A DNA stretch of 64,000 nucleotides, taken from the NCBI RefSeq assembly GCF_023347295.1, contig NZ_CP094469.1, forward strand, positions 186,001-250,000. The letters are read 5' to 3'. Positions 1-64,000 of this stretch are shown here, in pieces. Each line of letters opens with the position of its first letter. Position 1 is the first letter of the stretch. A program made the translations under genes and the position numbers. This DNA comes from Faecalibacterium sp. I3-3-33. GTDB lineage: Bacteria > Bacillota > Clostridia > Oscillospirales > Ruminococcaceae. The notes under the pieces were generated by a model. That model was not told the origin of the DNA. It did no database searches and worked only from the letters and a program-made list of their open reading frames with translations.

Positions 1-1
1 T

Positions 2-1498
2 TCTGCAAACCTGATCGGCTTTGCCAAGACCTCTGAGCTGGCTCCCGGCGCTTCCGAGAACGTCACCGTTACCTTCAAGGCCGAGGATATGGCCTCCTAC
101 GACACCTACGGCAAGGGCTGCTATGTGCTGGAAAAGGGCGATTACGTCATCAGCATCAACGCCGATTCCCACACCGTTCTGGATTCCAAGGTCTACAATG
201 TGGCTTCCGACATCGTCTACGACGCTTCCAACAAGCGTGAGAGCGATGTGGAGGTGGCTGACAACAAGTTCGACTTTGCCGAGGGCAATGTGACCTACCT
301 GTCCCGCGCCGACGGCTTTGCCAACTACGCCGAGGCTACCGCTGCTCCCGCAGACTTCGAACTGCCGGCAGAGGCTAAGGCAACCTTCTACAACAACTCC
401 AACTGGAACCCCGAGGACTTCAACAACGCCGACGACGTGGCTCCCACCACCGGTGCCAAGAACGGCCTGAAGCTGAAGGACATGGTGGGCGTGGATTACA
501 ACGACGCCCAGTGGGATGCCTTCCTCGATCAGCTGACCGTTGCCGATATGGACAAGCTCATTGCTCTGGGCGGCTATCAGTCCGTGGCAGTGGATTCCAT
601 CGGCAAGGTGCAGGCCATCGACTGCGACGGCCCCGCCTCCATCAACAACAACTTTACTAAGCAGGGCTCCATCGGCTTCCCCTCCGCTGTGATGATCGCA
701 GCTACCTGGAACACCGATCTGGCACATGACTTCGGCACCTCCATCGGCAAGATGGCGGACGACATGGACGTTTCCGGCTGGTACGCACCGGCTATGAACA
801 TCCACCGCTCCGCTTTCGCAGGCCGTAACTTCGAGTACTACTCTGAGGACGGCGTGCTGTCCGGCGCAATGGCTGCCAATGCCATCATGGGCTCTCAGGA
901 GCAGGGCGTCTACGCCTTCATGAAGCACTTTGCTCTGAACGATCAGGAGACCAACCGCTGCGGTATGCTCTGCACCTGGTCCAACGAGCAGGCCATCCGC
1001 GAGATCTACCTCAAGCCCTTCGAGCAGTGCATCAAGGCAGCTGACTGCCATGCCGTTATGTCCTCCTTCAACTACATCGGCAACACCTACGCCGGTAACT
1101 GCTCTGCCCTGCTGAACGACGTTCTGCGCGGCGAGTGGGGCTTCGTGGGCATGGTGCTGACCGACTACTACGGTGTCTACGGCTATCAGGATTCTGACCG
1201 CCTGATCCGCAACGGCGGCGACTTCTGCCTGGTCAACTACGACACCGAGACCAACCACCTGACCGATACCACCAGCGCTACCGCTCTGGTGTCCGCACGT
1301 CAGGCCTGCAAGAACATCCTGTACACTGTGGCAAACTCCCGTGCTTACTACCCTGAGAACCTGAACCCCGGTATGCCCGGTTGGGAAAAGGTGATGATCG
1401 GTGTGGACGTTGTACTGGCAGCCGCTCTGATCGCACTGGAAGTTCTGGTGGTCAAAAAGGGCTATGCAAAGCGCAAGGAAGAGGAAGTCAACGCCTGA
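2..1498 (+). CDS. Glycoside hydrolase family 3 protein, permuted, membrane-anchored (5' end outside window)
   Basis: Partial gene, open through the left edge, about 498 codons visible. The first ~70 residues look like a GH3 fibronectin-III-like domain (GKGCYVLEKGDYVISINADS). They are followed, not preceded, by the (beta/alpha)8 catalytic domain: CDGPAS, GRNFEYYSEDG, KHFALND and the nucleophile motif LTDYYG, with the Asp codon at 1163-1165. This is the permuted domain order known from some ruminal and clostridial beta-glucosidases. A hydrophobic segment near the C-terminus (VMIGVDVVLAAALIALEVLV) followed by KKGYAKRKEEE suggests a C-terminal membrane anchor. Family function is hydrolysis of terminal beta-linked glucose or xylose; the exact substrate is not readable. 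A second GH3 gene follows after a terminator. Confidence 0.85.
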   Translation, partial: SANLIGFAKTSELAPGASENVTVTFKAEDMASYDTYGKGCYVLEKGDYVISINADSHTVLDSKVYNVASDIVYDASNKRESDVEVADNKFDFAEGNVTYLSRADGFANYAEATAAPADFELPAEAKATFYNNSNWNPEDFNNADDVAPTTGAKNGLKLKDMVGVDYNDAQWDAFLDQLTVADMDKLIALGGYQSVAVDSIGKVQAIDCDGPASINNNFTKQGSIGFPSAVMIAATWNTDLAHDFGTSIGKMADDMDVSGWYAPAMNIHRSAFAGRNFEYYSEDGVLSGAMAANAIMGSQEQGVYAFMKHFALNDQETNRCGMLCTWSNEQAIREIYLKPFEQCIKAADCHAVMSSFNYIGNTYAGNCSALLNDVLRGEWGFVGMVLTDYYGVYGYQDSDRLIRNGGDFCLVNYDTETNHLTDTTSATALVSARQACKNILYTVANSRAYYPENLNPGMPGWEKVMIGVDVVLAAALIALEVLVVKKGYAKRKEEEVNA

Positions 1499-1550
1499 TT
1501 CTAGGTAAGACGCTCTGAACGTTTGCAGCACCTGAACTGAAACCAGACCA

Positions 1551-1585
1551 AAGGCCCGCTGCGTAAAAAACAGCGGGCCTTTTCT
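1551..1585 (+). terminator. Intrinsic terminator after the first GH3 gene
   Basis: An 11-bp perfect stem (AAGGCCCGCTG, 1551-1561, pairing with 1571-1581) has a 9-nt loop and runs into TTTTC. It separates the two GH3 genes. Confidence 0.85.
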
Positions 1586-1614
1586 GGATTTGAAAAGGCA
1601 AAGAGGAAAATGCC

Positions 1615-4032
1615 ATGAAACATACAGATATCATCAACAGCCTGAGTCTGGAACAAAAATGCGCCCTGCTGAGCGGCGGCACGGTGTTCACCACCCGGGC
1701 GCTGCCGGGCAAGGGCATCCCGGCCATTACCCTGTCGGACGGCCCCAACGGCGTGCGCAAGCAGGCGGGCGCTGCCGACCATCTGGGCCTGAACCCCAGT
1801 GTGCCCGCCACCTGCTTCCCCACCTCGGCCACCGTTGCCAACAGCTGGGACCCGGAGCTTGGCGAGGCTGTGGGCGCAGCCATGGGCGAGGAGGCCGCAG
1901 CACAGGGCGTATCGGTGCTGCTGGGTCCCGGCCTGAACATCAAGCGCAGCCCCCTGTGCGGCCGCAACTTCGAGTATTTCTCGGAGGACCCCTACCTTTC
2001 CGGCAAGATGGCAGCGGCCTACGTCCGCGGCATCCAGAAAAACGGCATTGCCGCCTGCCCCAAGCACTTTGCCGTGAACAGTCAGGAGCTGCGCCGCATG
2101 GCCTCGGACTCCATCGTGGACGAGCGCACCCTGCGGGAAATTTACCTGACCGGCTTCGAGATGGTGGTCAAAGAGGCACAGCCCAAGACCATCATGTCTG
2201 CCTATAACCTTATCAACGGCACCTACGCCAACGAGAACGCCCACCTGCTCATGGACATCCTGCGCAGGGACTGGGGCTTTGATGGCGCGGTGGTCACCGA
2301 CTGGGGCGGCTCTAACGACCACGCCCTTGGCGTGAAGAACGGCTCTACGCTGGAAATGCCCGCCCCCGGCGGGGACGCCGTCCGGGAGCTGATGAAGGCG
2401 GTGCAGACCGGCAAGATCACCGAGGCAGACGTGGACGCCCGGCTGGACGAGCTGCTGGAACTGGTGTTCACCACCAAGGCGGCGGTGGATGCCGCACCCG
2501 GCAAGTTCGATGCCGACGCCCACCACGCACTGGCACGCCGGGCTGCTGCCCAGAGCATTGTGCTGCTGAAGAACGAAAACAGCCTGCTGCCCCTTGCAAA
2601 GGGGGAGAAGGTGGCGGTCATCGGCGACTTTGCCCAGACCCCCCGCTATCAGGGTGCAGGTTCCAGCGCCGTCAACTCCATCAAGGTGGATTCCTTTCTG
2701 GACTGCCTTGCGGAAAGCGGGCTGAACCGCGTCGGCTACGCCAAGGGCTTTGACCGGCAGGGCAAGCCCGACGAGGCACTGAAAGCCGAGGCGGTGCTGC
2801 TGGCAAAGAACGCCGATGTGGTGCTGCTGTGCATGGGTCTGGACGAGATCAAGGAGAGCGAGGGCATGGACCGCGCCGACATGAAGCTGGCAGAGAACCA
2901 GCTGGAGCTGCTGTCCGCTGTGGCGGCGGCAAACCCCAACGTGGTGGTGCTGCTGAGTGCGGGCTCTTCGCTGGAAAGCGGTTGGGTCAAGGACTGCAAG
3001 GCGCTGGTCTACGGCTGTCTGGGCGGTCAGGCCGGTGCGGGCGCACTGGTCGAGGTGCTCACCGGCGCGCAGAACCCCTGCGGCAAGCTGGCAGAGACTT
3101 GGGCGCGCAGCTACGCCGACACCCCCGCAAAGGAACATTTCGGCGGCGATGGCCCCACCGTGGAGTACCGCGAGGGCCTGTATGTGGGCTACCGCTACTA
3201 CGACACCGCCGGTGTGCCCACCGCCTTCCCCTTTGGCTACGGCCTGAGCTACACCAACTTTGCGTACAGTGACCTGAAAGCAGACGAAAAGGGCGTGACC
3301 CTGACTGTCACCAACACCGGCAGCTGTGCAGGTGCCGAGGTGGTGCAGCTGTATGTGGCAAAGCCGGATGCAAAGATCTTCCGCCCCGTCAAGGAGCTGA
3401 AGGGCTTTACCAAGGTGCAGCTGGAAGCCGGAGAGAGCAAGACCGTCACCATCCCGCTGGACGACAAGGCGTTCCGCTACTGGAATGTCAAGACCGACCG
3501 CTGGGAGGTGGAGGGCGGCAGCTATCAGCTGCTTGTGGGCGCTTCCAGCGCCGATATTCGCTTGACTGCCGCCGTTACGGTGGCGGGCACCGGCGCACCC
3601 GACCCCTACGCGGGCAAAAAGCTGGGTCATTACTGCACAGCCAATATCCAGAATGTACCGGATGATGAATTCGAAGCGCTGCTGGGGCACGCTATCCCGG
3701 AGAACAAAGTGCACATCGACCGCAACATGACGCTGGGCGAGATGGGACACGGACGCAGCCCCATCGGCTGGCTGGCGGCTGCCGTGCTGGGCGCGCTGCT
3801 GCGCCGCAGCATCAAAAAAGGCAAGCCCGACCTGAACATCCTGTTCCAGTACAATATGCCGTTGCGTGCGCTGGCCAAAATGACCAACGGCGGTATCAGC
3901 ATGGGCATGGTGGACGGCATCGTGATGGAGCTGCAGGGCTTCTGGATCATCGGCCTTGTGCGGGTGATCTTGGAGGCCGTGAAGAACCTCGTACTGAACA
4001 GCCGCATGGAAGAGCGCTTGAAAAACAGCTGA
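1615..4032 (+). CDS. GH3 beta-glucosidase with a C-terminal extension
   Basis: 805 aa, conventional GH3 order. The catalytic domain (about 1-270) has DGPNG at 42-46, GRNFEYFSEDP, KHF and VVTDWGG with the presumed nucleophile Asp229. A C domain (about 300-530) follows, then a fibronectin-III-like domain (about 555-640, GAEVVQLYVAKP). No signal peptide is visible, so it is probably cytoplasmic and acts on imported oligosaccharides. The last ~145 residues are extra and contain two hydrophobic stretches (WLAAAVLGALL and GFWIIGLVRVILEAV), which may tether the enzyme to the membrane. The start ATG follows AAGAGGAAA. The GtrA-like gene begins 13 nt after its stop, so they are probably co-transcribed. 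Substrate beyond beta-glucoside is unknown. Confidence 0.9.
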   Translation: MKHTDIINSLSLEQKCALLSGGTVFTTRALPGKGIPAITLSDGPNGVRKQAGAADHLGLNPSVPATCFPTSATVANSWDPELGEAVGAAMGEEAAAQGVSVLLGPGLNIKRSPLCGRNFEYFSEDPYLSGKMAAAYVRGIQKNGIAACPKHFAVNSQELRRMASDSIVDERTLREIYLTGFEMVVKEAQPKTIMSAYNLINGTYANENAHLLMDILRRDWGFDGAVVTDWGGSNDHALGVKNGSTLEMPAPGGDAVRELMKAVQTGKITEADVDARLDELLELVFTTKAAVDAAPGKFDADAHHALARRAAAQSIVLLKNENSLLPLAKGEKVAVIGDFAQTPRYQGAGSSAVNSIKVDSFLDCLAESGLNRVGYAKGFDRQGKPDEALKAEAVLLAKNADVVLLCMGLDEIKESEGMDRADMKLAENQLELLSAVAAANPNVVVLLSAGSSLESGWVKDCKALVYGCLGGQAGAGALVEVLTGAQNPCGKLAETWARSYADTPAKEHFGGDGPTVEYREGLYVGYRYYDTAGVPTAFPFGYGLSYTNFAYSDLKADEKGVTLTVTNTGSCAGAEVVQLYVAKPDAKIFRPVKELKGFTKVQLEAGESKTVTIPLDDKAFRYWNVKTDRWEVEGGSYQLLVGASSADIRLTAAVTVAGTGAPDPYAGKKLGHYCTANIQNVPDDEFEALLGHAIPENKVHIDRNMTLGEMGHGRSPIGWLAAAVLGALLRRSIKKGKPDLNILFQYNMPLRALAKMTNGGISMGMVDGIVMELQGFWIIGLVRVILEAVKNLVLNSRMEERLKNS

Positions 4033-4045
4033 AAGGAAGCAGGCT

Positions 4046-4600
4046 ATGAATTTCTGGAATAACTTCGCGGCAAAGCACCCCGCCGCTGCCAAGTGGGTGC
4101 GCGAGGGCGGCCTGTTCGTCATCGTGTCCAACCTCATCACCGTGTTCAAGTACCTGCTGCTGCAATTTCTGCCCAAGGCCTTTGCAAGCCTGCCGGTGGT
4201 GGATTTCGGCTGGCCGGGCATTGATATCACCCTGTTCGGCGAGACCTTCAAGTGGAACATTTTGGGCTATGATGCTGCCCACGGCGGTCTGCCCTACTTC
4301 TGCGCCTACATGATCGCCATGGTCATCGGCGAGTGCATCAACTTCCCCATCCAGCGCAATTTTGTGTTCCGCAGCAAGGGCAATCTGGCAAAACAGATCG
4401 GCTGGTATGTGCTGGCCTTCTGCGTCATTACCTGCATCGTCAACTCCATCAACTGCATCTGGGTGGCGGTGGCTGGTCTGCTGGTGCCGGACTTCATCTA
4501 CAACATCGGCACCACCGTGCTCAACGGCGGCATCTCCATGGTGATCTTCTTCTTTGTGAATAAGATCATCTTCCCGGAGGGCGAAAAAGCCGCCAAATAA
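4046..4600 (+). CDS. GtrA-like four-helix membrane protein
   Basis: 184 aa, about four transmembrane helices. The segment CINFPIQRNFVFRSKGN between helices resembles the loop of GtrA-family proteins (typically an N-x-x-W/F-x-F signature), which help move lipid-linked sugars across the membrane. Here it is linked to two GH3 glycosidase genes, so a role in cell-envelope glycan handling is possible, but nothing in the sequence proves it. The start follows AAAGGAAG with good spacing. Family assignment is by pattern only and should be read as GtrA-like. Confidence 0.65.
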   Translation: MNFWNNFAAKHPAAAKWVREGGLFVIVSNLITVFKYLLLQFLPKAFASLPVVDFGWPGIDITLFGETFKWNILGYDAAHGGLPYFCAYMIAMVIGECINFPIQRNFVFRSKGNLAKQIGWYVLAFCVITCIVNSINCIWVAVAGLLVPDFIYNIGTTVLNGGISMVIFFFVNKIIFPEGEKAAK

Positions 4601-4641
4601 TAAGCCATCTTCTTCATTTTCTTCTTCTCATCATAAGCCAG

Positions 4642-4677
4642 AAGGGCTGCTCCGTTACCCGGGGCAGCCCTTTTGGT
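4642..4677 (+). terminator. Intrinsic terminator after the GtrA-like gene
   Basis: Stem AAGGGCTGC (4642-4650) pairs with GCAGCCCTT (4664-4672), followed by TTGGTTTG. It closes the GH3/GtrA transcription unit. Confidence 0.8.
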
Positions 4678-4741
4678 TTGGGAAGACCCACTTCTATTTT
4701 TGTTTTTCTGCACAAAATGTTCTGTGGGCAGGGTTTTCCTC

Positions 4742-4770
4742 TTGACAAGCGGGCAAATGTTTCGTACTAT
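4742..4770 (+). promoter_or_regulatory. Sigma-A promoter of rny
   Basis: TTGACA (4742-4747), 17-bp spacer, TACTAT (4765-4770). The first base of the message would be near 4777, leaving a leader of about 260 nt before rny. The stretch 4678-5023 holds no convincing gene. Confidence 0.8.
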
Positions 4771-5040
4771 ATTTAGTAGTATGGAATCAAAGACGCTGTA
4801 CGCAGGTTTCTGTGTGACCCTGTACCCGTTTCAGGCAAAGTGTGCCTGTTTGATATAAAATGGAACCGTAGAGAGAAAAGCCGTATGCTTTTGCCCGTGC
4901 CGCCGGTTTTGGGCGGTGCGTATGGTTTTGGTGTCACTTTTTGCATTGAAAGCTCTTTCTATATCATTGCCCGTGTCCTGCTGCGCAGCGTCTCCTGCTT
5001 TTAATTTTGCATTGAATTGAAACAAAGGAGAGTGAACGCA

Positions 5041-6612
5041 ATGACCGCGATCGGAGTGATCGTGGCCTTGATCGTTGCTGTTGTCGGCGTGGCTGCGGGC
5101 TATTTTATTGGTTACAACAACCGTAAAAAGACCGCTGAAGCCCAGATCGGCAGCGCCGAAGCCGAGGCTACCCGGCTGGTGAACGAGGCGATCAAGACCG
5201 CCGACCAGAAGCGCAAGGAAGCGGTTCTGGAAGCAAAGGACGAGGCTTTCCGTCTGAAAGCCGAGGTCGATGCCCAGAAGGCAGAGGCCGACAAGGAGAT
5301 CAAGCAGCGCCGTGCGGAGATCAGCCGTCAGGAGAACCGCATCGACCAGAAGGAAACGGCTCTGGACCGCAAGACCGAGGCTCTGGAAAAGAAGGAAGAA
5401 GAGCTGAAAAAGCGCGCTGCCGAGGCCGAGGAGCGTCTGGCAGAGATCGACGCTCTGCGCGCCAAGGAGATGGAGCGTCTGGAAACGCTGGCCGGCCTGA
5501 GCCAGGAGGACGCCCGCGAGGTGCTGCTGCACAAGGTGGACGAGGAGCTGACCCACGAAAAGGCCGTGCGCGTTGCCGCCTACGAGACCGACCTGAAGGA
5601 AAACTGCGATAACATCGCCCGTAACCTCATCGGACAGGCCGTCAGCCGCTGCGCCGCCGACCATTGCAGCGAGACCACCGTCAGCGTGGTGCCGCTGCCC
5701 AGCGATGAGATGAAGGGCCGCATCATCGGCCGCGAGGGCCGCAACATCCGCGCACTGGAGACCGCTACCGGCGTGGATCTGATCATCGACGATACCCCGG
5801 AGGCCATTACCCTGTCCTCCTTCGACCAGACCCGCCGCGAGGTGGCCCGCATGACGCTGGAGCGCCTGATCGGCGATGGCCGTATCCACCCCGCCCGCAT
5901 CGAGGAGACGGTGGAAAAGTGCCGCCACGATCTGGAACTGCAGATGAAGCGCGAGGGCGAACGCGCAGTGATGGAGCTGGGCATCCACGGCCTGCACCCC
6001 GACCTGATCAAGCTGATCGGCCGGCTGAAGTACCGCACCAGCTTTGGCCAGAACGCCCTGACCCACAGCATGGAAGTGGCTTGGGTGGCCGGTCTGCTGG
6101 CAGGCGAGATGGGCGTGAACGTCACTATGGCACGCCGCGCCGGTCTGCTGCATGATATCGGCAAGGCACTGGATCACGAGATCGAGGGCAGCCACGTCCA
6201 GATCGGCGTGGACATCTGCCGCAAGTACAAGGAGAACACCCAGATCATCCACGCTATTGAGGCACACCACGGCGACGTGGAGCCCAAGACCCCGCTGGCC
6301 TTCATCATTCAGGCTGCCGACGCCATCAGCGCCGCCCGCCCGGGTGCCCGCCGCGAGAACGTGGAAAGCTACGTCAAGCGTCTTGAAAATCTGGAGGAGA
6401 TCTCCTCCGGCTTCGAGGGCGTGGAGCAGGCCTTTGCCGTGCAGGCAGGCCGCGAAGTGCGCATTCTGGTCAAGCCCGACGTCATCAGCGACGATCAGGT
6501 CATCCTGCTGGCACGCGCTATCGCCAAAAAGATCGAGGATACGCTGGATTACCCCGGTCAGATCAAGGTCAACGTCATCCGCGAGAGCCGCGCTGTGGAG
6601 TACGCAAAATAA
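5041..6612 (+). CDS. rny: Ribonuclease Y
   Basis: 523 aa, normal length for RNase Y, the membrane-attached endoribonuclease that starts bulk mRNA decay in Firmicutes. An N-terminal transmembrane helix ([21 protein letters not shown]) is followed by a long charged coiled coil (about 30-200), a KH RNA-binding domain ([15 protein letters not shown]) and an HD domain with [12 protein letters not shown] as metal ligands. I place the start at ATG 5041 because AAAGGAG lies 10 nt upstream; an in-frame ATG at 5017 has no ribosome site. The gene is monocistronic, between its own promoter and a strong terminator. Confidence 0.97.
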
Positions 6613-6624
6613 AGCCTTTTTCCG

Positions 6625-6661
6625 CAGGCTGCCGTGTTTTTTGCACGGCAGCCTGTTTTTT
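6625..6661 (+). terminator. Intrinsic terminator of rny
   Basis: Perfect 12-bp stem CAGGCTGCCGTG (6625-6636) with 6644-6655, followed by a run of T. Confidence 0.9.
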
Positions 6662-6673
6662 ATGCCAAAACGA

Positions 6674-6702
6674 TTGCATTTCCTGTTAAAAAAAGGTATC
6701 AT
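6674..6702 (+). promoter_or_regulatory. Promoter of the lipoprotein gene
   Basis: TTGCAT (6674-6679), 17-bp spacer, TATCAT (6697-6702), directly after the rny terminator and 80 bp before the next start codon. Confidence 0.7.
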
Positions 6703-6783
6703 GGATGCAGAAGAAAGCAAAAAGCGGCGTCCGCACCGGACGCAGACCCGCAACGACCCCGGAACGGAAAGGAGCATCGTTTT

Positions 6784-7359
6784 ATGAAAAACTGGAAGAA
6801 ACTACTGGTCTGCCTGCTGGTCGGCCTGATGGCACTGACCGTATTCACCGCCTGTGATGCCAGTGTGGGCAAACCGATGGGCCCCGAGCGCTCGGACGCC
6901 GAAAGCGCAAAGGCACTGTGCGAGAGCTTTAAAGGCGTGACCTACGATGAGGAACTGAGCGAAAAGGCTTACTATATTGCCTACTGGGTCGCCCAAAGCG
7001 CAGTGTCCTGCAAGGTCAATGCAGAAAAGACGGAGCTTTCCCGGGAGAACAATATCGGCAATGATGCAAAAGCGTTGCTACAGATGGAGAATCCGCGCTA
7101 CGCCTCTGCCTTTGACTGCATGGGCATTGGCAAGGGCATCGGCGGCGGTATGGGCGTAGATGACTTTACGCCGGGCTTTGCCATCCAGCCGGACCCCAAC
7201 AGCCAGAACTTCAACACCACTTCGGACATTACCTTTGTTCTGCCGAATGACGGTCGTGTGACCGACACCATGACCAAAGCCGCAAAGGGCAAGACCAAAC
7301 TGGGCGTTGCCTACGTGGTAGAAAAAGGTGTAAGCTACGCTGTGGTGCTGTTTGGGTAA
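6784..7359 (+). CDS. Predicted lipoprotein of unknown function
   Basis: 191 aa. A signal sequence ends in a lipobox-like VFTAC, with Cys24 the likely lipidated residue, so the mature protein should sit on the outer face of the membrane. The mature part has no motif I can assign. It contains a glycine-rich patch (GIGKGIGGGMG) and ends in GVSYAVVLFG, faintly reminiscent of the last strand of CAP/SCP domains, but the CAP active-site residues are not visible. The start is supported by AAAGGAG 9 nt upstream. It is transcribed alone, and a repeat cassette begins 2 nt after its stop. Confidence 0.75.
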   Translation: MKNWKKLLVCLLVGLMALTVFTACDASVGKPMGPERSDAESAKALCESFKGVTYDEELSEKAYYIAYWVAQSAVSCKVNAEKTELSRENNIGNDAKALLQMENPRYASAFDCMGIGKGIGGGMGVDDFTPGFAIQPDPNSQNFNTTSDITFVLPNDGRVTDTMTKAAKGKTKLGVAYVVEKGVSYAVVLFG

Positions 7360-7361
7360 AA

Positions 7362-7483
7362 CCATTTTAAATGTGCGCCGCGTTCGCTATGCACATCAAT
7401 AGCGGAAGTATGATTTGAATTTCGGGGAGCGGAACGTCTGCGGACGTTCCGCTCCCCCTGTTTTCACGGGAGGGGTTTGGAAC
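7362..7483 (+). repeat. Type I terminator-cassette repeat, copy 1
   Basis: Copy in the sense of the upstream lipoprotein gene. The conserved head (TTTTAAATGTGCGCCGCG) starts 2 nt after the stop codon. A 15-bp perfect hairpin (7424-7438 with 7443-7457, loop TGCG) follows, then the conserved TGTTTTCACGGGAGGGG tail. Nine copies of this family occur in the window. Confidence 0.85.
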
Positions 7484-7486
7484 GAA

Positions 7487-7550
7487 CTCCCTCAGTCAAA
7501 ACCTAACGGTTTTGCCAGCTCCCTCTGGGAGGGAGCCTTTGGCATGGCGG
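7487..7550 (+). repeat. Type II double-hairpin repeat
   Basis: Unit with the pattern CTCCCTCAGTC, small inverted repeat, GCCAGCTCCC, then a GC palindrome and GCCTTTGGCATGGCGG. The same pattern recurs at 7591, 10880, 10988, 11091, 17511 and four times at 32022-32392. Confidence 0.75.
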
Positions 7551-7590
7551 TAAAGTTTCCGGTTAAACCGTAAAGCTTGCGGGCGTGTTT

Positions 7591-7630
7591 GCTCCCCCGG
7601 GGGGAGCTGTCGCGCAGCGACTGAGGGGCT
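7591..7630 (-). repeat. Type II double-hairpin repeat, inverted copy
   Basis: CTCCCCCGGGGGGAGCTGTC, then a GCGCAGC inverted segment, then GACTGAGGGG: the reverse orientation of the unit at 7487. Confidence 0.7.
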
Positions 7631-7962
7631 ACAAATCGGCGGAGCCGGAAAAAACGGTTAAAAGATCTTCACGCCGAACAGGCGTGAATCTTCAGTTTTT
7701 TCCGGTGTAGCCCACTTCTTTAGGATTGTCAAGGGCGTGCAGCCCTTGACCCGTTGCGGGGTGGGTGGAGTCCAGAGGTAGGGAGGGGGGAATCGGAACA
7801 CCCCTCCCTACCTCTGGCCCAGCGGAGCGTCCTTGCCCGCTAAAGGCAAACAGAAGCCTTCCCCGCAGAACACGCACTTTTCTGGTTCTCTTTTGGTGTC
7901 AAAAGAGAACATCCCTCGGCAAGCAGAAACTTCCCCCGCGGAGCGCATTCAAAATCGTCCCA
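7631..7962. repeat. Hairpin-rich spacer with a degenerate Type I cassette
   Basis: No gene seen. It contains a hairpin at 7663-7692 (TTCACGCC/GGCGTGAA), a 17-bp perfect inverted repeat at 7772-7788 with 7801-7817, and a third hairpin near 7880-7907 (GTTCTCTTTT/AAAAGAGAAC). On the minus strand, just past the sstT terminator, the conserved Type I head appears (ending near 7960), so 7860-7960 looks like a diverged Type I copy in the sense of sstT. Confidence 0.6.
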
Positions 7963-8005
7963 CGCAAAAAGCAGCCGCCGCACCAAAAGTGCAGCGGCTG
8001 CTTTG
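7963..8005 (-). terminator. Intrinsic terminator of sstT
   Basis: Near-perfect 16-bp stem (7968-7983 with 7989-8004), followed on the minus strand by TTTTTGCG. Confidence 0.85.
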
Positions 8006-8021
8006 CTTATGTTATAGGTTA

Positions 8022-9269
8022 TCAGCCCTTCAGGAAAGCCGGCAGGGGCTTGCCTTCCTTGAGCCACTGGTGATACTCGGCGGTGGCGGCAAATTCCACG
8101 TCACCGGCAGAGTTCAGGGCGGTTTCCACCGAGTCCTGCACCACGCCGATGATGAAGCCCACGCCCACCATCTGCATGGCAATGTCGTTGGAGATGCCGA
8201 ACAGCGAGCAGGCCATAGGGATCAGCAGCAGGGAGCCGCCAGCCACGCCGGAAGCGCCGCAGGCACCCAGAGCGCTCATGGCGCTCAGCACGATGGCGGC
8301 GGGCAGGGACACCTGAATGCCCAGCGTATTAGCCGCTGCCAGCGTCATGATGGTGATGGTGATGGCTGCACCGTCCATGTTGATGGTAGCGCCCAGCGGG
8401 ATGGACACGGAGTACATATCCTTGTCCAGACCCAGCTTTTCACACAGGGACATATTCACAGGGATGTTGGCGGCAGAGCTGCGGGTGAAGAAGGCGGTCA
8501 GACCGGACTCCTTCAGGCAGCGGAATACCAGCGGGTACGGGTTGCGGCGCAGGTAAACGAACATGATAAAGGGGGAAACGATCAGCGCCATGAACAGCAT
8601 GGTGCCCACCAGCAGCGCCAGCAGCTTGCCGTACTGGGTAAAGATGGCCAGACCGTTGCCGGAAACGTTGGTGTACACCAGACCCATGATGCCGAAGGGT
8701 GCCAGATTGATGATCCAGCGCACGATCTGGGAGACGGCATCGGCGGTGTTTGCCAGAAAGACCTTGGTGCTCTCTGCGCCGATGTTCTTCATGGCAATGC
8801 CGAACATGCAGGCCCAGAACAGAATGCCGATGTAGTTGCCGTTCATCAGGGCGCTGACGGGGTTGGCCACAAAGTTGGTCAGCAGGGTGCTCAGCACCTC
8901 GCCCAAGCCCTGCGGGATCACGTCAGACTGTGCTGCATCGGCCAGCACCACCTTGACCGGGAACATAAAGCTGGTGATGGCTGCAATGGCTGCCGCCAGA
9001 AAGGTGGTGAGCATATACAGCCAGATCACGGTGCCGAAGCGGCGGTCCAGCTTGGACGAACCCTGTGCCAGCGCGCTTGCCACAATGACGAACACCAGCA
9101 CCGGGGCAATGCCCTTCAGCGCACCGACGAACAGGCTGCCCAGCTCGCCTACCCAACCTGCGCCCGGCACTACCAGTGCCAGCACCGAACCGACTGCCAG
9201 GCCGATCAGGATGCGCAGGATCAGGCTGGTCTGGTTGTATTTTGCTACAACCGCTTTCAAGGTTTTCAT
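8022..9269 (-). CDS. sstT: Serine/threonine:sodium symporter SstT
   Basis: 415 aa, the same length as E. coli SstT. It belongs to the dicarboxylate/amino acid:cation symporter family and imports L-serine and L-threonine with sodium across the cytoplasmic membrane. Diagnostic parts are visible: the serine-rich re-entrant motif TRSSAANIPVNM, the sodium-binding GATINMDGAAITI, and the SstT-type GACGASGVAGGSLLLIPMAC. The start has GAGGAG upstream. It is a single-gene unit with its own promoter and terminator. Ser/Thr deamination is a common fermentation route in gut Clostridia, so it probably feeds energy metabolism as well as protein synthesis. Confidence 0.93.
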   Translation of the reverse strand: MKTLKAVVAKYNQTSLILRILIGLAVGSVLALVVPGAGWVGELGSLFVGALKGIAPVLVFVIVASALAQGSSKLDRRFGTVIWLYMLTTFLAAAIAAITSFMFPVKVVLADAAQSDVIPQGLGEVLSTLLTNFVANPVSALMNGNYIGILFWACMFGIAMKNIGAESTKVFLANTADAVSQIVRWIINLAPFGIMGLVYTNVSGNGLAIFTQYGKLLALLVGTMLFMALIVSPFIMFVYLRRNPYPLVFRCLKESGLTAFFTRSSAANIPVNMSLCEKLGLDKDMYSVSIPLGATINMDGAAITITIMTLAAANTLGIQVSLPAAIVLSAMSALGACGASGVAGGSLLLIPMACSLFGISNDIAMQMVGVGFIIGVVQDSVETALNSAGDVEFAATAEYHQWLKEGKPLPAFLKG

Positions 9270-9340
9270 ATCGTAACACTCCTCTTACACTGTGCGCCTA
9301 TTGCGTACATTTTCCTGTTTCTTGCACGAGAACAGTTGTC

Positions 9341-9349
9341 ATTATAGCA
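9341..9349 (-). promoter_or_regulatory. Extended -10 promoter of sstT
   Basis: On the minus strand TATGCTATAAT gives a TGn-extended TATAAT at 9346-9341. The -35 region (TTTCTC at 17 bp) is weak. The start codon lies about 70 bp downstream. Confidence 0.6.
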
Positions 9350-9483
9350 TATACGGCAAAAAAGAGAAAGTGTTTTCAGGCATTTTGACGCCTCAAGTTA
9401 CGTTTTTTGTAACCTTTTGCAAAATTGCCTTGAAAACTGTACTTGCATAAAATACAGTTTTGCGGTTTTGACGAGGAACAGAA

Positions 9484-9632
9484 CCCTCTCAGTCATCGCT
9501 GCGCGATGCCAGATTCCCCCACCCGTGAAAAAGGGGTTCTGAAAAGCCCGCAGGCTTTTCAGAACCCCAAAATCAAAAATATTCTTCCGCTGAAGATGCC
9601 CAAAGCAGCGCGGAGGGCATTTTAAATCGTCC
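9484..9632 (-). repeat. Type I terminator-cassette repeat, copy at the GNAT gene end
   Basis: Read on the minus strand it begins directly at the stop codon of the GNAT gene (TAA then GGACGATTTAAAATG). It continues through CAGCGGAAGAATATTTTTG to a 16-bp perfect hairpin (9533-9548 with 9553-9568, loop TGCG in sense) and TTTTTCACGGG. The far end fuses into a Type II-like CTCTCAGTCATCGC segment. The stretch 9350-9483 upstream of it shows nothing else. Confidence 0.85.
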
Positions 9633-10139
9633 TTACCCCAGCTGGCTCTGGGTCAGGGACATTCGCTGGTAGGCAATGCGCGGGGTGCCGTCCTCCACAT
9701 GGATGATGCCGCAGCGGGTAAAGCCCTCGCTTTCCAGCAGATGCTGCATCACCTTGTTGTCGGCGTGGGTGTCGGCGCGCAGGCTCTCGCAGTGTTCCAG
9801 ACACCACTCCACTACCGCCTTGCCTACACCCTTGCTCTCCTCCGCCGAAGCCAGCCGGTGCAGGGTGCCGTAGGGCAACGTGTCGTTGAGCCACTGCCCG
9901 TCCTCGATGACCTTATAGGTGGGGTCCTCGCCAAGGATAAAGGCAAACACCGCCTGCATCCGGCCGTTGATCATGTACACGAACAGCCGGTTGGTGTCGA
10001 TGTCCTCCTCCAGCAGCTCCGGGCTGGGGTAATTGTCCCCCCACTGGGTGGGGTTGCCGTTTTTCGCCATGAATTCCCGCGCACGGGCATAGATATCCAA
10101 AATCCGTGGCAGATCTGCTCTTACCGCTCCGCGAAACAT
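9633..10139 (-). CDS. GNAT-family N-acetyltransferase
   Basis: 168 aa. Layout fits a single GNAT domain: N-terminal RGAVRADLPRILDIYARAREFM, a central strand (MQAVFAFILG), the acetyl-CoA loop region (RLASAEESKGVGKAVVEWC, a degenerate Q/RxxGxG/A) and LESEGFTRCGIIHVEDG near the end. It transfers an acetyl group from acetyl-CoA to an unknown amine; the substrate cannot be told from sequence. GAGAGGAT lies upstream of the start, and an extended -10 (TGTTATACT) lies about 50 bp upstream. It stands alone between a repeat cassette and the AraC regulator terminator. Confidence 0.85.
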   Translation of the reverse strand: MFRGAVRADLPRILDIYARAREFMAKNGNPTQWGDNYPSPELLEEDIDTNRLFVYMINGRMQAVFAFILGEDPTYKVIEDGQWLNDTLPYGTLHRLASAEESKGVGKAVVEWCLEHCESLRADTHADNKVMQHLLESEGFTRCGIIHVEDGTPRIAYQRMSLTQSQLG

Positions 10140-10241
10140 ATCTTTTCATCCTCTCTTGCCCGCGCCCTGCCGCGCGGGGTGCATTTATTTCAGTATAACA
10201 CAATTTTCCATAAAGTACCAGATTTTTCTCCATTTTGCGGC

Positions 10242-10281
10242 AAAAACAGACCGCCGTGCGCGGGGCGGCAGCACGGCGGTC
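10242..10281 (-). terminator. Terminator of the AraC-type regulator
   Basis: 11-bp stem (10249-10259 with 10271-10281), followed on the minus strand by TGTTTTTG. Confidence 0.8.
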
Positions 10282-10305
10282 GGGGGCAGCAAAATAAGGG
10301 GTGGT

Positions 10306-10704
10306 TCATGCGGTAGGGCGGCGGGTGGTGGTGCCGGTGCGCACCAGCCGGTACTCCCGGGGGCTCAGGCCGTAGCGCTCGTGGAACAGGCGGTAGAAGT
10401 AGCTGGTGTTCTCGTACCCCACCTGCGCAATGATCTGCTGGATGTTCAGGTCGCTGCGGCGCAGCAGCCGCGCGGCGGTCTCCATGCGGTGCTTTTGCAG
10501 CAGTTCCTTGTAGGTGCGCCCGGTCTGGGCGCGCACGCACTCGCTGACATACGCCAGCGAAACACCATAAGCCCTTGCCACGTTGGAAAGGCTGGCCTCA
10601 CGATAATTTTGGGTGATCTCCTGCAGCGCCGCCTGCACCAGTGCATCGCGGCTCACGGCCTCCATGCGGGCGGGCTGCGTGGAGCGTTCAAGCTTTGCCA
10701 TCAT
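10306..10704 (-). CDS. Small AraC-family transcription regulator (DNA-binding domain only)
   Basis: 132 aa. It consists almost only of the AraC double helix-turn-helix: first helix-turn-helix around SLSNVARAYGVSLAYVSECV, second around NIQQIIAQVGYENTSYFYRL, then the family signature ending YGLSPREYR. There is no ligand-binding or dimerisation domain, unlike typical 280-aa AraC proteins, so it may act as a SoxS/MarA-like monomer controlled by abundance. I chose ATG 10704 because GGAGG lies 9 nt upstream; a longer in-frame version up to 10860 would have no ribosome site. Target genes are unknown. Confidence 0.85.
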   Translation of the reverse strand: MMAKLERSTQPARMEAVSRDALVQAALQEITQNYREASLSNVARAYGVSLAYVSECVRAQTGRTYKELLQKHRMETAARLLRRSDLNIQQIIAQVGYENTSYFYRLFHERYGLSPREYRLVRTGTTTRRPTA

Positions 10705-10879
10705 TGTATCTGTCCTCCGTAACGGTGCGGCTGGCGGGGGACTGGGGGAAGCCGGACCACCCGCCGCACGATAACTGCGGAGCCCTTTCAGGGCTCTTAT
10801 ACCCTGAATACGAATCACCCGCCGCAAACATTGCAGAAAAGATAAAAATTTTTTAGTCAATTTTCGTTGTAGGGGAAGA

Positions 10880-11140
10880 ACCCCCTCAGTCGCCTACGGC
10901 GCCAGCTCCCCCAAGGGGGCGCCTTTTGGCGATGCCGAAAAAGTTTCTTGTTGCGTTTGATACTTTAGTGACAGGGCTGACGGCGTGCGCCCTCTCAGGC
11001 GCTCCTGCGCCAGCTCTCCCAAAGGGAGAGCCAAGCCATTACGTTCGTTGCTAAAGTGTTAGGAGAAACGAGGAAACTTCCGGCGGTGCTCTTGGCTCTC
11101 CCTTTGGGAGAGCTGTCACCGCAGGTGACTGAGAGGGCGG
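10880..11140. repeat. Cluster of three Type II double-hairpin repeats
   Basis: Units at 10880-10933 and 10988-11036 (direct) and 11091-11140 (inverted) fill the spacer between the AraC and phoU genes. Each has CTCAGTC/CTCAGGC followed by AGCTCTCCCAAAGGGAGAGCC or the CCCCCAAGGGGG variant. The sequence between units also repeats (GACGGCGTGCGCCCTCTC before the second unit, as at 32120 and 32229). I see no gene in 10705-11235. Confidence 0.75.
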
Positions 11141-11152
11141 ATATTCTCCACC

Positions 11153-11188
11153 GAAAAAGGCTGCCCGCCAATTGGCAGACAGCCTTTT
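11153..11188 (-). terminator. Terminator of the pst-phoU operon
   Basis: Stem 11159-11169 with 11174-11184 (GGCTGTCTGCC pairing with GGCGGGCAGCC on the minus strand, loop AATT), followed by TTTTT. Confidence 0.8.
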
Positions 11189-11235
11189 CCAGAAGAAAAT
11201 AAGGAAAACACGCGCCCAAAGGGGCAGAGTGAGTA

Positions 11236-11904
11236 TCAGAACATGCTTTCGTCCTTATAGCGCCCGGTGCGCACGAACTGCACCCATTCGGCTACGTTCA
11301 CAGCGTGGTCGCCGATGCGCTCCAGATACTTGATGACCATGAGCAGATCCAGCGCGGCGTCCACCTTGGCGGGGTCGGCGGCGATCTCCTGTGCCAGCGT
11401 GTGCTTGATGGCGTTGAAGTCGTAGTCCACGGCATCGTCTGCGGCGATAACGCGGCGGGCAGCCACCTCGTCCTCGGCGGTCAGGGCAGCCATGGCGTCT
11501 AAGATCATCTGGTAGGCTTTGCGTCCCATGGCAATGGCCTGACTGACGGCGGGGTCGCCCTCCCTGCGCACGGTGACCAGATGGGGGATGATCTCGGCGA
11601 TATCCGAAGCGTGGTCGCCCATGCGCTCGATATCGGTGACAACTTTCATGGCGGTGGAAATGTGGCGCAGATCGCCCGCCACCGGCTGCTGGCGCAGCAG
11701 CAAGGTCATGCAGCGGTGCTCGATGTCCCGCTCCATATTGTTGATGCGGTCATCCCCCTGCACGATCTTCTGGGCGGCTGCGGTGTCGGCGGTGCACAGC
11801 GCTTCCAGCGCGTTCTCCACGGCCTCGGCGGCGTTCTGCCCCATCTCCACCAGCGCGGTCTTGAGGGCTTCCAGATCGCTGTCGTATTGTTTGCGAATGC
11901 TCAT
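11236..11904 (-). CDS. phoU: Phosphate transport/regulation protein PhoU
   Basis: 222 aa, the usual PhoU length. Two PhoU repeats are visible, each a three-helix bundle with the metal-binding signature: MERDIEHRCMTLLLRQQPVAGDLR with ERMGDHASDIAE in the first half, and LERIGDHAVNVAEWV in the second. PhoU couples the Pst transporter to the PhoR/PhoP sensor and restrains phosphate uptake. It is the last gene of the operon, 19 nt after pstB. I use ATG 11904 (MSIRKQYD) because AGGGAGGAAC lies just upstream; a longer in-frame reading into pstB has no support. Confidence 0.95.
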   Translation of the reverse strand: MSIRKQYDSDLEALKTALVEMGQNAAEAVENALEALCTADTAAAQKIVQGDDRINNMERDIEHRCMTLLLRQQPVAGDLRHISTAMKVVTDIERMGDHASDIAEIIPHLVTVRREGDPAVSQAIAMGRKAYQMILDAMAALTAEDEVAARRVIAADDAVDYDFNAIKHTLAQEIAADPAKVDAALDLLMVIKYLERIGDHAVNVAEWVQFVRTGRYKDESMF

Positions 11905-11923
11905 TGCTTTGTTCCTCCCTGCA

Positions 11924-12691
11924 TTAACCGAACCGGCCGGAGATGTAGTCCTCGGTGCGCTTGTCCCGGGGCGTGCTGAAGATCTGGTTCGTGGGGCCAA
12001 CTTCCACCAGCTCCCCCAGCAGGAAGAAGGCGGTGCGGTCGCTGATACGGGCCGCCTGCTGCATATTGTGGGTGACGATGACCACGGTGTAGTTCTTTTT
12101 CAGCTCGTTCATCAGCTCCTCCACCTTCATGGTAGAGCCGGGGTCCAGTGCGCTGGTGGGCTCGTCCATCAGCAGAACCTCGGGCTTGACCGCCAATGCC
12201 CGGGCGATGCAAAGACGCTGCTGCTGCCCGCCGGAAAGGCCAAGAGCGCTCTTTTTCAGGCGATCCTTCACCTCGTCCCACAGGGCTGCGCCCCGCAGCG
12301 AGCTTTCCACCAGCTCGTCCAGCTCGGCCTTATTGCGCACGCCGTGCAGCTTGGGGCCGTAGGTGATGTTGTCGTAGATGCTCATGGGGAAGGGGTTTGC
12401 CTTCTGGAACACCATGCCCACACGGCGGCGCAGGTCGGTCAGCTCCATCTCGCGGGCAAAGATATCCTCGCCCTTCAGCCGTACATCGCCCTCGATGCGC
12501 ACGCCCGGCACAAGGTCGTTCATGCGGTTCAGGGTCTTTAAAAAGGTGGATTTGCCGCAGCCGGAGGGGCCGATGAGTGCGGTGATCTCCCGCTCGCCCA
12601 CGTCCAGCGAAATGCTTTTCAGCGCCTTGAATTCGCCGTACCAGAGGTTCAGATCCTTTGCCGATATCACCGGCACATTCGTGTTTTCCAT
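11924..12691 (-). CDS. pstB: Phosphate ABC transporter ATP-binding protein PstB
   Basis: 255 aa. Walker [10 protein letters not shown] at 41-49, Q-loop [15 protein letters not shown] signature LSGGQQQR, Walker [13 protein letters not shown] and the switch His in VTHNMQQA all match PstB. It drives high-affinity phosphate import by hydrolysing ATP below PstCA in the membrane. Start ATG 12691 has AGAGGT upstream; in-frame codons further upstream would overlap pstA and lack a ribosome site. It lies 17 nt after pstA in the operon. Confidence 0.97.
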
Positions 12692-12708
12692 AGAGTACCT
12701 CTTTATTT

Positions 12709-13566
12709 TTACTGCTTCTGTTTCAGTTTCGTTTTCGCCAGACGTGCTGCCAGATTGATCAGCAGCACCAGCACCAGCAGCACTGCGCCGATGCCCCATG
12801 CGGAGGCGAAATCGCCGTCCTCAAAGGCGCGCAGGTACAGCAGCACCGACAGGGTGGCACCGTTGGAGGTGTAGGCCTTGAACACGCTCTTGGCGATCAC
12901 CTCTGCCGCACCGGCGGTGAACAGCAGCGCGGCGCTTTCGCCCACGATGCGGCCTACCGCCAGAATGCAGCCGGTGACGATGCCGTCAATGCTGCAGGGC
13001 AGCACGATGGTGCGGATGATGTGCCACTTGCCCGCGCCCAGACCCATAGCACCCTCACGGTAGCCCTGCGGCACGGTTTTCAGGGATTCCTGTGTGGTGC
13101 GGATGATGGTGGGCAGGTTCATCACCACCAGCGTCAGGCTGCCGGACAAAAGACAGGTCTGGAAGCCCAGTGCCTGACTGAATACCAGCATACCCACCAA
13201 GCCGTAAATGATGCTGGGGATACCGGCCAGCGTTTCGTTGGTGAACTCGATGACCTCGATGAGCCGCCGGTTGGAGGCGTATTCGGTCAGGTAGACCGCC
13301 GCACCCACGCCCAGCGGCAATACAATGAGTAATGTCAGCAGGATGACATACAGGGTGTTGAGGATGGCGGGCAGAATGCCGTCCGTCTTTTTCAGCACAC
13401 TGGCGGTGGTGGAAAGGAACTTCCAGCTGATGTGGGGGATGCCCCGCACCAGAACCATGCCGATGATCCCGGCCACCAGCACCATCACCAGCACTGCGCT
13501 TGCCCAGACCAGCACGGTCATTACCCGGTTCCATGCCCGGCGGGAGGGCGAAAAGCCGTTATTCAT
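12709..13566 (-). CDS. pstA: Phosphate ABC transporter permease PstA
   Basis: 285 aa, six transmembrane helices. The permease EAA loop, which contacts PstB, is seen as [14 protein letters not shown], followed by [18 protein letters not shown], typical of PstA. It forms the membrane channel with PstC. Its start overlaps the pstC stop by 8 nt, which implies translational coupling. Confidence 0.95.
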
Positions 13567-14470
13567 CGCGGTTTCCTCCCTTCAGTACCACATTCAGCAC
13601 CACGTTGATGAGCATGATGAACACGAACAGCACCAGCGCGATGCTGAACAGTGCCTGCCGCTGCAGGCCGCCGGCGTAGCTCATTTCCTTGGCAATGGCG
13701 GTGGTCAGCAGGGTAACGCTGCGGAACAGGCTGTCCGGCATATTGGGGCTGTTGCCCGCCACCATCATTACAGCCATGGCCTCGCCGATGGCGCGGCCGA
13801 TGCCCAGCACAACGCCTGCGGCAATGCCGCTTTTCGCCGCCGGAATGCTGATCTTGAACCATGTTTCGGTGTCGGTAGCACCCAGCGCCAGACTGCCCTG
13901 CTCGTACTCCGGCGGCACGGCGTTGAGCGCCGTCACCGACACGGACACGATGCTGGGTAAGATCATGATGGAAAGCACCACGATAGCGCTGAGCAGGCAG
14001 GCACCGGAGGCCTTGCCGAAAGCTTTTGCCACGGCGGGCACCAGCACCTGCATACCCAAAAGGCCGAACACCACGCTGGGGATGCCGGACAGCAGCTCGA
14101 TGGCGGTGACCACCACGGTGCGCAGCTTTGGGTCTGCAGCCTTGGAGAGGAACACTGCCGTCAGCAGGCCGATAGGCACGCCGAGGATGGTAGCGCCCAG
14201 CGTGCCGTAGATGCTGGACAGGATGAAGGGCAGGATGCCGAACAGCGGCTCTGCCGCAGTGGACGCCCATTTGGTGCCGAACAGGAACTTGAACAGACCA
14301 ATTTTATGGATGGCCGGCACGCCGGAGACCACCATGTACACCGAGATGAGCACCACACAGCACACCGCCAGCATTCCGCACAGGAAGAAGATGAAATTCA
14401 TCACCGCTTCCAGCCAGTCGGCGGGGGTGCGGGGCAGGCGTACCCGGCGCAGATAGGATTTTTTGTTCAT
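13559..14470 (-). CDS. pstC: Phosphate ABC transporter permease PstC
   Basis: 303 aa, six predicted helices; contains GIPSVVFGLLGM and GIGRAIGEAMAVMMVAGNSPN, characteristic of PstC. It pairs with PstA to form the phosphate channel. The start follows AAAGGATTTC. A hairpin ending in TTTT lies only about 20 nt upstream, so expression is probably lower than that of pstS, the usual arrangement because the binding protein is needed in excess. Confidence 0.95.
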   Translation of the reverse strand: MNKKSYLRRVRLPRTPADWLEAVMNFIFFLCGMLAVCCVVLISVYMVVSGVPAIHKIGLFKFLFGTKWASTAAEPLFGILPFILSSIYGTLGATILGVPIGLLTAVFLSKAADPKLRTVVVTAIELLSGIPSVVFGLLGMQVLVPAVAKAFGKASGACLLSAIVVLSIMILPSIVSVSVTALNAVPPEYEQGSLALGATDTETWFKISIPAAKSGIAAGVVLGIGRAIGEAMAVMMVAGNSPNMPDSLFRSVTLLTTAIAKEMSYAGGLQRQALFSIALVLFVFIMLINVVLNVVLKGGNRDE

Positions 14471-14490
14471 AGCTGAAATCCTTTATAAAA

Positions 14491-14531
14491 GCCGCGTCGG
14501 CTCGCAGAAACGGCAGGCCGACGCGGCGGGC
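14491..14531 (-). terminator. Attenuating hairpin between pstS and pstC
   Basis: Perfect 11-bp stem (14491-14501 with 14517-14527); on the minus strand it is followed by TTTTATAAAGG. It lies between the binding-protein gene and the permease genes. Confidence 0.7.
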
Positions 14532-14562
14532 TGATTTTATCATCGTCCCATCCCTGTTGCCG

Positions 14563-14683
14563 GGTCAGTTCGGCCGGGAGTTTCACCAGCGAATGATCCG
14601 AGGGTGGGACCCTGTTGCCGCAGGCAATAGGGCGGGAGCTGGAAGCCCCGAATTTCGCGGGGGAACTCCCAGCCGGGCTGACC
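14563..14683. repeat. Long imperfect inverted repeat in the pstS-pstC spacer
   Basis: Arms of about 22 nt (14563-14584 and 14661-14683, GGTCAGTTCGGCCGGGAG against GGTCAGCCCGGCTGGGAG) enclose about 76 nt. A short direct repeat CCCTGTTGCCG occurs at 14552 and 14610. It lies directly after the pstS stop and could fold in the mRNA. Confidence 0.6.
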
Positions 14684-14694
14684 CTGAGCGCCTT

Positions 14695-15588
14695 TTACTC
14701 GTTCACGGGCACAGCGCCTGCGGTGCGGATGAGGTCGGCAGCGTCCTTGCTGGTGGCAAAGTCCACAAAGGCCTGTGCCTGCTCAGAAAGGGCAGCGCTC
14801 TTGTTGGTGACGAACACGAAGGGACGCTGAATTTTATAGCTGCCGTCCTTCACGGTGTCCTCGCTGCACGCCACACCCTCCACGGTGACCATGGCAACGG
14901 TGTCGCCCACAGCGGACAGAGAAGCGTAGCCGATGGCCAGCGGGTTTGCCTCCACAGCGCTGATGACAGCGCCGGTAGCGGTCAGTTCCTGTGCATACTT
15001 GCAGCTGTCCTTCACGTCCACGATGCTCTCAAAGCCATCGCGGGTGCCGGAACCGGCCTCCCGGCCCACCAGAACGATCTCGCCGTCATCGCCGCCGACA
15101 TCCTTCCAGTTGGTGATCTCGCCGGTGAACATCTTCTTGAGCTGCTCCACGGACAGGTCGGCAACCTTGCTGTCCTTGTTCACAACGATGGCGATACCAT
15201 CCAGCGCCACGACAGTGCCGTCCACAGCGTTCTTCTCGTCGTCCTTCAGGGCGCGGGAGGACAGGCCGATGTCCAGCGTCTTGTCGGTAGCGCCGGTGAT
15301 GCCAGCGCCGGATCCGGTGGGATCGTAGCTGACGGTAACGCCCGGCTCGACCTCGGCAAAGCCCTCGGTCAGGGCAGCGATGACGTTCTTCATGGAAGTG
15401 GAACCGCCGGTAGCCACATTGCCGCTCAGGGTACCGGCTGCCTGCCCGGCAGCGGAAGAAGCGGTGCTGGAAGCAGAAGCAGCGGTGCCGGATGCGGAAG
15501 AAGCAGAACCGCCGCAGGCAGTCAGGGCAGCAGCCACAGCAGCTGCACCGCAAACGGTCAGAAACGAACGACGAGAGATCTTTTTCAT
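14695..15588 (-). CDS. pstS: Phosphate-binding lipoprotein PstS
   Basis: 297 aa. A signal peptide with KKISRRSFL and lipobox LTAC is followed by a low-complexity Ser/Ala linker and the phosphate-binding fold. Ligand motifs are visible: TSMKNVIAAL, DPTGSGAGI and GREAGSGTRDGFE, the last typical of PstS. It captures phosphate outside the cell and delivers it to PstCA. I use ATG 15588, which has GGAGG upstream. First gene of pstSCAB-phoU. In low-GC Firmicutes this operon is normally induced by PhoP in phosphate shortage; I see no clear sigma-A promoter upstream, which would fit activator dependence. Confidence 0.95.
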   Translation of the reverse strand: MKKISRRSFLTVCGAAAVAAALTACGGSASSASGTAASASSTASSAAGQAAGTLSGNVATGGSTSMKNVIAALTEGFAEVEPGVTVSYDPTGSGAGITGATDKTLDIGLSSRALKDDEKNAVDGTVVALDGIAIVVNKDSKVADLSVEQLKKMFTGEITNWKDVGGDDGEIVLVGREAGSGTRDGFESIVDVKDSCKYAQELTATGAVISAVEANPLAIGYASLSAVGDTVAMVTVEGVACSEDTVKDGSYKIQRPFVFVTNKSAALSEQAQAFVDFATSKDAADLIRTAGAVPVNE

Positions 15589-15766
15589 GATAGAATTTCC
15601 TCCATTTAAACCCGGGCGCCCGCCCGGCACTGTCTTTTTGTGTTTTCCTTGGGAACGGCCTTATTCTACCGCTTTGCCGCCCCTGCCGCGACCATGGACG
15701 TGCAAAAAGTGCGTAAAACTTTGTGCACGTTGCCAGCCCCAATGTAAAGAACAGGTAACGCGGCGC

Positions 15767-15816
15767 AAAACAAAAAAAGCCGCCGGGCACTCCTGTTTCC
15801 AGAAGTGCCCGGCGGC
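15767..15816 (-). terminator. Terminator of the two-lipoprotein operon
   Basis: Stem around 15782-15792 with 15805-15815 (CGCCGGGCACT/AGTGCCCGGCG), followed on the minus strand by TTTTTTTGTTTTG. Confidence 0.9.
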
Positions 15817-15831
15817 GGGGTGTATTGGGTT

Positions 15832-16323
15832 TTACTCTACGCGGCCCGTTACGTTTTTGCCGTTGTTCCCATAGAGGAATACAGCGGTTTTGCCATTGTA
15901 GCGCACGCGCAGCTCATAGGTGCCGGGACTGTTCTTTTCCGGGATGCGCTCCTTGGTCTCCAGATAGAACTTCTGCGAGCCATTGTAGACGACCGTCTGT
16001 CCCGGCGCTGCGATCAGCTCGTTCCGCTTGAAATACAGCGTTTCCTCTGTATCTGACTCGCGGAAGATGCAGGTGATGTCCTCCGGCTTGATGACCACCC
16101 TTTCAGCGCTGTTGTTCTGGACAGTGAACTCTGTGCAATAGGTCAGTGCAAAATTATCGCCGCCGCCCAGAAACGGTGTTGCACAGATAAAGGTGACATC
16201 ACCGATCTTCGCCACACCGCTGGTCTTGTCGATCACGGTATCCCCGCAGCCGGTCAAAGCCCCTGCGGCGGTCAGCACCAGTGCCCCGGCGCTGAGCTTG
16301 AGAAATGTTCTGCGGTCGATCAT
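15832..16323 (-). CDS. Predicted exported lipoprotein, Tat-like signal
   Basis: 163 aa. Starts MIDRRTFLKLSAGALVLTAAGALTGC in outline: a twin-arginine RRTFLK motif followed by a lipobox LTGC. The mature part is beta-rich (FTVQNNSAERVVIKPEDI, TYELRVRYNGKTAVFLYG), resembling small immunoglobulin-like accessory domains; I do not recognise the family. It lies 52 nt downstream of a similar Tat/lipobox gene and is probably co-transcribed. AGGAGGTG precedes the start. Function unknown. Confidence 0.75.
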   Translation of the reverse strand: MIDRRTFLKLSAGALVLTAAGALTGCGDTVIDKTSGVAKIGDVTFICATPFLGGGDNFALTYCTEFTVQNNSAERVVIKPEDITCIFRESDTEETLYFKRNELIAAPGQTVVYNGSQKFYLETKERIPEKNSPGTYELRVRYNGKTAVFLYGNNGKNVTGRVE

Positions 16324-16375
16324 AGCAATGCACCTCCTGTATCGGGTATCCCTTAGAAAACGCTATTCTGCGGTA

Positions 16376-16915
16376 TCAGACGGTCTGCTTTACAAAAGTG
16401 CTGGTCGCATAATCCAGCGTGTAGATTTCCGTTACGCTTGCGCTCGAGATCGTAAAAGTAACATCGGCCTTCTTGGCTACGACAGCTTCGTACAGGTCTT
16501 TCTGATCTTCTTTCAGCGTGAAATTCATCCAACCCTCTTTGATCTGGCCCTTCGCAAGACTGATCTTACCGTCATTTTCCAGCAGATCGCCATCGGTATA
16601 GTTCTTGACCACCTGTCCATTGATCTTCAGGGCGAAATAGCCCTTTGCAGGGATCGGCTGGGGCCTTTTGATGCCGGAGGTATCCTTGATGCGCACCCAG
16701 ACGCTGATGTAGCCTTCCCATCCGGTGCCAGCAGTGCCACCAAAGTCGATGCCGTTGGTTTTACCCAGAGCCTTGCCTGCCGTTGCCTGGAACAGGCCAA
16801 AATCTGTGCCAATGGCACCATCACTGCAGCCGCCCAGCAGCCCGGTCATGGATACCGCCACTGCCACCGCAGCAGAAGTCTTTAAAAATGCACGACGATC
16901 CATTTTCATAGCCAT
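16376..16915 (-). CDS. Predicted exported lipoprotein, Tat-like signal (operon partner)
   Basis: 179 aa. The N-terminus has RRAFLKTSAAVAVAVSMTGLL followed by GGC, giving a Tat-like motif and a lipobox. The remainder is a beta-rich domain with GYISVWVRIKD and FALKINGQVV, not assigned to a family. Its signal architecture matches the next gene, and both may descend from one duplicated lipoprotein. Start ATG 16915 (MAMKMD) is chosen because AGGAGGG sits 8 nt upstream. It has its own promoter. Function unknown. Confidence 0.75.
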   Translation of the reverse strand: MAMKMDRRAFLKTSAAVAVAVSMTGLLGGCSDGAIGTDFGLFQATAGKALGKTNGIDFGGTAGTGWEGYISVWVRIKDTSGIKRPQPIPAKGYFALKINGQVVKNYTDGDLLENDGKISLAKGQIKEGWMNFTLKEDQKDLYEAVVAKKADVTFTISSASVTEIYTLDYATSTFVKQTV

Positions 16916-16950
16916 ACTATAAGCCCTCCTCAAAAGCTTTTTGTACCCTA

Positions 16951-16978
16951 AGAGTACCACATTTTACCACATTGTCAA
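16951..16978 (-). promoter_or_regulatory. Promoter of the two-lipoprotein operon
   Basis: On the minus strand TTGACA (16978-16973), 16-bp spacer, TACTCT (16956-16951), 36 bp before the start codon. Confidence 0.65.
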
Positions 16979-17105
16979 CTATCCAAACTTAGGTTTCACC
17001 ATTTTATCGTTCCTTTATAATCTACTATAACAGCGCAGTGTCTGCCGCCGTTCTGGGGCGGCGGCGGAAATTTTTGCTTTTTTCAAATAAAATCGAAATT
17101 TGCTG

Positions 17106-17134
17106 TTGACAAAGGCCTTTTCCTGTGCTAAAAT
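17106..17134 (+). promoter_or_regulatory. Promoter of the tRNA-Glu/tRNA-Asn unit
   Basis: TTGACA (17106-17111), 17-bp spacer, TAAAAT (17129-17134), about 40 bp before the first tRNA. Confidence 0.8.
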
Positions 17135-17175
17135 AGCCAAGTCGGGTGCGAACACCTGATGCAAAATGGACGTAT

Positions 17176-17250
17176 GGCCCGTTGGTCAAGCGGTTAAGAC
17201 AGAGGCCTCTCACGCCTTTAACATCGGTTCGATTCCGGTACGGGTCACCA
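17176..17250 (+). tRNA. tRNA-Glu (anticodon CUC)
   Basis: 75 nt including encoded CCA. Acceptor GGCCCGT pairs with ACGGGTC; the anticodon stem GAGGC/GCCTT encloses loop CTCTCAC, giving anticodon CTC; the T arm has GGTTCGATTCC. It reads GAG glutamate codons. Confidence 0.93.
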
Positions 17251-17291
17251 TTTTATAGTAGTAAAACGGCCACGCGCCGTTTTATATAGAT

Positions 17292-17368
17292 GCCTCTTTA
17301 GCTCAGTCGGTTAGAGCACCTGACTGTTAATCAGGGTGTCGCCTGTTCGAGTCAGGCAAGAGGCGCCA
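17292..17368 (+). tRNA. tRNA-Asn (anticodon GUU)
   Basis: 77 nt including encoded CCA. Acceptor GCCTCTT pairs with AAGAGGC; loop CTGTTAA gives anticodon GTT; the T arm has TGTTCGAGTCA. It lies 41 nt after tRNA-Glu on the same transcript. Confidence 0.95.
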
Positions 17369-17370
17369 GC

Positions 17371-17406
17371 AAAGCGATGGAAAATTTCCATCGCTTTTTT
17401 CTTTTT
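17371..17406 (+). terminator. Terminator of the tRNA unit
   Basis: Perfect 13-bp stem (17371-17383 with 17385-17397, AAAGCGATGGAAA) and T-rich tail. Confidence 0.85.
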
Positions 17407-17419
17407 CCCGGCAGTCTTG

Positions 17420-17448
17420 TTGACAGCACCGCCCCGGGGGGCTATACT
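17420..17448 (+). promoter_or_regulatory. Promoter of trpS
   Basis: TTGACA (17420-17425), 17-bp spacer, TATACT (17443-17448). The leader to trpS is about 135 nt and contains a Type II repeat. Confidence 0.85.
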
Positions 17449-17510
17449 TAACACACTATAAAGGATTAAAGGAACCTCCTGCCGTGCGGCTTTACGGTGC
17501 AGTAAGGCCG

Positions 17511-17563
17511 AAAAGGCGCCCCCTTGGGGGAGCTGGCAATGCCGCAAGGCATTGACGGAGGGG
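17511..17563 (-). repeat. Type II repeat in the trpS leader
   Basis: GGCGCCCCCTTGGGGGAGCT, then GGCAATGCCGCAAGGCATTG, then ACGGAGGGGG: an inverted Type II unit that ends about 15 nt before the trpS ribosome site. Confidence 0.75.
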
Positions 17564-17590
17564 GGCAAACCCTTGACAAAGGAGAACATC

Positions 17591-18652
17591 ATGAAAAAAG
17601 TTATTCTGACCGGCGACCGTCCCACCGGCCGCCTGCACGTTGGCCATTATGTCGGCTCTCTGAAGGAGCGGGTGCGGCTGCAGAATACCGGCGAATATGA
17701 CGAGATCTTTATCATGATCGCCGATGCGCAGGCGCTGACCGATAACGCCGATAACCCGGAGAAGGTGCGCCAGAACATCCTGCAGGTGGCACTGGACTAT
17801 CTGGCCTGCGGTCTGGACCCCAACAAGGTGCACATCTTCATCCAGTCCATGGTGCCCCAGCTGACCGAGCTGAGCTTCTACTACCAGAATCTGGTCACCG
17901 TCAGCCGTCTGCAGCGCAACCCCACCGTGAAGAGCGAGATCCAGATGCGCAACTTTGAAGCCAGCATCCCGGTGGGCTTCTTCTGCTACCCCATCAGTCA
18001 GGCTGCCGATATCACCGCCTTCAAGGCTACCACCGTGCCCGCCGGTGAGGATCAGAAGCCCATGATCGAGCAGTGCTGCGAGATCGTCCACAAGTTCAAC
18101 TCCGTCTACGGCGAAACGCTGGTAGAGCCCCAGATCGTTCTGCCCCAGAACGCCGCCTGCCTGCGTCTGCCCGGCATTGACGGCAAGGCCAAGATGAGCA
18201 AGAGCCTTGGCAACTGCATCTATCTGTCCGAAGAGCCGGAGGATATCGAGAAGAAGGTCAAGTCCATGTTTACCGACCCCAACCACCTGCGGGTGCAGGA
18301 CCCCGGCAAGGTGGAGGGCAACCCGGTGTTCATCTATCTGGACGCTTTCTGCCGCCCCGAGCACTTTGCCGAGTTCTGGCCGGAGTACCAGAATCTGGAC
18401 GAGGTCAAGGCACACTATCAGCGCGGCGGTCTGGGCGATATGAAGGTGAAAAAGTTCCTGAACAGCGTCATGCAGGCTGAACTGGAGCCCATCCGCACCC
18501 GCCGCAAGGAGTGGGAGCAGCGCCTGCCCGAGGTGGTAGAGATCCTGAAGGAGGGCAGCGCCTACGCCGAAAAGACCGCTGCCGCCACGCTGGACGAGGT
18601 GCGCAAGGCCATGCGCATCGACTACTTCGAGAACGATAACCTGCTGAAGTAA
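17591..18652 (+). CDS. trpS: Tryptophanyl-tRNA synthetase
   Basis: 353 aa class I aminoacyl-tRNA synthetase charging tRNA-Trp. The HIGH-type motif is HVGH at 16-19, and KMSKS is intact at 201-205. The Rossmann fold and the helical C-terminal anticodon-binding part are complete, with length as expected. ATG 17591 is used because AAAGGAG lies just upstream; the in-frame codons before it run through a repeat. The gene is monocistronic with its own promoter and a strong terminator. No tryptophan T-box was found in the leader. Confidence 0.97.
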   Translation: MKKVILTGDRPTGRLHVGHYVGSLKERVRLQNTGEYDEIFIMIADAQALTDNADNPEKVRQNILQVALDYLACGLDPNKVHIFIQSMVPQLTELSFYYQNLVTVSRLQRNPTVKSEIQMRNFEASIPVGFFCYPISQAADITAFKATTVPAGEDQKPMIEQCCEIVHKFNSVYGETLVEPQIVLPQNAACLRLPGIDGKAKMSKSLGNCIYLSEEPEDIEKKVKSMFTDPNHLRVQDPGKVEGNPVFIYLDAFCRPEHFAEFWPEYQNLDEVKAHYQRGGLGDMKVKKFLNSVMQAELEPIRTRRKEWEQRLPEVVEILKEGSAYAEKTAAATLDEVRKAMRIDYFENDNLLK

Positions 18653-18660
18653 GTTTTATG

Positions 18661-18702
18661 AGAGAACCCGAAACGCCTGCGGCGTTTCGGGTTCTCTTTT
18701 GC
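18661..18702 (+). terminator. Terminator of trpS
   Basis: Perfect 17-bp stem (18661-18677 with 18681-18697), loop TGC, then TTTT. The core GAAACGCC/GGCGTTTC is the same as in Type I cassette hairpins. Confidence 0.92.
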
Positions 18703-18809
18703 ATCGTTTACGAAAATTGCATAGAAAATGCGGTCAAACTATGCTAAAATAAGGGCAACAAGTACAGAAAGCCCCGTTTTTGGGGGCGATAAGAAAAAGG
18801 AGAACCACC

Positions 18810-19583
18810 ATGCAAAAGACCATCTGGATCACCGGCGCAAGTTCCGGCATCGGCCGGGAGTTCGCCCGCCGGTACGCCGCCATGGGCTGTCGGCTCATCC
18901 TGACTGCCCGCCGCGCCGACCGTTTGCAGACCCTTGCCGAGGAGCTGCACGCAGCCCACGGCACGGAATGCCGCATCGAGACCGCCGACCTCTCCCGCGC
19001 CGAGGAGTGCAGCCGTCTGTGCGAGGTGCTGGCTGATGAGCAGATCGACATCTTTATCAACAATGCCGGTTTCGGCGTCTGCGGCAGCATTCTGGAAACG
19101 GAGGAAGCCCGCGAGGAAGAGATGGTCCAAGTGAATGTTGCCGCCATGGCGCGGCTGTTCCGCGCCGTGGTGCGCAAGATGAACGCGCAGGGCGGCGGCA
19201 CCATCCTGAATGTGGCGTCCTCTGCGGGGCTTCTGCCCGGCGGCCCCTATATGGCGGGCTACTACGCCAGCAAAGCCTATGTGGTCAGCATGACCCGCGG
19301 CGTGGCCGAGGAGCTGCGGGAGATGCACAGCCCGGTCTACGTCTGCGCCCTCTGCCCCGGCCCGGTGGATACCGAGTTCAACGACCACGCCGGTGTGGTG
19401 TTTGCCCTGCGGGGCATCACGCCGGAGCTGTGTGTAGAGGAGGCTCTGCTGGGCATGATGCACCGCAAGACCATCATTGTGCCCTCCGCCTTCATGCGGC
19501 TGTGCACCAGCGCCCAGCGCCTTGTGCCCATTCCCCTGCTGATGCCCATCGTGGCACGCCAGCAGAAGAAAAAGCTGGGGTAA
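18810..19583 (+). CDS. Short-chain dehydrogenase/reductase
   Basis: 257 aa classical SDR. The cofactor motif TGASSGIG is at 8-15; NNAGFG and the catalytic Ser (NVASSAGLL) and YYASKAY (Tyr-x3-Lys) are intact. The arginines after the glycine motif (TARRADR) suggest NADP(H). The C-terminal PIPLLMPIVARQQKKK resembles the SDR group annotated as DltE/YqjQ-like oxidoreductases; substrate unknown. ATG 18810 has AAAGGAG upstream, and an extended -10 (TGCTAAAAT, 18745-18750) is about 60 bp upstream. The spacer 19584-19766 after it contains only weak hairpins. Confidence 0.88.
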   Translation: MQKTIWITGASSGIGREFARRYAAMGCRLILTARRADRLQTLAEELHAAHGTECRIETADLSRAEECSRLCEVLADEQIDIFINNAGFGVCGSILETEEAREEEMVQVNVAAMARLFRAVVRKMNAQGGGTILNVASSAGLLPGGPYMAGYYASKAYVVSMTRGVAEELREMHSPVYVCALCPGPVDTEFNDHAGVVFALRGITPELCVEEALLGMMHRKTIIVPSAFMRLCTSAQRLVPIPLLMPIVARQQKKKLG

Positions 19584-19766
19584 AAGACAAAAGTTGCCTA
19601 AACTTGTCAACAAGCCCAAAGAAAGCCGGAATATCTTGTGCACCGTGACAAGGTGCGTCAGCCTGCACAAACCATTGTACTGAAAAACGACGGCTTTGCG
19701 TGCTGTTTTTTCAGCAGAAAAGCGAAAATCTAAAGAAAGTACAACAAAACTTCACAAGAATGTGCC

Positions 19767-19795
19767 TTGACACTTTCTGCAAAGGATGCTAGACT
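19767..19795 (+). promoter_or_regulatory. Promoter of the uronate SDR gene
   Basis: TTGACA (19767-19772), 17-bp spacer, TAGACT (19790-19795); leader of about 110 nt. Confidence 0.75.
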
Positions 19796-19908
19796 GGTAT
19801 ACAAGTAAGAGCGCACTCCGGCACGGCCGGATACGACGCGCTTTGCAAAGCAGCACGGAGCAGTTTTGCCCCGTGTAAAATATGGTTTTTTGACAGGAGG
19901 ACTTTATT

Positions 19909-20718
19909 ATGGCACAGTGCACTCCCAAATCTTTTGACCTGACCGGCAAGGTGGCGCTGATCACCGGCGCATCCTACGGCATCGGCATGGCAATTGCAAA
20001 GGCTATGGCAGCCAACGGCGCTACCATCGTGTTCAATGATATCAAGCAGGAGCTGGTGGACAAGGGTCTGGCTTCCTATGCAGAGGCCGGCATCAAGGCT
20101 CACGGTTACGTCTGCGACGTCACCGATGAGGATGCCGTCAACGCTATGGTGGCAAAGATCACCGAGGAAGTCGGCCACATCAACATTCTGGTCAACAACG
20201 CCGGTATCATCAAGCGCATCCCCATGACCGAGATGAGCGCTGCTCAGTTCCGTCAGGTCATCGACGTGGATCTGAACGCTCCCTTCATCGTGGCAAAGGC
20301 CATCATCCCCGATATGATCGCACAGGGCGGCGGCAAGATCATCAACATCTGCTCTATGATGAGCGAACTGGGCCGTGAGACCGTTTCTGCCTATGCAGCA
20401 GCAAAGGGCGGCCTGAAGATGCTGACCAAGAACATCGCTTCCGAGTACGGCGCTTACAACATCCAGTGCAACGGCATCGGACCCGGCTACATCGCTACCC
20501 CGCAGACCGCACCTCTGCGCGAGATCCAGCCCGACGGCAGCCGTCACCCCTTCGACCAGTTCATCGTTGCCAAGACCCCCGCAGGCCGCTGGGGCGAGGC
20601 CGAGGATCTGGGCGGACCCGCTGTGTTCCTGGCATCTGAGGCTTCTGACTTTGTCAACGGCCTGATCCTGTATGTGGACGGCGGCATTCTGGCCTACATC
20701 GGCAAGCAGCCCCAGTAA
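19909..20718 (+). CDS. SDR, probable 2-keto-3-deoxygluconate-forming uronate reductase (DhuD/KduD-like) or gluconate 5-dehydrogenase
   Basis: 269 aa classical SDR with TGASYGIG, NNAGI, catalytic Ser in NICSMMSE and YAAAKGG (Tyr-x3-Lys). It is close to the gluconate 5-dehydrogenase/KduD group (LTGKVALITGASYGIG, GPGYIATPQTAPLR). Alone either function would fit. The next genes encode a cupin and an RpiB-family isomerase, the same trio needed to convert unsaturated uronates to 2-keto-3-deoxygluconate in Gram-positive bacteria (DhuI and DhuD). I therefore favour that pathway, by inference. It has its own promoter and is followed by a strong terminator. AGGAGG precedes the start. Confidence 0.8.
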   Translation: MAQCTPKSFDLTGKVALITGASYGIGMAIAKAMAANGATIVFNDIKQELVDKGLASYAEAGIKAHGYVCDVTDEDAVNAMVAKITEEVGHINILVNNAGIIKRIPMTEMSAAQFRQVIDVDLNAPFIVAKAIIPDMIAQGGGKIINICSMMSELGRETVSAYAAAKGGLKMLTKNIASEYGAYNIQCNGIGPGYIATPQTAPLREIQPDGSRHPFDQFIVAKTPAGRWGEAEDLGGPAVFLASEASDFVNGLILYVDGGILAYIGKQPQ

Positions 20719-20748
20719 GCGCTGAGGGCACTCCGCAGTTCTGACCCC

Positions 20749-20790
20749 GGGGACTGCCGCACAGCGTTGTGTGGCAGTCCCCTTTTGTTT
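20749..20790 (+). terminator. Terminator after the uronate SDR gene
   Basis: 15-bp stem (20749-20763 with 20768-20782, GGGGACTGCCGCACA), then TTTTGTTTG. Confidence 0.9.
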
Positions 20791-20817
20791 GTACGGGAAA
20801 GGATGTTATGCTATAAT
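20789..20817 (+). promoter_or_regulatory. Candidate promoter overlapping the cupin start codon
   Basis: TTGTAC (20789-20794), 17-bp spacer, TATAAT (20812-20817) with upstream TG (extended -10). The A of the cupin ATG lies inside the -10 box, so a transcript from here would begin after that ATG. Confidence 0.45.
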
Positions 20818-21160
20818 GGAAAAAACACATCAGGATATCCCTTGGGTGCCTCATGCCGAAATTGCCCCGGAACCCTGCGGTCCCGGGGTGCAGCGCCGCG
20901 TGCTGGCGTATAGCAAGGACGCCATGTGCGTGGAAAACACCTTTGAGACCGGCGGCGTGGGTGCCATGCACTGCCACCCCCACACCCAGATCACCTATAT
21001 CGTCTCCGGGCGGTACCGCTTTACCATCGGGGACGAGACCCGGGAGGTAGGCCCCGGCGACACCCTGCTCAAGCAGAACGGCGTGATGCACGGCTGTGTC
21101 TGTCTGGAGGGCGGCGTGATGCTGGATTTCTTTACCCCCATGCGGGAGGACTTTGTATAA
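20816..21160 (+). CDS. Cupin-domain protein, KdgF-like
   Basis: 114 aa single cupin barrel. Metal ligands of cupin motif 1 are visible in GAMHCHPHTQITYIVSG (three His plus Gln/Tyr region); motif 2 is around PGDTLLKQNGVMHGCVCLEGG. This is the size and look of KdgF, which linearises unsaturated galacturonate/glucuronate released from pectin or glycosaminoglycans. Its position between a KduD/DhuD-like SDR and an RpiB-family isomerase supports that role, but small cupins are diverse. The start at 20816 is the only internal ATG in frame near a ribosome site (GGAAAGGA, 12 nt); see the promoter overlap. Confidence 0.75.
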   Translation: MEKTHQDIPWVPHAEIAPEPCGPGVQRRVLAYSKDAMCVENTFETGGVGAMHCHPHTQITYIVSGRYRFTIGDETREVGPGDTLLKQNGVMHGCVCLEGGVMLDFFTPMREDFV

Positions 21161-21203
21161 CACCTGCGCACCGCAGGGAAAAATAAGAAGGAGAACCATT
21201 GTT

Positions 21204-21839
21204 ATGAAGATCGCACTTATCAACGAGAACAGTCAGGCCGCCAAGAACGGCATTATTGAAGCCGCCCTGAAGAAGGTGGTGGAGCCCATGGGTCATGAGG
21301 TGGTCAACTACGGCATGTACGCCGCCGATGACGCTGCACAGCTGACCTATGTGCAGTGCGGCATTCTGGCTGCCATCCTGCTAAACAGCGGCGCTGCGGA
21401 CTACGTCGTTACCGGCTGCGGCACCGGCGAGGGTGCCATGCTGGCACTGAACAGCTTCCCCGGCGTCATCTGCGGCCATGTGGAGGACCCCGTGGATGCC
21501 TACACCTTTGCCCACGTCAACGACGGCAACGCCGTTGCCATGCCCTTTGCCAAGGGCTTCGGCTGGGGCGGCGAGCTGAACCTCGAGTACTGCTTCGAGA
21601 AGCTGTTCGGCTTTGGCCACGGTCAGGGCTACCCCAAGGAGCGCGTTGTGCCCGAGCAGCGCAACAAGAAGATCCTGGACGGCGTGCGCGCTGCCACCTT
21701 CAAGCCCCTCATCGAGTGCCTGAAGAGCATCGATCAGGAGCTGCTGAAGGGCGCTGTGGCCGGTGCAAAGTTCTCTGAGCTGTTCTTCGCCTCCTGCAAG
21801 GACGAGGAGCTGGCCGCCTACGTCAAGACCCTGCTGTAA
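21204..21839 (+). CDS. RpiB/LacA/LacB-family sugar isomerase, probable uronate isomerase (DhuI-like)
   Basis: 211 aa. The N-terminal fold is RpiB-like (KIALINENSQAAKNGIIEAAL, then the anion-binding GCGTGEGAMLALN). It is longer than RpiB (about 150 aa) and has an added C-terminal helical part, as in DhuI, the streptococcal 4-deoxy-5-threo-hexosulose-uronate isomerase of this family. Together with the cupin and SDR genes this suggests the isomerase step of unsaturated uronate catabolism. Start ATG 21204 has AAGGAG upstream. A DUF1622 gene follows 15 nt later. Confidence 0.8.
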   Translation: MKIALINENSQAAKNGIIEAALKKVVEPMGHEVVNYGMYAADDAAQLTYVQCGILAAILLNSGAADYVVTGCGTGEGAMLALNSFPGVICGHVEDPVDAYTFAHVNDGNAVAMPFAKGFGWGGELNLEYCFEKLFGFGHGQGYPKERVVPEQRNKKILDGVRAATFKPLIECLKSIDQELLKGAVAGAKFSELFFASCKDEELAAYVKTLL

Positions 21840-21854
21840 GCTGCGGAGGAGATC

Positions 21855-22271
21855 ATGCAAGGACTGACCCTGTTCAACCTGAACCTCACCCACCTTCTGG
21901 ATGCTTTTCTGGAAACGGCAGTGCCCATGATCGCCGGTCTTGCCGAGGTGGTGGGTCTGTTCATCATCATCACCAGTCTGGCAAAGGCCACTTTTTACTA
22001 TGTCCGCGCCACCTTCTTCAACGACCACCGGGACTTCCACCATGAAATGAGCAGCGGCCTGACCACCGCGCTGGAATTTCTGATGTCGGCAGAGATCGCC
22101 AAGACCTTCCTGCTGCAAAATCTGGAGTCGGTGGTGCCGCTGGCGGCTACCTTTGCGCTGCGCGCTTTGATGAGTATGCTGCTGCACTGGGAGATGGAGG
22201 GCGGCCACCGCCCGGCCAACGCCAAGGAAAAGGACAAGTCCGGCTCCCCGAAGGACGGCAAAAACGGCTGA
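21855..22271 (+). CDS. DUF1622 family membrane protein
   Basis: 138 aa. Two to three hydrophobic helices, with the family-like pattern GLTTALEFLMSAEIAKTFL and ALRALMSMLLHWEME. The C-terminal tail is charged (KEKDKSGSPKDGKNG). Function of the family is unknown. It lies 15 nt after the uronate isomerase with GGAGGAG before ATG, so it is likely co-transcribed, though a metabolic link is not evident. Confidence 0.75.
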   Translation: MQGLTLFNLNLTHLLDAFLETAVPMIAGLAEVVGLFIIITSLAKATFYYVRATFFNDHRDFHHEMSSGLTTALEFLMSAEIAKTFLLQNLESVVPLAATFALRALMSMLLHWEMEGGHRPANAKEKDKSGSPKDGKNG

Positions 22272-22349
22272 CAGGCAAAAGATTTGCCAAACTTTAGCAG
22301 GGCAAAGTTTCACCGTGTTGTGAAAAACGTAAAACCTTGAGATGAATAC

Positions 22350-22378
22350 TTGACAGGTTTGCACAAAGAGACTATACT
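22350..22378 (+). promoter_or_regulatory. Promoter of the amt-glnK fusion gene
   Basis: Near-consensus TTGACA (22350-22355), 17-bp spacer, TATACT (22373-22378). Confidence 0.85.
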
Positions 22379-22393
22379 CGTGCCATCGAAAGC

Positions 22394-22434
22394 AAAGGCG
22401 CTGACGGAAGCAATTCCGTCAGCGCCTTTTGTGT
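22394..22434 (+). terminator. Attenuator hairpin in the amt leader
   Basis: Perfect 16-bp stem (22394-22409 with 22414-22429), loop GCAA, then TTTTGTGTTTT. It lies only about 10 nt after the expected transcription start and 75 nt before the amt ATG. Confidence 0.8.
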
Positions 22435-22508
22435 TTTCGGGGATACTGCCGCACGGAGAGAATAGAGGGCTCCCTGTGCAAAAAAACGACCGTAGGAGGT
22501 AGGAAAGT

Positions 22509-24248
22509 ATGTTCAACTCCGTCAACACCTGCTGGACGCTCGTAGGAGCGTTTCTAGTGTACTTCATGCAGGCCGGATTCGCCTTGTGCGAGGCTGGCTT
22601 TACCCGGGCAAAGAACACCGGCAACATCCTGATGAAAAACATGATGGATTTCTGCATCGGCACGCCCTGCTACTGGCTCATCGGCTTCGGCCTGATGTTC
22701 GGCGGCACCGGCGCACTGATCGGCGGTTTCGATCCCTTCATTCAGGGCGATTACAGCCATCTGGGTCTGGATATCCCCCTGTGGGTGTACATCGTGTTCC
22801 AGACTGTGTTCTGCGCCACGGCAGCCACCATCGTCTCCGGCTCCATGGCCGAGCGCACCAACTTCAAGGCCTACTGCGTGTACTCCGCCGCCATCTCGCT
22901 GGTGGTGTACCCCATCTGCGGCCACTGGATGTGGGGCGGCGGCTGGCTGCAGAGCATGGGCTTCCACGATTTTGCGGGCTCCGCAGCCGTGCATAACGTG
23001 GGCGGCGTCATCGCTCTGCTGGGCGCATGGATGCTTGGCCCCCGTATTGGCAAGTACGATAAGGACGGCAACCCCCACGCCATCCCCGGTCACAACCTGA
23101 CCGCCGGTGCTCTGGGCGTGTTCATCCTGTGGTTCTGCTGGTTCGGCTTCAACGGCGGCTCTTCCCTGAGCCTGTCCACCGATGCCACTATGACCCTGAC
23201 CGGTCTGGTCTGCTTCAACACCAACCTTGCCGCAGCCGTTGCTACCTGCGTGACCATGATCTTCACTTGGCTGCGCTACGGTAAGCCGGATGTCTCCATG
23301 ACCCTGAACGGTTCTCTGGCTGGCCTTGTGGCCATTACCGCAGGCTGCGATACTGTCTCCCCCTTTGGCGCCTTCTTCATCGGCTTTGTGGCCGGGTTCC
23401 TTGTGGTGCTGAGCGTGGAATTCTTTGATAAGATCGCCAAGGTGGACGACCCCGTAGGTGCTGTTTCCGTCCACTTTGCAAACGGCGTCTGGGGCACCAT
23501 TGCGGTGGGTCTGTTCTCCACCGGCTCCAACACCGCCCACGCCGGTCTGTTCTACGGCGGCGGTCTGGCACAGCTGGGCACCCAGCTGCTGGGTCTGGTC
23601 TGCGTGGACGCCTACGTTGTGATCGTAATGTTCATCATCTTCAAGATCATTGATAAGACCCTTGGTCTGCGTGTGCCCGCCGAGGTGGAGATCGACGGTC
23701 TGGATATCCACGAGCACGGTCTGGCTTCCGCTTATGCAGGCTTTGCCATCTCGGATGCAAACTCCGCTGCCATGACCCCCAACGAGAACACCGATTTGGG
23801 CGAGGACGATGTCACCAAGGCTTCGGCAACGCAGGTGGATGCTGCCGTGCCGGTGGTGCGCGAGCCTGTGATCCACGATGGCGTCTACGACACCGGTATG
23901 CATAAGGTGTCCATCATTGCAAAGCTGGCAAAGTTCGATCAGCTCAAGACCGCCCTGAATGATCTGGGTGTCACCGGCATGACCGTAACGCAGGTCATGG
24001 GCTGCGGCATCCAGAAGGGCACCCCTGAAAAGTACCGTGGCGTGCCGGTGGATACTACCCTGCTGCCCAAGATCAAGGTGGAAGTCATCGTCTCCCGCAT
24101 CAGCGTGGACGCTGTGGTGGAAGCCGCCAAGAAGGCGCTGTACACCGGCCACATCGGCGATGGCAAGATCTTTGTCTACAACGTGACCCGCGTGGTCAAG
24201 ATCCGCACCGGCGAGGAAGATTACGCCGCGCTGCAGGACGTGGAGTAA
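22509..24248 (+). CDS. amt: Ammonium transporter fused to a PII (GlnK-type) signalling domain
   Basis: 579 aa. Residues 1 to about 410 are a complete Amt/Mep channel with eleven helices (FALCEAGFTRAKN, GAWMLGPRIGKYD, FWFGFNGGSS-like segments), which lets ammonium/ammonia cross the membrane. After a linker of about 50 residues, positions 464-579 form a PII domain: MHKVSIIAKLAKFDQLKTAL, MTVTQVMGCGIQKG, KYRG, LPKIKVEVIV, and the ATP-binding GHIGDGKIFVYNV. PII normally blocks Amt when nitrogen is plentiful. The usual uridylylated Tyr of the T-loop (GAEY) is absent: here the sequence reads RGVPVDT. AGGAGGT precedes the start. Attenuated by a leader hairpin. Confidence 0.93.
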   Translation: MFNSVNTCWTLVGAFLVYFMQAGFALCEAGFTRAKNTGNILMKNMMDFCIGTPCYWLIGFGLMFGGTGALIGGFDPFIQGDYSHLGLDIPLWVYIVFQTVFCATAATIVSGSMAERTNFKAYCVYSAAISLVVYPICGHWMWGGGWLQSMGFHDFAGSAAVHNVGGVIALLGAWMLGPRIGKYDKDGNPHAIPGHNLTAGALGVFILWFCWFGFNGGSSLSLSTDATMTLTGLVCFNTNLAAAVATCVTMIFTWLRYGKPDVSMTLNGSLAGLVAITAGCDTVSPFGAFFIGFVAGFLVVLSVEFFDKIAKVDDPVGAVSVHFANGVWGTIAVGLFSTGSNTAHAGLFYGGGLAQLGTQLLGLVCVDAYVVIVMFIIFKIIDKTLGLRVPAEVEIDGLDIHEHGLASAYAGFAISDANSAAMTPNENTDLGEDDVTKASATQVDAAVPVVREPVIHDGVYDTGMHKVSIIAKLAKFDQLKTALNDLGVTGMTVTQVMGCGIQKGTPEKYRGVPVDTTLLPKIKVEVIVSRISVDAVVEAAKKALYTGHIGDGKIFVYNVTRVVKIRTGEEDYAALQDVE

Positions 24249-24383
24249 CCCTCCACAAGCTTCTCCGCTGTTCCCGCTGCGGCGGCAGCCCGGCTGCTCC
24301 GACACAGTCCCCGCCGCCCGGCGTGACAGATAGATCGTTCTCCTTTTTCCTTTTCCTTTTTTGTTCGAGTCTACAGTAAGTCG

Positions 24384-24422
24384 AAAGCCCCGCTCCTGCG
24401 CACAAGGGAGCGGGGCTTTTGC
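24384..24422 (+). terminator. Terminator of the amt-glnK fusion gene
   Basis: 13-bp stem (24384-24396 with 24407-24419, AAAGCCCCGCTCC) and TTTT. Confidence 0.88.
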
Positions 24423-24424
24423 TG

Positions 24425-24470
24425 TGAAAAAAGTGCCCCGGAAACGCCGACAGGCGTTTCCGGGGCACTT
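24425..24470 (-). terminator. Terminator of thrS
   Basis: Perfect 18-bp stem (24431-24448 with 24453-24470), followed on the minus strand by TTTTTTCAC. The core GGAAACGCC/GGCGTTTCC again matches the Type I hairpins. Confidence 0.9.
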
Positions 24471-24482
24471 ATCATTTATACC

Positions 24483-26267
24483 TTACAGGCTGCGGGTGCG
24501 GATCTCGGTGGTGACCTTGGCGATGAAGTCCTCAAGGCTCATCTCGGTGGTCTCGCCCTTGCGGTCGCGCACGGAGATATTGCCGGCCTCGGCTTCCTTG
24601 GCGCCCAGCACCAGCATATAGGGCACGCGGTCCACCTGCTGTGCGGCACGGATCTTGTAGCCGATCTTCTGGTTGTCGTCATCCAGCACAACGCGGACAC
24701 CGGCATCAGCCAGCTTCTCGGTCACGTCCTGTGCGTACTCCAGCGTCTTTTCGGACACGGGCAGCACCTTGACCTGCGTGGGAGCCAGCCAGGTGGGGAA
24801 CTTGCCCTTGGTCTCCTCGATCAGGTAGGCCATGAAGCGGTCCAGAGAGCCCAGAATTGCGCGGTGCAGCACCACGGGGGTCTTTTCGGAGCCGTCCTTG
24901 TCCACATAGGTCAGGTGGAACTTTGCGGGCAGGCAGAAGTCCAGCTGGCAGGTGGACAGGGTGTACTCGGCACCCACGGCGGGCTTCACGTTCACGTCCA
25001 GCTTCGGGCCGTAGAAGGCAGCCTCGCCGATCTCCTCGGTGAAGTGGATGCCCAGCTCGGTCAGCACTTCGCGCAGGGCCTGCTCTGCATGGTTCCACAT
25101 GGCATCATCGTCGTGGTACTTCTTCTTGTCGGCGGGGTCGCGCAGGCTCAGCACGCAGCGGTAATCGGTGATGTTGAAGTCCTTGTACACCTCAAAGATC
25201 AGGTTGCACACGTCTGCCACTTCGCTCTTGATCTGCTCCGGGGTGCAGAACAGGTGGGCATCGTTCTGGCAGAAGTGACGGCCGCGCTCGATGCCCTTCA
25301 GGGTGCCGGAGGACTCGTAGCGGAAATCGTGGGCGATCTCACCGATGCGCATGGGCAGGTCACGGTAAGAATGGGGACGATTTGCGTAGATCATCATGTG
25401 GTGGGGGCAGTTCATCGGGCGCAGAACATAGCTTTCGCCCTCCATCTCCATGGCGGGGAACATGTTCTCACGGTAGTGATCCCAGTGACCGGAGGTCTTA
25501 TACAGGTTCACAGTGCCGATGCAGGGAGTCATAACGTGCAGGTAGCCGCGTGCACGCTCCTTCTCCTTGATATAGTTCTCCAGCTCCTGCCAGACGGTGT
25601 AGCCTGCGGGCAGGAACATGGGCAGGCCGCGGCCCACCAGATCATCGGTCATGAACAGGCCCATCTCCTTGCCGATCTTGCGGTGATCGCGCTCGCGGGC
25701 CTCCTGCTGCTCCTTCTCCCATGCGTCCAGCTCTTCCTGATTGCGGAAAGCCACGCCGTTGATACGGGTCAGCATCTTGTTTTCCTTGTCGTTCTTCCAG
25801 TATGCGCCGGACTGCTGGGTGATCTTAAAGGCCTTCAGTGCCTTGGTGTAGGTCAGGTGGGGTCCGATGCACATATCCACGTACTCGCCCTGCTGGAAGA
25901 AGCTGAACTCGGTCTCGTCAGCCAGATCTGCCATGTGCTCGACCTTGTAGTGCTCCTGACGCTCTTCCATCAGCTTTTCAGCCTCGGCACGGGGCAGGAT
26001 GAAGGGCTTGATGGGCAGGTTCTCCTTGACGATCTTGCGCATCTCTTTTTCGATGTTGGCCAGATCCTCGTCGCTCAGCTTCTGGTCGCCCAGATCGACA
26101 TCGTAGTAGAAGCCGTTCTCGGTGGCGGGGCCGAAGGCAAAATCAGCCTGCGGATACAGGCGCTTGATGGCCTGTGCCATAATGTGGGCAGCGGTGTGAC
26201 GGATAACGTGCAGTTCCTGATCCTGCGGGCACTCGTCCACATGACCGTCCTTGTAGATGATCTTCAT
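24483..26267 (-). CDS. thrS: Threonyl-tRNA synthetase lacking the TGS domain
   Basis: 594 aa, about 45 short of the usual 640. The N-terminal TGS domain is missing: after 20 residues the protein goes straight into the editing domain (RHTAAHIMAQAI, a HxxxH motif). The class II core is complete: zinc ligands Cys in RPMNCPHH, His in NDAHLF and His in VLHRAILGS; motif 2 is FRYESSGTLKGIERGR. The anticodon-binding domain ends the protein. It charges tRNA-Thr and edits serine. AAAGGAG precedes ATG. Expression is controlled by the T-box leader upstream. Confidence 0.97.
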   Translation of the reverse strand: MKIIYKDGHVDECPQDQELHVIRHTAAHIMAQAIKRLYPQADFAFGPATENGFYYDVDLGDQKLSDEDLANIEKEMRKIVKENLPIKPFILPRAEAEKLMEERQEHYKVEHMADLADETEFSFFQQGEYVDMCIGPHLTYTKALKAFKITQQSGAYWKNDKENKMLTRINGVAFRNQEELDAWEKEQQEARERDHRKIGKEMGLFMTDDLVGRGLPMFLPAGYTVWQELENYIKEKERARGYLHVMTPCIGTVNLYKTSGHWDHYRENMFPAMEMEGESYVLRPMNCPHHMMIYANRPHSYRDLPMRIGEIAHDFRYESSGTLKGIERGRHFCQNDAHLFCTPEQIKSEVADVCNLIFEVYKDFNITDYRCVLSLRDPADKKKYHDDDAMWNHAEQALREVLTELGIHFTEEIGEAAFYGPKLDVNVKPAVGAEYTLSTCQLDFCLPAKFHLTYVDKDGSEKTPVVLHRAILGSLDRFMAYLIEETKGKFPTWLAPTQVKVLPVSEKTLEYAQDVTEKLADAGVRVVLDDDNQKIGYKIRAAQQVDRVPYMLVLGAKEAEAGNISVRDRKGETTEMSLEDFIAKVTTEIRTRSL

Positions 26268-26305
26268 AGTAGGTTCTCCTTTGACAATGTGGTTTGAACA
26301 AAAAT

Positions 26306-26590
26306 AAAAAGCGCTTCACCCCGTAAAACTCACGGGATGAAGCGCTGATCAAATGTCTGCGTTCCACGGTTCCACCCGAATTGCGCGCTCCCCGGCGGGG
26401 AAACGCGCCCCTCGCAGTGCTGTAACGGGCACACCCGGCAGAGGTTCGCCTCTGCACTCTGCGGTGGTAGAAGCCGGGGTCATGGCAGGCTGCTTGCAGC
26501 ACCCGGAAACCCGGGGCAGCCCTCTCTGCGGCATGAAAAGCGGGGCTTCAGTTTGTCCGCATCAATGTTTTGGACAGGATGAAACTACGC
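26306..26590 (-). promoter_or_regulatory. T-box riboswitch of thrS
   Basis: On the minus strand, the roughly 280-nt leader contains the T-box core GGGTGGAACCGTGG (26377-26364), which binds the uncharged tRNA 3' end. It is followed by a terminator of 14 bp (26345-26332 with 26324-26311) and TTTTTATTTTT. A candidate threonine specifier ACC followed by A lies at 26468-26466 within stem I (CTACCACCGC). Uncharged tRNA-Thr would favour the antiterminator and raise thrS expression. Confidence 0.9.
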
Positions 26591-26592
26591 TG

Positions 26593-26621
26593 ATTGTAGC
26601 ACGCCGGAACAAAAAAATCAA
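26593..26621 (-). promoter_or_regulatory. Promoter of the thrS T-box transcript
   Basis: On the minus strand TTGATT (26621-26616), 17-bp spacer, TACAAT (26598-26593). Confidence 0.8.
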
Positions 26622-26646
26622 GGGATAGCGGCAGAAATGTACTTTT

Positions 26647-27168
26647 TTATGCGCCCTGCTTCTCCACGCTGCGCACAGCCAGCGCCTTGGCGGGCTTCAT
26701 CAGCAGCACGCACACGCCGTTGAACAGCACAGAGCCCACGATGAAGGTGATAAAGAACTGCGGCAGATGGGTGGTCAGTGCAGGGATATCGATGCAGGCC
26801 ACGGTCAGGTAGGCAAAGCCCACGTTGTTCAGCACCTTGGGTGCGTAAGGGTGCAGGATGATGAGGATGAACAGCACCACGGCCAGCGGCAGAATAAAGC
26901 CGAAGAAATCGCCCAGAACAGGGGTCAGGGCGCTGATAGCCAGCAGTGCCACGACCGTGAGCACCAGACCCACAAGGCCGCCCAGTTCCACGGTGACAAG
27001 GCGATCCTTCACATCGCCCTCCAGCGTGAACATCATGATGTTACTCAGGAAGATCAGCCAGCTGTACTTCATGCCGGTCAGGTGGATGACGGCGTTTGCA
27101 ATCAGGATCCAGACCAGCAGCATCAGGCGGAAGTAAAGCAGAAAACGCTTGGTTACGGCCTCGTTCAT
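26647..27168 (-). CDS. Multi-pass membrane protein of unknown function
   Basis: 173 aa with about five hydrophobic helices (FLLYFRLMLLVWILIANAVI, GLVLTVVALLAISALTP, ILPLAVVLFILIIL, FFITFIVGSVLFNGVCVLLM). A short acidic loop after the second helix reads TLEGDVKDR. No domain is recognised; an integral membrane protein with no enzymatic motif. It has its own promoter and is transcribed alone. GAGAGGACAC lies before the ATG. Confidence 0.7.
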   Translation of the reverse strand: MNEAVTKRFLLYFRLMLLVWILIANAVIHLTGMKYSWLIFLSNIMMFTLEGDVKDRLVTVELGGLVGLVLTVVALLAISALTPVLGDFFGFILPLAVVLFILIILHPYAPKVLNNVGFAYLTVACIDIPALTTHLPQFFITFIVGSVLFNGVCVLLMKPAKALAVRSVEKQGA

Positions 27169-27261
27169 AGGGGGTGTCCTCTCTTTCTCATCTGCATTGA
27201 CAAGTGATTCTTTTCAAATGTGCTGATATTTTGGCAAGCGATACTTGCACTGAACGGGATA

Positions 27262-27290
27262 AGTATACAATACTTCCCAGAAAAAGGCAA
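27262..27290 (-). promoter_or_regulatory. Promoter of the membrane protein gene
   Basis: On the minus strand TTGCCT (27290-27285), 17-bp spacer, TATACT (27267-27262); about 95 bp before the ATG. Confidence 0.7.
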
Positions 27291-27326
27291 CAGTTTGGCA
27301 AGTAAAAGTTGCAATTTATGTAAATG

Positions 27327-27562
27327 CCGTTTCCCTCCACGACCCCATCCGTGAAAATGGGTTACAGAAACGCCCGCAGGCGTTTCTGTAACCCGAAATT
27401 TAAAATAATTTTTCCGCTGCAACGACGACGACCGCCGCCAGTGGCGGAAACAGGGAGGAGTTGTTGGGGCAGCGGCCAGCAAGACGCGAGTGCCGCCCAA
27501 GGCACGATGCGGATGCTGGGTGCCGCAACCCGGAAGACGCGGAGCGCATTCCAAATCGTTCT
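27327..27562 (-). repeat. Type I cassette with a 110-bp inserted module (copy not linked to a gene end)
   Basis: Has the full Type I frame: head GAACGATTTGGAATGCGCTC on the minus strand, 16-bp perfect hairpin (27359-27374 with 27379-27394), and tail TTTTCACGGATGGGGTCGTG. Between head and hairpin the usual short segment is replaced by a longer module. Bases 27403-27537 are identical to 47922-48056. This is the only copy in the window not downstream of a gene on its strand. Confidence 0.85.
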
Positions 27563-27576
27563 TCCCCCTCTGCACC

Positions 27577-27605
27577 TTGCCACAGGCGGCGAAGCAGTGT
27601 ATAAT
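27577..27605 (+). promoter_or_regulatory. Promoter of the nucleotidyltransferase gene
   Basis: TTGCCA (27577-27582), 17-bp spacer, TATAAT (27600-27605). Confidence 0.8.
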
Positions 27606-27659
27606 AGCCTCAGAACGCTACAACGCCGGAAACCCCGGCAGATACAGGAGGAAATACAG

Positions 27660-28580
27660 ATGAATAAACCGGTACTGGTCGTCATGGCAGCCGGCATGGG
27701 CAGCCGCTACGGCGGTATGAAGCAGATCGATCCGGTAGGCCCCAACGGACAGGTCATTATGGACTACTCCCTTTACGATGCCCGCCGCGCCGGCTTTGAG
27801 ACGGTGATCTTTGTCATCAAGCACGAGATCGAGGACGCCTTCAAGGCGGCCATCGGCGACCGCGTGGCCAAGGCGATGGACGTGAAGTACGCTTTTCAGC
27901 AGCTGGAGGAGCTGCCCGCAGGCTTTGCCGTCCCGGAAGGCCGCGTAAAGCCTTGGGGCACCTGCCATGCTGTGCTGGCTGCAAAGCCCCTCATTGACGG
28001 CCCCTTTGCGGTCATCAATGCAGACGACTACTACGGCCCGGAGGCGTTTCAGGTGATGTACGATTACCTGTCCACCCACGCCGATGATGATTTTTACCGC
28101 TACTGCATGGTCAGCTACCTGCTGAAGAACACCCTGTCCGAGAACGGCAGCGTGGCACGCGGCGTGTGCATCAAAAACGAGGACGGCACCCTGCAAAGCG
28201 TGACCGAGCGCACCCGCATCGAGCCCTGCGATGGCGGCGCACACTACACCGAGGACGGCGGCGAGAGCTGGGTAGACCTGCCCGGCGACACCCCCGTGAG
28301 CATGAACCTGTGGGGCTTTGGCAAAAGCTTTCTGGACGAGGCCGAGCAGCGCTTTGCGGGCTGGCTGACCGAGAATCTGCCGGTGAACCCCCTGAAGTGC
28401 GAGTACTTCCTGCCGCTGGTGGTGACCGAGCTGATCGAGGAGAACAAGGCAAAAATTCAGGTGCTGCGCAGTACGGATAAGTGGTTCGGCGTCACCTATC
28501 GGGAGGACAAGCCCTTGGTGGTGGATGCCATCGCCCGCAAGACCGCCGAGGGTCAGTACCCCGAGAAGCTGTGGGAGTAA
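27660..28580 (+). CDS. Sugar-phosphate nucleotidyltransferase family protein
   Basis: 306 aa. N-terminal nucleotide-binding signature VMAAGMGSRYGGMKQ and the metal-binding acidic motif INADDYYG place it with nucleotidyltransferases that activate sugar phosphates as NDP-sugars. The rest is an extended domain of a clostridial subgroup (VSMNLWGFGKSFL) without acyltransferase repeats. The sugar is not identifiable. ATG 27660 follows CAGGAGG; the open frame upstream runs through a repeat and is not coding. A Type I cassette begins 14 nt after its stop. No partner genes for envelope polysaccharide synthesis are adjacent. Confidence 0.85.
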   Translation: MNKPVLVVMAAGMGSRYGGMKQIDPVGPNGQVIMDYSLYDARRAGFETVIFVIKHEIEDAFKAAIGDRVAKAMDVKYAFQQLEELPAGFAVPEGRVKPWGTCHAVLAAKPLIDGPFAVINADDYYGPEAFQVMYDYLSTHADDDFYRYCMVSYLLKNTLSENGSVARGVCIKNEDGTLQSVTERTRIEPCDGGAHYTEDGGESWVDLPGDTPVSMNLWGFGKSFLDEAEQRFAGWLTENLPVNPLKCEYFLPLVVTELIEENKAKIQVLRSTDKWFGVTYREDKPLVVDAIARKTAEGQYPEKLWE

Positions 28581-28594
28581 GTGCTTCGCAGGGC

Positions 28595-28738
28595 GGGACG
28601 ATTTAGAATGCCCTCCGCTGCGCTCTGGGCATTTTCAGCGGAAAGAATATTTTAAATTTCGGGGTTCAGAAACGCCTGCGGGCGTTTCTGAACCCCATTT
28701 TCACGCAAGGAGCTGTAAAGGGAAACGGCAGCGTGTCT
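28595..28738 (+). repeat. Type I cassette after the nucleotidyltransferase gene
   Basis: Sense copy: head GGGACGATTTAGAATGCCCT, then CAGCGGAAAGAATATTTTAA, a 16-bp perfect hairpin (28661-28676 with 28681-28696, loop TGCG), and the tail TTTTCACG. The last part (GTAAAGGGAAACGGCA) matches the common end. Confidence 0.88.
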
Positions 28739-28858
28739 AACCCCTTCCGTGAAAATGCAGCGTCGGGCAGCCCGCAGGCTGCCCGACGTTGCTCTAATAT
28801 AAATAATTCTTCCGCTATTGATGCGCAAAGCGAACGCGGAGCGCATTTAAATCGTTCT
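28739..28858 (-). repeat. Type I cassette after the 146-aa protein gene (head-to-head partner)
   Basis: Minus-strand sense copy: head GAACGATTTAAATGCGCTCC about 26 nt after the stop, hairpin of 12 bp (28761-28772 with 28777-28788, loop TGCG in sense) and tail TTTTCACGGAAGGGG. It abuts the previous copy tail-to-tail between convergent genes. Confidence 0.87.
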
Positions 28859-28884
28859 GCCATTGCCGCGCAGCGGCACAGCGT

Positions 28885-29325
28885 TTACAAAAACCGTTCC
28901 AGCTGGATGCGGTTATCCTCTTCAAAATCCTGCAGCCGCTGGGCAAGGCGCTTTGCGCCCGGGGCGGCGTTGGGGTAGTCTTTGCAGCTTTTTACGCAGT
29001 CCACCACCCCCATGCCGCTGCCCTGCGTGAGCATCTCCGCCAGATTGCGGGTGGACTTGTCCGTAAGGGTCTTGAGCCCGATGCCCATTTTCGTGTTCAG
29101 CTTTGCCATGGTGCTCTGCCCCTGTGCGCTGCCGCCGCAGGCTTCGATGGCGGTGTGCGCCTCCTGATTGAGCTGGTGATAGATGTTCCGCTGGCGCAGC
29201 AGTTCGGCCTTGAACTGCACATCGCTGGTCATGGGTAAGATCTGCTCCAGGGTGTTCTTGCCCATCTCGGTGTTCTGCACCACCGCTTCCAGCAGGTTCA
29301 GATTATCGTTTTTCTGGTTTTCCAT
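28885..29325 (-). CDS. Conserved-looking helical protein of unknown function
   Basis: 146 aa, predicted all-helical, no signal or membrane segment. A repeated amphipathic pattern (LLEAVVQNTEMGKNTLEQIL, AELLRQRNIYHQLNQEAHTAI, LAQRLQDFEEDNRIQL) suggests a four-helix bundle, perhaps ferritin-like in shape, but I cannot see a complete set of metal-binding Glu/His motifs. Two Cys (VDCVKSC) lie mid-protein. Function unknown. The ATG follows a terminator hairpin whose 3' arm contains the only ribosome-site-like sequence (AAGGGGGAT). Confidence 0.7.
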   Translation of the reverse strand: MENQKNDNLNLLEAVVQNTEMGKNTLEQILPMTSDVQFKAELLRQRNIYHQLNQEAHTAIEACGGSAQGQSTMAKLNTKMGIGLKTLTDKSTRNLAEMLTQGSGMGVVDCVKSCKDYPNAAPGAKRLAQRLQDFEEDNRIQLERFL

Positions 29326-29330
29326 ACAAA

Positions 29331-29372
29331 AAATCCCCCTTTGGCACCTAGTATGTGCCCCAAGGGGGATTT
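29331..29372 (-). terminator. Terminator of the GGDEF gene, overlapping the next gene's ribosome site
   Basis: On the minus strand AATCCCCCTTGGGGCAC pairs with GTGCCAAAGGGGGATT and runs into TTTTTTG. The next gene's ATG (29325) lies just behind it. Confidence 0.8.
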
Positions 29373-29385
29373 TATACGGTTGTTT

Positions 29386-30174
29386 TCAGCAGATCTTATT
29401 GCCGCCGGAGATCTGGATGCCGCGCAGCCGCTCGTCACAGATGGCGTACAGGCGCTGCCAGCAATTGGTGCTGGCGTCCAGTTCGTCCAGCCCTGCCACT
29501 GCGACACTCAGGGTAAAGGGCACCCGCTTCATCATCCCCATGGAGGTGATGCATTCGTGGGGCATTCCGGCGTAGATGTTCCGCATCTGCTCGGCCAGCT
29601 GACCGCCGTCCAAGTCCAGACAGCCCACCACAAAGGTGGTGCCGGTCAGGCGGCAGACGATCTGACTGCCCGGGATATCGAAATACTTTTTCCACTGGTT
29701 TGCCACAAAGCAGATCAGCTGATCCATCACCGGCTGACCGTAGGTGTCCCGCAGCTGTGCACCGTGATCCAGCGATATCAGCGCCACAGCAGCCTTGCGC
29801 CCCTGTGCAGCCCAGCGGTCCAGCTCGGCGGCGATCACGGTCTCCAGATAGCGGCGGTTGTACACGCCGGAAAGGAAGTCGTGGTTCAGATCCTCGCGGC
29901 ACAGCTCCCGCTCGCGGGCGCTCATGCGCTCTTCCGGCAGCAGATTGCCTGCCAGCGGGGCGGACATGGTGATCCGCCACAGCTTGCCGTCTGCCCGCAC
30001 CGTGCGGTGCAGCACGCAGCTTACCCGGCCGTTGCACAGGGCGTAGCTCACCTGTAAGCCCTCGTCCTGCCAGCCGGTGTCCTGTGGCAGCTCGTCCAGC
30101 AATACCGTTTCAAACGCAGTCTGTGCGCCCTCGACAAAGGTGCGCAGATCCTGCTCTGTCCATTCTCTGTCCAT
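29386..30174 (-). CDS. Degenerate GGDEF-domain protein
   Basis: 262 aa. The C-terminal half has the GGDEF fold with the normal entry DFLSGVYNRRYLE, but the active-site loop reads CRLTGTTF instead of RxGGDEF, so cyclic-di-GMP synthesis is unlikely. It may bind a nucleotide or act as a structural partner. The N-terminal ~100 residues are a PAS-like sensory region (VSCVLHRTVRADGKLWRITM). It is cytoplasmic. I favour ATG 30174 (MDREWTEQ), preceded by GGGGAAA; ATG 30192 is an alternative. A second c-di-GMP protein lies 5.7 kb away. Confidence 0.8.
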   Translation of the reverse strand: MDREWTEQDLRTFVEGAQTAFETVLLDELPQDTGWQDEGLQVSYALCNGRVSCVLHRTVRADGKLWRITMSAPLAGNLLPEERMSARERELCREDLNHDFLSGVYNRRYLETVIAAELDRWAAQGRKAAVALISLDHGAQLRDTYGQPVMDQLICFVANQWKKYFDIPGSQIVCRLTGTTFVVGCLDLDGGQLAEQMRNIYAGMPHECITSMGMMKRVPFTLSVAVAGLDELDASTNCWQRLYAICDERLRGIQISGGNKIC

Positions 30175-30339
30175 CTGTAATTTCCCCATCATCAGTACGC
30201 GCCGCCGCTTCCGACGGGCGAAATTCCAATTTTCCCACAAATCCGGGAACTTACGGCTATTATACCATTGAAATACAGATTTTTCCAGCAAAACGCACAA
30301 ATTTTTACGGCAGTTTTTACAATTTCGTCAGATTGCTAA

Positions 30340-31905
30340 TTATTTCACGTTTTGAGCATCTGCATTGCAGCGGCAGTACACGGCGCACTCGGCTTCGATC
30401 TGTGCGGCAAGGGCTTTGGAGTCAAAACCGGCCTTGGCACGCCATGCCCAGTTGCCGCCCAGCTTGCCCGGGGTGTTCAGGTGCGCCTCGGCACCCAGAC
30501 CCAGCCAGTCGTACATGGGAATGATGGCTCTGTCGGCCACCGAGCCCAGCGCAGCCCGCAGCAGGGCGGTGCGCGCGGCGGCGGTCTTGACGGCTGCCAC
30601 CTCCTTGGCGGTGGGTTTGCAGGAGGTCAGGTGCAGATAGGCCGCAGCAGTGGCCTTTTCCTTTTCGGAAGCGCCGTTCTCCCACCAGTCGGTCAGGGTG
30701 GTGTTGTCGTGGGTGCCGGGGTAGACCACGCCGTTCTTGACGTGGTTATGGGGCAGATACTCGTTGTCCCCGCCGCCAAAGGCGAATTGCAGCACCTTCA
30801 TGCCCGGGAAGCCACTGTCGGCCAGCAGCTTGCGCACGCTGGGGAACAGCTCGCCCAAATCCTCGGCAATGATGGGCAGCTTGCCCAGTGCGGCTTCCAG
30901 TGCATCGAACAGCTCCATGCCGGGGCCGTTCTCCCACTTGCCGGTGCGGGCGGTGGTACTGTCTGCCGGGATGGCCCAATAGGTGTCGAAGCCGCGGAAG
31001 TGGTCAATGCGCAGCAGGTCGTAGATGCCCAGCGCGTGGCGCACCCGCTGGATCCACCAAGCGTAGCCGGTCTTTTTGTGGTACGCCCAGTCGTACAGGG
31101 GGTTGCCCCACAGCTGACCGTCTGCGGAGAAGTAGTCCGGCGGGCAGCCTGCCACCCGGGCAAAGCGGCCGTCGGCGTCCAGCTCAAACAGCTTGCCGCC
31201 CACCCATGCGTCCACCGAGTCGGCAGAAACGTAGATGGGGATATCGCCCAGGATCTGCACGCCCTTTTCGTTGGCATAGGCCTTGACGGCCTGCCACTGG
31301 ACGCTGAACTTGTACTGCACAAACTTCCAGAAGCCGATCTCCTCTTCGTTTGCGGCAGCAAAGGCAGCCAGCGCGGCCTTGTCGCGGCGGCGGTAGGGGG
31401 CGTCCCACTCCACCCAGTTCTTCATCTTGTTGGCGACCTTCAGCGCCATGTACAGGGCGTAATCCTCCAGCCAGTCCTCGTTGGCAAGGGTAAAGGCGTA
31501 GTAGTCGTCGGGGTAGTAGTAGGTGCAGCCGTGCAGCCCGGCGCACTGGCTGCGCCATGCGGCGTAGGCCTTGCGCAGCACTGCAAAGCGGCTGACATAC
31601 AAAGTGCCATAGTCCACTTCCAGCGGGTCTTTGCCCCAGCTCTCCGCCTTGAGGTCTGCGGCGGTCAGCAGACCCTCTTTTTCCAGCGCTTCCAAGTCCA
31701 CAAAATAGGGGTTGCCCGCAAAGGCAGAACAGCTCTGGTAGGGGCTGTCGCCGTAGCCGGTGGGGCTGAGCGGCAGCAGCTGCCAGATCGTCTGCCCTGC
31801 CGCAGACAGGAAATCCACAAATTGAAATGCCGCCTTGCCAAAGCAGCCGATCCCGTAAGGGCCGGGCAGACTGGATACCGGCATCAGAATACCACTTTCA
31901 CGCAT
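30340..31905 (-). CDS. malQ: 4-alpha-glucanotransferase (amylomaltase)
   Basis: 521 aa GH77 enzyme, full length. It transfers maltooligosaccharide units between alpha-1,4-glucans in the cytoplasm. Family signatures are present: N-terminal SSLPGPYGIGCFG, QLLPLSPTGYGDSPYQ, the nucleophile region LLRIDHFRGFDTYW, acid/base IIAEDLGEL and the third acidic residue in THDNTTLTDWW. AGGAAGGT precedes the start. It would act with the pullulanase encoded at 48-50 kb in glycogen/starch breakdown. Stands alone. Confidence 0.96.
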   Translation of the reverse strand: MRESGILMPVSSLPGPYGIGCFGKAAFQFVDFLSAAGQTIWQLLPLSPTGYGDSPYQSCSAFAGNPYFVDLEALEKEGLLTAADLKAESWGKDPLEVDYGTLYVSRFAVLRKAYAAWRSQCAGLHGCTYYYPDDYYAFTLANEDWLEDYALYMALKVANKMKNWVEWDAPYRRRDKAALAAFAAANEEEIGFWKFVQYKFSVQWQAVKAYANEKGVQILGDIPIYVSADSVDAWVGGKLFELDADGRFARVAGCPPDYFSADGQLWGNPLYDWAYHKKTGYAWWIQRVRHALGIYDLLRIDHFRGFDTYWAIPADSTTARTGKWENGPGMELFDALEAALGKLPIIAEDLGELFPSVRKLLADSGFPGMKVLQFAFGGGDNEYLPHNHVKNGVVYPGTHDNTTLTDWWENGASEKEKATAAAYLHLTSCKPTAKEVAAVKTAAARTALLRAALGSVADRAIIPMYDWLGLGAEAHLNTPGKLGGNWAWRAKAGFDSKALAAQIEAECAVYCRCNADAQNVK

Positions 31906-32021
31906 GATCCGTTACCTTCCTCGCTGTCAATTTTCGGGAATATTCGTTGTTTCCTATCATAACATAACTGTAAACTATTTTCCACAGGCAAAAATCGTGG
32001 TATACTGGTTTTTATGGGGTA

Positions 32022-32392
32022 CCCCCTCAGCTTCGCTGCGCTCAGCAGCTCCCCCAAGGGGGCGCCTTTGGCATGGCGGCAAAGTTTCTCACTGCACTTG
32101 ATACTTTAAAATATGGCTGACGGCGTGCGCCCTCTCAGTCACCTGCGGTGACAGCTCTCCCAAAGGGAGAGCCAAGAGCACTGCCGGAAGCTTCCTCTTT
32201 GCACCTAATACTTTAGCGATGCGCTTTACGGCGTGCGCCCTCTCCGTCATCGCTGCGCGATGCCACCTCTCCCAAAGGGAGAGGCAAGAGCACTGCCGGA
32301 TGCTTTCTCATTGCACTTAAAACTTTAGCAATGAGCATTAGACCTTGGCTCTCCCCTTGGGAGAGCTGGCGCGGGAGCGCCTGAGAGGGCGA
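32022..32392. repeat. Array of four Type II double-hairpin repeats
   Basis: Units at 32022-32080, 32120-32185, 32229-32292 and, inverted, 32343-32392. Units two and three start 109 bp apart (CGGCGTGCGCCCTCTC at 32122 and 32231), and even the inter-unit sequence is repeated (CAAGAGCACTGCCGGA at about 32175 and 32286; ACTTTAGCRATG). The array fills the space between malQ and the alaX operon, 31906-32439. A TATACT box at 32002-32007 could start a transcript that passes through it into alaX. Confidence 0.8.
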
Positions 32393-32439
32393 GCGCTCCA
32401 CTATTGTCAATCGTTCTATCTACAGGAGGTACTCGCGCG

Positions 32440-33630
32440 ATGCAGCGCACTGAAAAATATTTTGAGCAGGACGCCTTCCGCACCGAATGCGAAAGCGTCA
32501 TCCTTGCTGCAGAGCCGGACGAAAAGACCGGCGGCGGGCGCATTGCGCTGGACGGCACGGTGTTCTACCCGGAGGGCGGCGGTCAGCCCGCCGACCGGGG
32601 CACGCTGACCCTGCCGGACGGCACGGTGCTGCAGGTGCAGGACGTCCACGAGCAGGCGGGCGTCATCTGGCATACGGTGGATGCCCTGCCCGCTGCCGCA
32701 GCGCCCGGCGCAGCTGTTGCCGGCTGCATCGACTGGGACTGGCGGTTCGATAAGATGCAGCAGCACACCGGCGAGCATATCCTCTCCGGCATCCTGCACC
32801 AGATGTTCGGGGCGGAGAATGTGGGCTTCCATGTGGGCACCGAGGCCGTGCGCATGGACACCAGTGTGCCCATCAGCCCCGAGGGGCTGCGGCAGGCCGA
32901 GCTTGCCGCCAACCGCATCGTGTGGCAGGATGTGCCGGTGCTCATCAGCTACCCCACCCGGGAGGAGCTTGCCGCCCTTGTCTACCGCTCCAAAAAGGAG
33001 ATCGAGGGGCAGGTGCGCATCGTGACCATCCCGGGTGCGGACGTCTGCGCCTGCTGCGGCACTCACACCCGCACCACCGGTCAGGTGGGGCAGATCAAGA
33101 TCCTTGCCAGCGAGAACTACAAGGGCGGTGTGCGGCTGAGCGTGGTGTGCGGGGCCCGTGCGCTGGCGGCGGCACAGGCCATGCGCGCCCGGCAGGCGGA
33201 CATCGGCGCGCTGCTCTCTGCCAAGGCCGACCAGACCGCTGTGGCGGTGCACCGGGTATACGACGAGTATACCACGCTCAAGTTTACACATTTCGGACTG
33301 TGCAGCCAGCTGTTTGACGCCCTTGCGCAGCTGACCGCGCCCGATGCGGACGCCATCCGCACCCTGCCGGGGCTGGACCCGGACGGGCTGCACCGGCTGG
33401 CTGTCCGTCTGACCGAAGCCACCACCGGCCTGTGCGCCGCCCTGACCCCCACCGAAAAGGGCACCGGCTACTGCCTTGCCCGGCGGGACGGCGATGTGCG
33501 CGCCCTGACCAAAGCACTGAACGCCGCCCTGAACGGACGCGGCGGCGGCAAGCCCGGCATCTGTCAGGGCAGCTGCGCCGCCACCCCGGAGCAGGTGGAG
33601 AGATTTTTGAAGGAGAACAACAAACTATGA
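32440..33630 (+). CDS. Alanyl-tRNA editing protein (AlaX-L type, with DHHA1 domain)
   Basis: 396 aa. It resembles the editing and C-terminal parts of alanyl-tRNA synthetase: an N-terminal OB-like segment (VFYPEGGGQPADRG), the zinc site HTGEH (109-113) with C205-CGTH209, and a DHHA1-type C-terminal region (about 240-396). Such free-standing proteins deacylate Ser- or Gly-tRNA-Ala in trans. ATG 32440 follows AGGAGGT. The stop overlaps the trmB ATG (ATGA), implying coupled translation in a tRNA-maintenance operon. Confidence 0.92.
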   Translation: MQRTEKYFEQDAFRTECESVILAAEPDEKTGGGRIALDGTVFYPEGGGQPADRGTLTLPDGTVLQVQDVHEQAGVIWHTVDALPAAAAPGAAVAGCIDWDWRFDKMQQHTGEHILSGILHQMFGAENVGFHVGTEAVRMDTSVPISPEGLRQAELAANRIVWQDVPVLISYPTREELAALVYRSKKEIEGQVRIVTIPGADVCACCGTHTRTTGQVGQIKILASENYKGGVRLSVVCGARALAAAQAMRARQADIGALLSAKADQTAVAVHRVYDEYTTLKFTHFGLCSQLFDALAQLTAPDADAIRTLPGLDPDGLHRLAVRLTEATTGLCAALTPTEKGTGYCLARRDGDVRALTKALNAALNGRGGGKPGICQGSCAATPEQVERFLKENNKL

Positions 33631-34394
33631 GAATGCGTTTCAAACCCTATGCCCACGACGAACTGATGGCCGCGGATTTCCATGTGCACGAGCCCCTGAT
33701 CTGGGGCGGCAAGTGGCACGGCCAGTATGCCCGCCCGGAGCAGCCCTTTATTCTGGAGCTGGGCTGCGGCAAGGGCGGCTTCATCTCCCAGCTGGCCTGC
33801 GCCCACCCGGAAAATAACTATCTGGGCATCGACATCACCGATAAGGTGCTCATCCTTGCCAAGCGCAAGATCGAAGCCGCCTATCAGGCAGCGGGGCGCC
33901 CCATCGACAACGTAAAGATCATGAGCACCGATATCGAGCGCATCAAGGGCGTCATCACCCCGGAGGACGAGGTCAGCCGCATCTACATCAACTTCTGCAA
34001 CCCGTGGAGCAAGAACGACTCCTCTCACAAGCACCGCCTTACCTACCCGCGCCAGCTCATCGCCTACCGGGAGTTTTTGAAGGACGGCGGCGAGATCTAC
34101 TTCAAGACCGACGACGATGATCTGTTCCGGGACAGCGTGGAGTACTTCCCCGCTTCCGGCTACGACATCGAGTGGATCACCTACGATTTGCACGAGAACG
34201 AGCCGGAGTGGAACATCCGCACCGAGCACGAAGGCATGTTCACCGAGATGGGCATCAAGATCAAGGCGCTCATTGCCCGCAAGAAGCCCGGTGCCGACAG
34301 CGTGACTTGGGTAGACCCCAAGGTGCTCAAGCGGATGGCACGGGAAGCTGCCGCCGCCGAAGCCGCCGCACAGGAAGGCGAAGGAAATGTCTGA
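33627..34394 (+). CDS. trmB: tRNA (guanine-N7-)-methyltransferase
   Basis: 255 aa. SAM-binding motif I FILELGCGKGGFISQLA, motif YLGIDITDKVL and the TrmB signature INFCNPWSKNDSSHKHRL are all present. It methylates G46 in the variable loop of tRNAs. The C-terminal ~30 residues are an Ala/Glu-rich tail. It starts within the stop of alaX and overlaps the next small gene by 8 nt, so the three are translationally coupled. AAGGAG lies upstream. Confidence 0.95.
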   Translation: MRMRFKPYAHDELMAADFHVHEPLIWGGKWHGQYARPEQPFILELGCGKGGFISQLACAHPENNYLGIDITDKVLILAKRKIEAAYQAAGRPIDNVKIMSTDIERIKGVITPEDEVSRIYINFCNPWSKNDSSHKHRLTYPRQLIAYREFLKDGGEIYFKTDDDDLFRDSVEYFPASGYDIEWITYDLHENEPEWNIRTEHEGMFTEMGIKIKALIARKKPGADSVTWVDPKVLKRMAREAAAAEAAAQEGEGNV

Positions 34395-34566
34395 CCCCTG
34401 TGAGCTGTGCCTGAATAATGTTCAGGACGAATACGGCAGCTATTACTGTGCGCAGGGCGCTGCGCTGGACGAGGACGAGATGGCACGCTATCTTGCCCGC
34501 AATACCGCTGCCTGTCCCTTTTTTGAGCCGGGGGACGAATATAAGATCGTATCCAAACAGAACTGA
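34387..34566 (+). CDS. DUF6472-like cysteine mini-protein
   Basis: 59 aa. Four cysteines (5, 8, 21, 43) in a CxxC plus two spaced Cys arrangement suggest a small zinc-binding fold. The sequence pattern CELCLNNVQDEYGSYYC followed by ARNTAACPFFEPGDEYKIV fits the short clostridial DUF6472 family, as far as I recognise it. Function unknown. It overlaps the trmB end by 8 nt with AAGGAA just upstream of ATG, and the next gene starts 15 nt after it, so it belongs to the alaX-trmB operon. Confidence 0.8.
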   Translation: MSDPCELCLNNVQDEYGSYYCAQGAALDEDEMARYLARNTAACPFFEPGDEYKIVSKQN

Positions 34567-34581
34567 AGAACGGAGGTGCCT

Positions 34582-35667
34582 ATGGTAAGCTTTCTTACCG
34601 ATACCGTGGTATGCGGCTTTTCGCTGTACCATATTCTGGCCTATTTCCTGATCTATTCCTGCATAGGCTGGTGTCTGGAGGTCATCTATGCCGCCGCCAC
34701 CACCGGTCAGCTGGTGAACCGGGGCTTCCTCAACGGCCCGGTCTGCCCCATCTACGGCTTTGGCATGGTCATTGTGCTGTTTGCCCTTACGCCCTTGCAG
34801 CACAGCATCCTGCTGCTGTATCTCGGCGGCGTCATCCTGCCCAGTGCGCTGGAACTGGCGGGCGGCTGGGCGCTGTATAAGATCTACCACACCCGCTGGT
34901 GGGATTACAGCGATTTTCCCTTTAATATCGGGGGCTATATCTGTCTGGAATTCTGCCTGCTGTGGGGCGTGGGTACGCTGGTGGTCATGCGCATCGTGCA
35001 CCCGGTGGTGGCAGACCTTGTAAAGCTCATTCCGCCCTTTGTGGGGGTCATCCTCATGTGCTTTCTGTACGCCGTGTACGCAGTAGACGTGGTGGCTACC
35101 GCCATTGCTGCCTCTGCGCTGGCCGATACGCTGGACACCATGGAGCAGCTGGGCGACAGTATCCACGCCGTCAGCGACGCCATGACCCAGCTGCTGGGCA
35201 CCACCACCCTGAATGCCGACCAGAAGCTGGACGAGGGACGGCTGCAATTCAAGCTTGCCGCCGCCGAGGCGCGGGATGCCGCCGGAAAGCGCCCCTCTGC
35301 CCGTGAGACGCTGGCTGCCATCCGCGCCAAGGCCGCCGAAGCCAGCGAAGCTGCCCGCCGCGCCAGCGAGGACGCCCGCCTGAACGCTGCCGAAGCTGCC
35401 AACGCCGCCCGCCTTGCTGCCAAGGGCACTGCCGAGCGCGCCGCCGAGCTGCTGCAATTGGAACAGCTGGCCGCAGAGCTGCAGCAGCGCAGCGAGGAAA
35501 TGCAGACGCAGCTGCTGCGCCTGCCCCGCATCGTTGGCCCGCGCCGTATGCTGCGTGCCTACCCCAAGCTCCGGCACGGCAAAAAGCTGCGCAGCCTGCC
35601 CACATTGCGGGAGATGCTGCACCGCGCCGAACAGGAAAACAAGGACGACAACAAGAAACCCCAATGA
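34582..35667 (+). CDS. CmpB-type putative ABC transporter permease with a long alanine-rich tail
   Basis: 361 aa. The N-terminal half (about 1-185) has the PF06541-type membrane domain: YSCIGWCLEVIYA, VNRGFLNGPVCPIYGFG and five to six helices. The C-terminal half is a long soluble helix, very rich in Ala/Glu/Arg (repeats such as RAKAAEASEAARRASEDAR), probably a coiled coil, then a basic end. Known members are annotated as permeases but their function is not established. ATG 34582 follows CGGAGG at 5 nt; an in-frame GTG 6 bp earlier overlaps the ribosome site. Confidence 0.82.
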   Translation: MVSFLTDTVVCGFSLYHILAYFLIYSCIGWCLEVIYAAATTGQLVNRGFLNGPVCPIYGFGMVIVLFALTPLQHSILLLYLGGVILPSALELAGGWALYKIYHTRWWDYSDFPFNIGGYICLEFCLLWGVGTLVVMRIVHPVVADLVKLIPPFVGVILMCFLYAVYAVDVVATAIAASALADTLDTMEQLGDSIHAVSDAMTQLLGTTTLNADQKLDEGRLQFKLAAAEARDAAGKRPSARETLAAIRAKAAEASEAARRASEDARLNAAEAANAARLAAKGTAERAAELLQLEQLAAELQQRSEEMQTQLLRLPRIVGPRRMLRAYPKLRHGKKLRSLPTLREMLHRAEQENKDDNKKPQ

Positions 35668-35672
35668 CCCCG

Positions 35673-35708
35673 AATGCCGCACCGGCGCTGCCGTGTGTGG
35701 CATTTTTG
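35673..35708 (+). terminator. Terminator of the alaX-trmB operon
   Basis: Stem AATGCCGCAC (35673-35682) with GTGTGGCATT (35695-35704), then TTTG. Confidence 0.75.
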
Positions 35709-35753
35709 TTGCGCTCTGCTCGAATAATGTTGTTAGAAAGTGTGAAAAAACTA

Positions 35754-35782
35754 TTTCAAAACCGCTTAAACCGTGTTATACT
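35754..35782 (+). promoter_or_regulatory. Promoter of the GGDEF-EAL-GGDEF gene
   Basis: TTTCAA (35754-35759), 17-bp spacer, TATACT (35777-35782) with TGn-extended -10. Confidence 0.7.
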
Positions 35783-35854
35783 GATTATAAAGTATACAAA
35801 CCGACCGCAATCGGCTTATCCGCATTGAATCTATCCAAATTGTGAGGAATCGTC

Positions 35855-38521
35855 ATGTCAGAGGAACGAAAGACCAAAACAGATGCCGCCGCACCGGCAC
35901 CTGCTGCGTTGGAGCGGATCGACCGCAAGGACGCATTTTTACAGGCCCTGCATACATTCCTGACCGCGCATCAGGGAACGGAATGGGCTGTCGCCGCTGT
36001 GGATATCCAGCACTTCAAGCTTTATAACGAGCTTTACGGCACCGAAAAAGGCGATGCTCTGCTGGAAACTGTGGCAAACTGTCTGCTGGGTTACAGCAAG
36101 CAGACCGGCTATCCTGTGGGCTATTTTGGAAATGATGACTTTTTCCTGTGCCTGCCGGACGAAAAAGCCGAGCAGACCGCCGTGCTTGCTACATTGCAGG
36201 CCTGCATGGCTGCCGGCAGACAGGATGTCACCTTTTTTGTGGTAATGGGCGTGTGCCCCGTGCAGGCAAACCCCGGCGCGGATGCCGCCACCCTGTGCAA
36301 CTACGCGCAGATCGCCGGTGTAACGACCGACAGCGGCTATCTGCACCGCTTTGAGCCCACCATGCTCAACGAACTGAAAGAACAGCAGCAGCTGTTGGGC
36401 GAGTTGGAGCGCGCACTGGACAACCACGAATTCTGCTTCTTCCTGCAGCCCAAGTGCAACAGCATCACCCGCGCCATCGTGGGCATGGAAGCGCTGGTGC
36501 GCTGGAATCACCCCACCCGGGGCTGCGTCCCTCCCGCCGAGTTCATGCCGCTGCTGGAGCGCACCGGCCTTGTGACAAGGCTGGACCAGTACATCTGGGA
36601 ATCCGTCTGCCAGACTTTGCAGAAGTGGCAGGAGAGCGGCAGCAACCTTGTGCCGGTATCGGTGAACGTTTCGGTGCAGGATATCCTGAATCTGGATGTG
36701 CCGCAGATCTTTGCAGATCTGGTGGAAAAATATAAGCTGGAGCCTAAGCTCCTTCTGGCTGAGATCACCGAGACCATGGTGGCCGAGGACACCCAGATGG
36801 TGGAAAGCGCCATTCAGGGGCTGCACCGCAAGGGCTTTGCGGTGATGATGGACGACTTCGGCAGCGGGTATTCCTCGCTGAATATGCTCAAGGATACCAA
36901 CGTCGATGCCATCAAGCTGGACATGAAGCTCATCGACATGAACCAGGAGAACCGCAGCAAGGGCGTGCAGATCGTGGAGTCGGTGGTGGATATGGCACAC
37001 CGGCTGAATCTGCCCATCATCGCCGAGGGCGTGGAGACCCCGGAACAGGTGTCCATGCTGCAAGCCGCAGACTGCCTGTACTCGCAGGGCTACTACTTCT
37101 TCAAGCCCATGCCGGTGGAAAACGCCGAAAAACTGCTGGCGCAGCCCACCAATCAGGATTACTGGGATCTGCGCCGCGACCTGATGCGCCGCGACCGCCG
37201 GGTGGAGAACCCGGGCACCGAAAAGACTGCGCTGGCGCTGCAGGCCTACCAGATCTTTACCGACAACGTGCTGGAGATCTCGCTGCTGAACCTTGCCACC
37301 GGTGCGTACCGGGTGATCAAGCGGGATGCCCGCCTGCTGGGTGCAGATCTGGAAAAAGAAGAGGATTTTGTCAACTACTGCGACCGCTTGGTGAACGAGA
37401 AGATCGTGCACGAGGAGGACGCAGACCTGTTTTTGGAGCAGACCGATCTGGAGGCCTTGCGCTCTGTGCTGTACCACGCCACTGCGCCGGAGTTCTACCG
37501 CTACCGCGAGAACGTGTCCGGCCAGTATATCTGGGTCACCACAGAGGTGCTGCCCTGCCGTGGCTGCTGCGCCCAGAACCCGTGGGCGACCGTGCTGGTG
37601 CGCAACGACGCACAGGCCGACCAGCTCAGCGAGGAGCTGGACTTCTCTTACAGCCACGACACCCTGACCGGCCTTGCCAACCGCAGCCGGTACGAGGCCG
37701 ACCTGCGGGAGCTGCCCCACAGCGGGTACGAGTCCGTGGTGTGCACCTACATTGATGTGGTAGGGATGCACGAGGTGAACGAGCATCTGGGCCACCGCAG
37801 CGGTGACACCCTGCTGTGCTGCTTGGCAAATGCCGCCCGCAAGTTCTTTGCCACCAGCCGGGTGTACCGCATTGGCAGTGATGAATTTGTCATCCTGACC
37901 CCCAACGAGCCGCCTTACAGCGTGTGGAGCACTGCAGACCGGATGCGCGCCTTCCTGAAGGAAAAGGACTACGCTATTTCCGTAGGCATCCAGCAGACCA
38001 CCGACCTGCGCCATGTGGACGAAGCCGTGGCCAAGGCCGAGGCTGCCATGCGGCAGGACCGGCAGACCTACTACGAGCACAACGGCCGCGCCCGCCAGCT
38101 GGAAGGCCTGAACGAAAAGATGGAGCGCACCCTGCAGGAAAAGCGGGACGCGGAGCACTTTTTGAAGGTGCTTGCCCCCAAATACAAGACCGTAATCGTG
38201 GTGGACTTGCAGCAGGATACCGTGCGCCCTATCATTGTGCCGGATTACTTCCAGTCTATTCTGGATACCTGCGGCGGCTCTTTCCGGGCTGCGCTGACCA
38301 ACTACCGCGACACGCTGGTAGCGCCGGAGAACCGGGACGGCTTTGCGGATCTGCTGGATTTCGGCCTTGTGCGCAGCACCGTGTTCAGCAACAACCTGCT
38401 GGAGCACCGCTACCGCAAGACGGATGGCCGCAGCTTCTGCATCCGTGTGACCCCCTACTCCCGCAGCGGCTCCCACATCAACGAGGTGCTGTGGATCTTC
38501 GCGGATGAAGAGGTAGAGTAA
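35855..38521 (+). CDS. Cyclic-di-GMP turnover protein, GGDEF-EAL-GGDEF
   Basis: 888 aa, no membrane segment. Order: a degenerate GGDEF domain (about 25-165, active loop GNDDF at 92-96), an EAL phosphodiesterase domain with intact EAL (212-214), ITET, DDFGSGYSS (from 333) and EGVET (391-395), a spacer of about 200 residues that looks PAS-like, then a second GGDEF domain (DTLTGLANRSRYE, loop GSDEF at 674-678) and a C-terminal extension. The EAL part should hydrolyse c-di-GMP. The second GGDEF keeps Asp-Glu-Phe but has Ser at the second Gly, so activity is uncertain. It is transcribed alone. Confidence 0.9.
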   Translation: MSEERKTKTDAAAPAPAALERIDRKDAFLQALHTFLTAHQGTEWAVAAVDIQHFKLYNELYGTEKGDALLETVANCLLGYSKQTGYPVGYFGNDDFFLCLPDEKAEQTAVLATLQACMAAGRQDVTFFVVMGVCPVQANPGADAATLCNYAQIAGVTTDSGYLHRFEPTMLNELKEQQQLLGELERALDNHEFCFFLQPKCNSITRAIVGMEALVRWNHPTRGCVPPAEFMPLLERTGLVTRLDQYIWESVCQTLQKWQESGSNLVPVSVNVSVQDILNLDVPQIFADLVEKYKLEPKLLLAEITETMVAEDTQMVESAIQGLHRKGFAVMMDDFGSGYSSLNMLKDTNVDAIKLDMKLIDMNQENRSKGVQIVESVVDMAHRLNLPIIAEGVETPEQVSMLQAADCLYSQGYYFFKPMPVENAEKLLAQPTNQDYWDLRRDLMRRDRRVENPGTEKTALALQAYQIFTDNVLEISLLNLATGAYRVIKRDARLLGADLEKEEDFVNYCDRLVNEKIVHEEDADLFLEQTDLEALRSVLYHATAPEFYRYRENVSGQYIWVTTEVLPCRGCCAQNPWATVLVRNDAQADQLSEELDFSYSHDTLTGLANRSRYEADLRELPHSGYESVVCTYIDVVGMHEVNEHLGHRSGDTLLCCLANAARKFFATSRVYRIGSDEFVILTPNEPPYSVWSTADRMRAFLKEKDYAISVGIQQTTDLRHVDEAVAKAEAAMRQDRQTYYEHNGRARQLEGLNEKMERTLQEKRDAEHFLKVLAPKYKTVIVVDLQQDTVRPIIVPDYFQSILDTCGGSFRAALTNYRDTLVAPENRDGFADLLDFGLVRSTVFSNNLLEHRYRKTDGRSFCIRVTPYSRSGSHINEVLWIFADEEVE

Positions 38522-38540
38522 AATATTTTTATAAACTATA

Positions 38541-38576
38541 AAAGCAGCCAGACCGCCCGGTCTGGCTGCTTTTTCG
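38541..38576 (+). terminator. Terminator of the GGDEF-EAL-GGDEF gene
   Basis: Perfect 12-bp stem (38543-38554 with 38559-38570) followed by TTTTTCG. Confidence 0.9.
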
Positions 38577-38589
38577 TTTTCAGGAATAA

Positions 38590-38726
38590 ATGCCGTTTCC
38601 CTCCACGACCCCTCCCGTGAAAAAAGCAGCTCCGAAACGCCCGCAGGCGTTTCGGAGCTGCAAATAAAAATATCTTTTCCGCTGATGATGCGCAGAGCAA
38701 CGCGGAGCGCATTTAAGATCGTCCCG
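38590..38726 (-). repeat. Type I cassette after the asparaginase gene
   Basis: Minus-strand sense copy beginning about 13 nt after the stop: head GGGACGATCTTAAATGCGCT, CAGCGGAAAAGATATTTTTA, 16-bp perfect hairpin (38626-38641 with 38646-38661, loop TGCG), then TTTTTTCACGGGAGGGG and GTCGTGGAGGGAAACGGCA. This is the cleanest reference copy. Confidence 0.9.
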
Positions 38727-38738
38727 CGTCCGCGCGGC

Positions 38739-39746
38739 TCAGTGGTAGAAGGTGTCAAAGTTCACCTGACGATAGAACCGCTGCTGCAGCTGGTCAAAGC
38801 TTTCGCAGTTCTGCGCCAGCAGCCACATACTTTTGGTCACTACGGCCTCGATGGTCATATCGTGGGCTTCCAAGAAGCGGAAGCGGTTGCGCACCCGCTT
38901 GCCCACCTCGTACACGCCCACATCGCTGCCCTCGTAGGTGACCTGCGTGGTCATGATAAGTACCTTGTGGGTAGTCTCGTAGTCGCCCAGCCCGGCGGCA
39001 AAGGCGTCCATCAGCTGCTGCGGGATGCCGCCCACGCCGAAGCTTTCCACGATGACGCAGTCGTACAGGCGGAAGATCTCCGGGATGAGCGCCGGGGACA
39101 TGCCCGGGGTCAGCTTGAGCAGGAACACCCGGCTGTCCAGTGTGCGGCTGAACTCCACCGGGCCGGTGGGCCACGGCGAGGGGATGTACCGCACCAGCCG
39201 GTCACCCTGCACCAGCGCCAGCTCCGGGAAGTTGACCGAGGCAAAGGCGTCGTAGCTGATGGTCTTGTTCTTTTTGGCGCGGGTGCCCGCGATGACGTGC
39301 CCGCCAAACACTACCATCACGCCCCGGCTGCCCGGGTCGATGGCGCAGACCACGCTGTCCCGCAAGTTTTTCTTGGCATCCGTGATCTCGTTGGAGATGG
39401 GCTGCTGCGCGCCGGTAAGGATGATGGGCTTATCCGCGTTCTGGATGAGATAAGAGAGCGCCGCCGCAGAGTAGGCCAGCGTATCCGTGCCGTGGCAGAT
39501 GATAAAGCCATCGTACAAGGCGTAGTTTTCCTGAATGGCGCGTGCCATCATCAGCCAGTGCTCCTGCCCGAGGTCGGTACTGTCGATGCTGCACAGCGCC
39601 AGCGTTTCCGGGCAGCACAGCTCCTTCAGCTCCGGCAGATGGGCAAGCAGTTCCTCGCTGCTAAGCACGGGCTTCAGCCCCTGCTGGGTGCGCACGCTGG
39701 CAATGGTGCCGCCGGTGGTGATAAAAAGCAGACGTTGTTTGGACAT
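38739..39746 (-). CDS. L-asparaginase, type I-like
   Basis: 335 aa. It hydrolyses asparagine to aspartate and ammonia. Both catalytic triads are visible: FITTGGTIAS with catalytic Thr14, and ICHGTDTLAYSAAAL; the lysine site is in DAKKNLRDSVV. There is no signal peptide, so it is the cytoplasmic type. ATG 39746 is used, with CAGGGGGC upstream; an in-frame ATG at 39797 lacks a ribosome site. A terminator cassette follows. Confidence 0.92.
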   Translation of the reverse strand: MSKQRLLFITTGGTIASVRTQQGLKPVLSSEELLAHLPELKELCCPETLALCSIDSTDLGQEHWLMMARAIQENYALYDGFIICHGTDTLAYSAAALSYLIQNADKPIILTGAQQPISNEITDAKKNLRDSVVCAIDPGSRGVMVVFGGHVIAGTRAKKNKTISYDAFASVNFPELALVQGDRLVRYIPSPWPTGPVEFSRTLDSRVFLLKLTPGMSPALIPEIFRLYDCVIVESFGVGGIPQQLMDAFAAGLGDYETTHKVLIMTTQVTYEGSDVGVYEVGKRVRNRFRFLEAHDMTIEAVVTKSMWLLAQNCESFDQLQQRFYRQVNFDTFYH

Positions 39747-39913
39747 AAAGCAAAAGCCCCCTGTGGCAGTAATTTCAACGTGAGACCAGTATAACATACT
39801 CCCCGGGGCTTGAACAGTGCCCGCCGCCCAAAAAGTTTTTGCGACCCGGTCACAGAAATCTGTGCGGATTTGGTGTATAATAAGGGCAATGAACCATGCA
39901 AAGGAGCAACACC

Positions 39914-40771
39914 ATGTCCAACATCGTTATCGTAGGTTCCGGCCCGGCGGGGGTGTCCGCTGCCCTGTACGCCGTGCGCGCCGGGGTGCAGACCACCGTG
40001 CTGACCAAGGGCTCCGGGGCGCTGGCGCGCGCCGAAAAGATCGAAAACTATTACGGCTTTGCCCAGCCGGTCTCCGGGCCGGAGCTGGAACGCCGCAGCA
40101 TCGAGAATGCCCGGCGGCTGGGGGTGCAGTTTGTGCAGACCGAGGCCGTGGGGCTGACATGGACCGACCGTTTGACCGTGGAAACGCTGGCAGGCGCGTA
40201 CCCGGCAGACGCGGTGATTCTTGCCACCGGTGCTTCCCGCGCTGTGCCCCGCATCCCGGGGCTGACCGGGCTGGAAGGCCACGGCGTAAGCTGGTGCGCA
40301 GCCTGCGACGCCTTTTTCTACCGTGAAAAGGATGTGGCGGTGCTGGGCAGCGGCGAGTACGCCCTGCATGAGGTGCAGGCGCTTTTGCCGGTGGTGAAAA
40401 GCGTCACCCTGCTGACGAACGGCGCAGCCCTGACCGCAGACTTCCCGCCCGAGGTAGCCGTCTGCACCCAAAAGGTGGAAGCCATTCTGGGCGAGCAGAC
40501 CGTCACCGGCGTGCAGCTGGCAGACGGCACGGTGCGGGAGGTATCCGGCGTATTTGTGGCGCTGGGCGTGGCAGGCAGTACCGCACTTGCCCGAAAGCTG
40601 GGCGCTGCCGTAGAGGGCAGCCGCATCGTGGTGGACGACAAAATGCAGACCACCGTGCCCGGCCTGTACGCCGCCGGAGACTGCACCGGCGGGCTGTTGC
40701 AGGTGGCAAAGGCTGTCTATGAGGGCGCACTGGCGGGCACGGAAGCCGCCAAGGCGCTGCGAAAGGGGTGA
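39914..40771 (+). CDS. Thioredoxin-reductase-like FAD/NAD(P)H oxidoreductase
   Basis: 285 aa. The FAD-binding GSGPAGVSAALYA is at the N-terminus, the redox pair CAAC at 128-131 (SWCAACDAFFY), and the C-terminal FAD motif GLYAAGDCTGG. It resembles thioredoxin reductase but is slightly short, and the NAD(P)H segment reads VLGSGEYALHE rather than GGGNSA, so the partner may not be standard thioredoxin. A Crp/Fnr regulator starts 5 nt after its stop, so they form an operon that may link redox state to gene control. AAAGGAG precedes ATG 39914. Confidence 0.88.
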   Translation: MSNIVIVGSGPAGVSAALYAVRAGVQTTVLTKGSGALARAEKIENYYGFAQPVSGPELERRSIENARRLGVQFVQTEAVGLTWTDRLTVETLAGAYPADAVILATGASRAVPRIPGLTGLEGHGVSWCAACDAFFYREKDVAVLGSGEYALHEVQALLPVVKSVTLLTNGAALTADFPPEVAVCTQKVEAILGEQTVTGVQLADGTVREVSGVFVALGVAGSTALARKLGAAVEGSRIVVDDKMQTTVPGLYAAGDCTGGLLQVAKAVYEGALAGTEAAKALRKG

Positions 40772-40776
40772 GTGGC

Positions 40777-41463
40777 ATGGCTGAAGCATCTCCGCACGCC
40801 CAGTGTCTGGCCTGTGCGTTTCCGTTTTGGGAGCATCTGACCCCGGAAGAGCAGGAGCGGCTGTGCCGCTTTACCCGCCCGGTGCACTACGCCAAGGGCA
40901 CCCGGGTGCACAGCCCGCTGGAAAGCTGCGTGGGCATCCTTTTGCTGCGCAGCGGGCAGCTGCGCAGTTACCTGCTGAGCGAGGACGGCAGGGACGTGAC
41001 GCTGTACCGCCTGTTCGGCGGGGAGGTGTGCATCCTGTCCGCCTCCTGCGTGATGGACGCGGTGAACATCGACCTCTACATCGACGCGGAGGAGGACACC
41101 GAAGCGCTGTGCATCAGTGCGGGCATCTTCCGGCAGCTGATGCAGGAAAACGTCTATGTGCGCTGCTACGCCTACCAGATGACGGCAGAGCGCTTTTCCG
41201 ATACCATGTGGACGATGCAGCAGATTCTGTTCATGAGCGCCGACCGGCGGCTGGCGATCTTTCTGACCGACGAGCTTGCCAAGACCGGCGGCGCGGACCT
41301 CCGCATGACCCACGACCAGATGGCAAAGTACATGGGCTCTGCCCGCGAGGTAGTGAGCCGGATGCTCAAATACTTCGCGCAGGAGGGCTGGGTGCGGCTG
41401 TACCGCGGCGGTGTGCAGGTGCTGGACAAGCAAAAGCTGCAAGCGCTGGCAAGGGGAGAATAA
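40777..41463 (+). CDS. Crp/Fnr-family transcription regulator
   Basis: 228 aa. The N-terminal cyclic-nucleotide-like beta barrel (GILLLRSGQLRSYLLSEDGRDVTLYRLFGG) is followed by the dimerisation helix and a winged helix-turn-helix (MTHDQMAKYMGSAREVVSRMLKYF). N-terminal cysteines (CLACAFPFW) could bind an iron-sulphur cluster as in Fnr, but the spacing C-x2-C with no third nearby Cys is not the E. coli pattern. It is co-transcribed with the thioredoxin-reductase-like gene. A redox-sensing role is inference from this pairing. Confidence 0.88.
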   Translation: MAEASPHAQCLACAFPFWEHLTPEEQERLCRFTRPVHYAKGTRVHSPLESCVGILLLRSGQLRSYLLSEDGRDVTLYRLFGGEVCILSASCVMDAVNIDLYIDAEEDTEALCISAGIFRQLMQENVYVRCYAYQMTAERFSDTMWTMQQILFMSADRRLAIFLTDELAKTGGADLRMTHDQMAKYMGSAREVVSRMLKYFAQEGWVRLYRGGVQVLDKQKLQALARGE

Positions 41464-41474
41464 GAGTAAAAAAT

Positions 41475-41510
41475 AACACCGGAGCGTCCGAAGATGCTCC
41501 GGTGTTGTTC
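41475..41510. terminator. Bidirectional terminator between the Crp/Fnr and aldo-keto reductase genes
   Basis: Perfect 11-bp stem AACACCGGAGC (41475-41485) with 41496-41506. The minus strand continues ATTTTTTAC, the plus strand GTTCAGTTT. It serves mainly the minus-strand gene. Confidence 0.8.
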
Positions 41511-41519
41511 AGTTTATCT

Positions 41520-42503
41520 TCAGGAGATCGCGTCCACGTCCCACTTCATGCGGACGGCGTCGGCGCCGTCCAGCTTGATGTGCATGGCACCGGCGTTGTC
41601 CAGTACCTGCTCCGGCTTGCGGGCACCGCACAGAACGTGCAGCCCCGGGATCATGCGGGCGGTCAGGGCGATGACCAGCTGCGCCATGGTGCAGTCGTAC
41701 TTCTCGGTCAGGTCGCTCCACTTTGCCAGCAGTTCCAGCGCCTGTGCCCGGCGGGTGGGCTGGAAGCAGGGGTTCGTGTTGCGGGTGCTGCCCTCCGGGT
41801 AGGTGGTGTCCATGGTCACCTTGCCGGTCAGAAGACCCTGCTCCAGCGGGGAGTAAGCCTGCACCGAAACGCCCAGCTCCTTGCAGGTGGGCAGCAGCTG
41901 CTTTTCAATGCGGCGGGTCAGCAGGCTGTACTTTTCCTGAATGACGTCCAGCTGACCGTACTTGCAGTAGCCCCGGATGATATCGGAGGTGACGTTGGAA
42001 GCACCGATGGCGCGGATCTTGCCCTGCTCCTTCAGCTTCATCATGGCTTCCATGGTCTCTTCCAGCGGATACACGCCGAAATCCGGGCTCTGCCAGTGGG
42101 TGTACAGCACGTCCAGATGGTCGGTGTGCAGACGGCGCAGGCTGTCCTCCACGTCCTCGATGATGCTCTTGGCGGAGAGGTCGCGGTACACCTGTACCCC
42201 GTCCACTACCTTGTGCAGGATGGGAGACTCGTGCCGCCACTCCAGGCCGCATTTGGTGGAAAGCACCACCTTGTCGCGGTCGATGTGCTTCATGGCTTCG
42301 CCCACCACTTCCTCGCTGTGGTACAACCCGTAGATGGGCGCGGTGTCGATCCACTGGATGCCCTGCTCCACGGCAGTCTGGATGGCCTTTACGGACAGTG
42401 CGTCGTCGTTATCGCCCCACCATGCACCGCCGCCGATGGCCCATGTACCCATGCCCAGAAACGGCACGGCAATACCGCTTTTGCCAATATTGATATTCTG
42501 CAT
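41520..42503 (-). CDS. Aldo/keto reductase
   Basis: 327 aa NADPH-dependent reductase of the aldo/keto family. Catalytic tetrad regions are visible: WIDTAPIYG (Asp and Tyr), VVLSTKCGLEW (Lys) and VLYTHWQSPD (His). The cofactor part GLHVLCGARKPEQVLDN is near the C-terminus. The substrate aldehyde or sugar is unknown. ATG 42503 follows GGAGGGT. It is downstream of RF3 on the same strand but separated from it by a terminator. Confidence 0.9.
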   Translation of the reverse strand: MQNINIGKSGIAVPFLGMGTWAIGGGAWWGDNDDALSVKAIQTAVEQGIQWIDTAPIYGLYHSEEVVGEAMKHIDRDKVVLSTKCGLEWRHESPILHKVVDGVQVYRDLSAKSIIEDVEDSLRRLHTDHLDVLYTHWQSPDFGVYPLEETMEAMMKLKEQGKIRAIGASNVTSDIIRGYCKYGQLDVIQEKYSLLTRRIEKQLLPTCKELGVSVQAYSPLEQGLLTGKVTMDTTYPEGSTRNTNPCFQPTRRAQALELLAKWSDLTEKYDCTMAQLVIALTARMIPGLHVLCGARKPEQVLDNAGAMHIKLDGADAVRMKWDVDAIS

Positions 42504-42587
42504 ATACTTTACCCTCCATGCCAGCAGTGTTCCCCGCAATGGAAACCCTCATTCCAATGTCTGGCATACTTTGTTGTGTTTTTTATT

Positions 42588-42630
42588 CTATAAAAAAGAA
42601 CTGCGGAGCGCAGGTGCACTCCGCAGCGCT
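42588..42630 (-). terminator. Terminator of prfC
   Basis: On the minus strand CTGCGGAG and CTCCGCAG (42626-42619 with 42608-42601) form the stem, followed by TTCTTTTTTAT. Confidence 0.85.
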
Positions 42631-42636
42631 CTTTTA

Positions 42637-44241
42637 TCAGATGTTGCCGAACTCGCTCAGCTGCAAGCTCTCGTTGTGGGTCTCCGCCCAGCGCACCGCC
42701 CAGTCGGAGGTGAACAGCAGCAGACGGTTGCCCTTCATGTCCTCCACAGCCTTGGTGTCGCTGGTCAGGTCCAGATCCCGCAGATTGTAGGTGTCGGGGT
42801 CGTTCTGCACCCAGCGCAGCTGCTCAAAGGGCAGCTGCTGCATCCGAATTTCCACGTTGTACTCGGTGTTCAGACGGTACTCCAGCACTTCCAGCTGCAG
42901 CACGCCGACCACGCCGACCACTACTTCCTCCATGCCGCCGCCCACTTCGCGGAAGATCTGGATGGCGCCTTCCTGCGCGATCTGCTCCATACCCTTCACG
43001 AACTGCTTGCGCTTCATGGTGTCCTTCTGCTCAATGCGGGCAAAGTGCTCCGGGGAGAAGGTGGGGATGCCCGCGAACTGGACCTTCTTTTTGCCGGTGC
43101 ACAGGGTGTCGCCGATGGAGAAGATGCCCGGGTCAAACAGGCCGATGATGTCGCCTGCGTAGGCCTCGTCCACGATGGCGCGGTCCTGCGCCATCAGCTG
43201 GGTGCCAGTGGCCAGCTTGATGTTCTTGCCCTCCTGCACATGGTAGGCTTCCATGCCGCGCTCGAACTTGCCGGAGCAGATGCGCATAAAAGCAATGCGG
43301 TCGCGGTGGGCCTTGTTCATGTTGGCCTGAATTTTAAAGATGAAAGCGGAGAACTCGTCCCGGCAGGGGTCCACCGGCTCGCCGGTCAGGCTGTCCACGC
43401 GGGCCAGCGGGGCGGAGGTGAGCCGCAGGAAGTTTTCAAGGAAGGGCTCCACGCCGAAGTTGGTCAATGCAGAGCCGAAGAACACGGGGCTTAATTCGCC
43501 GCGCAGCACCTTGTCCAGATCAAACTCCTCGGCAGCGCCGTCCAGCAGCTCGATCTCGTCCACCAGCTGCTGGTGCAGATAGGGGGTCAGCAGCTCGTCC
43601 AGTGCGGGGTCGCCCAGCTCGGCCTCGGTCTCGCTGACCTTCTTCACGCCGTTGGCGCGGCCGTCGCTGGAAAAAGCCAGCACCTTGCGCGCGTTGCGGT
43701 CAAACACGCCCTTGAACTCCTTGCCGCAGCCGATGGGCCAGTTCATGGGGTAGGTCTTGATGCCCAGAATTTCCTCGATGTTCTCCATCAGCTCAAAGGG
43801 GTCGCGGGCTTCGCGGTCCATCTTGTTGATGAAGGTAAAAATGGGGATATGGCGCAGGGTACAAACCTTGAACAGTTTGATGGTCTGCGCCTCAACGCCC
43901 TTTGCGGCGTCGATGACCATGACGGCAGAGTCTGCCGCCATCAGGGTGCGGTAGGTATCCTCCGAGAAGTCCTGATGGCCGGGGGTGTCCAGAATGTTCA
44001 CACATTTACCGGCGTAGTTGAACTGCAGCACCGAAGAGGTGACCGAGATACCACGCTGCTTTTCAATGTCCATCCAGTCGGACACGGCGTGCTTGGCGCT
44101 CTGCTTGCCCTTGACGGAACCAGCCTGATTGATGGCTCCACCGTACAGCAGCAGCTTTTCGGTAAGGGTGGTCTTACCTGCGTCGGGGTGGCTGATGATG
44201 GCGAACGTCCTGCGGCGTTCGATCTCTTCACGATTTGTCAT
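42637..44241 (-). CDS. prfC: Peptide chain release factor 3
   Basis: 534 aa translational GTPase that recycles RF1/RF2 after termination. GTPase motifs are complete: G1 ISHPDAGKTTL, G3 DTPGHQDF, G4 NKMDR; RF3-type features include SDWMDIEKQRGISVTSSV and the C-terminal FVGVLQ-like segment VVGVVGVLQLEVLEYRL. ATG 44241 (MTNREEIERRR) is chosen since AGGAG lies upstream; an in-frame ATG at 44283 falls in a palindrome. Own promoter with a structured leader. Confidence 0.96.
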   Translation of the reverse strand: MTNREEIERRRTFAIISHPDAGKTTLTEKLLLYGGAINQAGSVKGKQSAKHAVSDWMDIEKQRGISVTSSVLQFNYAGKCVNILDTPGHQDFSEDTYRTLMAADSAVMVIDAAKGVEAQTIKLFKVCTLRHIPIFTFINKMDREARDPFELMENIEEILGIKTYPMNWPIGCGKEFKGVFDRNARKVLAFSSDGRANGVKKVSETEAELGDPALDELLTPYLHQQLVDEIELLDGAAEEFDLDKVLRGELSPVFFGSALTNFGVEPFLENFLRLTSAPLARVDSLTGEPVDPCRDEFSAFIFKIQANMNKAHRDRIAFMRICSGKFERGMEAYHVQEGKNIKLATGTQLMAQDRAIVDEAYAGDIIGLFDPGIFSIGDTLCTGKKKVQFAGIPTFSPEHFARIEQKDTMKRKQFVKGMEQIAQEGAIQIFREVGGGMEEVVVGVVGVLQLEVLEYRLNTEYNVEIRMQQLPFEQLRWVQNDPDTYNLRDLDLTSDTKAVEDMKGNRLLLFTSDWAVRWAETHNESLQLSEFGNI

Positions 44242-44271
44242 AGATGATATTTCTCCTGAAATGGATAGAAC

Positions 44272-44304
44272 TTCTTCCGGCATCGCGCAACGATGCCGGA
44301 AGAA
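44272..44304. repeat. Perfect palindrome in the prfC leader
   Basis: 14-bp arms TTCTTCCGGCATCG (44272-44285 and 44291-44304) around CGCAA. On the minus strand it lies between the prfC promoter and ribosome site. Confidence 0.75.
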
Positions 44305-44327
44305 GCATTTTTACACATACGCACCCT

Positions 44328-44356
44328 ATTCTATACGAAAACGCGTGATAATGCAA
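44328..44356 (-). promoter_or_regulatory. Promoter of prfC
   Basis: On the minus strand TTGCAT (44356-44351), 17-bp spacer, TAGAAT (44333-44328). Confidence 0.75.
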
Positions 44357-44365
44357 GGGTTTTCG

Positions 44366-45232
44366 TTATTTTTTCAGGATCAGGCAGGGCAGAGGGGCAG
44401 TTTCGGCCCAATTGGCAAAATCACACACCAGAACGGTGAAACTTTTCAGTGGAAGTGCGCACAGAAAACGCAGCACCGCCTGTTTTTCGTCCGAGCCGAT
44501 GACCGCCCCGCTGTACAGGATAGCGCTCACGATGCCGCCGGGGCGCACCGCCTGCAATGCCGCCTGCAATGCGGGGATGCTGCTCTGCGCGGTGGAAAAC
44601 ACCCCATGGTCTGCCCCCGGTAGCCAGCCGAAGTTGAACATGACTGCATCGGCAGTGCCGGGCTGCACATACTGTAGTAAGTCGGCGTGGCTGCCGCAGA
44701 CAAGGCTGTACCGTTCGGCGGGTACGCCTGCCTGTTCCAGCCGGGTGCGGGTGGAGCGGATGGCTTCGGGCTGCACATCAAAGGCCAGCACCCGCCCGGC
44801 GGGGGCGGTCAGTCCGCACAGAAAGGCGGTGTCGCCGCCGTTGCCGCAGGTGGCGTCCACGCACAGCTGCGGGTGCACCAGCCGGGCGGCTAAAAAGTCC
44901 TGCACGAACTTGACCGCCGTCAAGTCCGGGGTGCGGCGGCGCACCAGCTGCCCGCCCTCGGCGGCAAAGCCGAATTTGCCCCAGAAGGCAAGCTCGGCGG
45001 CGTTTTCCGGCAGCGGGGCGGTAAAAACCGTGGCAGCTTCTCGGTCATAGCCGCCAAAGCTGCGCAATACTTCTTTTAACAGGTAGGAGCCGTAGCCCTT
45101 GCGCCGCCACCGGGGCAGGATGCACAGGGCGGCAAGCTGTGCGCCCTTTGGGGCGGGGGAGAGGATGCACTCTCCGATGCGGTCCTTTTCTTTATACAGG
45201 GCAAACCCCTGTTCGGTGCGGCGCAGTTCCAT
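44366..45232 (-). CDS. GNAT acetyltransferase fused to an MnmM/YtqB-type tRNA methyltransferase
   Basis: 288 aa. Residues 1 to about 110 form a GNAT domain (LAALCILPRWRRKGYGSYLLKEV, with the acetyl-CoA RRKGYGSYL loop). Residues about 115-288 are a class I SAM methyltransferase: CVDATCGNGGDTAFLCGL (Asp126), VLAFDVQPEAI and FNFGWLPGADHG, matching B. subtilis YtqB/MnmM. MnmM makes the last methylation of mnm5U at tRNA position 34. I use ATG 45232 with GGAGG at 8 nt; a longer in-frame start at 45358 lacks a ribosome site. The GNAT substrate is unknown. Confidence 0.88.
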   Translation of the reverse strand: MELRRTEQGFALYKEKDRIGECILSPAPKGAQLAALCILPRWRRKGYGSYLLKEVLRSFGGYDREAATVFTAPLPENAAELAFWGKFGFAAEGGQLVRRRTPDLTAVKFVQDFLAARLVHPQLCVDATCGNGGDTAFLCGLTAPAGRVLAFDVQPEAIRSTRTRLEQAGVPAERYSLVCGSHADLLQYVQPGTADAVMFNFGWLPGADHGVFSTAQSSIPALQAALQAVRPGGIVSAILYSGAVIGSDEKQAVLRFLCALPLKSFTVLVCDFANWAETAPLPCLILKK

Positions 45233-45436
45233 AAAAAGCTCCTCCTTGACGGGCCAATATTCTTCCCTTACAATAGCAAGCAGAAACGCGGCTGTCAAGG
45301 GCAGAAAAACAGGACCGTATTTCACATATTCTTCACGGCGCAAGCGATTGATTTTCACATTTGACAGTTACAATAGGGACAGTTCAAAGGAACAGATGTC
45401 CCTGCGGACCGGCCTTTGAGGGAAGGATGTAGTAAC

Positions 45437-46819
45437 ATGGAAAACGAGAACAAGTGGGAATACGATTATTCCGCTTCCAATAACGAGACCGGCTACCCCA
45501 ACGTGGGCAGCAGCGGCATGAACACGGCAAACCAGTATAACGAGCCGGAAGCGCAGCCTGCGCGTCCGGCCGATACCGCCCCGGCAGACGGCGGCAGCGT
45601 GCCGCCCACCCCGCCGGAGCAGCCGCAGTACAGCGCCCCGGCGCAGCCGGAAAAGCCCCGCCGCAAGAAAAAGTTCAATGGCAAAAAGCTGGCACGCAGC
45701 GCCGTGGCGCTGGTGCTGGCAGCAGCCATGGGCTTTGCGGGCGGCTTTGTGGGTGCAAAATACGGCGGCGGCAGCAAGGTGGTCATCCAGCAGGTGGAGC
45801 GCCCGGCCAGCTCTGACAGCAGCACCGACAGCACCGGCAATTCCATCAGCGCCACCAGCGGCACCGGCCTGAGCACCGCACAGGTGGCCGAGATGGTCAG
45901 CCCCAGCGTGGTGGTCATCACCACCGAGCAGGTGGTCTACTCCCAGTGGTCGTGGTACGGCCAGAGTCAGGTGGAGAGCGGCGCGGGCAGCGGCGTCATC
46001 ATCAGCTCGGATGGCTATATCCTCACCTGCGCCCATGTGGTGAGCGGTGCTTCCAACATCACCGTGAGCATCGGCGACAAGGATTACCCCGCTACGCTGG
46101 TGGGCGAGGATACCACCAGTGATATCGCCGTGGTCAAGGTGGACGCTACCGGTCTGACCCCCGCCACCGTGGGCGACAGCGACAATCTGAAGGTGGGCGA
46201 GAGCGTCATGGCCGTGGGCAACCCCTTGGGTGAGCTGGGCGGCACCGTGACCAGCGGCATCGTCAGCGCCCTGAACCGCAGTGTCAGCATTCAGAGCACA
46301 AGCTCTGTCAACACCATGTCCCTGATCCAGATGGATGCCTCCGTCAGCCCCGGCAACTCCGGCGGCGGCCTGTTCAACATGAACGGCGAGCTGGTGGGCA
46401 TCGTCAACGCAAAGTCCTCTTCCAGTGACGCGGAGGGCTTGGGCTTCGCCATCCCGGTAAATGACGCTGTGAAGGTGGCGCAGGAGCTGCTGGAAAACGG
46501 CTATGTGACCGGGCGTCCCTATCTGGGCATCAGCTACTTTGCCGTGACCGACGCTCAGACCGCCGCCCAGCTGGGCGTGAACGCCTACGGTGTCTACATC
46601 GTGGAGGTGGTCAAGGGCGGCCCTGCCGACAAGGCAGGCCTGCAGGCCGGTGACCGCATCGTGAGCGTAGACGGCAGCGAGGTTGCCACCCAGAGCGACC
46701 TTGGCACCCTGATGCAGGACCACAAGGCCGGTGACACCATCGAGATCACCGTCGCACGCGGCGGTCAGATGCAGACCGTTACCGTCACCCTTGGCGAAAA
46801 GGGCGCAGAGAATAGCTGA
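45437..46819 (+). CDS. HtrA/DegP-family membrane-anchored serine protease
   Basis: 460 aa. An acidic, Pro-rich cytoplasmic N-terminus (about 1-75) precedes one transmembrane helix (SAVALVLAAAMGFAGGFVGA), then a Ser-rich linker, a trypsin-like protease domain with His200 (ILTCAHVVSG), Asp229 (SDIAVVKVD) and Ser308 (PGNSGGGLFN), and one PDZ domain (about 365-455, GGPADKAGLQAGDRIVSVDG). It degrades or refolds damaged envelope proteins outside the membrane. The active-site loop has GGG in place of the usual GGP. GGAAGGA precedes the start. Monocistronic. Confidence 0.95.
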   Translation: MENENKWEYDYSASNNETGYPNVGSSGMNTANQYNEPEAQPARPADTAPADGGSVPPTPPEQPQYSAPAQPEKPRRKKKFNGKKLARSAVALVLAAAMGFAGGFVGAKYGGGSKVVIQQVERPASSDSSTDSTGNSISATSGTGLSTAQVAEMVSPSVVVITTEQVVYSQWSWYGQSQVESGAGSGVIISSDGYILTCAHVVSGASNITVSIGDKDYPATLVGEDTTSDIAVVKVDATGLTPATVGDSDNLKVGESVMAVGNPLGELGGTVTSGIVSALNRSVSIQSTSSVNTMSLIQMDASVSPGNSGGGLFNMNGELVGIVNAKSSSSDAEGLGFAIPVNDAVKVAQELLENGYVTGRPYLGISYFAVTDAQTAAQLGVNAYGVYIVEVVKGGPADKAGLQAGDRIVSVDGSEVATQSDLGTLMQDHKAGDTIEITVARGGQMQTVTVTLGEKGAENS

Positions 46820-46836
46820 AAATAGCATAAAGAAAG

Positions 46837-46876
46837 CGAGAGCCGGTGGCCTGTAAGCCGCCGGCTCTCGTTTTGG
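46837..46876 (+). terminator. Terminator of the HtrA gene
   Basis: Stem 46837-46850 with about 46857-46870 (CGAGAGCCGG...CCGGCTCTCG) then TTTTGG. Confidence 0.85.
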
Positions 46877-46919
46877 TTTAAGCATATAAAAAAGAGAATG
46901 TCAAAAACAGGGGAGTGAT

Positions 46920-47447
46920 TCAGAAGTAATACTCACTGGAACCGATGAAAGGCACGCGATCCCAGTTCTCGTCCAGCAGCACGCCCTGCACGGTCAGAAT
47001 CAAACGGGCAGGATCGGTGGTCGATTCATAAACAGAACATTGCGCATGTTCCACATACCAATGGGGAACCGCTTCCTGCTGTGCGGCCAGAAGGGTGGCG
47101 TTGCGGTTCGGCTTTGCCTGTACGCTGAACCAATCCGCGGCGGTTTCGTACTGCGTACTGCCATCCGGCAGCTTTTCCAGGATGATTGGCAGATGGGCTT
47201 CAAAAGAAGCGTTTTCGACTTCAAAGGAAAATGCCAGCGTGCCATACTGCTGCTGTGTGCCATCCGCAGTGATCTCGGTGCGGGATTCGATAAACTGAGC
47301 GGTCTGCACGCCAAAGGACACCGTGGCAGAGGAACGGTTTGTGCTTTGCGGCTCTTTTGCGGCAAAAGCATAAACGGAAAACGATGCCAGCAAAACTGCT
47401 GTGCACAGGAGTGCACCAACGACCCGCTTTAACATAGAATTACGCAT
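46920..47447 (-). CDS. Secreted protein of unknown function
   Basis: 175 aa. A classical signal peptide (MLKRVVGALLCTAVLLASFSV then YAFAA) with a likely cleavage after AFA or VYA. The mature part is beta-rich (YGTLAFSFEVENASFEAHLPI), ends in SSEYYF and matches no family I know. ATG 47447 has CGGAGGAAA upstream. It is transcribed alone from an AT-rich promoter region; the base composition upstream is clearly more AT-rich than the surroundings. Confidence 0.75.
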   Translation of the reverse strand: MRNSMLKRVVGALLCTAVLLASFSVYAFAAKEPQSTNRSSATVSFGVQTAQFIESRTEITADGTQQQYGTLAFSFEVENASFEAHLPIILEKLPDGSTQYETAADWFSVQAKPNRNATLLAAQQEAVPHWYVEHAQCSVYESTTDPARLILTVQGVLLDENWDRVPFIGSSEYYF

Positions 47448-47562
47448 TGTTTTTCCTCCGTTGCAGAATAAGAAGATCATAAAGAATGGGTGTTAGCATT
47501 GGAAACATCAAGACTTCTGCATGGGAACCCCCTCTTTTCTGTAAAATGTTTTTACTGTATCA

Positions 47563-47591
47563 AAAATAGCAGGACTATTTATATTTGTCAA
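47563..47591 (-). promoter_or_regulatory. Promoter of the secreted protein gene
   Basis: On the minus strand TTGACA (47591-47586), 17-bp spacer, TATTTT (47568-47563). Confidence 0.65.
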
Positions 47592-47614
47592 TCATGCTTT
47601 TTGGTGAATAGTAT

Positions 47615-47642
47615 TTGCAACAAATAACTTTGTAGATATAAT
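47615..47642 (+). promoter_or_regulatory. Orphan plus-strand promoter
   Basis: TTGCAA (47615-47620), 16-bp spacer, TATAAT (47637-47642). No normal gene follows on the plus strand; it points at a 14-codon reading frame and a Type I repeat. Confidence 0.6.
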
Positions 47643-47670
47643 CAAAATACCAATACCGGAGTTGGAGAAA

Positions 47671-47715
47671 ATGCCATGGGGGTCTCTGAAAATTTATAGC
47701 AGTTTGCGTTTTTAA
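47671..47715 (+). CDS. Possible 14-aa mini-ORF
   Basis: MPWGSLKIYSSLRF then TAA. It is preceded by GGAG at a normal distance (CCGGAGTTGGAGAAA) and by a good promoter 28 bp upstream. The stop is inside a perfect 10-bp inverted repeat (47699-47708 with 47731-47740). It could be a leader peptide, a tiny toxin-like peptide or chance. Too short to support by composition. Confidence 0.25.
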   Translation: MPWGSLKIYSSLRF

Positions 47716-47751
47716 TGCACAAGCAACATCCGCAAACTGCATATCGCAAAT

Positions 47752-48078
47752 ATGCCGTTTCCCTCCACGACCCCTCCCGTGAAAAAGTAAATCGGGAAAA
47801 TCCGCGTTTGCGTAGCAATGAAAGCCCCAGTGGGGCTTTTAAGCGGCAGAGCGGTCTGCGTTAGCAGATGGAGGGGCTTTGCCCCGACAAGCTCCGCAGA
47901 TTTTCCCGATTTACAAATCACAAATAATTTTTCCGCTGCAACGACGACGACCGCCGCCAGTGGCGGAAACAGGGAGGAGTTGTTGGGGCAGCGGCCAGCA
48001 AGACGCGAGTGCCGCCCAAGGCACGATGCGGATGCTGGGTGCCGCAACCCGGAAGAAGCGGCGCGCATTCAAATCGTC
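47752..48078 (-). repeat. Type I cassette with both the 110-bp module and an enlarged hairpin
   Basis: On the minus strand it begins directly after the pullulanase stop (TAA then GACGATTTGAATGCGC). It carries the same module as the 27-kb copy (47922-48056 identical to 27403-27537). The hairpin is enlarged: 16-bp arms (47787-47802 with 47899-47914) enclose about 96 nt with inner stems such as AAAGCCCCAGTGGGGCTTT. It ends with the standard TTTTTCACGGGAGGGG tail. The rest of 47448-47751 is AT-rich and holds two promoters. Confidence 0.88.
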
Positions 48079-50034
48079 TTACACCGCACCCAAAATGGTG
48101 GCGCTGTACGGCGCAAGGGTGGTTTTGTTTGTAAAAACGCGGCTTGCCCCCCGCCACAGGCTGGAAGAAGTGCCATCGCTCAGCAGCTTCCACTGCCCGG
48201 CAGGCAGGGCAACGGTGCGGGTGGTGTCGGTGGGGTTATAAAAGACACACAAAGCGCTCCATGCCGCGCCGTCTCCCCAGACGGCGGGCAGCGTCCAGCC
48301 CACCAGCGGCTGCTCCAGCGCAAAGAACTGCAAAGCCTCCGGGGCGTGACGGTCGGTGCTGCCCAGCCGCGGAAAGGCTGCCCGCAGCGCCAGAAGCCCC
48401 CGGTAGTAGTCCACGAGGGCGTGGTACTGCTCGGCGCGGTTCCAGTCCAGCCGGTTCAGGGCGGGAGAGGAGCGGTAGCTGTTCCCTACCCCCTTTTTGG
48501 TGCGGGCGAACTCCTCGCCTGCCTGCATGAAGGGCAGGCCGAAGCTGGTCAGGTAGATGCCCGCCGCCAGCCGGTTCTGCGCCAGCGCCACGGTGTCCCG
48601 GGCGGTGAACTCCGGCTTTTCGTAGCGGACGCAGAGCAGCTTGTCCCACAGGGTAAAGTTGTCGTGGGCGGAAACATAGCTCACGATCTGGCTGGGCGCG
48701 TGGGGCGGCAGACGGTCGCTGCGGCACCATGCCGCCACCGCTGCGCCGATATCCCAGAAACTGCCGGGCTTGCCCTCCACATAGCCCGGCTCCCGGGCAT
48801 CGAAGCAGCCGCCCTTGATGGCGTCCCGGGTGTCGTCACAGAAGATGCCTACCCGCTCGTTGAGCATGGCAAGGTTCGCCTTGTTGGCCTCGTACCGGTG
48901 CAGCTGGCTGGCACCGCCCTGCCACGGCTCACCGTACAGCAGGATGTCCCGCCCGCCGGGCAGGGCATCCAGCGCAGTGCGCACCGCGTTGATGCTCTCG
49001 GCGTCGTACAGGCCCATCAGGTCGAACCGGAAGCCGTCAATGTGGTACTCCTTCGCCCAGTAGAGGATGGAGTCGATGAGGTACCGCCGCGCCATGGGGC
49101 GTTCGGTGGCAAACTCGTTGCCGCAGCCGCTGCCGTTGGAAAAGCTGCCGTCCGGGTTTTGCCGGAAAAAGTAGTACGGCACGGTATTGTTTAAGGGGTT
49201 CTCGGTGCGGTAGGTGTGGTTATACACCACGTCCATCACCACCCCGATGCCCGCCGCGTGCAGCGCGGCGATCATCTCCCGGCACTCCCGGATGCGCACC
49301 TCGCCCCGGGTGGGGTCGGTGGAGTAGCTGCCCTCCGGCACGTTGAAGTTGGTGGGGTCGTAGCCCCAGTTATACTGCCGCAGCAAAGGCCTTGCCTCGT
49401 CCACGCTGCCAAAATCAAAAATGGGCATCAGCTGGACGTATTTTACCCCCAACCGCTTGAGGTAGTTCAGGCAGGTGGGGTGGATGCCATCGCCGTGCAG
49501 GGTAGTGCCCTGCTGGGTAAAGGCCATATATTTGCCCCGCCACGCCGGGCGCACCCCGCTGGCGGCATCCTGCGAGAAGTCCCGCACGCTCACCTCCCAC
49601 ACGGCGCGCTGTGCCGGGGGGATATTGGGGCGCACATCCTGCTCCCACCCGGAGGGCGCGGTGCGGGCAAGGTCTACGATCATGCTGCGCACGCCGTTTA
49701 CCCCCGCCGCCCGGGCGTAGGGGTCGCCGGTCTCGCGGGTGATGCCGTCCACGGTGACGGCAAAGGTGTAATAGCGGCCGTGCTGCTCCCCGGGCAGCCA
49801 GACGCTCCACACCCCCTGCGCCCCGCGCACAAGGGGCTTTGTGCCCAGCACGGCACTGCCGTCTCCCTTGTGGTATAAGGTCACGGTGACTGCCTCGGCA
49901 GTGGGTGCCCACAGCCGCAGACAGGTGCCGCCGGGGGTGTAGTCCGGTCCAAGGGGACCGGTATAGTAGTTTTCGCAGTGGAAGGGCTCGTTTTCAAACA
50001 GTGTTTTCCACTGGGCAGGCGTTTTTGCAGCCAT
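48079..50034 (-). CDS. pulA: Type I pullulanase
   Basis: 651 aa GH13 enzyme cleaving alpha-1,6 branches of glycogen/pullulan. An N-terminal CBM48-like domain (LRLWAPTAEAVTVTLY) is followed by the pullulanase hallmark YNWGYDPTNFNVPEGSYS, the four GH13 regions (DVVYNHT; GFRFDLMG with the nucleophile Asp; LLYGEPW with the acid Glu; SAHDNFTLWD) and a C-terminal beta domain. No signal peptide, so it is intracellular. I choose ATG 50034 because AAGAAGGA lies 12 nt upstream but touches the alternative ATG 50046. It complements MalQ. Confidence 0.95.
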   Translation of the reverse strand: MAAKTPAQWKTLFENEPFHCENYYTGPLGPDYTPGGTCLRLWAPTAEAVTVTLYHKGDGSAVLGTKPLVRGAQGVWSVWLPGEQHGRYYTFAVTVDGITRETGDPYARAAGVNGVRSMIVDLARTAPSGWEQDVRPNIPPAQRAVWEVSVRDFSQDAASGVRPAWRGKYMAFTQQGTTLHGDGIHPTCLNYLKRLGVKYVQLMPIFDFGSVDEARPLLRQYNWGYDPTNFNVPEGSYSTDPTRGEVRIRECREMIAALHAAGIGVVMDVVYNHTYRTENPLNNTVPYYFFRQNPDGSFSNGSGCGNEFATERPMARRYLIDSILYWAKEYHIDGFRFDLMGLYDAESINAVRTALDALPGGRDILLYGEPWQGGASQLHRYEANKANLAMLNERVGIFCDDTRDAIKGGCFDAREPGYVEGKPGSFWDIGAAVAAWCRSDRLPPHAPSQIVSYVSAHDNFTLWDKLLCVRYEKPEFTARDTVALAQNRLAAGIYLTSFGLPFMQAGEEFARTKKGVGNSYRSSPALNRLDWNRAEQYHALVDYYRGLLALRAAFPRLGSTDRHAPEALQFFALEQPLVGWTLPAVWGDGAAWSALCVFYNPTDTTRTVALPAGQWKLLSDGTSSSLWRGASRVFTNKTTLAPYSATILGAV

Positions 50035-50171
50035 GGTCAGTTTCATTCCTTCTTAAAAGATTCGTTATATTCAGTGTATCGGACAACAGGCTTTTTTTCA
50101 AGAGGAAATCAACTTTTACCATGGAAATCAATTTTCCGTAGGAAACCAGCGCGGCAGCTGCCGTTCTCGGT

Positions 50172-50294
50172 TATGATCCCTTTCCATGAAAATGGGGTTC
50201 AGAAACGCCCGCAGGCGTTTCTGAACCCCAAAATTTAAAATTATTTTTCCGCTGAAAATGCCCAAAGCACACGCGGAGGCCATTCAAAATCGTC
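50172..50294 (-). repeat. Type I cassette after the LysR-phosphatase gene
   Basis: Minus-strand sense copy starting directly at the stop codon (TGA then GACGATTTTGAATGG), CAGCGGAAAAATAATTTTAA, 16-bp perfect hairpin (50194-50209 with 50214-50229, loop TGCG), tail TTTTCATGGAAAGGG. It is more diverged at the tail than the other copies. Confidence 0.87.
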
Positions 50295-52052
50295 TCACTC
50301 CAGATACATCCGCCGCAGCCGCATCAGGCGGGCGGGGGTCAGGCCGTATTCGGCTTCCAGATAGTTCTCGGCGCTGCCGTAGTCCTGCCGGATGGTGCGC
50401 AGCACAAAGGGCGCAGTCTCCGGGTCTACCCCGGCGGAGGTCTGCCAGCGCATCCGCTGCGCCGGGTCGGCGGCGATCTCCGCCGCATGGTCAGCCATGG
50501 CCTTTTCGATCTCGGCGGCGCGGCAGAGGTTGGTGCGGGCATAATCCGCGCAGATGGTCTCGTCCGAAGCACCCAGCGCCAGTAAGATCAGCATGGCAGC
50601 GACACCGGTACGGTCCTTGCCCGCCGTGCAGTGGAACAGGATGGGCGTCTCGCCGGCTTCCAGCGCCCGGAACAGCTCTTTAAACGCCTTGTTGCCGGTG
50701 AGCATCTGCCAGTACATCAGCTGGGTGAGGCTCATCCCGGCGGGGGCGCTCTGCACCAGCCGCTGGATGTCGTTTGGCGAAAAATCGATCTCCTGCCCGG
50801 TGGCATCCCGCAGGCCGCAGATCTGCACCAGCCGTGCGCCGTCCGGCACATAGTCCGGCAGCTTGGCGGCTTCTGCGCCGCTGCGCAGGTCAAGGATGAG
50901 CCGCAGCCCCAGCCCGTCCAGCCGGGCGCGGTCAGCTTCGGTGGTCAGCCGCCCGGTGGGGAAACCCCGGTAGATCTGCCCCCACTTTACGGTCTTGCCC
51001 TCGTCGGCATGGTAGCCGCCCAGCTCCCGGAAGTTGTTGCCGCCCGCAAAGGGCAGCTGGGTGCCCGGGGCGGGATGCTCCGGGGCAGCCTTTGCGGCGG
51101 CGCTGGAAAGCACCGGCGCGGTGTAGAAGGGCTTTGCAGGGCGACCCCGGCGGGGCGGCAGGCTGGCGGTGCTGCCCAGAACCTCTAACAGGTAGCTGCG
51201 CAGCAGGTCGATGTAGGCAGAGCTGGTGTCCCGCCGCTGCACCAGTGAGACGCACAGCGGGGGCATATCTTCCAGCAGCACGTCCCGCACCCGGTCCAGC
51301 TCCCGGCGCGCGCCGGGCTCGTAGCGGGTCAGGCAGGTGCACAGCTGCTCCTGCACCAGATAGTAGGCCTGATAAAAGCTGGGGCCGATCTCGGCGTTGG
51401 GGGCAAAGCCCGCCCGGGCACAGGCTGCCCACAGCGGGCTGAACAGATCCTGCCGCAGGCTGGGCAGCAGCACCCGCTGCCCGCGCAGCTCTGCCAGCGG
51501 GATGCGCTCCTTTTCCCAGAAGGGATGTCCCCGGGGCACCAGCAGGCAGGCGGGGTCCGCCCGCAGGGTGGTGCGCGCCAGCACCGGCGCGGCACAGCCA
51601 AGGTCGATGACCAGACCCGCGTCCAGCTCGCCCTGCTCTACCCCATCGGCCACGGCGTCGTTGTCCAGCAGGCGGAAGCGCATCTCCACATGGGGGTACT
51701 GCTGCCGGAACTTGTCCAGCTGGGTCTCCAGCCCGGGCAGATAGTCCGGCACCAGCGCCACGCTGATGCCGATGCGCACCGGCTGGGCAGACTGGATCTC
51801 TGCCCGCAGCGCAGCCTGCATCTGCTGGAACTGCTCCACTACCGGGGCGGCATGGCGCTGTAAGCTCATGCCCCGGTCGGTGAGCGCCAGCTTGTGGTGG
51901 GCACTGATGAACAGCGGCCCGCACATTTCGGCCTCCAGCGCAGAGATGCTCTGGCGCAGCGCCTGCCGCGACAGGAACAGCCGCTGTGCGGCGCGGGTAT
52001 AATTCATTTCTTCGCACAGGGTCAAAAAGTAGTGCAGCTGGCGGATATCCAT
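50295..52052 (-). CDS. LysR-type regulator fused to a tyrosine/phosphoinositide-type phosphatase
   Basis: 585 aa. Residues 1 to about 60 are a LysR winged helix (MDIRQLHYFLTLCEEMNYTRAA, LSRQALRQSISALE); about 87-290 form the LysR effector-binding fold (VRIGISVALVPDYLPGLE). After a Pro/Ala-rich linker (about 300-330), residues 335-585 are a complete Tyr_phosphatase3-type domain: NNFRELGGYHADEGKTVKWG, YRG, and the P-loop HCTAGKDRTG with catalytic Cys475 and Arg481. One continuous frame, no break. ATG 52052 follows GGGAGGAGA. Ligand, DNA target and phosphatase substrate are unknown. Confidence 0.93.
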   Translation of the reverse strand: MDIRQLHYFLTLCEEMNYTRAAQRLFLSRQALRQSISALEAEMCGPLFISAHHKLALTDRGMSLQRHAAPVVEQFQQMQAALRAEIQSAQPVRIGISVALVPDYLPGLETQLDKFRQQYPHVEMRFRLLDNDAVADGVEQGELDAGLVIDLGCAAPVLARTTLRADPACLLVPRGHPFWEKERIPLAELRGQRVLLPSLRQDLFSPLWAACARAGFAPNAEIGPSFYQAYYLVQEQLCTCLTRYEPGARRELDRVRDVLLEDMPPLCVSLVQRRDTSSAYIDLLRSYLLEVLGSTASLPPRRGRPAKPFYTAPVLSSAAAKAAPEHPAPGTQLPFAGGNNFRELGGYHADEGKTVKWGQIYRGFPTGRLTTEADRARLDGLGLRLILDLRSGAEAAKLPDYVPDGARLVQICGLRDATGQEIDFSPNDIQRLVQSAPAGMSLTQLMYWQMLTGNKAFKELFRALEAGETPILFHCTAGKDRTGVAAMLILLALGASDETICADYARTNLCRAAEIEKAMADHAAEIAADPAQRMRWQTSAGVDPETAPFVLRTIRQDYGSAENYLEAEYGLTPARLMRLRRMYLE

Positions 52053-52175
52053 GGTCTCCTCCCGGGAAAGTTTGTTCTGGAAAAAGAATACCGCTTTTTC
52101 GGCGGAATGTAAAGAGAGGGCAGCAAAAAGCCGCTGCACGGCGACAGCCGTGCAGCGGCTCAGAAACTTGGATGC

Positions 52176-52904
52176 TTAGATCAGGCTCAGAGCCTCTTCG
52201 TCAGCCACCAGAATGAAGTCCGGGTGCATCTGCAAAATGCTTGCGGGCACCTCGGGGGTGACGGGGCCGAAGAAAGCCTTCTTGACGATCTCGGCCTTGC
52301 CGGCACCGTTGACCACCATCAGCACCTTGCGTGCCTGCATGATGGTGCGGATGCCCATGGTGTAAGCCTGCTTGGGCACCAGATCCACGTTGCCGTCAAA
52401 GAAGCGCTTGTTGGCCTCGATGGTCTCCTGAGTCAGATCCACGCAGTGGGTGCCCAGATCAAAGGCATCGTGGGGCTCGTTGAAGCCGATGTGACCGTCA
52501 TGACCGATGCCCAGCAGCTGCAGATCCACACCGCCCACGCTGCGGATGACCTCGTCATAGCGCTTGCACTCGGCCTCGGCATCCATGTTGGTGCCGTCCG
52601 GCAGGTTGATGTGGGCGGGGTCGATGTTCACATGGTCGAACAGGTTGCGGTGCATAAAGCTCCAGTAGCTTTCCGGGTGATCCTTGGGCAGGCCGCGGTA
52701 CTCGTCCAGATTGACGGAGGTGACCTCAGAAAAATCCAGATCCCCCTCGTTGTAGCGCTCCACCAGCTTCTCATAGGTGCCAACGGGGGTGCCGCCGGTA
52801 GCCAGACCCAGCACACAGTCGGGCTTCATGATGACCTGCGCAGAAATGATGTTTGCGGCCTTGCGGGACATATCAGCGTAGTCCTTTGTACGAATGATCT
52901 TCAC
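52176..52904 (-). CDS. nagB: Glucosamine-6-phosphate deaminase
   Basis: 242 aa, the size of B. subtilis NagB. It converts glucosamine-6-phosphate to fructose-6-phosphate and ammonia. Key parts: LGLATGGTPVGTYEKL (phosphate loop), SVNLDEYRGL (catalytic Asp) and LLGIGHDGHIGFNEP (Asp/His/Glu site). The start is GTG 52904 (VKIIRTKD), with AGAGAGGT upstream; no in-frame ATG is suitably placed. No nagA or transporter is adjacent. It lets the cell use host or dietary amino sugars. Confidence 0.95.
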   Translation of the reverse strand: MKIIRTKDYADMSRKAANIISAQVIMKPDCVLGLATGGTPVGTYEKLVERYNEGDLDFSEVTSVNLDEYRGLPKDHPESYWSFMHRNLFDHVNIDPAHINLPDGTNMDAEAECKRYDEVIRSVGGVDLQLLGIGHDGHIGFNEPHDAFDLGTHCVDLTQETIEANKRFFDGNVDLVPKQAYTMGIRTIMQARKVLMVVNGAGKAEIVKKAFFGPVTPEVPASILQMHPDFILVADEEALSLI

Positions 52905-53105
52905 GATAAACGACCTCTCTTCTTCATTTACTCTTTGTGGGTCGTGCACAGCGGCACACGCCCGCATCTGGTTCAAGTTTATCACATTTGCCGACGGAAA
53001 GCCACAAAACGGCACAATTTTTCCGGTTTTCCGTTTCTTTTGGAAAAAGTGCCTTAAAAACCGGTTGAAGTATTGTTCTTTTGCACAAAAGGCGCGCGCA
53101 GGGGG

Positions 53106-53642
53106 TCAGTCTGCAAACCCGGCCTTCTGCAGCGCGGTGAGCAGCAGCGGGATGAGCACCAGCTGCGCCACGATGCCCGGCACGGCGGTAAACAGCGCCC
53201 CGGACAAAAAAGCGCTGAAGGGGAAGCTGCCGCCGGTCAGCCCGGCCAGCACAAAGCGCACGATGCCCCACACGATGCGCCCGGACACCATGGCAGTCAG
53301 CAGCACGGCGTAGAGCGCGGGCAAAGTGTGCTTTGCCCTGCGCCACAGCAGCCCGGACACCAGCCCGTAGGTAGCCAGTTCAAAGGCCATGGAGAGGGCT
53401 ACCGGGAACATGGGCGGCATGCCGAACAGCACCGAGCGCAGCAGCGGGGCGGCAAAGCCCACAGCCAGCCCCCACGGGCCGCCCAGCACAAAGCCGCACA
53501 GCAGCACCGGGAAGTGCATCGGGCAGAGCATATTGCCCACCTTGGGTACCTGACCGGTGAGCAGGGGCAGCACAAAGGCCAGTGCTAAAAACAGGGCGGC
53601 CAGCACCAGCTGCCGCACGGAGGGAGTGCTTTTGGTTTTCAT
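53106..53642 (-). CDS. ECF transporter substrate-binding (S) component, probable queuosine-precursor transporter
   Basis: 178 aa, six hydrophobic helices (QLVLAALFLALAFVLPLL, PVLLCGFVLGGPWGLAVGF, PVALSMAFELATYGLVSGLL). It resembles S components of energy-coupling factor vitamin transporters, which work with a shared EcfA/A'/T module encoded elsewhere. The protein alone does not name the vitamin. The leader looks like a class III preQ1 riboswitch, a class known to precede queT-type transporters, so preQ1/queuine uptake is the best guess. ATG 53642 follows AAAAAGGAGG, the sequestered ribosome site. Confidence 0.85.
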   Translation of the reverse strand: MKTKSTPSVRQLVLAALFLALAFVLPLLTGQVPKVGNMLCPMHFPVLLCGFVLGGPWGLAVGFAAPLLRSVLFGMPPMFPVALSMAFELATYGLVSGLLWRRAKHTLPALYAVLLTAMVSGRIVWGIVRFVLAGLTGGSFPFSAFLSGALFTAVPGIVAQLVLIPLLLTALQKAGFAD

Positions 53643-53647
53643 AAGGG

Positions 53648-53735
53648 TTCCTCCTTTTTCAGCCGCAAAATAAAAAGGAGCCTGCCCCGGCATTCCATGC
53701 CAAAGGCAGACCCCTTCGTGGCGTCTGTTCCAAAA
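53648..53735 (-). promoter_or_regulatory. PreQ1-III-like riboswitch
   Basis: On the minus strand: a CAGAC/GTCTG stem (53727-53723 with 53711-53707) enclosing GCCACGAAGGG, a GGCAT/ATGCC hairpin (53701-53697 with 53693-53689), then anti-ribosome-site CTCCTTTTT (53680-53672), which is the exact complement of the ribosome site AAAAAGGAG (53659-53651). Pairing of the two would block translation. This order of aptamer and distant anti-SD/SD helix fits the preQ1-III class first described from Faecalibacterium. Confidence 0.72.
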
Positions 53736-53808
53736 AAATATTGCTTGCAGGGGAAGCGGCAGGCTGCTGCCCGCCCATGCCCGGCTTCCTGCCGGAACGA
53801 TGGTCAAA

Positions 53809-53837
53809 AGTATAACAAACCATTTTGCCCCTGTCAA
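53809..53837 (-). promoter_or_regulatory. Promoter of the riboswitch/ECF gene
   Basis: On the minus strand TTGACA (53837-53832), 17-bp spacer, TATACT (53814-53809). Confidence 0.85.
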
Positions 53838-53923
53838 GCGGGGCAGAACGTCTGCAAAATAGACAAAAATCGGTCTTTTTGCAAAAAAATTTCCCCGGGG
53901 CTGTACATTTTGCTGGAAGAAGC

Positions 53924-53952
53924 TTGACCTTTTTGCGCAGAATGGATAATAT
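53924..53952 (+). promoter_or_regulatory. Promoter of the transketolase genes
   Basis: TTGACC (53924-53929), 17-bp spacer, TAATAT (53947-53952), about 100 bp before the first ATG; divergent from the ECF promoter. Confidence 0.7.
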
Positions 53953-54052
53953 AAAATTGAAAAAAAGCGCGCTGCGGCAATCTTGACGCCGGGGCGCTGA
54001 CGAGAGGCTTTTTTGAGCGCATGAATTCTGAGGTTCATACGGGAGGACCATC

Positions 54053-54904
54053 ATGACAAATGCTGAAAAACTTACCCTGAAAAAGCACGCCTGCCACATC
54101 CGCATGGGCGTGATCGAAGGGACCCACAGTGCAGGCTGTGGTCATCCGGGCGGCAGTCTGAGCATCGCAGACGTGCTGTCTTATCTGTACTTTAAGGAAC
54201 TGAACGTAGACCCTGCCCAGCCCAGGATGGCGAGCCGCGACCGTCTGGTGCTGTCCAAGGGCCATGCCGCCCCGGCGCTGTACGCAGCGCTGGCAGAGCG
54301 GGGCTTCTTCCCGGTGGAAGAGCTCAAGACCCTGCGCAAGATTGGCAGCCGCCTACAGGGCCACCCCAACATGAACAGCGTGCCCGGCGTGGATATGTCC
54401 ACCGGCAGTCTGGGTCAGGGCATCTCTGCCGCCTGCGGCATGGCGCTGGGCGCAAAGCACGCCGGTTCTGCCGTGAACGTTTACGCCATTCTGGGCGACG
54501 GCGAGGTGGAAGAGGGCGAATGCTGGGAGGCCTTTATGTTTGCCGCCCACTACGGCCTTTCTAACCTGTGCGTGATGCTGGACCGCAACCATCTGCAGAT
54601 CGACGGCACCACTGAGACTGTTATGAACAGCGCCCCGCTGGAGGATAAGCTCCGCGCCTTCAACTTCAATGTGGTCACCATCAACGGCCACGACTTTGAC
54701 CAGATCGAGAGCGCCGTGCAGGCTTTCCACGCTGAGAGCGAAAAGCCCACCTGCATCATTCTGGATACGGTCAAGGGCACCGGCGTTTCCTATATGACCA
54801 ATTCCGTTGCATGGCACGGCAAGGGCCCCAACGATGAAGAGTATCAGGTGGCCATGAACGAGCTGAACGCCGCCTATGCCGCGCTGGAACAGGAGGAGAA
54901 CTGA
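54053..54904 (+). CDS. Transketolase, N-terminal (thiamine-diphosphate) subunit
   Basis: 283 aa. Thiamine-diphosphate motif GDGEVEEGECWEA with downstream LDRNHLQIDG, plus SAGCGHPGGSLS and LSKGHAAPALYA. This is the N-terminal half of a transketolase split in two genes, common in Firmicutes and archaea. With the next gene it moves two-carbon units in the pentose phosphate pathway. GGGAGGA precedes the start. The next gene starts 1 nt after its stop. Confidence 0.95.
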   Translation: MTNAEKLTLKKHACHIRMGVIEGTHSAGCGHPGGSLSIADVLSYLYFKELNVDPAQPRMASRDRLVLSKGHAAPALYAALAERGFFPVEELKTLRKIGSRLQGHPNMNSVPGVDMSTGSLGQGISAACGMALGAKHAGSAVNVYAILGDGEVEEGECWEAFMFAAHYGLSNLCVMLDRNHLQIDGTTETVMNSAPLEDKLRAFNFNVVTINGHDFDQIESAVQAFHAESEKPTCIILDTVKGTGVSYMTNSVAWHGKGPNDEEYQVAMNELNAAYAALEQEEN

Positions 54905-54905
54905 G

Positions 54906-55853
54906 ATGGCAGACGTGAAAAAGATCGCGACCCGCGACAGCTACGGCAACACCCTGAAGGAGCTGGCCGCGGAAGGCCACGATGATCTGGTGGTGCTGGA
55001 CGCCGATCTGGCCGCCGCTACCAAGACCGGCATGTTCCAGAAGGCATACCCGGACCGTCACTTTGACTGCGGCATTGCCGAGGGCAACATGGTAGGCGTG
55101 GCCGCAGGTCTGGCCGCTATGGGCTATGTGCCCTTTGTTTCCAGCTTTGCCATGTTCGCAGCCGGCCGTGCCTTCGAGCAGGTGCGCAACTCTGTGGGCT
55201 ACCCCCACCTGAACGTGAAGATCGGCGCCACCCACGGCGGCATCTCCGTGGGCGAAGACGGCGCTTCCCACCAGTGCTGCGAGGACTTTGCCCTGATGCG
55301 CAGCATCCCCGGCATGACCGTCATCTGCCCCGCCGATGATATCGAAGCACGCGCCGCTGTGCGCGCCGCCTACGCCATGGAAGGCCCCGTCTACCTGCGC
55401 TTCGGCCGTCTGGCTGTGCCGGTGTTCCACGATGAGGCCAACTATCACTTTGAGCTGGGCAAGGGCGAGCAGCTGACCGAGGGCAACGATATTGCCATCA
55501 TCGCCACCGGTCTGATGGTCAACGAGGCACGCATGGCTGCCGAGCAGCTGGCTGCCGAGGGCATCCACGCCCGGGTCATCAACATCCACACCATCAAGCC
55601 CCTGGACGAGGAGATCGTCCTCAAGGCTGCAAAGGAGTGCGGCAAGGTCATCACCGCCGAGGAGCACAATGTCATCGGCGGTCTGGGTGAAGCCGTCTGC
55701 GCCGTCCTGAGCGAGAAGCAGCCCACCCCCGTGCGCCGCGTGGGCGTGCAGGACGTGTTCGGCTGCTCCGGCCCCGCATGGGACCTGCTGAAGAAGTACG
55801 GTCTGGACGCTGCCACCATCTGCAAGACCGCCCACGAGATGCTGGGCAAGTAA
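54906..55853 (+). CDS. Transketolase, C-terminal (pyrimidine-binding) subunit
   Basis: 315 aa. It holds the transketolase pyrimidine-binding domain (LVVLDADLAAATKTGMF, FDCGIAEGNMVGVAAGLA with the conserved Glu) and the C-terminal transketolase domain (LTEGNDIAIIATGLMVNEA). It completes the active site with the preceding subunit. AGGAGG lies within the end of the first gene, so translation is coupled. Confidence 0.95.
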   Translation: MADVKKIATRDSYGNTLKELAAEGHDDLVVLDADLAAATKTGMFQKAYPDRHFDCGIAEGNMVGVAAGLAAMGYVPFVSSFAMFAAGRAFEQVRNSVGYPHLNVKIGATHGGISVGEDGASHQCCEDFALMRSIPGMTVICPADDIEARAAVRAAYAMEGPVYLRFGRLAVPVFHDEANYHFELGKGEQLTEGNDIAIIATGLMVNEARMAAEQLAAEGIHARVINIHTIKPLDEEIVLKAAKECGKVITAEEHNVIGGLGEAVCAVLSEKQPTPVRRVGVQDVFGCSGPAWDLLKKYGLDAATICKTAHEMLGK

Positions 55854-55886
55854 GCGCTTTTTACAGCAGTACGAATTCGATTTTTA

Positions 55887-55925
55887 AAGCCGCCGCACAA
55901 AACACTGTGCGGCGGCTTCTTTTTA
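55887..55925 (+). terminator. Terminator of the transketolase operon
   Basis: 13-bp stem (55887-55899 with 55906-55918, AAGCCGCCGCACA), then CTTTTTATC. Confidence 0.9.
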
Positions 55926-56092
55926 TCTCAATAGCTGTCCTCCACACAAGGACAACGGCAAAATGAAGGCCTGCGTTTTATATCAAAAAGAAAAGTGCGT
56001 AATTCTATTTATAAAATAAATTAAATCGCTCAAAAGAAAGAAATATAATAGAAAAAACACGATTTTTCAAGTGTATTTGTTAAAAAGTGAAA

Positions 56093-56172
56093 TGCGTTCA
56101 TGGATTGAAATTGTACAAAAATCGGGGGATTTTTTAGGCGCTACGTTAGACAAACCGCAGAAATGAACGCAT
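56093..56172. repeat. 10-bp inverted repeat in the AT-rich opp upstream region
   Basis: ATGCGTTCAT (56093-56102) and ATGAACGCAT (56163-56172), 60 nt apart. The surrounding 55926-56100 is unusually AT-rich for this window; no gene is seen in 55926-56349. Confidence 0.5.
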
Positions 56173-56221
56173 CCCGCGGACAAATTTTGCAAAACCCCTT
56201 TTCTTTTGCGGAAAGGAGCGG

Positions 56222-56292
56222 TATAATGCCGCCATAGCACAAGGGAGTGCATAGTTCCGGAAGGAGGAACAGACATCCCTTGTGTATTTTTA
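56222..56292 (+). promoter_or_regulatory. Opp operon promoter and structured leader
   Basis: TATAAT at 56222-56227 (weak -35) is followed 10 nt later by a nested stem-loop: outer stem CACAAGGGA (56238-56246) with TCCCTTGTG (56276-56284), inner stem GTTCC/GGAAC (56254-56258 with 56266-56270), then TATTTTTAG. It is terminator-like and sits 60 nt before oppA. Confidence 0.55.
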
Positions 56293-56349
56293 GAACGCGA
56301 TGCTTTAGCAGAGTATAAAACTAAAGCAGTAAAGAGAGGGGAAACATCT

Positions 56350-58053
56350 ATGAGATTCGATCGTCGTATTTCGCGCCGCAGCTTCCTGGCAGCTGCCGGT
56401 GTTACCTCCGCTGCGCTGGCTCTGACGGCCTGCGGCGGCTCTTCCAGCTCGGTGGCGGCTTCTTCCGCCTCCGGCACTGCCTCCTCTGCAGCTGGCACTG
56501 CACAGGGCGGCACCCTGAATATCATGCTGGAGACCGAGGTCCAGTCGCTGGACCCGCAGGTGGCCACCGACGGCACCTCCTTTGAGGTCATCGCAGACTA
56601 CACCGACGGTCTGATGCAGATGGATGCAGACGGCGCAGCAGTTCCCGCCATTGCCGAGACCTATGACATCAGCGAGGACGGCAAGACCTACACCTTCCAC
56701 CTGCGGGATGCCAAGTGGACCAACGGCGAAGCTGTTACCGCTGCCGACTTCGTGTTCGGCTGGCAGCGCGCTGTGGACCCCGCCACCGCTTCCGAGTATT
56801 CCTATATGCTGTCGGATATCGGTCAGGTGGTCAACGCTGCCGAGATCATTGCAGGCGAGAAGCCCGTCACCGATCTGGGCGTGACTGCTGTGGACGACAA
56901 GACGCTGGAAGTCCAGCTGAACGTTCCCGTCAGCTACTTTTTGAGCCTGATGTACTTCCCCACTTTCTATCCGGTCAACGAGGCGTTCTACAACACCTGC
57001 AAGGACACCTTCGGCACCAGCCCCGACACGGTGCTGTCCAACGGTGCCTTCAAGCTGACCGACTACCAGCCCGCCGCAACGGCCTTTACGCTGGAAAAGA
57101 ACCCCGATTACTACGATGCCGACAAGATCGCTCTGGACAGTCTGGCCTATCAGGTCATCAAGGACAGCCAGCAGGCACTGATGAGCTACCAGACCGGTGC
57201 TCTGGATATGACCCTGCTGAACGGCGAGCAGGTGGATCAGGTCAAGGATGATCCCGAGTTTACCAGCGTGGGTGCCGGTTACCTGTGGTACATCAGCCCC
57301 AACATCGGCGGTGTGCCGGATCTGGCTAACGAGAACCTGCGCAAGGCCATCACCTTTGCACTGGATCGTGACGCCATTACCGGGGATGTGCTGAAGGACG
57401 GCTCTGCACCCTGCTACACCGCCGTTCCGCCGCAGTTCGCCACCGGCCCCGATGGCAGCGACTTCAGCGCCGACCAGACCAAGTTTGCAGAGTTCTGCGC
57501 CTATGACGCCGACAAGGCCAAGGAATACTACGAGCAGGCTAAGAGCGAGCTGGGCAAGGACTCCTTCACCTTCAACATGGTGGTGGATGCCGACGACGCA
57601 CCCCAGAAGGTGGCACAGGTCGTCAAGGAGCAGCTGGAGACCACGCTGGCAGGCTTTACCCTGAATCTGACCGTGGAGCCCAAGAAGCAGCGCGTGCAGG
57701 ATATGCAGGACGGCAACTTTGAGATCGGCCTGACCCGCTGGGGCCCCGACTACGCCGACCCCATGACCTATCTGGGTATGTGGGTGACCGGCAACTCCAA
57801 CAACTACGGTCTGTGGAGCGATGCCGACTACGATGCCATCATTGACGAGTGCACCACCGGTGACCTGTGCACCGACCCCGAGGGCCGCTGGGCTGCCCTG
57901 TACGAGGCAGAGCAGATCGTTCTGGAGCAGGCAGTCATCTTCCCCCTGTACGGCCAGTGCAATGCCGAGATGGTCTCCTCTGCCGTTACCGGCGTAGCGT
58001 TCCACCCCGTGGCACTGAACCGCGTGTACAAGAACGCCGCTAAGAGCGAGTAA
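56350..58053 (+). CDS. oppA: Oligopeptide ABC transporter substrate-binding lipoprotein
   Basis: 567 aa. Signal with RRISRRSFLAAAGVTSAALAL (Tat-like twin arginine) and lipobox LTAC, a Ser/Ala linker, then the family 5 extracellular solute-binding fold (LDPQVATDGTSFEVIADYTDGLM, LSNGAFKLTDYQPA, the signature in LRKAITFALDRDAI). It captures peptides outside the cell. First gene of oppABCDF; a terminator-like hairpin after it probably reduces expression of the downstream genes. AGAGGGG precedes ATG. Confidence 0.94.
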   Translation: MRFDRRISRRSFLAAAGVTSAALALTACGGSSSSVAASSASGTASSAAGTAQGGTLNIMLETEVQSLDPQVATDGTSFEVIADYTDGLMQMDADGAAVPAIAETYDISEDGKTYTFHLRDAKWTNGEAVTAADFVFGWQRAVDPATASEYSYMLSDIGQVVNAAEIIAGEKPVTDLGVTAVDDKTLEVQLNVPVSYFLSLMYFPTFYPVNEAFYNTCKDTFGTSPDTVLSNGAFKLTDYQPAATAFTLEKNPDYYDADKIALDSLAYQVIKDSQQALMSYQTGALDMTLLNGEQVDQVKDDPEFTSVGAGYLWYISPNIGGVPDLANENLRKAITFALDRDAITGDVLKDGSAPCYTAVPPQFATGPDGSDFSADQTKFAEFCAYDADKAKEYYEQAKSELGKDSFTFNMVVDADDAPQKVAQVVKEQLETTLAGFTLNLTVEPKKQRVQDMQDGNFEIGLTRWGPDYADPMTYLGMWVTGNSNNYGLWSDADYDAIIDECTTGDLCTDPEGRWAALYEAEQIVLEQAVIFPLYGQCNAEMVSSAVTGVAFHPVALNRVYKNAAKSE

Positions 58054-58072
58054 AACTGAAAGCACACTGAAC

Positions 58073-58115
58073 AAGGCCGCACAGTGGCCCGCAAAGAGCC
58101 ACTGTGCGCCTTTTT
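58073..58115 (+). terminator. Partial terminator between oppA and oppB
   Basis: Stem 58073-58088 with 58098-58112 (AAGGC, bulge, GCACAGTGGC pairing with GCCACTGTGCGCCTT), then TTTTT. Confidence 0.82.
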
Positions 58116-58188
58116 GGCATTGTGCCTGTCCGCGGCAGACGAACGACTGACCGCGAGATCCCGGAAGGAAAAAGGGGGTCCACCCGAC

Positions 58189-59124
58189 GTGAAAAAATAT
58201 ACGCTCAAGCGAATCCTGACCTCGCTGTTTACGCTGCTGGCAATTCTGCTGGTGCTGTTCATCCTGATGCAGCTGATGCCCGGTTCGCCCTTCAATGATG
58301 AAAAGCTGACGCCGGATATGCGTGCAGCCCTGTATGCAAAGTACGGCCTTGACCAGCCTATCTATATCCAGTTCTTCCGCTATGTGGGCAATATGCTCCG
58401 GGGCGATCTGGGTGTCAGCTACAATATCTCCAAAAATACGCCCATCTCCCAACTCATCCAGTCCCGTCTGCCCATCTCCATTCAGGTGGGCGGCATGGCG
58501 GTCACGCTGGGTGCCATCGTAGGTCTGGTGCTGGGCATCCTTGCCGCTTTGAAGCGGGATACCGTGGTGGACACCATCGCCACCATCATCTCGGTCATCG
58601 GCGTATCGGTGCCGTCCTATGTGTTCGCGCTGGCGCTGAGCTACACCTTCGGCTTCAAATTCCGCTGGTTCCCCATGCTGTTTTCCGCCAAGGATATCTT
58701 TGGCTCCAGCGTGCTGCCCAGTATTTCGCTTTCCATGTTCACCATGGCGTCCATTGCCCGCTTTACCCGCAGTGAGATGATCGAGGTGCTGGATTCCGAT
58801 TATATGCTGCTGGCCGAGAGCAAGGGCATCTCCGGCCCGGCGCTGATCTTCCGCCACGCGCTGCGCAACGCCCTGATCCCCATCATCACGGTGCTGGCAC
58901 CGCTGATCGTGGATCTGATGACCGGCTCGCTGGTGGTGGAAAAGATCTTTGCCATCCCCGGCGTGGGCAGCCTGCTGGTGACGGCCATCCAGTCCAACGA
59001 TTACAACGTGGTCATTGGTCTGAGCTTTATTTACAGCGCCATGTACATTGGCATCATGCTGGTCGTTGACCTGCTGTACGGCATCATCGACCCGCGCATT
59101 CGTTTGGCAAAGGGGGACGACTAA
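58189..59124 (+). CDS. oppB: Oligopeptide ABC transporter permease OppB
   Basis: 311 aa, six helices. N-terminal KRILTSLFTLLAILLVLFILMQLMPGSPF is typical of OppB, as is the EAA loop AESKGISGPALIFRHALRNALIPI. It forms the peptide channel with OppC. The start is GTG 58189 (VKKYTLKR), with AAGGGGG 9 nt upstream; an earlier in-frame ATG (58084) lies in the terminator hairpin. Confidence 0.94.
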   Translation: MKKYTLKRILTSLFTLLAILLVLFILMQLMPGSPFNDEKLTPDMRAALYAKYGLDQPIYIQFFRYVGNMLRGDLGVSYNISKNTPISQLIQSRLPISIQVGGMAVTLGAIVGLVLGILAALKRDTVVDTIATIISVIGVSVPSYVFALALSYTFGFKFRWFPMLFSAKDIFGSSVLPSISLSMFTMASIARFTRSEMIEVLDSDYMLLAESKGISGPALIFRHALRNALIPIITVLAPLIVDLMTGSLVVEKIFAIPGVGSLLVTAIQSNDYNVVIGLSFIYSAMYIGIMLVVDLLYGIIDPRIRLAKGDD

Positions 59125-60228
59125 ATGGCAGAAAAAGCGATCCGGCTGGGCGGCGAATCCACCGCCGATGCCATTGTCAGTGCCGTGGATGCAATGTACA
59201 CGGAGCACACCTTTGCAGAAAAGGATTTTGCCCTCAAGCACAACGAGGACGAGATCAGCGTGGATACCAACTTTGCGGCGCAGAACTTCTGGAAGGAAGC
59301 GCTCATCCGCTTTTTCAATAAGAAGAGCGCCGTGCTGGGGCTTGTCCTCATTGTGGTCATCGTGTTGCTGGCCGTTTTGGGCCCGGGCATGAACAGCTAC
59401 ACCTACTCCGGGCAGGATCTGAGCCAGAAAAACTTTGCGCCCCGCGTGCCGGGCATTGAGCAGTTCGGCATTCTGGACGGCAGCGAGAAGATGAGCACCA
59501 CCACCGGCACCAAGGTGACCAACGCCTATCAGGAAAAAGACAAGCTGGACGTCTACTACTGGTTCGGCAGCGACCTGTACGGCCGCGATATCTGGACCCG
59601 CACATGGGAAGGCGCCCGCGTCTCTCTGATCATCGCGGTGGCGGCGGCCATCATTGATATGCTCATCGGCATGAGCTACGGCCTGATCTCCGGCTACTTT
59701 GGCGGCAGGGTGGATATGGTGATGCAGCGCTTTCTGGAAGTGGCCAACGGTATCCCCCGGCTGGTCATCGTTACGCTGCTGCTGCTGGTATTGCAGCCCG
59801 GCATGGTGACCATCATCTTTGCCCTGATGCTGACCGAGTGGGTGGGCATGAGCCGCATTGCCCGTGCCGAGATGCTCAAGTTGAAGGATCAGGAGTTCGT
59901 TCTGGCGTCCCGCACGCTGGGTGCAGGCAGCTTCTTCATTATCTTTAAAGAAGTGCTGCCCAACATCATCGGACCCATCATCACGCAGGTCATGTTCAGC
60001 ATCCCCACCGCCATCTTCACCGAGGCGTTCCTCTCCTTTGTGGGTCTGGGCATCCCGGTGCCGCAGTGCTCGCTGGGTTCTCTGATCAGTGAGCTGTACA
60101 ACAGCTTCACCACCCACCCCTACCAGATCATCCCGCCCATTGTGGTCATGAGCCTGCTGATGCTCAGCTTCAATCTGGTAGCGGACGGCCTGCGCGAGGC
60201 GCTGGACCCCAAGATGAAGAGTATGTAA
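59125..60228 (+). CDS. oppC: Oligopeptide ABC transporter permease OppC
   Basis: 367 aa. An extended N-terminus (about 75 residues) precedes the first helix (VLGLVLIVVIVLLAVLGPG). The OppC signature WFGSDLYGRDIWTRTWEGARVSL and the EAA loop ASRTLGAGSFFIIFKEVLPN are present. Its ATG directly follows the oppB stop. Confidence 0.94.
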   Translation: MAEKAIRLGGESTADAIVSAVDAMYTEHTFAEKDFALKHNEDEISVDTNFAAQNFWKEALIRFFNKKSAVLGLVLIVVIVLLAVLGPGMNSYTYSGQDLSQKNFAPRVPGIEQFGILDGSEKMSTTTGTKVTNAYQEKDKLDVYYWFGSDLYGRDIWTRTWEGARVSLIIAVAAAIIDMLIGMSYGLISGYFGGRVDMVMQRFLEVANGIPRLVIVTLLLLVLQPGMVTIIFALMLTEWVGMSRIARAEMLKLKDQEFVLASRTLGAGSFFIIFKEVLPNIIGPIITQVMFSIPTAIFTEAFLSFVGLGIPVPQCSLGSLISELYNSFTTHPYQIIPPIVVMSLLMLSFNLVADGLREALDPKMKSM

Positions 60229-60241
60229 GGAGGAACACCCC

Positions 60242-61339
60242 ATGCCTGAAACGAAAAAAGAACAGGTCTTGTCGGTGCGAGACCTTGATATCACCTTTAA
60301 GACCACCGCAGGCCCGGTGCACGCCATCCGCGGCGTGAACATCGACCTGTACAAGGGCGAGACGGTCGCGCTGGTGGGCGAGTCCGGTTCCGGCAAGTCC
60401 GTTACCATGAAAGCCGCCATGGGCATTCTGGCTAAGAATGCCACCGTGAACAGCGGCAGCATCCAGTTCAGCTACCACCACGCCGACGGCAGCCCGGAGA
60501 CCGTGGACCTGCTGCAAAAGGATAAAAAGTGGATCCGCCGCCACATCAACGGCAAGCGCATCGCCATGGTGTTTCAGGACCCCATGACCAGCCTTGACCC
60601 CACCATGACCATCGGCAAGCAGATCATGGAGGGTATGCTCTGGCACTTCAAAATGCCCAAGGCAGAAGCCTACAAAAAGGCGCTGGAGCTGCTGGAAGAG
60701 GTGGGCATCACCGATGCGGAAAAGCGGATGAAAAACTACCCGCACCAGCTGTCCGGCGGTATGCGTCAGCGCGTGGTCATTGCCATTGCGCTCTCCTGCG
60801 ACCCCGACCTGCTGATCTGTGACGAGCCCACCACCGCGCTGGATGTGACCATTCAGGCAAAAATCCTGGAGTTGATCCGCCGTATCCAGAAGGAGCGCGG
60901 CATCTCGGTCATCTACATCACCCACGACCTTGGCGTTGTGGCAAAGGTGGCAGACTATGTGGACGTGATGTACGCCGGCAAGATCGTGGAGACCGGTACC
61001 ATTGATGAGATCTTCTACGACCCCAAGCACCCCTACACATGGGGTCTGCTGTCGGCTATGCCCGACCTTGACACCGCCGACGACCGTCTGTATACCATTC
61101 CCGGCTCGCCGCCGAATCTGCTGCACGAGAAGCCCGGCGATGCCTTTGCACCCCGCAACCGCTTTGCGCTGAACATTGACGACGAGATCGACCCGCCCAT
61201 GTTCAAGATCAGCGATACCCACTATGCGGCAACATGGCTGCTGGACCCCCGGGCCCCCAAGGTGGAGATGCCGCCGGAGCTCAAGGAGCGCATTGCCCGC
61301 ATGAAAGCAGAAGCAAAAAAGATCGAGGAGGCGGAATAA
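60242..61339 (+). CDS. oppD: Oligopeptide ABC transporter ATPase OppD
   Basis: 365 aa. Walker A GESGSGKS at 46-53, Q-loop MVFQDPMTSLDP, signature LSGGMRQR, Walker B LLICDEPTTALD, and the C-terminal oligopeptide/dipeptide domain (HPYTWGLLSAMP, then IPGSPPNLL). It powers peptide import together with OppF. AGGAGG precedes ATG. Confidence 0.95.
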   Translation: MPETKKEQVLSVRDLDITFKTTAGPVHAIRGVNIDLYKGETVALVGESGSGKSVTMKAAMGILAKNATVNSGSIQFSYHHADGSPETVDLLQKDKKWIRRHINGKRIAMVFQDPMTSLDPTMTIGKQIMEGMLWHFKMPKAEAYKKALELLEEVGITDAEKRMKNYPHQLSGGMRQRVVIAIALSCDPDLLICDEPTTALDVTIQAKILELIRRIQKERGISVIYITHDLGVVAKVADYVDVMYAGKIVETGTIDEIFYDPKHPYTWGLLSAMPDLDTADDRLYTIPGSPPNLLHEKPGDAFAPRNRFALNIDDEIDPPMFKISDTHYAATWLLDPRAPKVEMPPELKERIARMKAEAKKIEEAE

Positions 61340-62272
61340 ATGGCAGCACAGAGCACGACCCCGCTGCTGAAGGTCGAAGGGCTGAAGCAGTATTTCCGCG
61401 TCAATAAGAATTTCACGGTCAAGGCGGTGGACGATGTCAGTTTTGAGATCTACCCCGGCGAGACCTATGGTCTGGTGGGCGAGTCCGGCTCCGGCAAATC
61501 CACCATCGGCCGCAGCATCATCCGCCTGTACGACCCCACTGCGGGCAAGATCACCTTTGACGGGCAGGATATCAGCGGTCGCCTGACCCATGCGCAGAAC
61601 AATACCCTGCGCACCCAGATGCAGATGATCTTTCAGGACCCCATGGCGTCCCTGAACCCCCGCAAAAAGGTGGAGGACATCATCGGCGAGGGTCTGGATA
61701 TCCACCATCTGTGCAAAACGCAGGCAGAGCGCCGCGAAAAGGTGGAAAAGATCCTTGCCAAGGTCGGCCTTGCCCCGGAGCACGCCGAGCGCTACCCCCA
61801 CCAGTTCTCCGGCGGTCAGCGCCAGCGCGTAGGCATTGCCCGCGCCCTCATCATGAACCCCAAGCTCATCATTGCGGACGAGTGCATCTCGGCACTGGAT
61901 GTGTCCATTCAGGCGCAGGTGGTCAACCTGATGAAGGATATCCAGCAGGAGACCGGCACGGCCTATCTGTTCATCGCCCACGACCTGTCCATGGTCAAGT
62001 ACATCTCCGACCGTATCGGTGTGCTGCATCTGGGCCACCTGCTGGAGACCGGCACCACCGAGGAGATCTTCGAGCACCCCATCCACCCCTACACCCGGAG
62101 CCTGCTGTCGGCCATCCCTCTGCCGAACCCGGTGGTGGAAAAGCGCCGCGTGGCTGAGACTTATGACTATGCCACTTCCGGCATCGACTATTCCAAGGGC
62201 ACCAGCCACCATTTGGAGGGCAGCCACTACGTCAAGTGCACGGATGAAGAATTTGCCAAGTGGTGTAAATAA
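61340..62272 (+). CDS. oppF: Oligopeptide ABC transporter ATPase OppF
   Basis: 310 aa. Walker A GESGSGKS at 47-54, MIFQDPMASLNPR, signature FSGGQRQRVGIARAL, Walker B LIIADECISALD, and HPYTRSLLSAIPLP near the C-terminus, typical of OppF. Its ATG directly follows the oppD stop, with GAGGAGG at the end of oppD. Last gene of the operon. Confidence 0.95.
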   Translation: MAAQSTTPLLKVEGLKQYFRVNKNFTVKAVDDVSFEIYPGETYGLVGESGSGKSTIGRSIIRLYDPTAGKITFDGQDISGRLTHAQNNTLRTQMQMIFQDPMASLNPRKKVEDIIGEGLDIHHLCKTQAERREKVEKILAKVGLAPEHAERYPHQFSGGQRQRVGIARALIMNPKLIIADECISALDVSIQAQVVNLMKDIQQETGTAYLFIAHDLSMVKYISDRIGVLHLGHLLETGTTEEIFEHPIHPYTRSLLSAIPLPNPVVEKRRVAETYDYATSGIDYSKGTSHHLEGSHYVKCTDEEFAKWCK

Positions 62273-62330
62273 GGCTGGATAAAAAACGGAACTGCGCGTT
62301 TTTAGCGCAAATGACGGTTTGCCTTATAGA

Positions 62331-62374
62331 AAAAGCCCGCCCACCTGTGGAAAACCACGGTGGGCGGGCTTTTT
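62331..62374. terminator. Bidirectional terminator after oppABCDF
   Basis: AAAAGCCCGCCCACC and its complement (62331-62345 with about 62359-62374), flanked by A and T runs; serves the convergent opp operon and the surface protein gene. Confidence 0.92.
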
Positions 62375-62406
62375 GTGGTTTATCGTTCGTGCCGCTGTAA
62401 AAGCGT

Positions 62407-63999
62407 TCAGAGGGCGGCGGTCTGGGGTACCAGCCGGAAGAGCATTACGGGCAGCTCGCTGTTTGCAAAATCCAGCGTATAGATGAGCTTTCCGTGCTCT
62501 GTTTCAAACGGCAGCTCGGTCTGCGTGCCGTCCGGGGCAATGCGCACAAGCGTTTTGCCTTCCAGCAGTCCGGCGGGCAGCGCAAGCCTTACCCGACCGG
62601 TGGGCTGCGTCAGACTGCCTGCGGTTTCAAATGCCACACTCAGGTATTCCCCGTTCGTCCGTGCGGTCACATCCTCCGCAGAAAGGCTGCCGCTGGCAGC
62701 CCACGCCGTTGCCGCTTCGATCTTTTCCAGCTGCGCAGCGTTTTCTGCCTGCCCGCACACGGGGCAGAAGGTCAGCGTTTCGCCTTCCGCAGTGCGGAAA
62801 GTAAACTTCCGGCAATCGGTGCTGCCAGTGTGCGCACAGCCCTGCCGCAGACAATCGGCGCTCTGAGAGCCGGTTCCGTTCGGGGACCATGCACCGAACT
62901 GGTGTCCCAGCTTATCGGTCGGGTCTGCGGTGTAGCTGTCTTTGCAGCGGGAGCAAGTAAAGATGGTATAGCCGTCTGTTTCACAGGTAGGCTCTACGGT
63001 AACAGCCTGATAATCATGGTTCAGTGCGGGCAGCTCCGCATAGGTGGTATAGTCGCAGCGGGAGCAGGTATCGTAAGCCCAGCCCTTTTCTGTGCAGGTG
63101 GGGGCTTGCGCTACGTGACGCACCAAATCATGGTTCAGTGCGGGCAGCTCTTTGCGGGTGGTATAGCCGCAGCGGACGCAGAGGTCGTAAGCGTCCCAGC
63201 CGATTTCCGTACAGGTGGGGGCTTTTGCAGAGGGATGCACCAGAGCATGGTTATTTGGGTCTTTTTCGCCGTATTCCCCACCACACGCCTCACAGACCGC
63301 TTTGGCGGTGCAGGTCGCTGTGCCACCGGTACAGCTTGCAGTATCAACTTTGTAGCAGTTCTTGCAGTTGCGGATGTGCGTGCCGTTGCCGGCGGATGAC
63401 CACTCGCCCCAGTCGTGACCGCCGTAGTAACTCCCTCCGCAAGTGGCGCACACTCCCGGACTGGTGCAGGTCGCGCCGCCGCTGCAGCTTTCGGTCTCCT
63501 CTTTGTCGCAGCGCGTGCATCTGCGGGTGTGCGTGCCGTGCGTGCCGTCGCCGTCAGACGTCCACGCGCCCCAGTCGTGACCAAGAATGCCGTATTCCGC
63601 GCCGCATTTTTCACAGGTTTTGCCTGTGGTGCAGGTGAACGTTCCGGTGCCGCCGCTGCAGCTTTCATTCTCAACTGCGTCGCAGTTGCTGCGCTTGCAT
63701 CTGCGGGTGTGCGTGCCGTCGCCGTTAGACGTCCACGCGTCCCAGTCGTGACCGAGAATGCCATATTCCGACCAGCATAAGCGACAGATTTTGCCTGTGG
63801 TGCAGGTGGGGGTTTCGGTGCCGCCGGTATGATACGAAAACGGTTTATAAATGATCTCGTTCTCCGTGCGGCAGGTCCTGCATTTTATACGGATCTTATG
63901 ATAGATTGAATCAGCATTTGATTGCCATACGTATCCGAGGATATCACAGGTTTTATCAGCCTTACATTGGATGCAGTACGTGAAGGCATTAGCTACTGC
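62407..63999 (-). CDS. Cysteine-rich tandem-repeat surface protein (N-terminal part outside window)
   Basis: Open reading frame with no stop from 62407 to the right window edge, at least 530 codons. From the visible N-side it has tandem repeats of about 35-45 residues with the pattern TCTxGKxCExCGxEYG, GHDWGAWTSDGDGTHTRRC, then another Cys pair and ESCSGG. Later repeats take the form APTCTEKGWAYDTCSRCDYTTYAELPALNHD. The last ~130 residues are a Cys-poor beta domain (GEYLSVAFETAGSLTQPTGRVRLALPAG). CxxC pairs suggest metal binding or disulphides. Similar repeats occur in large secreted clostridial proteins. Signal and anchor are not in view. The only possible local starts are GTGs; none is credible. 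Confidence 0.8.
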   Translation of the reverse strand, partial: AVANAFTYCIQCKADKTCDILGYVWQSNADSIYHKIRIKCRTCRTENEIIYKPFSYHTGGTETPTCTTGKICRLCWSEYGILGHDWDAWTSNGDGTHTRRCKRSNCDAVENESCSGGTGTFTCTTGKTCEKCGAEYGILGHDWGAWTSDGDGTHGTHTRRCTRCDKEETESCSGGATCTSPGVCATCGGSYYGGHDWGEWSSAGNGTHIRNCKNCYKVDTASCTGGTATCTAKAVCEACGGEYGEKDPNNHALVHPSAKAPTCTEIGWDAYDLCVRCGYTTRKELPALNHDLVRHVAQAPTCTEKGWAYDTCSRCDYTTYAELPALNHDYQAVTVEPTCETDGYTIFTCSRCKDSYTADPTDKLGHQFGAWSPNGTGSQSADCLRQGCAHTGSTDCRKFTFRTAEGETLTFCPVCGQAENAAQLEKIEAATAWAASGSLSAEDVTARTNGEYLSVAFETAGSLTQPTGRVRLALPAGLLEGKTLVRIAPDGTQTELPFETEHGKLIYTLDFANSELPVMLFRLVPQTAAL

Positions 64000-64000
64000 T

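Follow-up and report, generated by a model that had tools for sequence, protein, structure and literature searches.

A LysR-type regulator and a Y_phosphatase3 phosphatase joined in a single Faecalibacterium protein

We analyzed a window of 64,000 nucleotides from Faecalibacterium sp. I3-3-33, in which one uninterrupted frame of 585 codons on the minus strand encodes a LysR-type regulator followed by a phosphatase (Table 1); the plus strand of the same interval (50295-52052) is interrupted by stops. The longest form of the frame would start at a GTG at position 52139, yet we preferred the ATG at 52052 since a GGAGG ribosome-binding site precedes it in all 14 fusion genes compared, the window's included. 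A preliminary description of this DNA had placed a LysR region and a complete phosphatase in one polypeptide, with an intact P-loop containing Cys475 and Arg481. This was borne out on both counts: HTH_1, LysR_substrate and Y_phosphatase3 all score above their Pfam cut-offs within a single 585-residue product, and the P-loop residues lie at the positions claimed. It is almost certain that the fusion protein is a genuine product with two domains.

Table 1 Features of the fusion locus and its immediate surroundings (window coordinates).
Feature	Position	Strand	Basis
LysR-Y_phosphatase3 fusion gene, 585 aa	50295..52052	-	ATG 52052, stop 50295-50297; translation, Pfam, orthologues
HTH_1 DNA-binding domain, residues 3-61	51870..52046	-	Pfam 51.0 bits, cut-off 26.6
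LysR_substrate effector domain, residues 89-292	51177..51788	-	Pfam 76.6 bits, cut-off 28
Linker, residues 293-333	51054..51176	-	Basic; sequence comparison
RRGRPAKPFY in linker, residues 301-310	51123..51152	-	Alignment of 14 fusions
Y_phosphatase3 domain (PF13350), residues 334-585	50298..51053	-	Pfam 201.3 bits, cut-off 22.2
P-loop HCTAGKDRTG, residues 474-483 (Cys475, Lys479, Asp480, Arg481)	50604..50633	-	Sequence
Ribosome-binding site GGAGGAG	52056..52062	-	Sequence, 14 fusions
Promoter block CTTTACA-N8-AAAAAGCGGTATTCTTT, 31-62 nt before ATG	52083..52114	-	Conserved, 14 fusions
Upstream neighbor: glucosamine-6-phosphate isomerase (nagB-like)	52176..53015	-	Pfam
Downstream neighbor: pullulanase-like glycoside hydrolase (CBM_48, Alpha-amylase)	48079..50046	-	Pfam

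The linker between the two halves carries a positive net charge in all three fusions checked and is lacking from all six unfused LysR paralogues compared. Its block RRGRPAKPFY, which we take to be AT-hook-like, is found in 13 of the 14 fusions, the remaining one reading RRGRSAKPFY; no AT-hook was among the nine Pfam families matched by the fusion protein at E ≤ 1. Separate translation of the phosphatase was considered and rejected: none of the starts between codons 286 and 352 follows any of six Shine-Dalgarno-like words in any of the 14 fusions, so that a stand-alone phosphatase product is not expected. A strong hairpin shortly after the stop codon of the fusion gene (window 50194-50229), the same one being found in genomes G406 and G418, is a likely terminator.

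Next, we considered how widely the fusion occurs. It was detected at full length and without stops in 14 of 31 Faecalibacterium genomes, at 81–100% identity with the window's own counted, and is therefore neither an error nor specific to one strain. The preliminary description had considered a stop or frameshift near residue 300, which this recurring frame excludes, as well as orthologues that are always two genes; an unfused close relative of the phosphatase (63% identical to that of the fusion, E 1e-20) is instead present in only two of the 31 genomes (G329 and G413), and in the other 15 nothing matched the phosphatase at 1e-20. Six peptide patterns run against named genomes, an approach that detects close relatives only, returned eight loci, all of them in Faecalibacterium. 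F. prausnitzii ATCC 27768 is among the closest named records, matching at 99% over 585 residues; records of F. hattorii and F. longum carry the fusion as well. Among genomes ≥90% complete and ≤5% contaminated, 14 of 22 carried the promoter block that marks the fusion. With 14 genomes carrying the fusion, eight named records doing so independently, and nothing found in favor of an assembly or sequencing artefact or a chance open frame, we consider the probability of such an explanation negligible.

The N-terminal half shares HTH_1 and LysR_substrate, in the normal order and at the normal length, with LysR-type regulators; unlike CidR, GltC, AlsR and CynR, however, the fusion extends for about 290 residues beyond the LysR part. 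Among NCBIfam LysR models, the best 25 of 55 matches all fell far under their cut-offs (e.g., 97.2 of 415 bits for CidR). A transcription factor and an enzyme fold are likewise combined in one chain in regulators of the MocR/PdxR type, in which a GntR HTH is fused to an aminotransferase fold and the enzyme fold mainly senses ligand. These differ from the fusion in both the HTH family and the enzyme, and neither GntR HTH nor aminotransferase families are among the nine Pfam families that the fusion matched at E ≤ 1.

In the C-terminal half, the P-loop signature HCXXGKDR[TA]G is kept and WPD is absent in 14 of 14 fusions, as in MptpB, Lmo1800 and Lmo1935 of the Y_phosphatase3 family. In PMC3091653, this signature without WPD is that of atypical lipid phosphatases, the published members of this kind act on phosphoinositides, and protein phosphatase activity is also reported for relatives. 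Atypical lipid phosphatases are described there as consisting of the phosphatase domain only, unlike the fusion, in which the phosphatase comes after a regulator. The “tyrosine-type phosphatase” of the preliminary description is a complete Y_phosphatase3 domain that, in all 14 fusions, bears the signature of the atypical lipid phosphatases and not that of classical tyrosine phosphatases. No signal peptide was seen by eye on the fusion protein. Relatives of the phosphatase half in the PDB are the C. difficile PTP (8dhi) and M. tuberculosis PtpB (1ywf), and the phosphatase half of an AlphaFold model based on nine close sequences, with a mean pLDDT of 49.8 that is too poor for the LysR half or for inter-domain contacts, matched 8dhj and PtpB. 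The phosphatase half is likely an active enzyme.

To what substrate it might be directed was approached through the neighborhoods of unfused relatives, examined at 20 same-family loci of the 23 outside the genus (those in G130, G057 and G024 sit on short contigs and were excluded), with neighbor families checked by Pfam on one copy each. A class III FBPase gene was present at 15 of the 20 loci, purine nucleoside phosphorylase and cytidine deaminase at 14, a Bmp-type substrate-binding protein at 13, and fruK with pfkA at three. The phosphatase itself was called at 16 of the 20, and in ten of these the order fbp-phosphatase-nucleoside phosphorylase was directly adjoining; at L106, where the stretch ends near the phosphatase gene, none of these neighbors is present. 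No kinase was recognized beside the unfused phosphatases at the loci read, and regulators were found there only singly, i.e., TetR in G329 and a DeoR-like gene in L089. Since FBPase, nucleoside phosphorylase and fruK/pfkA genes lie close to unfused relatives, we infer that the substrate would be a sugar or nucleotide phosphate. Of the targets originally proposed (a protein, phosphoinositide or sugar phosphate), these neighborhoods make a small phosphorylated metabolite more likely than a protein. Two points speak against a sugar or nucleotide phosphate: the fusion is far from both fbp and deoD in Faecalibacterium, so that the role of the phosphatase, no longer beside either gene, may have changed, and the relatives studied in PMC3091653 act on phosphoinositides. 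Separately, a recurring fbp (class III)-phosphatase-deoD arrangement, often with cdd and a Bmp-type lipoprotein, was observed in relatives of Faecalibacterium (L087-L105).

The origin of the fusion was examined through trees of both halves. The phosphatase tree comprised 35 rows, i.e., the 14 fusions, G413, G329, and 19 further loci, L106 having been omitted from the 20 because it was cut short. Overall, the 14 fusions formed a single branch (support 100/99), joined next by the unfused phosphatase of G413 (97/88) and then by that of G329. Given this shared branch, with G413 and G329 as its nearest unfused neighbors, the fusion most likely arose in one event, and the genomes found added neither an unfused nor a broken member to its branch. 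In the LysR tree, unfused LysR genes of Faecalibacterium fall together with the fused LysR half; the root is unreliable, the unfused group arising inside the fusions on a long branch. Six full-length matches from Faecalibacterium, 43–49% identical to the LysR half, were the closest unfused proteins found for it. Five of these six proteins end at 293–296 residues (the stretch of L068 is cut before the stop), and, unlike the fusion, they are without linker and without phosphatase. At six of seven loci (L063, L066, L067, L069, L070 and L071), the unfused LysR gene is divergent from an FAD/FMN flavoprotein-like gene, checked by Pfam at L063, L066 and L071; no such gene was recognized at L068, a 6-kb contig. 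If translation of the unfused G413 phosphatase starts at the Met ahead of the domain, its N terminus is MNQHPAPGAELPFEGG, at the place of EHPAPGTQLPFAGG in the fusion. With the unfused LysR proteins ending where they do and the G413 start aligning at the domain, the fusion is, on this alignment, a union of two essentially whole proteins via about 33 further residues. The G329 LysR gene, on the minus strand of L069 (33-922) and close to the end of a contig, is spread over two frames, through either a frameshift or an assembly fault.

A conserved block precedes all 14 fusions, with three genomes deviating from the pattern by one or two letters, and it is kept even where the genes farther upstream vary. 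It resembles a sigma-70 promoter whose spacer is conserved, an arrangement that would fit autoregulation, and the fusion is predicted to have a conserved promoter of its own. When 31 genomes were searched for the block with ≤3 mismatches, the 14 fusion promoters and one other site (G419, three mismatches) were recovered, while a reversed control pattern yielded zero matches; found only once outside the fusion promoters, the block offers no readable regulon. A similar block, beyond the three mismatches of the search pattern, precedes the unfused phosphatase gene of G413, and the block therefore need not be a LysR operator. By eye, it also resembles the promoters of unfused LysR genes (TTTACA, with AAAAG in the spacer).

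The surroundings of the fusion vary between genomes. The order nagB-fusion-pullulanase was observed in the window, L031 and L033; nagB also lies before the fusion in L032, without a pullulanase match within the stretch. In L034 and L035 the order is nagB-fusion-RNase Y-like gene, while L036, L037 and L038 have other upstream genes and again an RNase Y-like gene after the fusion. The unfused phosphatase of G329 also stands before RNase Y (checked by Pfam); in G413, two large genes precede it close to the end of a contig. The position before RNase Y looks ancestral, judging from the one unfused genome G329.

Selection was then evaluated by the Nei-Gojobori method on the 91 pairs that the 14 fusions form, with median omega values of 0.076 (HTH), 0.105 (LysR_substrate), 0.162 (linker) and 0.292 (phosphatase). 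Purifying selection acts on both halves, the phosphatase half being the faster to change (0.292 vs 0.105). In the species pair G000 and G404, identity is 93.8% for the fused LysR half and 76.9% for the fused phosphatase half, compared to 91.5% for FBPase, 89.5% for purine nucleoside phosphorylase and 72.4% for an unfused LysR paralogue. In this pair the fused LysR half is thus as conserved as two core enzymes, which, together with the retention of the fusion in many species, suggests an important control point. Pairs of fused phosphatases gave omega values of 0.34 and 0.39 (two distant pairs) and 0.087 (a close pair), and unfused phosphatases in three pairs of relatives gave 0.32, 0.23 and 0.13, so the fused phosphatase evolves at or slightly above the rate of its unfused kin and not as a decaying gene would. 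A decayed phosphatase was rejected on the intact P-loop in 14 of 14 fusions together with an omega of 0.29.

We favor, as the most economical reading, a bifunctional regulator-enzyme whose two halves share a metabolite, and give it an even chance. Specifically, the N-terminal 292 residues would form a complete LysR regulator, probably responsive to a small molecule, which would probably control its own promoter and some unlinked target, while the C-terminal 250 residues would form an active phosphatase, probably acting on a small phosphorylated compound from sugar or nucleoside metabolism. Their union would most likely couple the two, either with the enzyme producing or consuming the effector close to the sensor or with the enzyme gated by the binding of effector. 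The sequence itself establishes a single frame with two complete and conserved domains under selection, from which we infer DNA binding, autoregulation, catalysis, substrate and the coupling of the halves. Tentatively, the protein may constitute a one-protein metabolite feedback circuit, in which the phosphatase makes or destroys the LysR effector and the LysR half sets the amount of protein via the conserved promoter; this circuit would have arisen once in Faecalibacterium from a flavoprotein-linked LysR type and a phosphatase that, in relatives, serves an FBPase/nucleoside-salvage cluster.

It is also possible, though we would not expect it, that the fusion is one of convenience, in which both halves work without mutual signaling and only co-expression or stoichiometry is fixed. 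The faster change of the phosphatase half (omega 0.292 vs 0.105) would be consistent with this, as would the similar promoter of the unfused G413 phosphatase, as if a LysR frame had been inserted behind an existing phosphatase promoter. However, a linker block kept as RRGRPAKPFY in 13 of 14 fusions goes beyond the needs of a mere tether, and the fusion branch is without unfused or broken members among the genomes found. A chromosome-tethered protein phosphatase, brought to DNA-bound phosphoproteins by the LysR half and an AT-hook-like linker, would make use of the basic block RRGRPAKPFY, but the AT-hook label found no Pfam match. Protein and lipid phosphatase activity of relatives (PMC3091653) would suit such a role; the unfused relatives, however, lie among metabolic genes, with no kinase recognized and regulators only singly, and we deem it improbable. 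That the phosphatase domain is a dead appendage or a ligand-binding regulatory domain is very improbable, given the P-loop Cys, Lys, Asp and Arg in 14 of 14 fusions, the purifying selection, and rates close to those of unfused phosphatases. In its favor, the phosphatase half is the less conserved one, and many regulators have turned enzyme folds into sensors.

Regulators of the LysR type belong to the most common ones in bacteria, and their effector is often unknown. For the bifunctional regulator-enzyme proposed here, the fused phosphatase narrows the effector search, its substrate or product being a candidate effector. Many species of this dominant commensal of the human gut retain the fusion.

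Beyond the genus, matches were found in 27 of 396 genomes of the family sample (at most three candidates scored per genome), the full-length fusion only in Faecalibacterium. A phylum sample of 398 genomes and a class sample of 391 were searched with PF13350, and no LysR-phosphatase fusion outside Faecalibacterium was found in the samples of 396, 398 and 391 genomes, which overlap and are not exhaustive. A LysR profile matched none of 25 PF13350 loci at 1e-3, while two fusion controls and LysR controls matched; these loci were all 23 frames of ≥450 residues except the window's own, plus two shorter ones, with the frames of L134, L138 and L140 truncated C-terminally by the limits of the stretch, and six control genomes with PF13350 matches were left out of this check. 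No published LysR-phosphatase fusion was found, which is weak evidence as literature coverage is incomplete; LysR and Faecalibacterium have zero occurrences in the main text of PMC3091653.

Other partners of Y_phosphatase3 were detected. A complete domain is joined to TrmD (tRNA (guanine-1)-methyltransferase, PF01746) on the minus strand in L124:1625-3211 (G837) and L125:1546-3243 (G892), two genomes of one family in the class sample. A GH16-like domain and a copper amine oxidase N-terminal repeat accompany Y_phosphatase3 on the minus strand in L120:1493-3586 (G1158) and L123:469-2547 (G1174), in a protein that is probably secreted. With TrmD and GH16-type partners in two genomes each, Y_phosphatase3 is prone to fusion, and the LysR fusion is to that extent less exceptional; its interest lies in its conservation across 14 genomes and in a regulator as partner. 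Frames of similar length to the GH16-type fusion were also observed in G1139 and G952 (L121, L122).
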